Origin: Candidatus Tectomicrobia bacterium
Lineage (GTDB): Bacteria; UBA8248
Assembly: GCA_016192135.1 (NCBI GenBank)
Contig: JACPUR010000039.1
Span: 1-35,710 of the forward strand
DNA length: 35,710 bases
Reading direction: 5' to 3'
The stretch's first letter is position 1, and each line of letters opens with the position of its first letter. Below the pieces are notes generated by a model. The model made no database searches. It was not told the DNA's origin and worked only from the letters and a program-made list of their open reading frames with translations. Both the position numbers and the translations under genes were made by a program. Shown here piece by piece: positions 1 through 35,710 of the stretch.

Positions 1-35
1 AAAGCTGACCCGCAGCGGCCTTTCTTTTTTGAAGT
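1..35 (+). terminator. Right half of a terminator hairpin cut by the window edge
   Basis: The first 30 bases (CCCGCAGCGGCC followed by TTTCTTTTTT) match, with one difference, the descending arm and T-tract of the hairpin at 122-175. The ascending arm would lie left of the window. I infer that another copy of this intergenic unit, possibly behind another porin paralog, sits just upstream. Confidence 0.5.
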
Positions 36-121
36 GCGTCCAGCGAGGCGCGGACATTCAGGCGGGAGGCCAGGCCCCCCCGAGGGGCGGCTTTCAGAAG
101 CTCGGAGCCGGGAAAAACGGG

Positions 122-175
122 GAAGGCCGTGCGGGCCTTTGTAAAGCTGACCCGCATCGGCCTTTCTTTTTTTTG
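122..175 (+). terminator. Rho-independent terminator or attenuator upstream of porin 1
   Basis: AAGGCCGTGCGGG (ascending) pairs with CCCGCATCGGCCTT (descending) with one bulged base, and is followed directly by an unbroken run of T. It lies about 150 nt before the porin 1 start. It could end a transcript entering from the left or act as an attenuator in the porin leader. The rest of 36-326 is GC-rich leader in which I see no gene. Confidence 0.6.
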
Positions 176-268
176 GGCCCGCGCGCGGCCCGGGCAGGGG
201 TGAGAATTCATCCGGCCGGGACGAGCGCCCAACCAGGGAGGACCTGCAGGAGCACGCTGGCAAGGCCA

Positions 269-284
269 CAACCGCGTCTCTTCC
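269..284 (+). repeat. 5' arm of the porin 1 flanking inverted repeat
   Basis: This 16-nt segment is the perfect reverse complement of 1694-1709, just behind the porin 1 stop codon. The arms lie about 1.4 kb apart and bracket the gene. The same arrangement, with compensating base changes, surrounds porin 2. Confidence 0.75.
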
Positions 285-326
285 ATGAAGACGGAAATGA
301 CAGGAATTTCTTGAGGAGAAGACAAA

Positions 327-1661
327 ATGAGGAAATACCTTTTGGCTTTGGCGGTTGCCCTCCTGGCGGCCAGCCTGGCGGCTCCCTCCTACGCCGCCGA
401 CTTCAAGTACACAGGCATCTTCCGAATCCGGGGCATCACGGCGGAAGACCTGGACCGCAACGAGAACCTCCACGACGGGTTCCAGTACTATGACGCGCTC
501 GTCCGGCCCCGCTTCACCGCCACCTCCGAAGGCGGCCGGATCTGGGCCATCTACGAGCTTGACTACAATTCAGGCCTCGGCGGCGTGGGCTCCGGCGGCG
601 CCAACCACCTGTTCGGCAGCACCACCGGCGACGCCGTGGCCGCGGTCAACCGCTGGCTCATCGACTTCGCCGTCCCCGGCACCACCCTCAGGGCGCGCGT
701 CGGCCGCACCGACTACACCGACCCCACGTCGGAGATCTTCGACAGCAACGGCCTCCACCGGCAGGACGGCCTGGCCCTCTACGGCCGGCTCTTCGGCCCG
801 GTCAGCCTGAGCGTCTTCACCGTCAAGCTCAGCGAGGGCCTGACGGCCGCCACCGATTCGGACAACTACTACCTCGCCCTCAAGTGGCAGGCGGCGCCCC
901 AGATCGCCATCACCCCCTGGTTCGGCGTCTCCCGCCGCAACGGGACCACCGCCGCGACCGACTATTCGCGGTACTACTACGCCCTCCACGGCCAGGCCAA
1001 GCTGGGCATCCTGGACCTTGAGCTCCAGGGCATCTACGAGAACGGGACCCACGCCGAGAACGGAGGCGTCGGCGGGCGGGACATCGACCTCGACGCCTAC
1101 GCCCTCCTGCTCCGCAGCTGGTTGACGTTCGGGAAGCTGAAGCTCGGCTTCTACCTCACCTGGCTTTCGGGTGAGGACAACCCGGACAACAACGACTTCG
1201 AGGGGTTCGTGTTCCCCACCCAGGCCGGCGCCCTCGACATCCCGAACATCATCACCGGCGTCCGGTACTCCACCATCACCCGGGCCCAGACGGGCGCCAC
1301 GGGCAACAACCTGTCCAGCGCCTCGGGCATCGGCACGGGCACCTGCACTCAGGCAAGCTGCCGGGCCAACGGCCTGCTCGTCCCCGAGCTCCTGGCGGTG
1401 TTCCAGGTCACCCCGGCCCTCGACATCGTGGGGAACATCTCATACGTCGAGTCGGCGGAGAAGATCACCAGCGACGGCTTCACGAACGACAAGGATGTCG
1501 GCTGGGTGTTCGAGGCCGGGCTCAAGTGGAAGATATACAAGCAGCTCGCCCTGTGGGGGTTCGGCTCCTACCTCTCCGCGGGCGACTACGGCAAGATAGA
1601 GGGCGGCAGGGCTCCGGACGATGCGTGGGCCCTCTATTACGAGCTGCGCCACACTTGGTAG
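327..1661 (+). CDS. Porin-like outer-membrane beta-barrel protein, copy 1
   Basis: The 444-residue product probably forms an outer-membrane beta-barrel channel; its substrate cannot be told from sequence. Residues 1-23 are a clear signal peptide (basic MRK, hydrophobic core, SYA|AD cleavage). The mature part alternates short polar and aromatic strands (YYYALHGQAKLGILDLELQGIY, in pieces) and ends in aromatic Trp after RHT, the usual recognition signal for barrel assembly. The start is supported by GAGGAG at 313-318. The product is strongly similar over its whole length to the next gene, most of all in the first 200 residues, so the two are tandem duplicates. It carries an extra pair of Cys (near 338-343, CTQASC) that copy 2 lacks. 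Family assignment rests on these features only; no specific porin family is claimed. Confidence 0.8.
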   Translation: MRKYLLALAVALLAASLAAPSYAADFKYTGIFRIRGITAEDLDRNENLHDGFQYYDALVRPRFTATSEGGRIWAIYELDYNSGLGGVGSGGANHLFGSTTGDAVAAVNRWLIDFAVPGTTLRARVGRTDYTDPTSEIFDSNGLHRQDGLALYGRLFGPVSLSVFTVKLSEGLTAATDSDNYYLALKWQAAPQIAITPWFGVSRRNGTTAATDYSRYYYALHGQAKLGILDLELQGIYENGTHAENGGVGGRDIDLDAYALLLRSWLTFGKLKLGFYLTWLSGEDNPDNNDFEGFVFPTQAGALDIPNIITGVRYSTITRAQTGATGNNLSSASGIGTGTCTQASCRANGLLVPELLAVFQVTPALDIVGNISYVESAEKITSDGFTNDKDVGWVFEAGLKWKIYKQLALWGFGSYLSAGDYGKIEGGRAPDDAWALYYELRHTW

Positions 1662-1693
1662 ACGACACATAAGCGCCTAGATTCCGGCGCATC

Positions 1694-1709
1694 GGAAGAG
1701 ACGCGGTTG
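1694..1709 (+). repeat. 3' arm of the porin 1 flanking inverted repeat
   Basis: Perfect 16-nt reverse complement of 269-284. It lies between the porin 1 stop and the terminator, and its last base is the first base of the terminator stem. In the mRNA the 5' and 3' untranslated regions could pair through it. Confidence 0.75.
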
Positions 1710-1745
1710 CCGGGGGGCCTTGGGGGCCCCCCGGCTTTTCTTTTT
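1709..1745 (+). terminator. Terminator of porin 1
   Basis: GCCGGGGGG (1709-1717) pairs perfectly with CCCCCCGGC (1727-1735), extended inward by CC/GG, and is followed by a T-rich tract with one C. The hairpin is almost identical to the one behind porin 2. Confidence 0.9.
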
Positions 1746-1800
1746 CAGTACATTTTCCAGCACATTTCGCTTAAATTTCGCATGCGGGAATTCTTTCCCA

Positions 1801-1830
1801 TTGACACGTAAACCCGATATGAACTACTTA
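1801..1830 (+). promoter_or_regulatory. Candidate sigma-70 promoter for the spacer transcript and porin 2
   Basis: A perfect TTGACA (1801-1806) is followed after 18 nt by TACTTA (1825-1830), inside the only AT-rich patch of the spacer. Transcription would start near 1837 and run through the hairpin region towards porin 2. The -10 box is only a fair match. Confidence 0.45.
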
Positions 1831-1901
1831 TTTCCATAGAATTTCAAAATTGAACGGAATGAAGCTCCAGGGGGACGCCCCTGCGAGGCTTTAAAAAACA
1901 A

Positions 1902-1958
1902 GGGGAAAGGCCGTGCGGGGCCTTTGGGTATCCCGCGTGCCTTTCCCTTTTTGTTTTT
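1902..1958 (+). terminator. Terminator or attenuator in the porin spacer
   Basis: GGGAAAGGC (1903-1911) pairs perfectly with GCCTTTCCC (1939-1947), with an inner GCGGG/CCCGC, and is followed by TTTTTGTTTTT. The motif AAAGGCCGTGCGGG-CCTTTG also occurs in the hairpin at 122-175, so the two are related copies. Confidence 0.6.
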
Positions 1959-2252
1959 GGCGGGCCGATGAAACCGGCTGAGCGATGAAGCGGGGACGCC
2001 CGCTTCTTGGCGAAGGGAAGGGTTGCTTGGGGCCGCACCCTCGGCGGCTCTTCTCTTCGCCTCTGATTCCCATGCGGTTTCCGGGGCACTACCCATACGG
2101 AAACCGGCGGAGCGGCGGGGCCCTAGGGCCCCGCCCTCCGCGGGGAAGGCTGCCGGGGGCCGCACACCCCCTGAGCCTTCCCCGGGCGAGGCAGGATGTC
2201 CGGTCCGCGCGAGCGGTCGGAGAAGCGGGACGGTTGCAGCCGTCCCTGACCG

Positions 2253-2293
2253 AAAGGGCCGTGCGGGGCTCAGCGCCCCCATGGCCCTTTTTT
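2253..2293 (+). terminator. Second terminator-like hairpin before porin 2
   Basis: AAAGGGCC (2253-2260) pairs with GGCCCTTT (2283-2290), enclosing GGGGC/GCCCC, and runs into six T. It lies about 130 nt before the porin 2 start, so any transcript from 1837 must pass two terminator-like structures. That fits attenuation. Confidence 0.5.
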
Positions 2294-2368
2294 CGTGGAG
2301 CCGTGGTGGGATTCCGCCCCTGGAGAGGAGGAGAACCGGCACACAATTTCCTAATCGAAGCAACGACT

Positions 2369-2380
2369 GCGTCTCTTCTG
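2369..2380 (+). repeat. 5' arm of the porin 2 flanking inverted repeat
   Basis: GCGTCTCTTCTG is the exact reverse complement of 3803-3814 behind porin 2. It occupies the same place as 269-284 does before porin 1 but ends CTTCTG rather than CTTCC, and the 3' arm differs to match. Confidence 0.7.
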
Positions 2381-2421
2381 CCCCAGCAACAACGGAAATG
2401 CATTCACAGGAGAGCAAACCT

Positions 2422-3771
2422 ATGCGGAAATACCTGCTGGCCCTGGCCGCGGGCGTGCTCGCGGCCAGCCTGGCGGCTCCCTCCTACGCCGCCGACTTCA
2501 AGTACACGGGCATCTTCCGCCTGCGCGGCATCACGACGGAAGACCTCGACCGCAACGAGAACACCCACGACGGCAGCCAGTACATGGACGCCCTCGTGCG
2601 GCCCCGCTTCACCGCCACCTCCGAGGGCGGGCGGCTGTGGGCCATCTACGAGCTCGACTACAGCGACGGCAACCACGTCTTCGGCTCGACGACCGCGGAC
2701 ACCACGACCGCCGTCAACCGCTGGCTGATCGACTTCGCCGTCCCCGGCACCACCCTCAGGGCGCGGGTCGGCCGCACCGACTACACCGATCCGACCGGCG
2801 AGATCTTCGACACCATCGGCGTCCACCGGCAGGACGGCCTGGCCCTCTACGGCCGGCTCTTCGGCCCGGTCTCGCTGAGCGCCTTCACCGTCAAGCTCAG
2901 CGAGGGCGTCACGGCGGCCACCGACGCCGACAACCATTACCTGGCCCTCAAGTGGCAGGCGGCGCCCCAGATCGCCATCACCCCCTGGGTCGCCAACTCG
3001 CGGCGCAACGGCGCCACCAACACCACCGACTTCGACCTCTTTTACTTCGCCCTGCACGGCCAGGCCAAGCTGGGCATCCTGGACCTCGAGGTCCAGGGCA
3101 TCTACGAGGACGGCACGTCCGCCGAGGTGACCGGAGCCGGCCGGGCGGCGGGCCTCAAGAGCGTGGACATCGAGGCCTACGCCCTGATGATCCGCAGCTG
3201 GCTCACCTTCGGCCGGCTGAAGGTCGGCTTCTACTACACCTACCTCTCGGGCGACGACGACCCGGTCGCGGCCACGGGCAACACCCAGCAGCAGCCCGAC
3301 AACGAGCTGAACCGGTTCGTGTTCCCGAACTCGGCCGGCTATCTCGAGGGCCCGAACATCCTGACGGGCCGCCGCTTCTCTACCATCACCACCAACAACC
3401 CGGGCCTGGGGACGGGCAACATCGTCTCGAACCGCACGGGCACGGGCGACGGCCGCAACACGCAGCTGAACGGCATCAACATGCCCGAGATCCTCGCCAA
3501 GTACCAGGTGACGCCCGCCTTGCAGGTCGAGGGCGGCGTCTCGCTCATCTACTCGGCGGAGAAGGCGCCCCAGGTCGGCGCCGCCACCTTCGTGAGCGAC
3601 AAGCTCTACGGCACGGCGGTCGAGCTGGGCTTCCGCTGGAACATCTACAAGCAGCTCGCGCTGTGGGTGCAGGGCTCCTACCTGTTTGCCGGCGACTACG
3701 GCCAGCCGACCGGCGCCAGCGGATGGGACGACAGCTGGGCGGTGTACTACGAGTTCCGCCACACCTGGTAG
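2422..3771 (+). CDS. Porin-like outer-membrane beta-barrel protein, copy 2
   Basis: The 449-residue product is a paralog of the preceding gene and probably also an outer-membrane channel. The start at 2422 is chosen because AGGAG lies 9 nt upstream (2407-2411) and because it begins the signal peptide MRKYLLALAAG, which is cleaved after SYA near residue 23. The reading frame stays open further upstream, but that part runs through the hairpin spacer. The C-terminus EFRHTW ends in the aromatic residue expected of barrel proteins. Codons 13-40 are almost base-for-base the same as in copy 1, which suggests recent duplication or gene conversion. The middle has diverged, with an inserted loop around VAATGNTQQQPDNE and no Cys pair. 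It is probably expressed from its own leader and ends at its own terminator. Confidence 0.8.
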   Translation: MRKYLLALAAGVLAASLAAPSYAADFKYTGIFRLRGITTEDLDRNENTHDGSQYMDALVRPRFTATSEGGRLWAIYELDYSDGNHVFGSTTADTTTAVNRWLIDFAVPGTTLRARVGRTDYTDPTGEIFDTIGVHRQDGLALYGRLFGPVSLSAFTVKLSEGVTAATDADNHYLALKWQAAPQIAITPWVANSRRNGATNTTDFDLFYFALHGQAKLGILDLEVQGIYEDGTSAEVTGAGRAAGLKSVDIEAYALMIRSWLTFGRLKVGFYYTYLSGDDDPVAATGNTQQQPDNELNRFVFPNSAGYLEGPNILTGRRFSTITTNNPGLGTGNIVSNRTGTGDGRNTQLNGINMPEILAKYQVTPALQVEGGVSLIYSAEKAPQVGAATFVSDKLYGTAVELGFRWNIYKQLALWVQGSYLFAGDYGQPTGASGWDDSWAVYYEFRHTW

Positions 3772-3802
3772 GCGTCACGTGAACGCGTAACACATCTGCG
3801 CA

Positions 3803-3814
3803 CAGAAGAGACGC
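3803..3814 (+). repeat. 3' arm of the porin 2 flanking inverted repeat
   Basis: CAGAAGAGACGC is the reverse complement of 2369-2380. In RNA the pairing extends by a U-G wobble and a C-G pair (2368/3815, 2367/3816). It sits immediately before the terminator, as in copy 1. Confidence 0.7.
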
Positions 3815-3818
3815 GGAT

Positions 3819-3853
3819 GCCGGGGGGCCTTGGGGGCCCCCCGGCTTTTTTTT
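3819..3853 (+). terminator. Terminator of porin 2
   Basis: GCCGGGGGG pairs with CCCCCCGGC and is followed by eight T. The stem and loop are identical to the terminator at 1709-1745. Confidence 0.9.
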
Positions 3854-3862
3854 ATGCGAACC

Positions 3863-3890
3863 GTAGGGGCGTATTGCAATACGCCCCTAC
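3863..3890. repeat. 28-nt GTAG palindrome, core TATTGCAATA
   Basis: Perfect palindrome: GTAGGGGCG, core, CGCCCCTAC. One of nine well-preserved members of a dispersed family in this window. A 5' GTAG followed by a hairpin is the layout of REP sequences handled by RAYT transposases; that link is inference. Confidence 0.9.
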
Positions 3891-3919
3891 TTAAGGATGT
3901 TCTCCATCTTGCTGGTGCG

Positions 3920-4013
3920 GCCTTTCCCCCTCCCTCCGGGAGGGGGTAGGGGGAGGGAAACACCCCTCTGGGCCTCCCCCACCCCGACCCTCCCCCGGAG
4001 GGGGAGGGGAAAA
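3920..4013. repeat. Two CCCTC/GAGGG hairpin repeats
   Basis: Two adjacent imperfect palindromes of pyrimidine-rich then purine-rich sequence (3922-3958 and 3973-4012), each centred on CCGG. Similar units recur at 4146-4172, 13690-13818, 14655-14710 and 20893-20982. They look like a common dispersed intergenic repeat with no coding content. Confidence 0.6.
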
Positions 4014-4062
4014 GCAGCAAGGCGGCCTTCCATCCTCTTCACACAAACGACAACATCTCCCC

Positions 4063-4090
4063 GTAGGCGCGCACTACAATACGCCCCTCT
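4063..4090. repeat. Decayed copy of the GTAG palindrome
   Basis: Same 28-nt length as the intact elements. The right half is nearly that of 3863-3890 (ACAATACGCCCCT), but the left arm has mutated so that pairing is partly lost. Nearby bases 4146-4172 hold another CCCTC/GAGGG hairpin. No gene is seen in 3772-4217. Confidence 0.6.
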
Positions 4091-4217
4091 GTAGAGAGAA
4101 TGATTCCAATCAGGGGCCGCCCCCCCCGCCCCCGGGCGGAAATCACCCCCCCTCGCCTCCCCTTGCCAAGGGGGGGATGAGGGGGGTCAGTCCCTTGCCG
4201 GGGAGGATGGGGAGGGC

Positions 4218-5372
4218 TCAGGCCTTGGAACGGGCATGCAGCTTTCTGTTCATCCGCGCCGCCAGCCGCTCGTCGTCGGCGAGCTGGCCGCAGGCGGCGC
4301 GGATGGGGAGCCCCTTGCTCTGGCGGACGGTGGCGGTGAAGCCGGCCCGGACGAGCTCCCGCCGGAAGGCCTCCACCCGCTCCGGGGAGGGCCGCTCGAA
4401 GAGGGCCCCGGGAAAGGGGTTCCAGGGCAGCAGGTTTATCTTGCACCGGACGCCCCGCAGGAGGCGGGCCAGCCGCCGGGCGTCCTCGGCGGAATCGTTC
4501 ACCCCCTGGAGGAGGACGTACTCGAAGGTGACCCGCCGCCGCTCCGGGATGGGGAGCTCCCGGCAGGCGCGCAGCAGGGCGTCGAGGTTCCACTTGCGGT
4601 TGACGGGGACGAGCCGGCCCCGGGTGGCGTCGTCGGCCGCGTGGAGGGAGACGGCGAGCCCCACGCCGGGGACGGCGCGGGCGAACTCCGCGAGGCGGGG
4701 GGCGATGCCCACCGTCGAGACCGTGAGCCGCCGGGCGGAGACGCCGCCGGCCCGGGGGTGGATGAGGATGCGGGCGGCCGTCGCCGAGGGCCCGAAGTTC
4801 TCGAGGGGCTCCCCCATCCCCATGAAGACGATGTTGTGGAAGCGCTCCCTGGGCGGGAGGTCCCGCCGGGCGGCCAGGAACTGCTCGGCGATCTCGCCCG
4901 CCGAGAGGTCGCGCACCAGGCCCATCCGCCCCGTCAGGCAAAAAGCGCACCCCATGGCGCAGCCCGCCTGGGTCGAGAGGCACAGGGCCCAGCGCACGGG
5001 CCCCTCGGCCCGGGGCATGGGAATCTTGACGCTCTCGATCCGGGCCCCGCCCGAGAGCTCCCAGGCGTACTTCCGGGTGCCGTCCGGTGCCTCCTCGGCC
5101 CGTCCGGGCGAGAAGAAGCCCACGCGGGCCCGCTCCGCCAGCTTCGCGCGGAACTCCCTCGAGAGGTCCGTCATCCGCTCGAAATCGCACTCGCCCCGGC
5201 CGTAGATCCAGGCGCAGAGCTGCCGCCCCCGGTAAGGGAGCTCCCCCAGCTCCTCGCAGAGGGCGGAAAGCCCGGCCTCCTCCATCCCCTTGAGGTCCAC
5301 CCGGGCCGGGTCCAGGCGCCGGTCGGGAGGATCGGGGGGAAGAAGGCGGGAAACGCCGCGTTCGGTCGTCAT
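4218..5372 (-). CDS. rlmN: 23S rRNA (adenine2503-C2)-methyltransferase RlmN
   Basis: Radical-SAM enzyme that methylates C2 of A2503 in 23S rRNA (the family also acts on tRNA A37), in the cytoplasm. At 384 residues it has the normal family length. The radical-SAM cluster motif CxxxCxxC is at C138, C142 and C145. The two further catalytic cysteines are visible: C131 in LCLSTQ, seven residues before the motif, and C361 in the conserved AACGQL near the C-terminus. The N-terminal helical domain with YRGRQLCAWIY is also typical. I use ATG 5372 (MTTERG); the frame stays open upstream, but that part overlaps the divergent promoter region. It is divergent from the HAD gene, with a perfect inverted repeat between them. 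Homology is clear and no key residue is missing. Confidence 0.96.
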   Translation of the reverse strand: MTTERGVSRLLPPDPPDRRLDPARVDLKGMEEAGLSALCEELGELPYRGRQLCAWIYGRGECDFERMTDLSREFRAKLAERARVGFFSPGRAEEAPDGTRKYAWELSGGARIESVKIPMPRAEGPVRWALCLSTQAGCAMGCAFCLTGRMGLVRDLSAGEIAEQFLAARRDLPPRERFHNIVFMGMGEPLENFGPSATAARILIHPRAGGVSARRLTVSTVGIAPRLAEFARAVPGVGLAVSLHAADDATRGRLVPVNRKWNLDALLRACRELPIPERRRVTFEYVLLQGVNDSAEDARRLARLLRGVRCKINLLPWNPFPGALFERPSPERVEAFRRELVRAGFTATVRQSKGLPIRAACGQLADDERLAARMNRKLHARSKA

Positions 5373-5420
5373 CGGCTCGCCATGTCCACCGGCTTGGTGT
5401 ATGGTTCGGCGGCTTTCACC

Positions 5421-5445
5421 GGAGCGATCATAGCATGATCGCTCC
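5421..5445. promoter_or_regulatory. Perfect inverted repeat over an extended -10 in the rlmN/HAD divergent region
   Basis: GGAGCGATCA (5421-5430), a 5-nt spacer, then TGATCGCTCC (5436-5445). On the minus strand it includes TG-C-TATGAT (TATGAT at 5432-5427), a good extended -10 for rlmN, with a start point near 5420. The symmetry and position suit a repressor operator; it could also be a short hairpin in the rlmN leader. Confidence 0.45.
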
Positions 5446-5466
5446 CGCCGCCCGGCTCCGGGAGGA

Positions 5467-6114
5467 ATGCCCCCGCTCATGCCCCCGCGCGCCATCCTGT
5501 TCGACCACGACGGCACCCTGGTGGACAGCTACCCGGGCATCGCCCTTTGCATGCGCCTCACCTGCCGGGATCTCGGGAAGCCCGAGATGACGGACGAGGA
5601 GGTGTCCGCCTCCATCGGCCCCACCCTGGAGGATCGCTTCACCGAACTCTGGGGGGGGGAGACGGCCCGGGAGGCGGCCCGGATCTACCGCGCCCACTAC
5701 GCCGTCCATTTCCTCTCGGGCACCCGGCTCCTCGATGGGGTGAAATGCACCCTGGAGGCCCTGGAGGCCCGGGGGGTCCCCATGGCCTGCGTCACCAACA
5801 AGTCCTGGAACTACTGCGTCCGCCAGCTCGAGCACTTCGGCCTCCACGAACGGATGAAGGTCGTGTACGGGAACCTCCAGGGCTTTCCCCCCAAGCCGGA
5901 CCCGGCCATGGCCCTGGCCGCACTGGAGGTGCTGGGGGTGCCCCCCGAGGAAGCCGTCCTTGTGGGAGACACCGCAATCGACGTGCGTACGGCCCATGCG
6001 GCGGGGGTCCAGGCGTGGGTGGTCCCGAGCGAATACACCTCAATTGAGTCGATTGAGCGGGCCAAACCCCACAAGATATTGAAAAATTTCAAAAAAATTC
6101 TACAATATATATAA
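5467..6114 (+). CDS. HAD-family phosphatase, phosphoglycolate phosphatase-like
   Basis: A cytoplasmic haloacid-dehalogenase hydrolase, 215 residues, probably hydrolysing a small phosphomonoester such as 2-phosphoglycolate. All four HAD motifs are present: DHDGT with nucleophile D13 and D15, T110 in CVTNK, K143 in PPKPDP, and VGDTAID with D168 and D172. The helical cap lies between residues about 20 and 90. GGAGG lies only 2 nt before ATG 5467 and 14 nt before a second in-frame ATG at 5479, so the exact start is uncertain. The last 20 codons are strikingly AT-rich and Lys/Ile-rich (KNFKKILQ), unlike the rest, as if the 3' end had been replaced. Substrate cannot be settled from sequence. Confidence 0.85.
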   Translation: MPPLMPPRAILFDHDGTLVDSYPGIALCMRLTCRDLGKPEMTDEEVSASIGPTLEDRFTELWGGETAREAARIYRAHYAVHFLSGTRLLDGVKCTLEALEARGVPMACVTNKSWNYCVRQLEHFGLHERMKVVYGNLQGFPPKPDPAMALAALEVLGVPPEEAVLVGDTAIDVRTAHAAGVQAWVVPSEYTSIESIERAKPHKILKNFKKILQYI

Positions 6115-6197
6115 ATAAACGAAGAATTTTGGGCCTTTGGGGTATGTCCCCAGGTTGCCCCTCCCCTTCCCATTGACTATCGTTCGTCTGCCCGGAA

Positions 6198-6214
6198 GGA
6201 GACACGGCGTCTCC
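6198..6214 (+). other. Short hairpin in the 6115-6347 intergenic region
   Basis: GGAGAC and GTCTCC flank a 5-nt loop. The 233-nt spacer starts AT-rich after the HAD stop and becomes GC-rich. I see no further gene, terminator or known riboswitch in it. Confidence 0.3.
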
Positions 6215-6347
6215 GGCGGGCAGGGCCGGGTGGCCCATCGGCCGGCCAGCCCAGCTTCCCCGGCAGCGCGCATGCCGCCTGATCGCCTGAACCGCCCGCG
6301 ACGGCCCGAGACGACACCGCAAGCTCAGACCACAGGGGAAGCTGGTC

Positions 6348-7181
6348 ATGGTGCTACTGTTGTGCCTGCTCATCGGCTTCTCGCTCCTTTACCTGGCCGT
6401 CCTCCTGGCTGAACTGACCCCGCTCCAGCGGATCCTGAAGGGTTCCGTCTGGGCCTGGCTGCGCCGGGGAGCCGCCCTGGGCGCGCTGCTGCCCTTTCTG
6501 TTCCTGACGCTGGCGGATTCGGGCCGGCGGAGTCCTCTTCCGCCGGATTCGGCCGAGGCCAGCCGGGAGGAAGCCCGCCTGGAGAGGGCCTCGGCGCCCC
6601 TCCTCCCCCTGGCGGCGCGCCAGGTTCCGGAGGCCTTCCCGGCTTTCGAGGAGGGCCAGGAGCCCGATCTCCACTGGCTCATCCACCATCATTCCGCCCG
6701 CTACGGCGTGGATCCTTTCCTGGTCCTGGCCGTGGTGCAGGAAGAGAGCCAGTTCGAGCCCCGCGCCGTCTCCTCCAAGGGGGCGATCGGCCTCATGCAG
6801 ATCACCCGGGAGACGGCCGAATACCTGGGCCTTCGGGATCCTTTCGACGTGGGGGAGAACATCGAGGGCGGCGTCCGCTACCTGCAGATGCTCCTGGAAC
6901 GGCACGACTGGGACCTCAGGCTGGCCCTCGCCTCCTACAACGCCGGCCCCACCAAGGTGGAGCGCTACGGGGGCATCCCCCCTTACCCCGAGACGGAGCG
7001 CTACATCGCCCGGGTGATGGCGCGGTACCGGAACCTGAAGCGGATGGCCGAGGTGTTCCGCCACAAGCGCCCCGTCTCCCCCCTGCTGGCCTTCATTCCG
7101 GCCAGGGAGAAGGACGCCCGGGAGGAGGCGCGCCCGGCCGGCGCGGCCCCGGCGCCCCCCCCGATCCGCCGGGGCCTCTGA
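6348..7181 (+). CDS. Membrane-anchored lytic transglycosylase (SLT domain)
   Basis: A murein-degrading lytic transglycosylase that cleaves the MurNAc-GlcNAc bond to form 1,6-anhydro ends, acting in the periplasm. Two hydrophobic segments (about residues 2-21 and 42-56) form an N-terminal membrane anchor, followed by a linker. The SLT domain (about 108-230) shows the catalytic Glu at E133 in QEESQF, the GLMQIT motif (148-153), ASYNAGP (195-201) and a closing YIARVMARYR. The tail is Ala/Pro-rich. The start is supported by AGGGGAA about 8 nt upstream. The two-helix anchor is unusual, since most relatives have a cleaved signal peptide or a lipobox. The gene stands alone, followed 100 nt later by the endonuclease III-like gene. 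Confidence 0.88.
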   Translation: MVLLLCLLIGFSLLYLAVLLAELTPLQRILKGSVWAWLRRGAALGALLPFLFLTLADSGRRSPLPPDSAEASREEARLERASAPLLPLAARQVPEAFPAFEEGQEPDLHWLIHHHSARYGVDPFLVLAVVQEESQFEPRAVSSKGAIGLMQITRETAEYLGLRDPFDVGENIEGGVRYLQMLLERHDWDLRLALASYNAGPTKVERYGGIPPYPETERYIARVMARYRNLKRMAEVFRHKRPVSPLLAFIPAREKDAREEARPAGAAPAPPPIRRGL

Positions 7182-7284
7182 GGCGCCCGCCTCGCGCCGG
7201 ATTGCCAACCCGCCCCGTCCCCCCTATCTTTGACCGGCCTCCCGGGAACCGGTTTCCGGGCCGGGCCGTCCAAAGGGCTTCCGC

Positions 7285-8007
7285 GTGCCGCCAAAGGCAT
7301 CCCCCTCCTCCGCCCTTGATTTCCGGTCCAAGAAGCGCCTGACGCGGCGCCTGGCGGACCACCTCCGTGAACGCTTCGGCGTCCCCTCCCGCGAGGCCCG
7401 GGCCGGCATCCTCGACGCCTTGATCGAGACCCTGCTCTCCCAGAGCACCACCGACCACAACCGCGACCTCGCCTTCGGCGGCCTGAAGCGGCGCTTCCCC
7501 GCCTGGGAGCAGGCCGCCGCGGCCCGCCCCGCCGGGATCGCCGCCGCCATCCGGCAGGGGGGCCTGGCCAACCAGAAGTCGGCCCGGATCTCCTCCTTTC
7601 TGCGGTGGCTGAAGCGGGAGCGGGGGGAGCTCTCGCTCGAGTTCCTCCACGACGCCCCCGACGCCGAGGCCGTGGCCCTCCTGACGCGCCACAAGGGCAT
7701 CGGGGTCAAGACCGCCTACGTCACCCTGATGAAGGCCTCCTCGCGGGACCTTTTCCCGGTGGACGTGCACATCCACCGCATCGCCCGGCGCCTCGGCCTC
7801 ATCGGCCCGCGCGTCACCCCCGAGAAGGCCCACGGGGAGCTGGCGCCCCTCGTCCCCCCCGGCCGGGCCCACGAGCTGCACATGAACCTCCTGGCCTTCG
7901 GCCGGGCCGTCTGCACCGCCCGCGCCCCCCGGTGCGGGGAGTGCATCCTCCGCCGCGGCTGCGCCTTCTACCGGAGCCTTCCTCCCGCCGCCAAGGCCGG
8001 CGGATGA
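7285..8007 (+). CDS. Endonuclease III-like DNA glycosylase (HhH-GPD with Fe-S cluster)
   Basis: Probable base-excision-repair glycosylase/AP lyase, 240 residues. The helix-hairpin-helix HKGIGVKTA (136-144) carries the lysine nucleophile K142, and the downstream catalytic aspartate is D160 in FPVDVHIHR. The C-terminal 4Fe-4S motif is intact: C210, C217, C220, C226 (C-x6-C-x2-C-x5-C). The usual LPGVG hairpin is replaced by HKGIG, so it belongs to a divergent branch and its substrate range may differ from that of Nth. The start is GTG with a weak upstream AAAGGG; a later start cannot be excluded. The stop codon overlaps the start of the next gene (ATGA), so the two are translationally coupled. 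Confidence 0.85.
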   Translation: MPPKASPSSALDFRSKKRLTRRLADHLRERFGVPSREARAGILDALIETLLSQSTTDHNRDLAFGGLKRRFPAWEQAAAARPAGIAAAIRQGGLANQKSARISSFLRWLKRERGELSLEFLHDAPDAEAVALLTRHKGIGVKTAYVTLMKASSRDLFPVDVHIHRIARRLGLIGPRVTPEKAHGELAPLVPPGRAHELHMNLLAFGRAVCTARAPRCGECILRRGCAFYRSLPPAAKAGG

Positions 8008-8903
8008 CGGCCGCCATCTCGCTCATCGGCCTGGCCGAGCTCCTGGCCATCCTCTCCTCGCTCACCTACGCCGTCGCCCAGGCCCTCGTCCGGATGGGGA
8101 TGCGCAACGCCAGCCCCTTCGCCGCCGCCCTGGTCATCAACGGCTGCACGGCGACGGGCGGGCTCATCCTCTCCCTTTGGGACGGCACCCTCCTCGCCTC
8201 CACCTTCTGGCCCCTGTTCTGGTACGCGATGGTCGGCGTGATAGGCCCCGGGATCGGCCGCCTGTTCGGCTTCATCGGCATCACCCGCATCGGCCTCAGC
8301 CGCTCGACCACCATCGCCTCCTCGACCCCCATCTGGGGCATCGCCTTCGCCGCCCTCGTCCTCGGGGAGGCCCCCACCGCGGGGATCATCCTCGGCACCC
8401 TGGGCATCGTCGCCGGGGTGGTCATCCTGAGCCCCACCGAGGCCGAGCGGGAGCGCCTGGGCGGCTGGCTCCAGGCCGGGGTCGTCTATCCGGCCGTCTG
8501 CTCCCTCGCCTACGCCCTCCCCCCCGTGTTCTCGAAGCTGGCCTACGCCCACCAGCGGACCCCCTACGTGGGCATGGCGGTGGCCTTCTCGGTGGGGAAC
8601 CTCGTGACCCTGGCCTTCAAGGGGCTCCGCCCGGCCGAGGTGAGGCTCTCGGTGGGGCGGCCGGCCTGGCGCTGGCTGCTGATCGCGGGGGGGTGCAGCT
8701 GCGTGAGCTCCATCCTCCTCTGGAACGCCATCCTCATCGGGAGCGTCTCGACCACCCTCCCCCTCAGCCGGATGGCCCCTTTCTGGGTCCTCCTCATCAG
8801 CTATTTCTTCCTGGGTCAGATCGAGCGCATCACCTGGCGGGACGTGATGGCCACCGTCCTCGTGGTCGCGGGCGGGGTGCTCATCACGGCGTTTCGGATT
8901 TGA
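8004..8903 (+). CDS. EamA/DMT-family membrane transporter
   Basis: Inner-membrane transporter of the drug/metabolite superfamily, 299 residues and about ten transmembrane helices. It shows the internal duplication typical of two EamA domains: the first ends with a helix containing GIIGLGTLGIVAGVVIL-like residues near 130-150, the second with TVLVVAGGVLITAF at the C-terminus. Signature elements include SLTYAVAQALVRMGM near the N-terminus and SRSTTIASSTPIWGIAFAALVLGE (given in parts). The start overlaps the previous stop by ATGA. Substrate unknown; members export amino acids, nucleosides or sugars. The adjacency to a DNA glycosylase does not suggest a common pathway. Confidence 0.88.
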   Translation: MTAAISLIGLAELLAILSSLTYAVAQALVRMGMRNASPFAAALVINGCTATGGLILSLWDGTLLASTFWPLFWYAMVGVIGPGIGRLFGFIGITRIGLSRSTTIASSTPIWGIAFAALVLGEAPTAGIILGTLGIVAGVVILSPTEAERERLGGWLQAGVVYPAVCSLAYALPPVFSKLAYAHQRTPYVGMAVAFSVGNLVTLAFKGLRPAEVRLSVGRPAWRWLLIAGGCSCVSSILLWNAILIGSVSTTLPLSRMAPFWVLLISYFFLGQIERITWRDVMATVLVVAGGVLITAFRI

Positions 8904-8950
8904 GAGGGAGAATTCGTCCTTGTGCGCAGGCTAGAAATGGAAAGCGACGG

Positions 8951-9511
8951 TTACAGCATTTCCGGCCTGAACCATTTGCGGTACCTGCCGACCGTCGGCC
9001 CCGAGATCATGAACCGGCCGTCGCCGCGATAGTGCAGGGTCTGCGGATATTTAGGCGAAACCGGCGCACGGGCTTTCACAACCTCCAGGACGAACAGGCT
9101 GTATTTCCTGATCAGGCTTGAATCGATGAGCCGGCATTCGAAATTGGCGTAGCACTCCTCGATCAGGGGGGCGTTGACCTTCTCGCCCGGCGCCGCCGTC
9201 AGCTTAAACCTTGAGAATTTGTCGACATCGCGGCCCGAGCAGTTGCCGATGCCGGCGACTTGAGCCCCGAGTTCCACCGTCGGAACGTTGATCACGCATT
9301 CCCTGCTCTTGCGGATCATGTCGAAGCTGTGATTGGCGTTCCAGATGTAGCACCCGACGAGCGACGGCTGGAACTCCATCACCATGTGCCATCCCATGGT
9401 CAGGATGTTGGTCTCGTCCTTCCATGCAGAACTCACCAGGACAATGGGGCCCGGCTCGAGGAACCGCCGGATTTCCGACACCGGGAAATCCTTTTTTGCA
9501 TAAGTCGTCAT
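8951..9511 (-). CDS. Flavin reductase-like FMN-binding protein
   Basis: A 186-residue split-barrel flavoprotein of the flavin reductase-like family, probably FMN-dependent. The fold is indicated by PGPIVLVSSAWKDETNILTMGWHM near residues 15-40 (given in part), followed by the characteristic CVINVPT and NCSGRDVDKFSRF segments. The start at 9511 is chosen for GAGGTG 5 nt upstream and because it begins just before the conserved domain. It is convergent with the EamA transporter. Base composition looks slightly less GC-rich than its neighbours. Substrate or electron-transfer partner cannot be read from the sequence. Confidence 0.85.
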   Translation of the reverse strand: MTTYAKKDFPVSEIRRFLEPGPIVLVSSAWKDETNILTMGWHMVMEFQPSLVGCYIWNANHSFDMIRKSRECVINVPTVELGAQVAGIGNCSGRDVDKFSRFKLTAAPGEKVNAPLIEECYANFECRLIDSSLIRKYSLFVLEVVKARAPVSPKYPQTLHYRGDGRFMISGPTVGRYRKWFRPEML

Positions 9512-9630
9512 GGAACACCTCGATGGTGTTGCCGGCGGGGGCGGGACAGGCTCTCGGCGCTCATGACAGCCGTCCCGCCATTCCATGGGGAAGGCGTTAT
9601 GTTGAGGTATTTAAGTCCTGTGGGATCGCC

Positions 9631-9708
9631 CCCCTCACCCCTTCATCGGCTCGCAGAGCTCGATGCGGATGTTCTCGGGGCCCTCGACGAAGGCGATGAG
9701 CCGGCCGC
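9631..9708 (-). pseudogene. Displaced copy of the 3' end of the VOC gene; left direct repeat
   Basis: 78 bases identical to 10603-10680, the last 25 codons plus stop of the VOC (glyoxalase-like) gene. The match stops abruptly at both ends. The fragment has no upstream part and cannot encode a protein. With the right copy it brackets the toxin-antitoxin pair and tRNA relic, like the displaced end left when an element integrates into the 3' end of a gene. Confidence 0.85.
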
Positions 9709-9748
9709 GGGCGCGGGTGGGATTCCCTTGGACCGGCCCGCACATACA

Positions 9749-10090
9749 TCACGCGCCGTTCTTTTCGGCCCTGCCCTCCATCTCGCCGAAGCCCTTCAAT
9801 TTCACGGGCGGTCGGTCCGGGAATTCGGCCACGAGGTGCAGCGTCCCGCCCATGCTGCGCACGTAGCCGTGCAGGGTCGAAATCAGCAGGTCGGAGCGCT
9901 TTTCGAGCCGCGACACGCCGTCCTGGGTGATGCCGAGGCTCTTGGCCACGCGCTTCTGGGTCAGCCGATGCGCCTTTCTGAGGTCGCGCAGGGACATTTC
10001 CCCGGCGATCAGTTCCGCCGCCCTTTTCTCGATCTTCCGCCGCCGCCTCGCGGGCAGCTTCTTCATCTTTTCTTTCAGCGTCGCCGCCAT
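9749..10090 (-). CDS. higA: HigA-type antitoxin with XRE helix-turn-helix
   Basis: A 113-residue DNA-binding antitoxin of the XRE family. The helix-turn-helix lies at about residues 28-62: the element LRDLRKAHRLTQKRVAKSLG, followed by ITQDGVSRLEKR, which is the classic Cro/CI pattern. The N-terminus is very basic (KEKMKKLPARRRRKIEKR). The C-terminal part (GGTLHLVAEFPDRPPV) resembles that of antitoxins paired with Gp49-type toxins. The start at 10090 is chosen for GGAAGGA upstream. It lies 2 nt behind the toxin stop, so the pair is one operon in toxin-first order, as in higBA. It should neutralise the toxin and repress the shared promoter. Confidence 0.85.
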   Translation of the reverse strand: MAATLKEKMKKLPARRRRKIEKRAAELIAGEMSLRDLRKAHRLTQKRVAKSLGITQDGVSRLEKRSDLLISTLHGYVRSMGGTLHLVAEFPDRPPVKLKGFGEMEGRAEKNGA

Positions 10091-10092
10091 GG

Positions 10093-10458
10093 CTATCTTC
10101 CTTCCTCTTTCTCCAGCCCGGCAAGATGCTCGCCGAACCGCTGGTCCGCCTTGCGGATAAGGTTCCGGTAAAACCGCTGCTCGCCCCCGCCGCTCTTGTC
10201 CCCGCACACGAGCAGAACGGCGCGCCGCTTCGGATCAAAGGCGAAGGCGACCCGCCAGACGCCATCCCCGGCCTGGAACCGCAATTCCTTCATGTTGGCG
10301 TGCCGGGAGCCTTTCAGCGTATCGGCCCAGGGCCGTTTCAGGGACGGGCCGAATTCCTCAAGCAATCTTGCGTGCGCCAGCAATTCGTCCTGCACGTCCT
10401 CCTGCAATTCGTCAAACTCGCGCTCAAAGGCGCCATGAAACAGGATCTCCCATCTCAC
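10093..10458 (-). CDS. higB: HigB/RelE-superfamily toxin (phage Gp49-like)
   Basis: A 121-residue member of the RelE superfamily, probably a ribosome-dependent mRNA interferase. Family features: an N-terminal helix with FEREFDELQEDVQDEL, then LKGSRHANMKELRF and WRVAFAFDPKRRAVLLVCGDKSG, the beta-sheet core of the phage-derived Gp49-like/HigB group, and RFYRNLIRKADQRF at the C-terminus. The start is GTG; GGAGG lies 12 nt upstream, which is long, and the predicted promoter would make the message nearly leaderless. It overlaps nothing and is followed after 2 nt by the antitoxin. The module sits inside a repeat-bounded islet, which suggests horizontal acquisition. Confidence 0.85.
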   Translation of the reverse strand: MRWEILFHGAFEREFDELQEDVQDELLAHARLLEEFGPSLKRPWADTLKGSRHANMKELRFQAGDGVWRVAFAFDPKRRAVLLVCGDKSGGGEQRFYRNLIRKADQRFGEHLAGLEKEEGR

Positions 10459-10464
10459 TTTTTA

Positions 10465-10493
10465 AGTATGCCTCCAGATACATATGTCGTCAA
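10465..10493 (-). promoter_or_regulatory. Promoter and possible operator of the toxin-antitoxin operon
   Basis: On the minus strand TTGACG (10493-10488), 17 nt, CATACT (10470-10465). The palindrome ACATATGT (10480-10487) lies in the spacer and is a candidate antitoxin binding site. The region is AT-rich against the surroundings. Confidence 0.45.
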
Positions 10494-10527
10494 GTACATA
10501 TTTTGGGATGGATCAGCCGGCGGAAAA

Positions 10528-10573
10528 TGGTGCCGGACAGGGGACTCGAACCCTTGCGCCCGGCGGATTTTCA
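10528..10573 (-). pseudogene. tRNA gene 3' half (relic)
   Basis: Read on the minus strand, this segment gives a Phe-type anticodon loop (CTGAAAA), a T-arm (GGGTTCGAGTCCC) and an acceptor strand GTCCGGC followed by ACCA. The D-arm and 5' acceptor strand are absent: homology stops at the anticodon loop and GC-rich filler follows. The T-stem has one A-C mismatch and the variable region is about 7 nt. It is therefore a broken tRNA, possibly an attachment-site remnant, and not a working gene. Confidence 0.5.
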
Positions 10574-10602
10574 GGGGCCGGGGGGCCGGCCCGCCCCTAG
10601 GG

Positions 10603-10680
10603 CCCCTCACCCCTTCATCGGCTCGCAGAGCTCGATGCGGATGTTCTCGGGGCCCTCGACGAAGGCGATGAGCCGGCCGC
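10603..10680. repeat. Right copy of the 78-bp direct repeat
   Basis: Identical to 9631-9708. This copy forms the natural 3' end of the intact VOC gene, so the islet lies between 9709 and 10602. Confidence 0.9.
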
Positions 10681-10999
10681 CCACCCCGGCCTCGGGGCCG
10701 ACGATGAACTTGGCCCCCCGCTCCTTAAGGACGGGATAGGCCGCCCGCAGGTCGTCCACCGAGAGGCCGAGGTGGTCGAGCCCCTCGACGAGCCGGGGCG
10801 CCTGGGCGTCGAAGCGCTCGCCGGGCCGGGTCCCGCGCACCATGAGGCGGCAGTCCCCGATCCGGAGGGTGATGTTCCGGGCGCCGCGCAGGTTCTCGTC
10901 CACCCGCACCCGCTCCGCCCCGAACACCCGCTCGAAGTACCCGGCCATCCCCTCCGCGTCGCGGCAGACGAAGTGAACGTGGTCCCAGCCGAATTTCAC
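10607..10999 (-). CDS. VOC-superfamily protein (glyoxalase/dioxygenase fold)
   Basis: A 130-residue vicinal-oxygen-chelate protein built from two beta-alpha-beta-beta-beta modules. Probable metal ligands are visible: His in DHVHFVC at the start of module 1, His in LDHLGLSVDD at the start of module 2 (near residue 74), and Glu in IELCEP near the C-terminus. This matches the glyoxalase I/bleomycin-resistance layout, but the reaction is unknown. The start is GTG with GGAGGGAG 6 nt upstream. Its 3' end is duplicated 970 bp away, apparently by insertion of the toxin-antitoxin islet, yet the gene itself is intact. The HEAT-like gene stops just upstream on the same strand. Confidence 0.85.
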   Translation of the reverse strand: MKFGWDHVHFVCRDAEGMAGYFERVFGAERVRVDENLRGARNITLRIGDCRLMVRGTRPGERFDAQAPRLVEGLDHLGLSVDDLRAAYPVLKERGAKFIVGPEAGVGGRLIAFVEGPENIRIELCEPMKG

Positions 11000-11015
11000 G
11001 CGTGGCTCCCTCCGC

Positions 11016-12701
11016 TCAAGGGGTGATGATGCGGCTCTCCCCGGCCTCTTCCCGGGTTTCCTCTTCCCCGCCCTGGGCGGCCCCCGCTGCGTGGCCCTGC
11101 TGCCGGGCGAGGCGGTCCAGCATGACGCTCAGCGAGAGGTGCACCATCTCGCGGAAGAAGCGGGGGGGCTCGCCCTCCCCGGCCCGCATTTCCCCGGCCA
11201 GGGCAAGGCACTCCCGGGCCAGGCCCGGCTGGCCCGAGAGGTGGAAGAAATAAGCGTTGTCCTCGAGGGCCCCGCTCATGCGGGAGCGCAGGGGGTCGTC
11301 CCCGAACAGGGCCTTCGCGGCGTCCGCGACGATCCGCTCCAGCCGCTCCCGCCGCTGGGCCTCGTCGAGCGCCACCTTGCTCTGGAGGGAGTCCACCAGG
11401 GTGCGCAGGTGGGGGAGGATCTTCCGCTCCTCGATGAGCCAGCTCCAGAAGGCCCGCTGCTCGAAGAGGTCCTTCGGCTCGAGCCGGGGCTCCCCCGGCC
11501 CCGGGGGCTGGACGTGGCGCAGGACCGGGTGGGCGTCCCCCGGCGGGAAGGCCACCGGATCGGCCAGGGGCTCCAGGAGGAGCTTCGCCCGGGTGAAGCC
11601 CGCGGGCAGGGCCTGGCCCTCGCGCTCGGCCTCGCGCTGGGCGCGCTGGAGGAGCCAGATGGCGTAGCCCAGGGGGGCCTCGCAGGTGGCGAGGGAGGAC
11701 TCGGGCCCCCCGATGCGGGTGAGGACCTCGCGCAGCTCCTTCGCGCCCAGCTCCCCGGTGGCGAAGTCCTCGATGCCCTGGCCCCGCCGCAGCATGGCCT
11801 CGGCGACGAAGCGCCCCCGGGGCTGGAGGGAGCGGGCGATCCACACCATCATCCGGCCCAGGCCGTCCACGGCGCTGATGCGCGCCACCGCGAAGTCGAT
11901 GCCCGGGGCGGGAGCCGGGGAGGCGGGCGCCTCGGGCGCCTTCGCCTTCTCCTCCACCGCGATGCCCCGGTTGCGCAGCCGGTAGAGGGCCTTGCGCAGG
12001 CGGGAGCTCGTCTCCTTGTCCGCCGTCCCCGCCTCGAGCCCGGCCAGGGCCTCGGCGGCCTCCTTCGTCTCGAGCGAGGCCAGGGCGTCGATGAGGAGCA
12101 CGGGGGGCGCGTCACGCCGCTCCGCCATGGCGCGCGCCAGGGCCAGGAGAGAGGCGGGCCGGGCGTCCTCCCCGGCCACGCCGCGCAGGGCCAGCTCCCG
12201 GAGGCGGGGCGGGAGACCGCGGAGGAGATCGCTCACCTCGCCCGCCCCCGAGGGGTCCAGCTCCCCCGAGAGGCGGTCCGCCGCCCGCCTCGTGCGGTCG
12301 AGCGCCCCGGGATCGAGCTCCGCCGGAAGTTCCGCCGCGGGCTCCAGCGCCCGGATGGCCTCCCCGAGCGCGGCCAGGTCCTCGGGCGGCCAGCGAAGGG
12401 CGCGGGCGTGGACGAGCAGGGCCGGGACCACGTCCCGGTCGCCCAGCTCGCGCATCGCGGCCAGGGTGGGGACGCGCCCCCGGGGCGGCGTCTCCGCCAG
12501 GTGCTCGGTCATCCCCAGGACGCCCGCCGGGCCCAGCTCGCGGAGCTCGTCCAGGAAGGGCGCCGGGGCCAGCGCCCCCGGCGGGGGCGGAACGGTGAAC
12601 GAGGCCTCCAACCCCGCCGCCAGCCGGCGCGCGCGCTGGATGTCCTCGGGGGTGGCGGGCTTCTTGGAGGCCTTTCTTCTCGACTTGGACGGCTTTGCCA
12701 C
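11016..12701 (-). CDS. Large Ala/Leu-rich helical protein, HEAT-repeat-like, function unknown
   Basis: A 561-residue protein with no enzyme motif that I recognise. The N-terminus is basic (KPSKSRRKASKK). Residues about 40-250 consist of short amphipathic helices in pairs, such as LGMTEHLAETPPRGRVPTLAAM, ALLVHARALRWPPEDLAALG and LLIDALASLETKEAAEALAG, in the spacing of HEAT-like alpha-solenoids. After a Pro/Ala linker (about 255-270), the C-terminal half contains VDGLGRMMVWIARSLQPRGRF and further helices. The tail is acidic. No signal peptide is seen, so it is presumably cytoplasmic. The start is GTG with GGGAGA 7 nt upstream, behind a good promoter. It may be a scaffold; nothing nearby suggests a partner. 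Confidence 0.7.
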   Translation of the reverse strand: MAKPSKSRRKASKKPATPEDIQRARRLAAGLEASFTVPPPPGALAPAPFLDELRELGPAGVLGMTEHLAETPPRGRVPTLAAMRELGDRDVVPALLVHARALRWPPEDLAALGEAIRALEPAAELPAELDPGALDRTRRAADRLSGELDPSGAGEVSDLLRGLPPRLRELALRGVAGEDARPASLLALARAMAERRDAPPVLLIDALASLETKEAAEALAGLEAGTADKETSSRLRKALYRLRNRGIAVEEKAKAPEAPASPAPAPGIDFAVARISAVDGLGRMMVWIARSLQPRGRFVAEAMLRRGQGIEDFATGELGAKELREVLTRIGGPESSLATCEAPLGYAIWLLQRAQREAEREGQALPAGFTRAKLLLEPLADPVAFPPGDAHPVLRHVQPPGPGEPRLEPKDLFEQRAFWSWLIEERKILPHLRTLVDSLQSKVALDEAQRRERLERIVADAAKALFGDDPLRSRMSGALEDNAYFFHLSGQPGLARECLALAGEMRAGEGEPPRFFREMVHLSLSVMLDRLARQQGHAAGAAQGGEEETREEAGESRIITP

Positions 12702-12740
12702 GGATTTCTCCCGCGTTTCACAGGCGATTCAGGTGCGGGC

Positions 12741-12769
12741 ATCATCGGAGGGGCCGGGTAGGCTGTCAA
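12741..12769 (-). promoter_or_regulatory. Sigma-70-like promoter of the HEAT-like gene
   Basis: On the minus strand TTGACA (12769-12764), exactly 17 nt, GATGAT (12746-12741). The -35 is perfect and the -10 matches 4 of 6. Transcription would begin near 12735, about 34 nt before the GTG start. Confidence 0.55.
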
Positions 12770-12867
12770 GACAAGCGCGCGCGGGGGCGGCTCCGGCGGT
12801 TCCCTCGCCCGCGCCCGCGTGCCAGAATCCGCCTCGCGGCCCTCGCACATTCTTTCAGGAGGAGCGG

Positions 12868-13656
12868 ATGCGGACCTGGTGCGACGTGGCCTTCACCCCG
12901 GCCGAGGCGGCCATCCGTCTGACCGACGCGAAGCGGGCGCGGGGGGCGGAGCCCGGGGAGGTCGTCTGCGCCGTAATTGACGTGCTGCGCGCCACCACGA
13001 CCATCGTGACCGCGCTCGGGAACGGCTGCCGCGCCGTCCATCCCGTCCCGAGCCCCCAGGCGGGCCGGGAACTGGCCGCGGCGCTCCGCGCCAGGCTGGG
13101 GAAGGACCAGGTCGTCCTCGGCGGGGAGCAGGACGGGAAGCCCATCGAGGGCTACGACGCGGGCAACTCCCCCCTCGAGTTCACGCCGGAGCGCATCGGG
13201 GGTAGGCTCCTCGTCCTCTCCACCAGCAACGGCACCAAGACCCTGGCGGCGGCCACCCCCTGCGGGCGGGTGTACGTCGCGGCCCTCGCCAACGCCCGGG
13301 CCGCGGGCCGGGCGCTCGCGGAGGACCTCCGGGCGGGCCGGGGCAGGACCCTCCTCATCGCCTGCTCGGGGCGCGAGGGCGGCTTCTGCGAGGAGGACCC
13401 GGTGGCGGCCGGGTTCATCCTGGCCCACGTCCGCGCCCGGCTGGGGCTCGCGCAGACCGAGCTCTCCGACACCGCCAAGGCCGCCCTGCGCGTCGCCGAG
13501 GGGGCGGGCCGCGACCTCCCGCGCCTCCTGCGCGAGTCCTTCTGGGGCCGCCACCTGACGGCGCTCGGCATGGCCGAGGACATCGCCTTCTGCGGCCGGC
13601 TCGACTGGACCGAGGCCGTCCCGAGGCTCGTGGACGGCGCCATCGTGGCGGGGTAG
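12868..13656 (+). CDS. comB: ComB-family 2-phosphosulfolactate phosphatase
   Basis: Family enzyme that dephosphorylates 2-phosphosulfolactate to sulfolactate, known from coenzyme M synthesis in methanogens and found in many bacteria where its role is less clear. The product has 262 residues. Family signatures are present: VIDVLRATTTIVTAL near residues 32-46, GGEQDGKPIEGYDAGNSP (about 88-105) and LSTSNGTKTL (about 115-124), followed by FCEEDPVAAG. The start at 12868 is chosen for AGGAGG at 12858-12862; the reading frame stays open upstream, but that portion overlaps the HEAT-like gene on the other strand. No other coenzyme M gene lies in the window. It may serve sulfolactate metabolism or an unidentified phosphatase role. 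Confidence 0.88.
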   Translation: MRTWCDVAFTPAEAAIRLTDAKRARGAEPGEVVCAVIDVLRATTTIVTALGNGCRAVHPVPSPQAGRELAAALRARLGKDQVVLGGEQDGKPIEGYDAGNSPLEFTPERIGGRLLVLSTSNGTKTLAAATPCGRVYVAALANARAAGRALAEDLRAGRGRTLLIACSGREGGFCEEDPVAAGFILAHVRARLGLAQTELSDTAKAALRVAEGAGRDLPRLLRESFWGRHLTALGMAEDIAFCGRLDWTEAVPRLVDGAIVAG

Positions 13657-13689
13657 CGGGAGCGAACGATAAGCGACATTTCCGGCTCC

Positions 13690-13818
13690 TCTTTCCCTCA
13701 CCCCCTTCCCCTCTCCCGGGGGGAGAGGGGCGCCAAGCCGGAAAGTCACCTCTCGGATACGAAAGTAGCCGCTCTCCCTCTCCCTTTGGGAGAGGGCCGG
13801 GGTGAGGGGAATGCCGTG
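13690..13818. repeat. Pair of CCCTC/GAGGG intergenic repeats
   Basis: CCCTCACCCC-type sequence at 13696 is answered by GGGGTGAGGGG near 13800. Two internal hairpins (CCCCTCTCCC/GGGAGAGGGG and CCCTCTCCC/GGGAGAGGG) flank a short unique stretch. This is a recognisable dispersed repeat type. It fills the gap between comB and pdxH. Confidence 0.6.
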
Positions 13819-13859
13819 GAGCGAAATTATCCCTCATCGGAAGAGGGAGTGAGGCAATC

Positions 13860-14507
13860 ATGACCGACCGCATCCAGGCCCTGCGCGGCGCGCCCCTCGA
13901 CCCCGGGAACGTGGACCCGGACCCCCTCGCCCAGTTCCGCCGCTGGTACGGCGAGGCGGCCGAGGCGGGGCAGCTCCAGCCGGACGCCATGCACCTCGCC
14001 ACGGTGGACGAGGCGGGCCGGCCCTCGGGGCGGATGGTGCTCTACAAGGACCCCCAGGAGTTCCGCCTCGGGGTGGCGGGCTTCCCCTTCTTCACCCACA
14101 CCGGGAGCCCCAAGGCGCGCGACCTGGCCGGGAACGACGGGGCGGCCCTCACCTTCCATTGGTCCGTGCTGGGCCGCCAGGTGCGCGTCCGGGGGGAGGT
14201 CCGCCCCCTGCCGGACGAGGCCGCCGACCGCTACTTCGCCGGCCGGCCCGAGGGCTCCAAGCTCGGCGCCTGGGCCTCCCCCCAGAGCCAGCCCATCGAG
14301 AGCCGCGAGGCCCTCATGGCCCGGGTCGAGGAGGTCCGCAGGCGCTTCGAGGGAAAGCCCGTCCCCCGGCCCCCCCACTGGGGCGGCTACTGGCTCGATC
14401 CCCACGAGGTGGAGTTCTGGCAGCACCGCGACGACCGCCTGCACGACCGGGTGCTCTACGCCCTCGGGGCGGGGGGAAAATGGGCCCGCCGCCGCCTCGC
14501 CCCCTGA
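13860..14507 (+). CDS. pdxH: Pyridoxamine/pyridoxine 5'-phosphate oxidase
   Basis: FMN enzyme that oxidises PNP and PMP to pyridoxal 5'-phosphate, completing vitamin B6 coenzyme synthesis. 215 residues, the usual length. Typical elements: DPLAQFRRWYGEA near residue 20, RMVLYKDPQEFRLG (about 59-72, FMN binding), GFPFFTHTGSPKARDL (74-89), SPQSQPI (about 139-145), and the closing WGGYWLDPHEVEFWQHRDDRLHDR with the substrate-binding RLHDR. The canonical FFTNY is FFTHT and the C-terminus ends RRLAP as in other PdxH proteins. GAGG lies 5 nt before the start. Its product is the cofactor of the cysteine desulfurase and the aminotransferase encoded further on. Confidence 0.95.
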   Translation: MTDRIQALRGAPLDPGNVDPDPLAQFRRWYGEAAEAGQLQPDAMHLATVDEAGRPSGRMVLYKDPQEFRLGVAGFPFFTHTGSPKARDLAGNDGAALTFHWSVLGRQVRVRGEVRPLPDEAADRYFAGRPEGSKLGAWASPQSQPIESREALMARVEEVRRRFEGKPVPRPPHWGGYWLDPHEVEFWQHRDDRLHDRVLYALGAGGKWARRRLAP

Positions 14508-14580
14508 CTTCCGGATATCTAAATCCTTTAACTCCAGTCACTTGCGTGAATTTTCCCCGGCCGCACATGACCAATCATGC

Positions 14581-14586
14581 TATAAA
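14581..14586 (+). promoter_or_regulatory. Candidate extended -10 before the small membrane protein
   Basis: TG-C-TATAAA (TG at 14578-14579) lies in a short AT-rich patch behind pdxH. No good -35 is present, which extended -10 promoters can do without. The leader would be about 165 nt and contain the CCCTC/GAGGG-type hairpin at 14655-14710. Confidence 0.3.
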
Positions 14587-14755
14587 AGGCCTATACTGAA
14601 TACCGAAAAGCGGTCTCCCATCCCAGGAGGCGAGTGTTTACTTTCAAACCACCCCCCCAATGCCTCCCCCCCTGAGGGGGGAAGGAAGAATCCCGCCCCC
14701 TTGGGGGAGGGAGCCCTGAGCGGAGCGAAGGGCGATGGGGGGAAAGGAGAGCCCC

Positions 14756-15286
14756 ATGACCGCGTCGGCCACCCACACCGGAGCCTTGCTCGCCACCGGC
14801 GCCCGCGCCCGGAGCGTCCTGATGGAGGGCATCGCCAGCGGCCTCCTCGGCGCCCTGGCCGTGGCCCTGTGGTTCTTCCTGCGCGACCTCCTCGAGGGCC
14901 AGCCCCTCCACACCCCGGGCGCCCTGGGCCAGAGCCTGGCCGCCCTCCTCGAGGGCCGGGCCGCCCGCGCCGCCGCGCCCGGCGACTCCTTCCCGGGCTC
15001 GCTGGTCTTCATCTACAGCGTGGTGCACGGCCTCGCCTTCGTCGCCGCGGGGATCGGCGGCGCCCTGGTGCTCGACTTCGGCCGGCGCAACCCCGGCTGG
15101 GAGCTCTACGCCGTCCTCTTCCTCGCCACCCTGGGGATGTGGTTCACCTTCCTCGGCATGATGCTCGTGGGGGTGATCTTCGAGGCCGTGACCATCGTGG
15201 ACATCCTCATCGCCCACCTCCTCGCCGCCCTCGCCATGGGGGCGTACTTCTGGAGGAGGCATCCGGAGGTGATCGGGGGGGTGTAG
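14756..15286 (+). CDS. Small inner-membrane protein of unknown function
   Basis: A 176-residue protein with four predicted membrane helices, roughly at residues 22-42 (LMEGIASGLLGALAVALWFF), 80-103 (SLVFIYSVVHGLAFVAAGIG), 116-140 (AVLFLATLGMWFTFLGMMLV) and 143-165 (EAVTIVDILIAHLLAALAMG). No catalytic motif is evident. The start at 14756 has AGGAG 7 nt upstream; an earlier in-frame ATG at 14735 lacks this. The gene stands alone after pdxH, and I do not recognise a named family. Confidence 0.7.
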   Translation: MTASATHTGALLATGARARSVLMEGIASGLLGALAVALWFFLRDLLEGQPLHTPGALGQSLAALLEGRAARAAAPGDSFPGSLVFIYSVVHGLAFVAAGIGGALVLDFGRRNPGWELYAVLFLATLGMWFTFLGMMLVGVIFEAVTIVDILIAHLLAALAMGAYFWRRHPEVIGGV

Positions 15287-15311
15287 GGGGGAGAGAACGA
15301 GAGGGGCAGAA

Positions 15312-15518
15312 CTAAAGCAGCGGAGCGTTGTCGCCCCGGCGGGCCATTTCCTTAAAGGCCTCCTCCCATCCTTCGCGCAGCTTCCGGACCGGCGAGATTT
15401 CCAGCACCTTTCCGCGCACTCTAATCTCGGCTTCCTCTCCGAAACCGCACCGCGCGAGGAGGGATTCGGGGAGCGGTAGAATGCGGGAATTGCCGATGCG
15501 GATGAGGTGGATTTTCAT
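15312..15518 (-). CDS. AbrB/MazE-type antitoxin, without a visible toxin
   Basis: A 68-residue swapped-hairpin DNA-binding protein: HLIRIGNSRILPLPESLLARCG, then EEAEIRVRGKVLEISPV, the AbrB/MazE pattern (given in parts). The C-terminal part (REGWEEAFKEMARRGD) is the toxin-binding tail seen in MazE antitoxins. GGAGGTG lies before ATG 15518. Downstream, where a MazF-like toxin gene would be expected, the next gene is the oppositely oriented membrane protein 26 nt away, so the antitoxin is orphaned here. It is divergent from the Ntn-hydrolase/TPR gene and might regulate it. Confidence 0.8.
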   Translation of the reverse strand: MKIHLIRIGNSRILPLPESLLARCGFGEEAEIRVRGKVLEISPVRKLREGWEEAFKEMARRGDNAPLL

Positions 15519-15560
15519 TTTTGCACCTCCACATATCGAACTTTGCGCACCATGTCTTTT

Positions 15561-15566
15561 ATTATA
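15561..15566 (-). promoter_or_regulatory. Candidate -10 box of the AbrB/MazE-like gene
   Basis: A perfect TATAAT on the minus strand within a very AT-rich stretch (15530-15600) between two divergent genes. The -35 is weak (TTGTTA at 19 nt). The opposite strand offers TATACT and TATATT at 15563-15575, possibly serving the Ntn/TPR gene, so the promoters may overlap. Confidence 0.35.
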
Positions 15567-15615
15567 CTATATATTCTAGCGCCATTAACAATCAGAAGAT
15601 GCGAAGGAGCTATTC

Positions 15616-16833
15616 TTGAGTTTGGTCGTAGCTAAAAAAACCAACAAATTTTTCTGTATCGTTGGCGACTCACAGCTTACACTGACAAATGCCACTCACC
15701 AGAATCCCTTGCAGGGGATACTTAAGTCGGTGATTCTTTCAAGCAACCTATGCGTAAGTTTCGCAGGAAACCTGCATTTTGCAGAAGAAGCAATACGAAC
15801 TATCCCTTCAATAGAGAAATCGACCCTTCAAACTGTCATCGACCACTTTTTACGTTGGCACGAGAAATCAACAGAAGCCCATGCCTCTACCACAGATTTC
15901 ATTCTTGCCATTGGCGAGCCTCACTTTTGCCTCATCGCAATCAAAGACGCAAGAGCCAATAATGTTGAAACAACTTGGATTGGAAATCAGGATGCATTTT
16001 CAGAATTTCAAGAATACATGCAGACAGAAAAATTTCCGCCTTTGCCACATCCACCCGAGGGAAATCTAGCCGCCTCAATTTCGGCCATACTCTGTCCAGA
16101 ACATCCGGACGCCGATCATTCGACATATACACGTATGAACAATGCAATGGATGCCGTCATCTATAACCAAAAGCATAAAGACGTGGGTGGATTCAAGATT
16201 CCAATCGCGACGCACAAGAATGACTTTTGTTATATGCCGTATATGCGGGTTTACCCGGAACCGGTCGTATTGCCTCCTGTGGGAGCAGAAAAAGTTATTC
16301 CTTTCGGGACCGTGGAACAGGGCGGATATGCAATAAGCTTCATGATTTCTGATTCGGCCTATCCGGCGTGTGCCGCTATACATATTTTGCAGGCCAAGAT
16401 AGGCGTTGTCTTTCTCCCAGACACAACCAATATTCCCAAATCATCTTATATCTTTCAAAACATTGACGAGATAGAATTCCGAGAGATGGTCGACAGAGAA
16501 TATGGAATCAAGGGAGGGGGGCTTGACAATTACGTTGCTCGAGGTGTTCGTCTGGCCAAACAAGGGCGATTTGAAGAAGCACTAGAAGATCTGAATAAGG
16601 CTATTCAACTAAATCCGGTTGATGCAGAGGCATACAACAATCGAGGTGGTGTATTTTGTATGTTAGAAAGGTTTGAACTCGCTATCGCTGATTTTTCTAA
16701 AGCCATCGAACTTAATCCTACATACCAAAAAGCATACTTAAATCGTGCTAAGACCTTTGAAAGAATCGGGAGGACTCAAGAAGCTACGAACGATATGCAG
16801 ACAGCAAATACATTAAGAAGCGTTCCCCGTTGA
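15616..16833 (+). CDS. HslV/proteasome-like Ntn-hydrolase domain fused to TPR repeats
   Basis: A 405-residue protein not matched to a named family by me. The N-terminus resembles HslV and the proteasome beta subunit: MSLVVAKKT, then IVGDSQLTLTN (HslV has IAGDGQATLGN), then KSVI and CVSFAGN (HslV: KKVRRL, AGFAGG). If Met is removed, Ser2 becomes an N-terminal nucleophile; D18 and K37 then align with HslV Asp17 and (with a 3-residue insertion) Lys33. The region to about residue 290 continues with strands (FGTVEQGGYAISFMI, AAIHILQAKIGVVFLP). Three TPR repeats follow at about 304-336, 337-370 and 371-401. The start is TTG with AAGGAG 6 nt upstream, which places Ser at position 2. The gene is AT-rich, unlike all its neighbours, so it was probably acquired. 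It may be a self-processing peptidase with a TPR partner-binding tail. That function is inference. Confidence 0.65.
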   Translation: MSLVVAKKTNKFFCIVGDSQLTLTNATHQNPLQGILKSVILSSNLCVSFAGNLHFAEEAIRTIPSIEKSTLQTVIDHFLRWHEKSTEAHASTTDFILAIGEPHFCLIAIKDARANNVETTWIGNQDAFSEFQEYMQTEKFPPLPHPPEGNLAASISAILCPEHPDADHSTYTRMNNAMDAVIYNQKHKDVGGFKIPIATHKNDFCYMPYMRVYPEPVVLPPVGAEKVIPFGTVEQGGYAISFMISDSAYPACAAIHILQAKIGVVFLPDTTNIPKSSYIFQNIDEIEFREMVDREYGIKGGGLDNYVARGVRLAKQGRFEEALEDLNKAIQLNPVDAEAYNNRGGVFCMLERFELAIADFSKAIELNPTYQKAYLNRAKTFERIGRTQEATNDMQTANTLRSVPR

Positions 16834-16845
16834 ACTGCACTCCTA

Positions 16846-17607
16846 CTACTCAGTGTTATCCCCCCCCACCCACACGAAAAACTCCTTGTTCCCCTTCGTG
16901 CCCGTGATGGGGCTCTCGCACAGTGCCCGGAAGGACAAACCGTTCTCCCCGGCGAACGCGCGGACGCCCGCGACGGCCTCGGCGTGCAGGGCCGGGTCGC
17001 GGACGATGCCCCCCTTCCCCACCTTCCCCTTCCCCACCTCGAACTGGGGCTTGACGAGGACGAGGATGTCGGCCCCCGGGGCCAGGAGGGCGCGGACGGG
17101 GAGGAGCACCTTGGTGGCGGAGATGAAGGAGACGTCGATGACGGCGAGCGTGGGCCGCTCCTCCCCCGCCGCGGCCCGGAAGGCCCCGGGGGTGAGGTGG
17201 CGGGCGTTCACGCCCTCCAGGAGGGTGACGCGGGGGTCGTTGCGGAGCTTCCAGTCGAGGAGGCCCTTGCCCACGTCCACGCAGACGACGCGGCGGGCCC
17301 CGCGCTGGAGGAGGCAGTCGGTGAAGCCCCCCGTCGAGGCGCCCACGTCGAGGCAGAGCCGGCCCTCGGGGGAGAGGCCGAAGGCGTCCAGGGCGCCCGC
17401 GAGCTTGAGCCCGCCGCGGCTGGCGTAGGGGACGGGGTCTTCGAGGAGGGAGATGCCGGCGTCCGGGGCCGTCGGGGCACCCGCCTTCTGGACGGACTTG
17501 CCCTCGACCAGGACGCGCCCGGCGAGGATGAGGCCCTGGGCCCGCTCGCGGCTCGGGGCGAGGCCCCGGGCGACGAGGAGCTTATCCAGCCTTTCGGTTC
17601 TTGCCAT
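16846..17607 (-). CDS. tlyA: TlyA-family rRNA 2'-O-methyltransferase
   Basis: SAM-dependent 2'-O-methyltransferase, known in mycobacteria to act on C1409 of 16S and C1920 of 23S rRNA (which confers capreomycin sensitivity); some homologs have been reported as hemolysins. 253 residues. An S4 RNA-binding domain occupies about residues 1-60 (RLDKLLVARGLAPSRERAQ). The RrmJ/FtsJ-type domain follows with SAM motif LDVGASTGGFTD (86-97) and the K-D-K-E tetrad: K68 in GGLKLAG, D158 in VIDVSF, K186 in LVKPQFE, and E in GNKEFFVW near the C-terminus. The start overlaps the end of dxs by 26 nt, so the two are coupled. It is convergent with the Ntn/TPR gene, 12 nt away. Confidence 0.95.
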   Translation of the reverse strand: MARTERLDKLLVARGLAPSRERAQGLILAGRVLVEGKSVQKAGAPTAPDAGISLLEDPVPYASRGGLKLAGALDAFGLSPEGRLCLDVGASTGGFTDCLLQRGARRVVCVDVGKGLLDWKLRNDPRVTLLEGVNARHLTPGAFRAAAGEERPTLAVIDVSFISATKVLLPVRALLAPGADILVLVKPQFEVGKGKVGKGGIVRDPALHAEAVAGVRAFAGENGLSFRALCESPITGTKGNKEFFVWVGGDNTE

Positions 17608-19516
17608 GTCCGGCGGTCTCGCCGGGGTCCTCCGCCTCGATGAGGTCGCGCGCGGCCTGGGTGATGTCGCCGGGGGTGAGGCCGCAGTGCTCGCGCTGGA
17701 TCTGGGGCGCCCCGTGCTCGATGAAGCGGTCGGGGAGGCCCAGGTTCCTCACCCGCACGCCCGCGAGGCCCTTGGCGGCCAGGAGCTCCAGCACGGCCGA
17801 GCCCATCCCGCCCATGAGGCAGCCTTCCTCGATCGTCACGACACGGCGGCACTTGCGCGCCAGGCCCAGCACCCGCGCCTCGTCGAGGGGCTTCACGAAG
17901 CGCAGGTTCAGCACCGCCGCCCGGATGCGCAGCTCGGCGAGCTGGGCGGCGGACTCCATCGCGAGGCCCACCATGGGGCCCAGGGCGACGAGGGCCACGT
18001 CCTCCCCCTCGCGGAGGAGCTCGGCCTCGCCGAGGGCGAGGGGCTTGATCTCTTCCTCCATCGGCACGCCCTCGCCCGCCCCGCGCGGGAAGCGGACGGC
18101 GGCCGGGCCGGGGTGCCCGATGGCGGTGAGCAGCATGCGCTGGAGCTCGTTCTCGTCCTTGGGGGACATCACCACCATGTTGGGGATGCAGCGCAGGTAG
18201 GCGAGGTCGAAGGCCCCCTGGTGGGTGGGGCCGTCGTCCCCCACGAGGCCGCCCCGGTCCAGGGCGAAGGTGACGGGGACGTTCGTCAGGCAGACGTCGT
18301 GGACGATCTGGTCGTAGGCCCGCTGGAGGAAGGTGCTGTAGATGGCGGCCACGGGCTTGTAGCCCCGGAGCGCGAGCCCGGCCGCGAAGGTGACGGCGTG
18401 CTGCTCGCACATGCCCACGTCGAAGCAGCGGTCCGGGAACTCCTTCTGGTAGCCGGTGAGGGCCGTGCCCTCCAGCATGGCCGCGGTGATGGCGACGATC
18501 TTCTTGTCCTCGCGGCTGAGCTTGGCCAGGGTGTCGGCGAACACCTTGGAGTAGCTCGGCGGCCCGGCGGCCTTCTTCTTGAACTTGCCCGTCTCGGGGT
18601 CGAACTGGGTGACGCCGTGGTAGGTGACGGGCTCCGCCTCGCTGTAGGGGTAGCCGTGGCCCTTGCGGGTGATGACGTGGACGAGGTTCGGCCCCTTGAG
18701 GTTCCGCACGTTGCGCAGGGTGGGGATGAGGAGGTCGAGCCGGTGGCCGTCCACCGGGCCGATATAGCGGAAGCCCAGCTCCTCGAAGAGCATCCCCGGC
18801 ACGACGAGGTTCTTGAGCGAGTCCTCGAACTTCTCCATGAAGCCCACCGCCGTCTCGCCCACCAGGGGGACGTGCGAGAGGAGCTTCTGCACCTCGTCGC
18901 GCACCTTGCGGGCGCGGTTGGCCCACTCGCCCGTCATGATGCGGGCGAGGTAGGAGCACATGGCCCCCACGTTGGGCGAGATGCCCATCTTGTTGTCGTT
19001 CAGGATGACGGTGAGGTTCCGGCCGGCGTCGCCCGCGTTGTTGAGGGCCTCCATCGCCATGCCGGCGGTGAGGCTGCCGTCCCCGATGACGGCGACGACG
19101 TGGAAGTCCTCCCCCGCGAGGTCGCGGGCCGCCGCCATCCCGAGCGCGGCGGAGATGGAGGTGCCGCCGTGGGCCACGTTGAAGTGGTCGTACTCGCTCT
19201 CCCGCCGGTCCGGGAAGCCCGAAATTCCCTCCCACTGCCGCAGGGTGTGGAAGCGGTCCCGGCGGCCGGTGAGGATCTTGTGGGCGTAGGCCTGGTGGCC
19301 CACGTCCCAGATGAGCTTGTCGCGGGGGGTGTCGTAGATGTAGTGGAGCGCCACCACCAGCTCGGCCGCGCCGAGGGAGGCGCCCAGGTGGCCCCCCGTC
19401 ATGGAGGTCACCTGGATGATCATGTCCCGCAGCTCGCTCGCGACCTGCGGCAGGGCCTCCTGGGGAAGCTCCCGCAGGTCGGCCGGGCAGTTGACGCGCT
19501 CCAGCAGCTCGCCCAT
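17582..19516 (-). CDS. dxs: 1-deoxy-D-xylulose-5-phosphate synthase
   Basis: Thiamine-diphosphate enzyme condensing pyruvate and glyceraldehyde 3-phosphate to DXP, the first and often limiting step of the MEP isoprenoid pathway, which also feeds thiamine and vitamin B6 synthesis. 644 residues, the normal length. Signatures: H43 in GGHLGASLG, H74 in DVGHQAYAHKI, the ThDP motif GDGS (145-148) through NN (159-160) to NDN (173-175), the catalytic Glu in MCEQHAVTFAAG (near 370), and DRGGLVGDDGPTHQGAFD (near 415-432). The last residues are basic and overlap tlyA. The gene follows ispA by 97 nt, so DXP synthesis and prenyl chain elongation are encoded together. Confidence 0.98.
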   Translation of the reverse strand: MGELLERVNCPADLRELPQEALPQVASELRDMIIQVTSMTGGHLGASLGAAELVVALHYIYDTPRDKLIWDVGHQAYAHKILTGRRDRFHTLRQWEGISGFPDRRESEYDHFNVAHGGTSISAALGMAAARDLAGEDFHVVAVIGDGSLTAGMAMEALNNAGDAGRNLTVILNDNKMGISPNVGAMCSYLARIMTGEWANRARKVRDEVQKLLSHVPLVGETAVGFMEKFEDSLKNLVVPGMLFEELGFRYIGPVDGHRLDLLIPTLRNVRNLKGPNLVHVITRKGHGYPYSEAEPVTYHGVTQFDPETGKFKKKAAGPPSYSKVFADTLAKLSREDKKIVAITAAMLEGTALTGYQKEFPDRCFDVGMCEQHAVTFAAGLALRGYKPVAAIYSTFLQRAYDQIVHDVCLTNVPVTFALDRGGLVGDDGPTHQGAFDLAYLRCIPNMVVMSPKDENELQRMLLTAIGHPGPAAVRFPRGAGEGVPMEEEIKPLALGEAELLREGEDVALVALGPMVGLAMESAAQLAELRIRAAVLNLRFVKPLDEARVLGLARKCRRVVTIEEGCLMGGMGSAVLELLAAKGLAGVRVRNLGLPDRFIEHGAPQIQREHCGLTPGDITQAARDLIEAEDPGETAGHGKNRKAG

Positions 19517-19613
19517 CGTCGTCTCTTCTCCGAAGCCATCGCGAACGGGGGACGAGCGGGCAGCCGGTCCCTTCCGGGGCCCCCTCCGGGAGAATCACGA
19601 TCCTAAGGAATGT

Positions 19614-20522
19614 TCAGGATCTCCGCAAGACAATAAAACGAACCAGCCCCGCCAGGGCGGGCGCCCCGCCCGGCAGGGGCGAAAGGGCGGCGAGCGCCTC
19701 CTCGCAGGCCTCCCGCGCCATGCGCTTCGAGGCCTCGAGGCCGTGGAGGGCCGGGTAAGCCGCCTTCCCGTGCGCGGCGTCCGAGCCGGCCGCCTTCCCC
19801 ATCTGCTCGGGGCTCCCCTCCACGTTCAGGATGTCGTCCACGATCTGGAAGGCCAGCCCCGCGCGCTCGCCGTAGCGGGCGAGCGCCCGGAGCGCCCCCG
19901 CGTCCCCTCCGCCCAGGAGCCCCCCCAGGCTGACCGAGCAGCGGATCATGGCGCCCGTCTTGAGCCGGTGGATCTCCTCGAGCTCCCGGGGGGCGCTCAC
20001 CTTCCCGCCCGCGCGGATGTCGAGGAGCTGCCCCCCCACCATCCCGGGGGCGCCCGCTGCCTCGGCCAGCATGCGCACCCCTTCGAGCACCCGCCCGGCC
20101 CCCGCCCGGCGGACCATCTCCTCGTCCGCCATGAGGCCGAAGGCGAGGGTGAGGAGGCCGTCCCCCGCGAGGATGGCCGCGGCCTCGCCGTGCACCTTGT
20201 GGTTGGTGGGGAGGCCCCGCCTGAGATCGTCGTCGTCCATGGCGGGCAGATCGTCGTGGATGAGCGAGTAGGTGTGGATGCACTCCAGCGCGCAGGCCGC
20301 CGGCAGCACGGCCCCGGGGTCGCCCCCCACGGCCTCGGCCCCCGCGGCGCACAGCACCGGCCGCAGGCGCTTGCCTCCCGCGAGGAGGCTGTAGCGCATG
20401 ACACGGTACATCTCGGGCGGCGCCCCGCCCCGCTCGGGCACGCGCCGGCCGAGCTCCTCCTCGACGCGCGCCGCCCACTCGCGCAGGTAGGCCTCGGCGT
20501 CCACGGCGGCCTCAGGATTCAT
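19614..20522 (-). CDS. ispA: Short-chain polyprenyl diphosphate synthase (farnesyl/geranylgeranyl)
   Basis: Condenses DMAPP with IPP to geranyl, farnesyl or geranylgeranyl diphosphate. 302 residues. GGKRLRP at 49-55 binds IPP. The first Asp-rich motif is DDLPAMDDDD (90-99), the DDxxxxD bacterial type, and the second is DDILNVEG (about 229-236), with K in GKAAYPAL downstream. Chain length cannot be given with certainty from the residues before the first motif (CIHTYSLIH). The start overlaps the end of xseB by 11 nt, so it is translationally coupled. This xseB-ispA-dxs order is common in bacteria. Confidence 0.95.
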   Translation of the reverse strand: MNPEAAVDAEAYLREWAARVEEELGRRVPERGGAPPEMYRVMRYSLLAGGKRLRPVLCAAGAEAVGGDPGAVLPAACALECIHTYSLIHDDLPAMDDDDLRRGLPTNHKVHGEAAAILAGDGLLTLAFGLMADEEMVRRAGAGRVLEGVRMLAEAAGAPGMVGGQLLDIRAGGKVSAPRELEEIHRLKTGAMIRCSVSLGGLLGGGDAGALRALARYGERAGLAFQIVDDILNVEGSPEQMGKAAGSDAAHGKAAYPALHGLEASKRMAREACEEALAALSPLPGGAPALAGLVRFIVLRRS

Positions 20523-20811
20523 CGTCCTCCTCGTCCTCTTCCTCGTCCTCCTCGAAGGCCTGGAGGGAGAGGGCGTCCTCGGTCTCCCCCGCCAGCTCCT
20601 CGATGCGCTTCTGGGCCGCGTCGAGCTGTTGGCGGCAGAAGCGGAAGAGGCCCACCCCCTCCTCGTAGAGCCCCACCGCCTTCTCCAGCGGGGGCTCCCC
20701 GCCCTCCAGCTCCTCGACGATGGCCTCCAGGCGCTCGAGCGCCTCCTCGAAGCTCTTGGGCGGGCCGCCCTCGGGCCCCTTGCTGTCCCCGCCCTTCCTC
20801 GCGGCGCTCAT
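20512..20811 (-). CDS. xseB: Exodeoxyribonuclease VII small subunit
   Basis: Small subunit of exonuclease VII, which digests single-stranded DNA from both ends with the XseA subunit. 99 residues; the core SFEEALERLEAIVEELEGGEPPLEKAVGLYEEGVGLFRFCRQQLDAAQKRIE (about 20-70, given here in outline) is the whole family domain. It ends in a very acidic tail (EEDEEEDEEDDES) that extends the usual length. GGAGGG lies 9 nt before the start. It overlaps ispA downstream. Upstream, 261 nt of repeat sequence separate it from xseA, its functional partner. Confidence 0.95.
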   Translation of the reverse strand: MSAARKGGDSKGPEGGPPKSFEEALERLEAIVEELEGGEPPLEKAVGLYEEGVGLFRFCRQQLDAAQKRIEELAGETEDALSLQAFEEDEEEDEEDDES

Positions 20812-20829
20812 GCCGAATTTCCCTCCGAT

Positions 20830-21060
20830 TGGGGTGCCCCTGAACCGCGCCGCCCTGCCCGTGTGCCAAAGAACAACATGCCTCGTCGGTTTTCCCCCTC
20901 CCCCTCCGGGGGAGGGGGAGGGGGAAGATTCCCATAAGGCTTTTCCCTCCCCCCCTACCCCCTCCCGGAGGGAGGGGGAGAAACACGGCTGCTCTCCCTT
21001 TGGAAGAGAGGGGCCGCGCCACGAGAGCGCTGGCCGCGCATATGCGGCGGCCAGCGATCA
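20830..21060. repeat. CCCTC/GAGGG repeats inserted between xseA and xseB
   Basis: Two strong hairpins: 20893-20925 (CCCCCTCCCC with GGGGAGGGGG around CCGG) and 20943-20982 (CCCTCC...CCCTCCC with GGAGGGAGGGGGAG). They interrupt an operon whose other members abut or overlap. No gene is seen in 20812-21072. Confidence 0.6.
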
Positions 21061-21072
21061 ATCCGGCGAATT

Positions 21073-22494
21073 TTACCCCGAGGGGCTCGCGGGAGGGGCG
21101 GCGGTGCCGCCTTCTCCCCGGCTCTCCTCGACCCGGCAGACCAGCGTCCCCCGGTGGAGCCGGAGGCGCACCCGCTCCCCGGGCGGGGCCTGGCCCGCCT
21201 CGCGGAGGAGGGCGCCGTCCCGCTCCCGGTAGGCCAGGCTGTAGCCCCGGGCCAGGACGGCCAGGGGCGACACCCCTTCCAGCCGCCCCGCCTGGGCGGC
21301 CAGGGCGGATTCCTTTCTCTCCCGCAGCCGGGCCTGGGCGGCCGCGAGCCGCTTCAGCCGATCCACCAGGCTCTCCCCGCACGCCTGGACCCGGACCCGC
21401 GGCGAGGCGGCCTGGAGGCGCGGCACGAAGGCGGCCAGCGCCGCCTCCCGCGCCCGGCCCGCGTGGCGCGTCTCCCGGAAGAGGCGGCGGAAGAGCCCGT
21501 CCATCCGCTGGGCCAGGGCCTCGAGGCCCGCCTCGGGCCGGCGGAAGGCGCGCTCCCGGCCCAGATCGGCGAGCCGCTCCTCCGCCGCGTCCAGCCGGGC
21601 GCGGGCGCAGCGCGCCAGGGGGAGGGGGAACCGCCGGAGGTCGCGCGCGAGCGCCAGCCAGCCCCGGGCCGCACGCTCGGCCGCCGCCGTGGGGGTGGAG
21701 GCGAACTCGTCCGCGGCGAGGTCGGTGAGGGCGGTGTCGATCTCGTGGCCCACCGCCGAGAGCACGGGGGTCTCGCAGGCGGCGACGGCGCGCGCGGCCT
21801 CCTCCTCGTTGAAGGCCCAGAGGTCCTCCCGGCTCCCCCCGCCCCGGCCCACGATGATGAGGTCGGCGGGGCGCCCCAGCCGCGCGAGGCCCCGGTCCGC
21901 CCGCCGCAGCGCCGCCGCGACGGAGGCGGCGGCGCCCTCGCCCTGGACGCGGGTGTGCACCACGACCACCTCGACGATGGGCGCGCTCTCCCGCAAGACC
22001 CGGAGCATGTCCCGCAGCGCCGCGCCCTCGCGGCTCGTGACGAGGGCCACCCGGCGGGGGCGCTCGGGCAGGGGCACCTTGCGCGAGGGGTCGAAGAGGC
22101 CCTCCAGCGCCAGGCGCTGGTGGAGCTGGCGGAAGGCCACCTCCAGCGCACCCTCCCCCAGGGGCTCCATCGAGAGGGCGCAGATCTGGAAGCGCCCGTC
22201 CCGCTCGTAGAGGGTGATCTGGCAGCGGACGAGGACGCGCATCCCGTCCTGGGGCTGGAAGCGGAGGAAGCGCCTCCGCCCCGAGAACATCACCGCCCCC
22301 GCCTTGGAGGCGGCGTCCTTGAGGTCGAAATAGGCGTGGCCCGAGGGGTAGAGGCGCCAGGAGGAGATCTCTCCCTCCACCAGCACCTCGCGGAACTCCT
22401 CCTCCAGCAGCCCCTTCACCCGGGCGTTGAGCTGGGAGACGGTGAGGACGGGAGGCCGGGCGGGGGCGGCCCGCGGCCCGAGGAGGTCCACCAT
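21073..22494 (-). CDS. xseA: Exodeoxyribonuclease VII large subunit
   Basis: Catalytic large subunit of exonuclease VII, 473 residues. The N-terminal OB-fold (about 15-110) contains VLTVSQLNARVKGLLE, VEGEISSWRLYPSGHAYFDLKD and AVMFSG. The catalytic domain follows with VALVTSREGAALRDMLRVL (near 148-166), VVHTRVQGEGAA, LIIVGRGGGSREDLWAFNEE (about 212-231) and VLSAVGHEIDTALTDLAADEFASTPTAAAE (about 243-272), all strongly conserved. A coiled-coil region follows. The start overlaps the folD stop by one base (TGATG), so the genes are coupled. Confidence 0.97.
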   Translation of the reverse strand: MVDLLGPRAAPARPPVLTVSQLNARVKGLLEEEFREVLVEGEISSWRLYPSGHAYFDLKDAASKAGAVMFSGRRRFLRFQPQDGMRVLVRCQITLYERDGRFQICALSMEPLGEGALEVAFRQLHQRLALEGLFDPSRKVPLPERPRRVALVTSREGAALRDMLRVLRESAPIVEVVVVHTRVQGEGAAASVAAALRRADRGLARLGRPADLIIVGRGGGSREDLWAFNEEEAARAVAACETPVLSAVGHEIDTALTDLAADEFASTPTAAAERAARGWLALARDLRRFPLPLARCARARLDAAEERLADLGRERAFRRPEAGLEALAQRMDGLFRRLFRETRHAGRAREAALAAFVPRLQAASPRVRVQACGESLVDRLKRLAAAQARLRERKESALAAQAGRLEGVSPLAVLARGYSLAYRERDGALLREAGQAPPGERVRLRLHRGTLVCRVEESRGEGGTAAPPASPSG

Positions 22495-23369
22495 CAGCGG
22501 CCCTCTCCCAGGGCGCGGAGGCGGAAGGCGCGCACGGTGTTCACCATGAGCATGGCGATGGTCATGGGGCCCACGCCTCCGGGCACGGGGGTGATGGCCG
22601 AGACCTTGGGGAGGAGGGCCTCATAGTCGCAGTCTCCCACGAGCTTCTCCCCCACCCGGTTGATCCCCACGTCCACCACCACGGCCCCCTCGCGCACCAT
22701 GTCCGCCGTGACGAAGCGGGCCTTGCCGATGGCGGCGACCACGATGTCCGCCTCGCGCGCCACGGCGGGGATGTCCCTCGTGCGGGAGTGGCAAATGGTG
22801 ACGGTCGCGTTCTCGTGCAGGAGGAGAAGCGAGAGCGGCAGGCCCACGATCTTGCTCCGCCCGATCACCACGGCGCGCTTGCCCGAGATCTCGATCTCGT
22901 AGTGCTTGAGCATCTCGATCACCCCGGCCGGGGTGCATGGCTTGAGCAGGCCCTGCTTGGGGGCGAGGAGGCCGAAGTTCTCGGGGTGGAAGACGTCCAC
23001 GTCCTTCCCGAGGGCCACCCGGCGCAGCACGGCCTCCTCCTTGATCTGCTTGGGCAGGGGAAGCTGGACGAGAATGCCGTCCACCGCCGGGTCGGCGTTC
23101 AGCCTGTCGAGCAATCCTTCGAGATCGCGCTGCGAGGTTTCCGCGGGGAGCCGGTGGTCGAAGGTGGCGATGCCCAGCTCGTTGGCCTTCTTGCCCTTGA
23201 GGCGCACGTAGACCTGGGAGGCGGGGTCCTCCCCCACCAGGACGACGGCCAGGCCCGGCGGGCGTCCCGCGCGGGAGGCGAGGCCGGGGATCGCGGCCTG
23301 GAGCTCGCCGAGCAGCTTGTCGGCGACGGGCTTTCCCTTGAGGACGGTCGCGGACGAGGTCTGGGTCAC
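22494..23369 (-). CDS. folD: Bifunctional methylenetetrahydrofolate dehydrogenase/cyclohydrolase
   Basis: Interconverts 5,10-methylene-, methenyl- and 10-formyl-tetrahydrofolate, with NADP(H), for purine, Met-tRNA and C1 metabolism. 291 residues. Y54 and K58 in YVRLK are the catalytic pair. DGILVQLPLP, PCTPAGVIEML, the dinucleotide motif VVIGRSKIVGLPLSLLL, VDVGIN and the closing TPVPGGVGPMTIAML are all present (given in parts). The start is GTG at 23369 with GGAGG 5 nt upstream; reading further upstream would overlap the M29 gene in another frame. It is the first gene of the block ending in tlyA and lies 38 nt behind the M29-like gene. Confidence 0.97.
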   Translation of the reverse strand: MTQTSSATVLKGKPVADKLLGELQAAIPGLASRAGRPPGLAVVLVGEDPASQVYVRLKGKKANELGIATFDHRLPAETSQRDLEGLLDRLNADPAVDGILVQLPLPKQIKEEAVLRRVALGKDVDVFHPENFGLLAPKQGLLKPCTPAGVIEMLKHYEIEISGKRAVVIGRSKIVGLPLSLLLLHENATVTICHSRTRDIPAVAREADIVVAAIGKARFVTADMVREGAVVVDVGINRVGEKLVGDCDYEALLPKVSAITPVPGGVGPMTIAMLMVNTVRAFRLRALGEGR

Positions 23370-23407
23370 GGAACCTCCGGCGGTGCGAGGCGGGCGGAAT
23401 CGAAGCG

Positions 23408-24379
23408 TCAGACGGTGATCTTGCCGTCCTTCACGATGACCTGATCGTCCGCCCAGACGGTGGGGCGGTCGAAGATCATGTCCACGTGCAGGGGGGCGAC
23501 GACCTTCCCCCCGATGCTCCCGCTGTCCCCCACGGCCATATGGCAGGTGCCCCAGGCCTTCTTGGCCTCGCGCATCGTCTCTCGGGCGCGGCAGGCGGGG
23601 TTGGTGCCGATGGCGAACTCGGCCACGTTCTTGGCCAGCTCGCCGTACTCCTCCAGGAGCCGCCAGAAGCGCTCGGCCGCGGGGCTCCCCGTGATGGAGG
23701 CGACCTTGCCTCCCCGCACCTCCAGGCGGATGGGCTCCTTCACGAAGCCCAGGTCCTTGCGCTCGATGGAGAAGGGGTTGACCATCACCCCCTCCGCCGA
23801 GCCCTCCACCGGGCTCATGGCGGCCTCCCCGTCCGGCACGGCGGTGAACTCCCCCGGATTCCGCGCCACCCCGACCAGGGGGAAGCAGGTGCGTCCCTCC
23901 AGGGAGAAGCGCATGTCCGAGCCCTCGGGGGTGGTGAAGCGGCCCCGCTTGGCCCGGGTGAGGATGTCCGAGAGCTTGCGGGTGGTGCGCGCCACCTCGT
24001 CGTAGTCGGCGAGGGCGCCCCCGGCCACCATCATGTCCTCCCGCCAGCCCCACATGTCCAGGATGCGGGCGCCCTTCTTCAAGGCCGCCCGGGCGGTGTC
24101 GGTGTGGACCGTGGCGAAGCTCGTCTGGAGCACCACCACGTCCGAGGCCGCCATGGCCGCCCCCACCTGGGGCAGGGGGTCGACCCCCCCCATCTGGTGG
24201 GGCGGCATGTGCATGATGGCCAGCTTCGCCCCCGCCCCGCTCAGGGCGTGGGCCAGGGCCTCGGTGATGGAAGCGGGGCGGTCCGGATCGGTGACGAGGA
24301 TGGCCCGCTCCCCCGGCTTCACGGCCAAGACCTGCTCCACCAGCCGGCGGGCCGTGGGGGCCATGTTGTATTTGATCAT
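23408..24379 (-). CDS. M29 aminopeptidase T/NicX-like metalloenzyme
   Basis: A 323-residue cytoplasmic protein of the superfamily joining M29 leucyl aminopeptidases (AmpS/PepS) and 2,5-dihydroxypyridine 5,6-dioxygenase (NicX). It shows FTTPEGSDMRFSLEGR (about 174-189), GEFTAVPDGEAAMSPVEGSAEG (about 198-219) with a candidate metal-ligand Glu, VAEFAIGTNPACRARE (near 256-271), HMAVGDSGSIGG and LHVDMIFDRPTVW, where His-x-Asp is the conserved metal-binding pair. The ending DDQVIVKDGKI is typical of the NicX-like branch. It is short compared with aminopeptidase T (about 400), so a dioxygenase or an unknown hydrolase is possible. The start at 24379 has GGAGAG 5 nt upstream. It is probably co-transcribed with folD. 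Confidence 0.75.
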   Translation of the reverse strand: MIKYNMAPTARRLVEQVLAVKPGERAILVTDPDRPASITEALAHALSGAGAKLAIMHMPPHQMGGVDPLPQVGAAMAASDVVVLQTSFATVHTDTARAALKKGARILDMWGWREDMMVAGGALADYDEVARTTRKLSDILTRAKRGRFTTPEGSDMRFSLEGRTCFPLVGVARNPGEFTAVPDGEAAMSPVEGSAEGVMVNPFSIERKDLGFVKEPIRLEVRGGKVASITGSPAAERFWRLLEEYGELAKNVAEFAIGTNPACRARETMREAKKAWGTCHMAVGDSGSIGGKVVAPLHVDMIFDRPTVWADDQVIVKDGKITV

Positions 24380-24529
24380 GGCGCTCTCTCCGCCGCGGGA
24401 GGCGTTTCGGGAATCCTTGGAAAATGAGCCGGATGAGAGGAAAATCCCCCAGTGCGGCCCATTATAGAAGCCCCCTCCGGGGGGCCGCAACCCGGGGGCG
24501 GAAGGCAAGGACACCTGAGGGCATTTTCT

Positions 24530-24557
24530 GTAGGGGCGGTTCGCGAACCGCCCCTAC
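24530..24557. repeat. 28-nt GTAG palindrome, core GTTCGCGAAC
   Basis: Perfect palindrome of the family first seen at 3863. Its core is the same as that at 30185-30212. It lies 25 nt from the next element. Confidence 0.9.
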
Positions 24558-24582
24558 AGATTCGAATCGGCAAGGGACGTTT

Positions 24583-24610
24583 GTAGGGGCGTTCCATGGA
24601 ACGCCCCTAC
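24583..24610. repeat. 28-nt GTAG palindrome, core TTCCATGGAA
   Basis: Perfect palindrome, 36 nt before the remnant Nudix start. The intact Nudix gene is also preceded by such an element at a similar distance. Confidence 0.9.
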
Positions 24611-24645
24611 GGGATACCTAAACCAACCACGTGGAAAGGACGATC

Positions 24646-24765
24646 ATGCCCGGCCCCAAGACCCCCTGCCTGACGGTGGAACATCGAGATGGAGGGGGAC
24701 GCCGTCCTCATCGAGCGCAGGCCCTCCCGCCCGGCTGGGCCCTGACCCTCCAGGGCCGCGGGGGA
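24646..24765 (+). pseudogene. Decayed Nudix hydrolase fragment
   Basis: The first 110 or so bases closely match the start of the intact Nudix gene at 26860: ATGCCCGGC, AAGACCCCCT, CTGACGGTGGA, CATCGAGATGGAGGGGG, CCTCATCGAGCGCA and CCGGCTGGGCCCT are shared. A deletion after GACGGTGGA shifts the frame and the Nudix box itself is missing; the sequence turns into unrelated GC-rich DNA. It is therefore a broken 5' fragment of a paralog or duplicate. The rest of 24380-25086 holds two palindromes and no gene that I can support. Confidence 0.75.
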
Positions 24766-25086
24766 GAAAACCCCCGATGCGGCCGGGCTGGCCGGCACCA
24801 TGAAAAGATCTGAGCCTGGGAATAAATGGGATATAGGGGTGTTAATTTCGCGGAAACAAAGATATTCCCGGGCCGGGTTGAATGTACAGGAGGGTGCGCG
24901 GAGCCATCGTGAAACTGGGCTTCAAGCCCCGCCGCCGCCCAAATCCCGGGAACCGGCGGGGGGAGACGCCGCGCGAGGCTGCCCCACCGCGTGCAATCTC
25001 TCCTCGGGAAATTCTGCTTCTCCGCCTACGCGACGTGCCCCTACTTCCCGGAGCGCGGGAGGGTGCGGGGGACAGAGGGCGAATCC

Positions 25087-26232
25087 ATGGAAACCCAATG
25101 GGAAGCCCCTTCCATTGGAGGGAACGGTCCAGGAATGAAGCGCGTCTTGATCGTGGACGACGATATGCGAAGCCGGCTCCTGCTGATGGCCATGGTGGAG
25201 TACATGGGCCATGAGGCGGAGGACGCGCGGGACGGGTTCGAGGCGCTCGCCAAGGTGCGGCTGGGCTTCGACCTCGTGCTCCTCGACATCGTGATGCCCG
25301 GGATCGACGGGTTCGAAGTGGTCCGGCAGCTCCGCGAGGACCCCGAGACGGCCGACCTGCCCGTCCTCATGGTGACGGGGATGGACAGCAAGGAGGAGCG
25401 CATCCGCTCCATCCGGGTCGGGGCGAACGACTTCATCTCGAAACCGGTCGACTCCACGGAGCTCTCGGTGCGCATGTCCTTCCTCCTCAAGATGAAAGAG
25501 GCCCAGGACGAGATCAAGCGCACCCGCGCGGAGCTCCAGGAGATGCTCGAGAAGCGGACTTCCATCCTGCGCAAGTCGCTCGAGGAAATGGCCAACGCCC
25601 AGCGCATGGCCCACGAGGCGCAGCTGGAGACCATCCACCGTCTCGCCGTGGCCGCCGAGCTCAAGGACAAGGACACGGGGGCTCACATCAAGCGAATGAG
25701 CCGCTTCTCCTCCCTCGTCGCCCGCGGCCTGGGCCTCCCGCCGGGCGAGGTGGAGATGGTCTTCCGGGCGAGCCCGATGCACGACGTGGGGAAGCTGGGC
25801 ATCCCCGACAAGAACCTGCTCAAGCCCGGCAGGCTCGACGAGGAGGAGTGGCGGGTGATGAAGCAGCACACCGTCATCGGCAGCCGCATCCTCGGGGGCT
25901 CCTCTTCGGATCTCTTGCGGGCGGGGGAGGTGATCGCCCTCTCCCACCACGAGCGCTGGGACGGGAGCGGCTACCCGGCCGGCCTGCGGGAGGAGGAGAT
26001 CCCGCTGTGGGGGCGCATTTGCGCCGTGGCCGACGTCTTCGACGCCCTGACGAGCCCGCGGCCCTACAAGAAGGCCTTCCCCAATGAAGAGGCATACGCG
26101 CTCATGCAGGAGGGGCGCGGCACGCATTTCGACCCCCGCGTGCTCGAAGTCTTCTTCGATCGATTGGAGGAGGTCGAGGAAATCCAGGCGCGGCACAGGG
26201 ATGAAGAACTGCTCTGCGGATTGGAGGGGTGA
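25087..26232 (+). CDS. Response regulator with HD-GYP cyclic-di-GMP phosphodiesterase domain
   Basis: A 381-residue two-component output protein. The receiver domain spans about residues 17-135 (numbering from ATG 25087): acidic pocket VDDD, phospho-acceptor Asp in LVLLDIVMPG, Thr in LMVTGMD and Lys in FISKPV. A coiled-coil linker (about 140-190, KMKEAQDEIKRTRAELQEMLEKR, given in part) leads to an HD-GYP domain with HDVGKLGIPDKNLLKPG and SHHERWDGSGYPAGL, the hallmark motifs, so it probably degrades cyclic di-GMP in response to a sensor kinase. No kinase is adjacent. ATG 25087 (GAGGG upstream) and ATG 25135 (directly before KRVLIVDDD) are both possible, and the frame is open back to GTG 24991. 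The stop overlaps the next start (TGATG). Confidence 0.93.
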   Translation: METQWEAPSIGGNGPGMKRVLIVDDDMRSRLLLMAMVEYMGHEAEDARDGFEALAKVRLGFDLVLLDIVMPGIDGFEVVRQLREDPETADLPVLMVTGMDSKEERIRSIRVGANDFISKPVDSTELSVRMSFLLKMKEAQDEIKRTRAELQEMLEKRTSILRKSLEEMANAQRMAHEAQLETIHRLAVAAELKDKDTGAHIKRMSRFSSLVARGLGLPPGEVEMVFRASPMHDVGKLGIPDKNLLKPGRLDEEEWRVMKQHTVIGSRILGGSSSDLLRAGEVIALSHHERWDGSGYPAGLREEEIPLWGRICAVADVFDALTSPRPYKKAFPNEEAYALMQEGRGTHFDPRVLEVFFDRLEEVEEIQARHRDEELLCGLEG

Positions 26233-26648
26233 TGCTCAAGCAGTGCTGCCATTGCTTCAAGATCCTGGGGACGGACGGGGGGTATCACAGCCTCGGGCTT
26301 CCGGGCCCGATCGCCGAGCTTTGGGTGAGCGACTCGCTCCGGAGATTCGTCCCCGTGTCCCACGTTGTTTGCGGCGACTGCCTCGATGGCCCGGCGGCCG
26401 CCTCCGCGGGCGGACCCGAGGCCGTCCGGCTTGAGACGTGCCCGTTGCAGGCCCACTCCGAAGATTTCGGGTTGCTGTGCTTCAACCCGGGCACCGGGGA
26501 AATCTTTGAACCGCCGGCCGAGGTGAAGCGGGACTTCTGCGACGGCACTTCACATTTCCGGGTTTGCCCGTTCTTCCGCATCTTCCGGGAGGCTCCGGAA
26601 TCCCTCGGCCGTGGCGCCGCCGAAACGAGAAAGGGCGGCGCAGCCTGA
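26232..26648 (+). CDS. Small Cys-rich protein coupled to the HD-GYP regulator
   Basis: A 138-residue protein that I cannot assign to a family. Its start overlaps the stop of the HD-GYP gene (TGATG), with GGAGGGG upstream, so the two are made together. Cys pattern: CCHC at residues 5-8, VCGDC (near 47-51), ETCPL, LLCF, then DFCDGTSHFRVCPFF near 103-117. The CxxC-like pairs suggest a small zinc- or metal-binding protein, or a redox/adaptor partner of the regulator. No signal peptide or membrane segment is seen. Its last codons lie in the ascending arm of a terminator hairpin. Confidence 0.65.
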   Translation: MLKQCCHCFKILGTDGGYHSLGLPGPIAELWVSDSLRRFVPVSHVVCGDCLDGPAAASAGGPEAVRLETCPLQAHSEDFGLLCFNPGTGEIFEPPAEVKRDFCDGTSHFRVCPFFRIFREAPESLGRGAAETRKGGAA

Positions 26649-26661
26649 AACGCCGCCCTTT
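26630..26661 (+). terminator. Terminator-like hairpin at the end of the HD-GYP operon
   Basis: AAAGGGCGGCG (26630-26640) pairs perfectly with CGCCGCCCTTT (26651-26661), with a 10-nt loop holding the stop codon. Only three T follow, so it may act mainly as an mRNA 3'-end stabiliser. 26662-26794 contains a further short hairpin (GGCGGA/TCCGCC) and no gene. Confidence 0.55.
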
Positions 26662-26794
26662 GGGGGAATGTGAGCTTTCGTCGGCTCAGCCCCAATAATT
26701 CCTTCCACGCCGTCACTCGCTCTTTATTCTTTTAAAGGCCCCCCAGGCGGAATCAAGGACTCCGCCAAGAAGCGGCCTCGACTCTTATCTGAAA

Positions 26795-26822
26795 GTAGGG
26801 GCGAGGCATGCCTCGCCCCTAC
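26795..26822. repeat. 28-nt GTAG palindrome, core AGGCATGCCT
   Basis: Perfect palindrome of the dispersed family, 38 nt before the Nudix start; the same core recurs at 33252-33279. Confidence 0.9.
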
Positions 26823-26859
26823 GGACGAAATGCGCGGAACCGCATTGAGGGACGACCCC

Positions 26860-27261
26860 ATGCCCGGCCTCAAGACCCCCTACCTGACGGTGGACGTGAT
26901 CATCGAGATGGAGGGGGGCGTGGTCCTCATCGAGCGCAAGAACCCGCCCCCCGGCTGGGCCCTCCCCGGGGGCTTCGTGGACTACGGCGAAACCCTGGAA
27001 GAGGCGGCCGTCCGGGAGGCCAAGGAGGAAACCTCGCTCGACGTCGAGCTCCTCCGCCAGTTCCACGCCTACAGCGACCCCCGCCGAGACGCCCGCCAGC
27101 ACAACGTCACCGTGGTCTTCCTCGCCCGGCCCGTGGGAGGCGCCCTCCGGGGCCGGGACGACGCCCGCCGCGCCGCCGTCTTCCGGCGGGAGGACCTCCC
27201 TCCCCTGGCGTTCGATCATGGCGAGATTCTGAGGGATTATTTCGAGGGAAGGTATCCGTAG
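26860..27261 (+). CDS. Nudix hydrolase, ADP-ribose/nucleoside-diphosphate-type
   Basis: A 133-residue Nudix enzyme that hydrolyses a nucleoside diphosphate linked to another moiety. The Nudix box is complete: starting at [15 protein letters not shown] and continuing with [11 protein letters not shown] (about residues 37-62), it carries the RExxEE metal-binding core. LPGG before the box and LERK-like residues upstream are typical. Its substrate could be ADP-ribose, NADH or 8-oxo-dGTP. The start at 26860 has GAGGG 8 nt upstream; ATG 26830 is an alternative. The stop codon TAG lies inside the palindrome that begins at 27258. A broken copy of its 5' part sits 2.2 kb upstream. Confidence 0.9.
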
Positions 27262-27285
27262 GGGCGCGCGGCCGCGCGCCCCTAC
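27258..27285. repeat. 28-nt GTAG palindrome, core CGCGGCCGCG, carrying the Nudix stop codon
   Basis: Perfect palindrome. Its second to fourth bases are the TAG that ends the Nudix gene (27259-27261). Confidence 0.9.
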
Positions 27286-27384
27286 AAAGCCATCACGGCC
27301 CCCCCTCGCCCCACCCCCCGCCCCTCGTGTTACCATGGCCGTAGCGGCCCCGGGCGGGGCCGGAAGCCTTTGGGGAGATCGCCC

Positions 27385-28098
27385 GTGCTTCGCACGCTCT
27401 TCCGCCTCCAGCGGCGGGCCATGTATTTGATTCGGAAGGACATCCAGGCCGCCCTGGAGCGCGACCCGGCCGCCCGCTCCAAGGCCGAGGTCATCCTCTG
27501 CTACCCGGGCTTCCACGCCATCGTCATGCACCGGCTGGCCCACTTCATCTGGCAGCGCGGGTTCTGCCTTCTCGCGCGCTGGCTGAGCCACATCAGCCGC
27601 TTCCTGACCGGCATCGAGATCCACCCCGGCGCCCGGATCGCGGAGGGCTTCTTCATCGACCACGGGATGGGGGTGGTGATCGGCGAGACCTCGATCATCG
27701 GGCGCAACTGCACCATCTACCACGGAGTCACTCTGGGGGGCGTGAGCCTCCAGAAGGGGAAGCGCCACCCCACCCTGGAGGAAGGGGTCGTCGTCGGGGT
27801 GGGCGCCCGCATCCTGGGCCCCCACGCCATCGGGGCGGGGAGCCGGGTGGGGGCGGGCTCGGTCGTGATCTCGAACGTCCCGCCCGGCTGCACGGTGGTG
27901 GGGGTGCCGGCGCGCATCGTCTTCCGGGACGGCGAGGGCAAGCTCGATCAGCCCGTGCCCCTGGCCTTCAACCACCACCTGCTCCCCGACCCCGTCGAGG
28001 GGGCCATCCAGGCCCTCAACCTCCGCATCGCCCATTTGGAGCGGGAGCTGGACCAGCTCCACGAGTCGGCGGGCCGCGAGCGGCGGAAGCTGGAATGA
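27385..28098 (+). CDS. cysE: Serine O-acetyltransferase
   Basis: Transfers acetyl from acetyl-CoA to L-serine, giving O-acetylserine for cysteine synthesis. 237 residues from GTG 27385 (GGGGAG 7 nt upstream); TTG 27370 and ATG 27421 are alternatives. The left-handed beta-helix begins at about residue 77: [26 protein letters not shown], with the catalytic His93, then [11 protein letters not shown], the CoA-binding KGKRHPT, GAGSVV, and the closing GVPARIV (given in parts). It is the compact form without the long N-terminal helical domain, and carries a helical C-terminal tail ([17 protein letters not shown]). Its stop overlaps the desulfurase start (ATGA), so serine activation and sulfur mobilisation are coupled. 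Confidence 0.95.
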
Positions 28099-29255
28099 GG
28101 CGGGTCTATCTCGATCACAACGCCACCACCCCCGTGCGGCCCGAGGTGGCCGAGGCCATGCGGAGGTGCCTGGGCGCCCTGTTCGGCAACCCCAACAGCA
28201 TCCACTCCTTCGGGCGCGAGGCGCGCGCCGCGGTGGAGGAGGCACGCGCCCAGGCGGCCGCCCTCATCGGCGCGGAGCCCGAGGAGATCCTCTTTACCTC
28301 GGGCGGCACCGAGAGCGACAACCTGGCCCTGCGCGGCGCCCTGGCCGCGGCGGGGGGCGGGGGGCACATCGTCACCACGGCGGTCGAGCACCACGCCGTC
28401 CTCGACACCTGCAAGGCCCTCGAATCGGACCGGCTCCAGGTCACCTACGTCCCGCCGGACAAGGCCGGCCGGGTGGCGGCCGGGGACGTCGCCGGCGCCA
28501 TCCGCCCGGACACCCGCCTCGTCTCCGTCATGTGGGGGAACAACGAGGTGGGCACCCTCCAGCCCGTCCGGGAGATCGCGGCGCTCTGCCGGGAGCGGGG
28601 CGTCCCATTCCACACCGACGCCGTGCAGGCGCTGGGCAAGGCCGGGATCGACGTGCGGGCGCTGGGGGCGGACTTCCTCTCGGCGAGCGCCCACAAGATC
28701 AACGGCCCGAAGGGCGCGGGCTTCCTCTACGTGCGGAAGGGCGCAAGGCTCGCCCCGCTCCAGACCGGGGGGGGCCAGGAGCGGGATATCCGGCCCGGCA
28801 CCGAGAACGTCCCGGGCATCGTGGGGCTGGGCGAGGCCTGCCGGCTGGCCCGCGAGGAGGGACCCGCGCTCGCCCGCTCCCTCGCCGCCCTGCGCGGCCG
28901 GCTGGAAGCCGAGGCCTGCGAGCGCATCCCGGACACGGTGGTGAACGGGGACCCGGACCGCCGCCTGCCCGGGACGGCCAACCTGAGCTTCCCCGGCGCC
29001 GAGGGGGAGACCCTGCTCATCCGGCTGGACCTCGAGGGGATCGCCGTGAGCACGGGCTCGGCCTGCAGCGCGGGCTCGACCGAGCCCAGCCACGTCCTCC
29101 TGGCCATGGGCCTCCCGATGGAGGTGATCCGGGGGTCGCTGCGCTTCAGCCTGGGGTGGGGCAGCACCGATGCGGACGTGGACCGCCTCCTGGAGGTGTT
29201 GCCCGAGGCCGTCCGTCGGGTGCGGGCCATGGCTCCCCGGGAGAAAGCGCGGTGA
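28095..29255 (+). CDS. iscS: Cysteine desulfurase (NifS/IscS type)
   Basis: PLP enzyme that takes sulfur from L-cysteine, forming a persulfide for Fe-S cluster and thio-cofactor assembly. 386 residues. It shows [14 protein letters not shown] at the N-terminus, [12 protein letters not shown] (68-79), H100 in [15 protein letters not shown] (173-179), the PLP lysine K201 in [10 protein letters not shown] and the sulfur-carrying C324 in [10 protein letters not shown] with the group I extended loop. The start overlaps cysE by ATGA and the stop overlaps the IscU-like start by GTGA. With these neighbours it forms a short sulfur-to-cluster operon. No iscR, iscA or hscA is present nearby. NifS or IscS naming is a matter of context. 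Confidence 0.96.
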
Positions 29256-29632
29256 CGGCCTACAAGGACGAGCACCACTACAACGAAACCGTCCTCGCCC
29301 ACATCGCCGAGCCCCACAACGTCGGCACGATCGAGAACGCGGACGCCGTGGGCCGGGGCACAAACCCGGCCTGCGGGGACGAGGTGACGCTCTACCTGCG
29401 CTTCGAGGGGGGCAAGGTCGCGGAGGCCAAGATGGAGATCCTGGGCTGCGGGGCCATCACGGCCTCGATGAGCAGCCTGACCGACCTGGCGCGCGGCAAG
29501 ACGCCCGAGGAGCTGATGGCCCTGACCGCCGAGGAGATCGCCCTGAGCGTGGGCGGGCTCCCCCGCCACAAGCGCCACTGCGCCCAGCTCGCCCAGCGCG
29601 TGCTGCGGGACGCCTTGAGGGGGCGGGGGTAG
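29252..29632 (+). CDS. iscU: IscU/NifU N-terminal-type Fe-S cluster scaffold
   Basis: Scaffold on which the [2Fe-2S] cluster is built with sulfur from the desulfurase. 126 residues. The three ligand cysteines are C41 in NPACGD, C66 in GCGAI and C110 in HKRHC, with D43 beside the first. It starts with GTG overlapping the desulfurase stop. It lacks the C-terminal Nfu domain of full NifU. The LPPVK motif bound by HscA in enteric IscU is replaced by GGLPRHKRHC, which is common in the group working without dedicated chaperones. The stop codon TAG is within the palindrome starting at 29629, so the original C-terminus may have been altered by its insertion. Confidence 0.94.
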   Translation: MTAYKDEHHYNETVLAHIAEPHNVGTIENADAVGRGTNPACGDEVTLYLRFEGGKVAEAKMEILGCGAITASMSSLTDLARGKTPEELMALTAEEIALSVGGLPRHKRHCAQLAQRVLRDALRGRG

Positions 29633-29656
29633 GGGCGCACGGCCGTGCGCCCCTAC
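29629..29656. repeat. 28-nt GTAG palindrome, core CACGGCCGTG, carrying the iscU stop codon
   Basis: Perfect palindrome. Its TAG (29630-29632) ends the IscU-like gene. Confidence 0.9.
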
Positions 29657-29682
29657 ATTCATCCGTTGCAAGGGATCAGGAA

Positions 29683-30141
29683 ATGGCCATAGAAACGATC
29701 CGGGTGGAGCAGCGGGAGCACCAGCGCGGCGCCGCCCTGGCGGTGGAAGGGGACGCCACCCCCGAGGCCGTCGGCAGGGCGTGGGGGCGGCTCCTCCTCC
29801 GCTGCAAGGGTGTCCCCTCCGCGGGCCCCGCCTTCGGCCTCCGCCACCCGGACGGCCGCTACGAGGCCTGCTGGGCGCTCTTCCCCGGCCACCCCCTCCC
29901 CGAAGGGCTCCACGAGACGGAGGCGCCGGGCGGCTGGTACGCCGCGGCCGTCCACGCCGGCCCCTATGACGGGATCGAGGAGACCCTTCGGCTCATCCTC
30001 GACGAGTGGCTGCCCCATGGTGGATTCCGCCGCCGGGAGGGGCCCATCGCCGAGCGCCTCCTGACCGATCCGCGCGAGGTGGCGGAAGGAGAGCTCCGGA
30101 CGGAGATTCTCGTGCCGCTCCGGCCAGACCCGGCGGAGTGA
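29683..30141 (+). CDS. GyrI-like small-molecule-binding protein
   Basis: A 152-residue protein with the GyrI-like (SHS2, AraC effector-binding) fold. The segment GGWYAAAVHAGPYDGIEETLRLILDEWLP (about 85-113, given in part) is the characteristic part, where other members have YA...GPY..i...y..l..W. Such domains bind small hydrophobic ligands, as a stand-alone protein or as part of AraC or MerR regulators. No DNA-binding domain is present. AGG lies upstream of ATG 29683. A longer reading frame exists upstream, but it overlaps iscU in another phase and is rejected. Confidence 0.8.
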   Translation: MAIETIRVEQREHQRGAALAVEGDATPEAVGRAWGRLLLRCKGVPSAGPAFGLRHPDGRYEACWALFPGHPLPEGLHETEAPGGWYAAAVHAGPYDGIEETLRLILDEWLPHGGFRRREGPIAERLLTDPREVAEGELRTEILVPLRPDPAE

Positions 30142-30184
30142 ATCGCCGGCATCACGGGCGAAAATTACGCGCCCCTGAATCCCC

Positions 30185-30212
30185 GTAGGGGCGGTTCGCG
30201 AACCGCCCCTAC
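30185..30212. repeat. 28-nt GTAG palindrome, core GTTCGCGAAC
   Basis: Perfect palindrome, identical core to 24530-24557, 43 nt behind the GyrI-like stop. Confidence 0.9.
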
Positions 30213-30246
30213 AAACACATCGTGCCTTGTGTCTTCTGTAGTCTTC

Positions 30247-30367
30247 CGCAGGGGCGGCCCCTCCTACGGGGGGCCGACGCCTTTTGCTCCGGAGACGGAG
30301 GCCCTTCGGAGGGCGAAGGCCCCCGCGGCCATCCTTCCGGGGCAGTCACGGGGGCCTGCCCCCTATC
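30247..30367. repeat. Degenerate composite palindrome
   Basis: Begins GCAGGGGCGGCCCC and ends GGGGGCCTGCCCCCTA. The same parts occur in the composite element at 33304-33367, but here they are separated by extra GC-rich hairpin sequence. It lies just downstream of the methyltransferase stop (30381, minus strand). No gene is seen in 30142-30380. Confidence 0.5.
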
Positions 30368-30380
30368 TTTTCATCCCCGC

Positions 30381-31511
30381 CTATTCCCCCGGCTTCTCGC
30401 AGGCGAAGACCCAGTGCGTCCCCATCCGCGACAGCAGGGGAACGCGCTGAAAGATGATCTCCGCGGGCAGGGCGAAACGCGCGTACTGCTCCTCCGTGCA
30501 GCCCGGGAAGAGCCGGGCGGCGGGGCGGTGGAGGCCGGGCAGGAAGGCGTAGCTCCCGAGCCAGAGGAGCCTGAGCCCCGCCCCTCCGGCCAGGGCGGCG
30601 ATCTGCGCGCAATCGAAGCTCGCGTGGGGGTAGGCCTTGCCGGCGGCATGATCCTCCTTCACCAGGTTGCGAGGCGGAAGCACGGCCGGGAAGAAGAGCC
30701 CGGCCAGGCGCTCCAGGAGGATGAGGGGGTTGAGCAAGTGGAAAGGGAGAAGGCATCCGGTGTTATCGGTGCTGGCGATGAGGACCCCGCCGGGCGCGAG
30801 AGTGTCCGCGATCTCGCGCATGGCCCGGGACGGGTCGGCCAGGTGCTCGACCACCTCCAGGCAGGTGACGAGCCCGAAGGCGCCCCGGCGGACCGGGAGC
30901 CGGGCGGCGTCGGCCTGGACGGCGGGCCGGCCGGTCTTCCGGGCGGCCCGGCGGAGGGAGAGGGTGTCGAGGTCGAAGAGGAACACCTGATGGCCGACCC
31001 GGACGTGCTCGATGCTCACCTCCCCGGCGAGGCAGCCCACGTCCCCGGCGCGCCCGCCCTGCCGGGAGAAGCGGCGGAGCCACCGCCGCGCGTGGCGCCT
31101 TCTGAGGTGGTGGGCCGGGTCCACCCGCGCCACGGGCCGCTCCCCGAACTCCGCCTCCAGGTCGGGCAGCGGGTTCGCCACCCCGGCGTCCCCCTTCCGC
31201 TCCCGGCGGTAGTAGGCGGCGACGGCATCCCCGCCGTCCAGGAGGCGCCGGAGGAGGTCGGCCTCGCGGGCGTGGCGGCGCAGGTGCCAGGCGCGGTGGG
31301 CCGCGTAGTGGAGGCCCATCCAGGCGAGGAGGGCCGCCCGCATCCCAGCGCCGGCCCCGATGAAGTAGGCCGCCCCTCCCCAGGCAAGGAGCCCCGCGAG
31401 GTAGACCCGCAGGCGCATGAGGCGGGGGAGCCACTCCGGCGCCCACAGCGGCACCGGCGGCCGGCCCGCCTCGGCGGCGAAGCTCAGGGGATGGGGGTCC
31501 GCCGGGCCCAT
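30381..31511 (-). CDS. SAM-dependent methyltransferase with N-terminal membrane segments
   Basis: A 376-residue class I methyltransferase. N-terminal hydrophobic segments (about residues 37-65, YLAGLLAWGGAAYFIGAGAG, given in part) suggest membrane attachment. The SAM-binding loop is GDVGCLAGEVSI (about 152-163), a variant of DxGxGxG; acidic DLDT follows, then FGLVTCLEVVEHLADPSRAM and LAPGGVLIASTDN (about 200-240), as in the UbiE/Coq5 and lipid or sugar methyltransferase group. The C-terminal part (FALPAEIIFQRVPLLSRMGTHWVFACEKP) also resembles membrane-lipid or glycan methyltransferases. The substrate is unknown. I choose ATG 31511, though the ribosome-binding site is weak. It lies 50 nt behind greA and probably belongs to its operon. 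Confidence 0.8.
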   Translation of the reverse strand: MGPADPHPLSFAAEAGRPPVPLWAPEWLPRLMRLRVYLAGLLAWGGAAYFIGAGAGMRAALLAWMGLHYAAHRAWHLRRHAREADLLRRLLDGGDAVAAYYRRERKGDAGVANPLPDLEAEFGERPVARVDPAHHLRRRHARRWLRRFSRQGGRAGDVGCLAGEVSIEHVRVGHQVFLFDLDTLSLRRAARKTGRPAVQADAARLPVRRGAFGLVTCLEVVEHLADPSRAMREIADTLAPGGVLIASTDNTGCLLPFHLLNPLILLERLAGLFFPAVLPPRNLVKEDHAAGKAYPHASFDCAQIAALAGGAGLRLLWLGSYAFLPGLHRPAARLFPGCTEEQYARFALPAEIIFQRVPLLSRMGTHWVFACEKPGE

Positions 31512-31561
31512 GCCCGCGCCCCCGCGGCCTCGCGGATCGGGGGCGGCGGCGCCGGGCCGGT

Positions 31562-32050
31562 TCACGGCAGCTTGGAGAAGTCTATCTTCTGGACGGAGAC
31601 CACTTCGAAGGTGCGCTTCCCGCCGGGGAGCTGGACGGTCACCTCGTCGCCGGGCTCGCGCTGGAGGATGCCCTTCGCGAGGGGGGCGGAGTAGGCGATG
31701 ACGCCGTTCGAGAGATTGCTCTCCTCCTCGCCCATGATCTTGTAGGTGACCTCCTGGTCCTTGTCCACGTCGAGGAGGGTGACCTGGGTGCCGATGGTCA
31801 CCTTGTCCCCGTTGATGGGAAGCTCCTCGATGAGGGCCGCGTCCTGGATGCGCTCGAGGATGCGGCCCACCTCGTGCTTGAGGGTGGCCTGGAGCTCGAT
31901 GGCCGCGTCCCACTCGGCGTTCTCGCGCAGGTCCTTGTAGGCCGCCGCCTTGGCGAGCTCCTGGGCCACCTCGGTCTTGAGGCGCTGCTGGATGGCCTCG
32001 GCCTTCTCCCGGAGGCGCTGGAGGCTCCGGCGTGTCAGGTAGTACGGCAT
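31562..32050 (-). CDS. greA: Transcript cleavage factor GreA
   Basis: Rescues backtracked RNA polymerase by stimulating cleavage of the RNA 3' end through the secondary channel. 162 residues, normal length. The N-terminal coiled coil (about 5-75) carries the tip acidic residues D40 and E43 in KDLRENAEW. The C-terminal FKBP-like domain has GTQVTLLD, YKIMGEEESN and ISY-like IAYSAPLAKGILQREPGDEVTVQLPGG (in parts). AGGAAGGA precedes the ATG by 4 nt. It is 36 nt behind the class IV aminotransferase, so the two are probably co-transcribed. Confidence 0.96.
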   Translation of the reverse strand: MPYYLTRRSLQRLREKAEAIQQRLKTEVAQELAKAAAYKDLRENAEWDAAIELQATLKHEVGRILERIQDAALIEELPINGDKVTIGTQVTLLDVDKDQEVTYKIMGEEESNLSNGVIAYSAPLAKGILQREPGDEVTVQLPGGKRTFEVVSVQKIDFSKLP

Positions 32051-32086
32051 CGCTTCCTTCCTAACCCTGAATGGGCGATTGGCCGG

Positions 32087-33043
32087 TCACACCGCCGCGG
32101 GCTTGGCCGCGATCCCCGCGGCGTCCGGACGGCCCGGCGCCCCCGGCGAGGCGCGGCGGACGCGGAAGTCGAAGCCCGTCTCCCCGGCGAAGGCGTCGAT
32201 GAGCCGCCGGGTGATGGGGCCTGGCACGGGCGCCTTGGGGCGGAAGCTGTCCACCTCCCGCACCGGAAGCGCGCAGATGGCGCTCGAGGTGAGGAAGAAC
32301 TCCTCCGCCTGGGCCAGGTCGTAGAGGGTGAAGTCGCGCTCCTCGCAGGGGATGCCCAGCCGCGCGGCCAGCTCGAAGACCGCCTTGCGGGTGACGCCCT
32401 CGAGGATGTTCCGCTCGGGCGGCGTCCAGAGCGCGCCGTCCCGCACCATGAAGAAGTTGGCGGATGAATTCTCGGCCACGTTCCCCCGGATGTCCAGCAT
32501 GAGCGAGAGCGAGCCGCTCGCGGCGGCGTCGAGCTCGGCCAGGATCTGGTTCATCTTGCTCGTCACCTTGGCGCGCGCCTCGATGCACTCGGGCGGCGTC
32601 CGCCGGGTGGGCGTCACCGACACGCGCACGCCCTTCTCGTACTTCTCGGGGATGTCATCGAGGGGCGCCGGCCGGTGGAAGATGAACACCGTCGCCTTGC
32701 GGGGGGCGCCCGCGGCCATCGAGGGGGTATCCTCCCCGCGGGTCACCCAGTGGCCCACCCGGCAGAGGCCCTCCGGGTCGATGCGGCAGAGATTCGTCTC
32801 GTGGAGCGCCAGGGTGGCCTCGCGCATCTCCCGCTGGCTCAGGCCGGGGTCCACCCGGATGTAGCGCAGCGAGCGGTAGAGCCGGTCGATGTGGTCGTCC
32901 AGCCGGTAGAGCTTGTGCCCGAAGCAGGGGGTGATCTCGTACACCCCGTCCCCCCAGAGGAAGCCCCGGTCGAAGGGCGAAACCCGCGCCAGGCCCTCCT
33001 CGACGATCTCTCCGTTCAGGTAGGCAAAGCGATCCCCCGGCAT
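32087..33043 (-). CDS. Class IV PLP aminotransferase (branched-chain or D-amino-acid type)
   Basis: A fold-type IV transaminase of 318 residues. FDRGFLWGDGVYEIT (24-38) is the N-terminal signature. K159, in RAKVTSKMNQILAELDA, aligns with the PLP lysine of D-alanine aminotransferase, with D172-A173 matching the following E-A. E191 in ENSSANFF holds the pyridine nitrogen, and the phosphate-binding ILEGVTRKAV follows (about 218-227). The family includes IlvE, D-amino-acid aminotransferase and aminodeoxychorismate lyase; the specificity cannot be decided from these motifs. The Ala/Pro-rich C-terminal tail beyond FAGETGFDF is longer than usual. GGAGAGG precedes the ATG. It is the first gene of the group with greA and the methyltransferase. 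Confidence 0.9.
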   Translation of the reverse strand: MPGDRFAYLNGEIVEEGLARVSPFDRGFLWGDGVYEITPCFGHKLYRLDDHIDRLYRSLRYIRVDPGLSQREMREATLALHETNLCRIDPEGLCRVGHWVTRGEDTPSMAAGAPRKATVFIFHRPAPLDDIPEKYEKGVRVSVTPTRRTPPECIEARAKVTSKMNQILAELDAAASGSLSLMLDIRGNVAENSSANFFMVRDGALWTPPERNILEGVTRKAVFELAARLGIPCEERDFTLYDLAQAEEFFLTSSAICALPVREVDSFRPKAPVPGPITRRLIDAFAGETGFDFRVRRASPGAPGRPDAAGIAAKPAAV

Positions 33044-33198
33044 CCGGCCTCTCCGTCCCCGCGTCGCGAGGCAAAAGAATGGCGGCGCCGCCTATTTTCG
33101 CAGGTGGCACCGCGGAATGGACTCCTCGTCCTTTCCCGGGATCATACATGGAACCGCCGCGCGCGGAAAGGGGGGAATCACCCCCGGCGCAAACGTCC

Positions 33199-33227
33199 GT
33201 AGGGACGGGTTTCAAACCCGCCCCTAC
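33199..33227. repeat. 29-nt GTAG palindrome with one mismatch
   Basis: Arms GTAGGGACGGGTTT and AAACCCGCCCCTAC around a single C; one A breaks the left arm. It is the first of three elements packed into 33044-33363, where no gene is seen. Confidence 0.8.
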
Positions 33228-33251
33228 ACGAAAAACCGCATCATCCCATCC

Positions 33252-33279
33252 GTAGGGGCGAGGCATGCCTCGCCCCTAC
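33252..33279. repeat. 28-nt GTAG palindrome, core AGGCATGCCT
   Basis: Perfect palindrome identical to 26795-26822. Confidence 0.9.
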
Positions 33280-33303
33280 ATTGCCCGCCGGCCGGCTGCC
33301 TCC

Positions 33304-33367
33304 GTAGGGGCGGCCCCCCGTGGCCGCCCCTTTTGGGTGTGGGGCAGGCACGGGGGCCTGCCCCTAC
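33304..33367. repeat. Composite GTAG element with two hairpins, carrying the hyuB stop codon
   Basis: GTAGGGGC at the left and GCCCCTAC at the right enclose two separate hairpins (GGGGCGGCC/GGCCGCCCC and GGGGCAGGC/GCCTGCCCC). This resembles a paired REP unit. On the minus strand its GTAG supplies the TAG stop of hyuB (33366-33364). Confidence 0.75.
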
Positions 33368-35001
33368 GGGTTCTTATCCCGTCCGCGATTTCCCTTTAGG
33401 CTGGCCTTGTCTTTCTTCCCCGGCCGCCCCCACCCCCCGCCGCCCGGGGTCTCGATCCGGATGACGTCCCCGGCCCGGGCCTCGACCCGCGCCTTACCCG
33501 GAAGGCGGATGGCCTTCCCGCCCCGGAGGAGGCTGTTGCGCCCCGTCGCCCCGGGCCGGCCACCCTTCAAGGGATAGGGCGCGAGGACCCGCCGCTCGGT
33601 CATGAAGGAGACGGTGGCATCGGCCCTGAGCTCGATCTCGCGCACGATGCCGTCGCCCCCCCGGTGGAGGCCCCGCCCGCCGCTCCCCCGCCGCACGGTG
33701 TAGCGCCTCACCCGGAAGGGGTAGGCGTGCTCCAGGGCCTCGACCGGGGTGTTCATGGTGTTGGTCAGGTGGGTGTGGATGGCGTCCTCGCCGGGGCCGA
33801 GGGGGCCTCCGCCCATCCCGCCCCCGGTGGTCTCGTAGTAGGCATAGGATTTTCCGCCGCGATGGCCCCGCCGGGGATCGAGCCCCCCGATGGAGAGGTT
33901 GTTCATCGTCCCGCACGAAGCGGCCGGGACGATCCCGGGGCAGGCCTGGGCCAGGGCGCCCAGCACAACGTCCACCATCCGCTGGCTCGTCTCGACGTTC
34001 CCGCCCGCCACCGCCGCCGGGAAGACGCTGTTCACCACGGTGCCCGGGGGCGCAATTACTTCGATGGGGTCCATGCAGCCCGCGTTGTTCGGGATGTCGT
34101 AGGGCACGAGGCAGCGCACGGCGTAGTAGGCCGCGGTGCGGGCGATGCTCTCGACCGCGTTCACGCTCCCCCGCGTCTGGGGGGCGGAGCCCGTGAAGTC
34201 CACCCGCAGCCGGTCGCCCTTCACCGTGACCTCGACGCGGATGGGCACGGGGCCCGAGCCCGCGCCGTCGTCGTCCATGAAGTCCTCGAAGCGGTAGGCG
34301 CCGTCCGGGATGCTCCGGATGGCGGCCCGCGTCATCCTCTCGGCGTAGGCCTGGAGCTCCCGGGTGTAGCGCAGCGCCGCCGGAAGCCCGTGCCGGCCGA
34401 TGATCTCGAGGAGCCGCCGCTCCCCCACCCGGTTCGCCGCGATCTGGGCCGAGAGGTCCCCCTCCCGCTCCTCCGGGGTGCGCACGTTGGCGAGAATGAG
34501 GGCCAGGACGTCTTCCTCTACCTTCCCCCCGCGCACGAGCCTGACGGGCGGGATGACCACCCCGTCCTGGAAGATCTCGGTGGTGATGCTCATCGAGCCC
34601 GGGGCCGAGCCCCCCACGTCGGCGTGATGGGCCCGGTTGGCGGCGTAGTAGACGAGCCTCTTCCCCGCGTAGACCGGGGCGATCAGGGTGATGTCGGGCA
34701 GGTGGTTCCCCCCGTGGAAGGGGTCGTTCAGCGCCACCATGTCCCCGGGGTCGAGCCTCATCCGCCCGATCACGTACTCGACCGACATGGGCATGGAGCC
34801 CAGGTGGGCGGGCAGGTGGGCGGCCTGGGCGGCCATCCGCCCCTCCGCGTCGAAGAGGGCGCAGGAGTAGTCCCGCCGCTCCTTGATGTTGGGCGAGAAC
34901 GAGGAGCGGCAGAGCGCCACCCCCATCTCCTCCGACGCCGAGAAGAAGAGGCTGCGGAAGACCTCGAGGAGGATGGGGTCGGGGGATATTTTCCTGGCCA
35001 C
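33364..35001 (-). CDS. hyuB: Hydantoinase B/oxoprolinase family protein
   Basis: Beta-type subunit of ATP-dependent N-methylhydantoinase/5-oxoprolinase-like enzymes, also related to acetone or acetophenone carboxylase subunits. 545 residues, the family's normal size. The N-terminal [39 protein letters not shown] (given in part), [54 protein letters not shown] and the C-terminal [32 protein letters not shown] all match the family. It starts with GTG, with GAGGGGGTG upstream. Its stop codon is in a palindrome. hyuA lies 119 nt upstream, separated by an inverted-repeat element. Hydantoin, oxoproline or a related lactam is the likely type of substrate. Confidence 0.93.
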
Positions 35002-35022
35002 GCCTGTTTCACCCCCTCAGGA

Positions 35023-35103
35023 TGTCATTCCGAGGGAGCGCAGCGACCGAGGAATCTGCTTCACGTCTTGAAAAGCAGATTCCTCGCTGCGCTCGGAATG
35101 ACA
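35023..35103. repeat. Long inverted repeat (TGTCATTCCGAG type) between hyuA and hyuB
   Basis: The left arm begins TGTCATTCCGAG at 35023 and ends GAATCTGCTT near 35061. The right arm (35073-35103) is its reverse complement except for two small insertions (GGAG and ACC) in the left arm. A 12-nt loop separates them. Repeats starting TGTCATTCCGAG are a type I recognise from many bacterial genomes. It was evidently inserted into the operon. Confidence 0.8.
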
Positions 35104-35120
35104 GGCTTTGGGCACTTCAG

Positions 35121-35710
35121 TCATTGTGCCCCCTCGCACACCAGATTCCCCCGCCCGTCCACCCGGCACGTCCACCCCGGCGGCAGCACGGTCGTCGCGC
35201 TGAACTCGCTGACGAGGGCGGGGCCCCGGAAGCGGTCCCCGGCCCGCAGGAGCGCCCGCTCGTAGAGGGCGCCCCGGACCTTCTTCCCCTCGAAGATCAT
35301 GGGGGCATGGCCGAGCCGGGCCCGGGCGCCGTCCCGCCCGCCCGAAGGCGCCCGCGCGGCGGGGGGGCTCTCGACCTTCCCGATGGCCCGCACCCGGAGC
35401 GTCACGATCTCGGCGGGCCGCTCGGGGTTGGAGGTGCCGAAGCGCGCCTGGTGCAGGGCGTCGAAGCGCCGGCGCAGGCCGCCCTCTCCCTTCCCGCCGC
35501 CCCTTCCTTTCATGGGCACCGTGATCTCGTAGGACTGGCCCTGGTAGCGCAGGTCGGCCATGCGCTCGACGAGGGGCCGGGGAAAGCCCTCCTCCCTCAG
35601 CTCGCGCCGGGCGCGGTCCGTGAGGGGCTTGAAGAGTTTCTCCAGCGCCCCCGGGGACGAGGAGGCGGGGAGGAGGACGGTGCGCCCGTAGTCCTTCACC
35701 ACGTCGGCGG
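35121..35710 (-). CDS. hyuA: Hydantoinase A/oxoprolinase family protein, C-terminal part
   Basis: The last 196 or so residues of the partner of HyuB, cut by the window's right edge, so the N-terminus and the actin-like ATPase domain are not visible. VKDYGRTVLLPAS near the edge, LRYQGQSYEITVPM, FDALHQARFGTSNPERPAEIVTLRVRA and the closing GPALVSEFSATTVLPPGWTCRVDGRGNLV are all characteristic of the C-terminal region (given in parts). It ends TGA at 35121, shortly before hyuB, the usual order hyuA-hyuB. Confidence 0.92.
   Translation of the reverse strand, partial: ADVVKDYGRTVLLPASSSPGALEKLFKPLTDRARRELREEGFPRPLVERMADLRYQGQSYEITVPMKGRGGGKGEGGLRRRFDALHQARFGTSNPERPAEIVTLRVRAIGKVESPPAARAPSGGRDGARARLGHAPMIFEGKKVRGALYERALLRAGDRFRGPALVSEFSATTVLPPGWTCRVDGRGNLVCEGAQ

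Follow-up and report, generated by a model that had tools for sequence, protein, structure and literature searches.

The question raised by this locus, which lies in a window of 35,710 nucleotides from the draft assembly of a Candidatus Tectomicrobia bacterium, is what kind of protein is encoded by an AT-rich gene within a G+C-rich contig, given that family libraries recognise nothing but the TPR repeats at the end of its product. The gene (15616-16833, plus strand) is complete and encodes 405 amino acids from a TTG start codon. As a preliminary description had claimed, this start is fixed by an AAGGAG Shine-Dalgarno sequence at 15604-15609 on the same strand, separated from the TTG by a 6-nt spacer, and no in-frame ATG, GTG or TTG lies further upstream before the preceding stop. 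The G+C content of the gene is 43.8%, against 73% in tlyA alongside it and approximately 70% across the contig (mostly 62-79%), which bears out the earlier observation that it is far more AT-rich than its surroundings. The deviation forms a one-gene island (15519-16850; G+C 0.38-0.44, compared with 0.61-0.73 on both sides), at the ends of which neither flanking direct repeats nor a tRNA could be found. The low G+C content extends over both halves of the gene, at 44.3% in the N-terminal, Ntn-hydrolase part and 42.6% in the part for the TPRs, hence the fusion seems to have come in as a single unit, and its foreign composition suggests that the gene was probably acquired horizontally.

The wider setting was studied through tblastn searches with the proteins of the window against the tlyA loci of related genomes. 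In most of these, tlyA directly adjoins a relative of the minus-strand ORF at 12766-13749; in the window the two are separated by a 3.1-kb stretch (13750-16845) containing pdxH, two small ORFs and the gene of interest. The DNA of the pdxH region in relatives finds matches on other contigs, which implies that the site is a variable spot. One of the small ORFs (15312-15518, minus strand, 68 amino acids) is divergent from the Ntn gene over the AT-rich intergenic stretch and has, by eye, the look of an AbrB/MazE-type DNA-binding protein. Its proposed identity as an orphan antitoxin was set aside, as Pfam returned no match even at E ≤ 1. Two repeats are also found in this part of the window: a dispersed element of about 36 bp at 13773-13809 (of the CTCTCCCTTTGGGAGAGGGCCGGGGTGAGGG type), present in dozens of copies across genomes of the host phylum, and a C/G-run repeat of about 100 bp at 14639-14748, with many copies in the host genome and its two congeners, several of them clustered at G000:C19:60652-61009.

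Searches with the protein itself revealed little beyond its tail. Pfam recognised the TPRs alone (TPR_1, E = 1.7e-19, residues ~306-400; the repeats as a whole span residues ~302-401, 16520-16818), as the preliminary description had read them, and NCBIfam likewise returned only TPR-type matches to the full product. Residues 1-296 matched nothing in Pfam, and nothing meaningful in PHROGs or, as a single sequence, in the PDB; the Pfam Proteasome model failed to match the product, as did every HslV or Proteasome model of Pfam and NCBIfam, and PADLOC assigned it to no known defence family. Single-sequence similarity searches with residues 1-296 (or 1-215) found nothing real in plasmids, phages, viral and genome collections or 386 genomes. 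The sole match of the direct similarity searches (L010) was rejected as a chance match inside an unrelated protein.

Because single-sequence similarity had failed everywhere, a degenerate motif scan was adopted, in which the pattern K-x-h-x-h-xxx-h-x-V/I/M-x-F-A-G-N (h, hydrophobic) was searched as degenerate DNA against a species-level collection of approximately 85,000 genomes. At least six relatives were present among the matches listed. Four are comparatively close, and are encoded in a Nitrospira MAG (L047; ORF N-terminus MSLIIARIVEDEIRIISDSKIT), an Anaerolineae MAG (L073; MTLVVAKKILDNIVIVSDTKV), a member of the Lachnospiraceae (L076; MSFIYAKKIKNAIAILGDTKIT, with a TTG start) and Shinella lacus (L122; MTIVMAQKKDDQILLLADTKIG, with a GTG start). 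Those from Mucilaginibacter agri (L126) and Pseudomonas gessardii (L070) were classed as more distant on the basis that reliable alignment was limited to the first ~125 residues. When compared by BLASTP with residues 1-305 of the window protein, the Nitrospira (E = 2e-28, 28% identity), Anaerolineae (E = 2e-16) and Lachnospiraceae (E = 7e-17) proteins align over essentially the whole domain, and the Shinella protein matches with E = 2e-10. A plasmid search added one family member, the Rhodococcus plasmid protein WP_256520898.1 (L154), retrieved with the Nitrospira protein. Identity is 18-31% for the Rhodococcus protein and the four comparatively close relatives.

The residues expected of a catalytic centre could be examined across nine sequences, namely the window protein, its five close relatives (the Nitrospira, Anaerolineae, Lachnospiraceae, Shinella and Rhodococcus proteins) and three more distant ones (the Mucilaginibacter and Pseudomonas proteins and L149, described below). 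Position 2, which lies outside the search pattern, is Ser or Thr in all nine; Asp is found at position 18 in all nine, 16 residues after position 2, the same spacing as that between Thr1 and Asp17 of HslV; and a Lys is located 12 residues ahead of the F/V of FAGN/VAGD in every case. In the window protein these correspond to Ser2 (15619-15621), the predicted N-terminal nucleophile once Met1 is removed, Asp18 (15667-15669), which aligns with the HslV Asp as the equivalent of Asp17, and Lys37 (15724-15726), the Lys33 equivalent. The FAGN motif itself occupies residues 49-52 (15760-15771); its Ala50 and Gly51, the latter equivalent to the oxyanion-hole Gly47, are invariant in the close family, as are Ala6, Gly123, Val190 and Gly236. 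In six relatives the conservation of the Lys and of FAGN is partly circular, since both belonged to the pattern that retrieved them, and for these the independent evidence consists of the end-to-end alignment together with Ser/Thr2, Asp18 and the glycines further along. The Rhodococcus protein and L149 were retrieved without the pattern and likewise have the Lys; alignment of this residue to HslV by HMM is ambiguous by a few residues, and its position relative to HslV is supported by L149. The proposal that Ser2, Asp18 and Lys37 match the nucleophile and the Asp17/Lys33 pair is hence consistent with the sequences of the family, none of the nine lacking any of the three.

Profile searches with the family point towards HslV and proteasomes. 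One profile, built from five members (A2) with no HslV among them, was run over the 386 genomes and matched five proteins outside the window, four of which are HslV (175-186 amino acids). The fifth (L149) is a longer protein resembling the archaeal proteasome beta subunit (NCBIfam, E = 1e-7). Encoded at L149:1501-3207 (plus strand), it comprises at least 569 amino acids, with a proteasome-beta-like N-terminal domain and a long C-terminal part that lacks an identification. A six-member profile found one further HslV, with HslU adjoining, in a second genome sample. In direct profile comparison by hhalign the family matches HslV with a probability of 91% (E = 9.9e-7); run against the PDB sequence set, the family profile matched neither a proteasome nor HslV. 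The host genome also carries a separate, ordinary HslV with HslU elsewhere, which indicates that the product studied here is an additional, divergent enzyme. No HslU adjoins its gene, the neighbours of which are tlyA, dxs, the 68-amino-acid ORF and pdxH.

The predicted structure is in agreement with these profiles. AlphaFold2 from the single sequence reached a pLDDT of only 36, and this model was kept out of all claims on the fold. With seven family sequences, residues 1-305 gave a model of moderate confidence (pTM 0.61, core pLDDT 70-90), of low confidence in residues 21-34, 144-166 and 208-282. The order of its elements, S1-S4, H1-H2, S5-S7, H3-H4, S8-S9, two more strands and H5, matches that of proteasome beta subunits, describing an alpha-beta-beta-alpha sandwich of proteasome beta topology. 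Foldseek against the PDB placed a 20S proteasome beta subunit at the top (E = 1.7e-8, probability 1.00, target TM approximately 0.6-0.7), and the best 50 matches listed were all proteasome chains; among viral models, phage HslV-like proteins were matched. Conservation, family profile, hhalign and the AlphaFold2 model thus support the assignment of residues 1-298 (15616-16509) to a proteasome-like Ntn-hydrolase domain, the limits of which follow from the end-to-end homologue alignment and the strand and helix order. The preliminary description had confined the likeness to HslV to the first 52 residues; the motifs on which it relied (MSLVVAKKT, IVGDSQLTLTN and CVSFAGN) are where it placed them, and it is the extent that requires revision, the homologous domain being ~298 residues long. 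Neither outcome named in that description as refuting it, loss of the catalytic residues among homologues or a different predicted fold, was observed.

No TPRs are present in the sampled relatives. The Nitrospira, Anaerolineae, Shinella and Rhodococcus proteins stop about where the TPRs of the window protein start, and the Lachnospiraceae protein has a different C-terminal extension, unrecognised by Pfam. This implies that the TPR fusion is an innovation of the window protein or of a narrow group. The idea of the preliminary description that TPRs take over the partner docking of HslV is conjectural, as the relatives manage with no such repeats. The tail-less relatives are rare and scattered across taxa. 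Of the 17 further genomes of the host phylum, some of which are incomplete, none gave a detectable copy of the gene, and no family member was found by profile searches of two other phyla (195 and 85 genomes); two broad genome samples yielded no further member. Viral contigs scanned with the motif pattern returned unrelated proteins only, and the use of the relatives as queries in viral scans and in tblastn searches of phages found nothing.

In the window, no defence or mobile gene adjoining the Ntn gene was identified, and the genes surrounding the relatives were examined as well. Upstream of the Nitrospira member, on its strand and with 114 nt in between, is the gene for a reverse transcriptase (PADLOC RT_UG14, E = 6e-198); a phage integrase is encoded at a distance of 4 kb. 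This directly upstream UG14-type defence reverse transcriptase is encoded at L047:2788-4326 (minus strand), and the two genes could constitute a two-gene system. Next to the Anaerolineae member are an HU-like gene and the gene for a coupling protein of type IV secretion, and a type I restriction protein is encoded nearby; the Shinella member adjoins the plasmid replication gene repC, and 3-6 kb away are genes for a GHKL-type ATPase and for a protein with an abortive-infection C-terminal domain (Abi_C), the latter at L122:2029-2847 (minus strand). The Lachnospiraceae member has a serine recombinase and a transposase in its vicinity, and the Rhodococcus member is plasmid-borne. Mobile DNA is therefore a feature of most of the neighbourhoods examined, and defence genes of some, while no partner gene recurs among them and no sampled family member has a known partner. 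This suggests that the family is mobile, conflict-related accessory cargo without a fixed partner. The earlier idea of a role in defence or the stress response consequently gains circumstantial support from the relatives and none from the window itself.

The explanation that best accounts for the locus, and which is considered probable, is that the gene encodes a proteasome-like Ntn enzyme with TPR recruitment, horizontally acquired as accessory cargo of mobile DNA. The product would be a proteasome-like Ntn hydrolase that is soluble, stands on its own and has no propeptide, and from which methionine aminopeptidase would take off Met1 and expose Ser2. Together with Asp18, Lys37 and the oxyanion Gly51, Ser2 would form a site of the proteasome/HslV type, at which an amide bond would be cut or transferred, a peptide bond being the likeliest. 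The TPRs follow the last helix, where the C-termini of the proteasome family point outward. Their likeliest task would be to capture a substrate or partner for delivery to the active site or to an assembled particle, so that TPR recruitment would stand in for a dedicated AAA+ unfoldase. The role would plausibly lie in conflict with phages or with other elements. A less probable and tentative reading is that of a single-gene defence effector, a stand-alone proteasome-like protease whose TPRs sense a protein of phage or stress origin and thereby activate the built-in site, the mobile family being loosely paired with different defence systems such as the UG14 reverse transcriptase.

Two rivals stand out, one a connectase-like ligase and the other quality control that does without ATP. 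Connectase, which belongs to this family and is monomeric, acts as a protein ligase (PMC8665760), so that the same site might serve a transpeptidase or ligase, rather than a protease, in joining or modifying a target chosen by the TPRs. Such repeats suit a specific, non-degradative interaction with a target, and no unfoldase partner is seen; however, helices H1-H2 (H53-61 and H71-87) are predicted in the window protein and connectase is without them, and this alternative is regarded as unlikely. TPRs are also common chaperone-docking modules, and could dock chaperones to a housekeeping protease that removes damaged or unfolded proteins independently of ATP. The same role has been proposed for the uncapped proteasome and for BPH (PMC8665760), but it sits poorly with a very patchy spread, no further member having been found in the 17 other genomes of the phylum, the genomes searched from both other phyla or both broad samples, as well as with the foreign G+C content and the plasmid, integrase and conjugation neighbours of the relatives, such that quality control appears decidedly improbable.

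Two further possibilities concern the domain itself. Catalysis by the family is a prediction, and the data would be compatible with a catalytically dead relative functioning as a scaffold or adaptor, in the manner of proteasome alpha subunits; yet Ser/Thr2, Asp18, Lys37 and Gly51 are all retained at 14-31% identity, which is difficult to account for without catalysis, making this very unlikely. That the motif match arose by chance, in an N-terminal domain outside the Ntn hydrolases, might be argued from the failure of the single sequence to find a meaningful match in any family library, but is already contradicted by the profile, hhalign and structure searches, each of which returns the proteasome or HslV, and is scarcely credible.

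Among known systems, the window protein resembles HslV (ClpQ) in fold, in strand and helix order and in its N-terminal Thr/Ser1-Asp17-Lys33-type residues with the same 1-to-17 spacing. It differs in that HslV has ~175 amino acids and is paired with HslU, whereas the present product has 405 and no HslU neighbour; it also has extra C-terminal strands, a helix and the TPRs, and identity to HslV is about 15%. Fuchs, Alva and Lupas (2021) described 22 proteasome-like families, including WPH, PMI-1 to 6, PHD, DAH, GPH and FC1-5 (PMC8665760), which are similarly distant, patchy, propeptide-less prokaryotic homologues with insertions, C-terminal additions and no AAA+ partner; TPR fusion is not mentioned there. 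Compared by description only, the tail-less family could be one of these 22, DAH being a candidate through its extra C-terminal domain and actinobacterial members (PMC8665760). Anbu and BPH are likewise bacterial proteasome homologues without a known unfoldase but, again by description only, have no TPR tail described. Caspase-nuclease immunity loci (PMC12799240) share the occurrence of a protease in TPR-containing loci near defence genes and transposases, although the protease folds are unrelated and their TPRs sit in multi-gene systems. Neither the TPR-fused form nor the defence-linked neighbourhoods were described in the literature searched. Hence what is new is the TPR fusion, distant proteasome homologues being already a known kind.

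The window protein and its five close relatives provide a seed for a family missed by Pfam, NCBIfam and PHROGs. Enzymes of the proteasome family are mostly familiar as rings that receive their substrates from ATP-driven unfoldases. If the interpretation preferred here is true, a TPR-equipped member of a rare, apparently mobile family with defence genes among its neighbours would make the targeting of a proteasome-type site without an unfoldase testable, along with the use of proteasome-like enzymes by bacteria in immunity.
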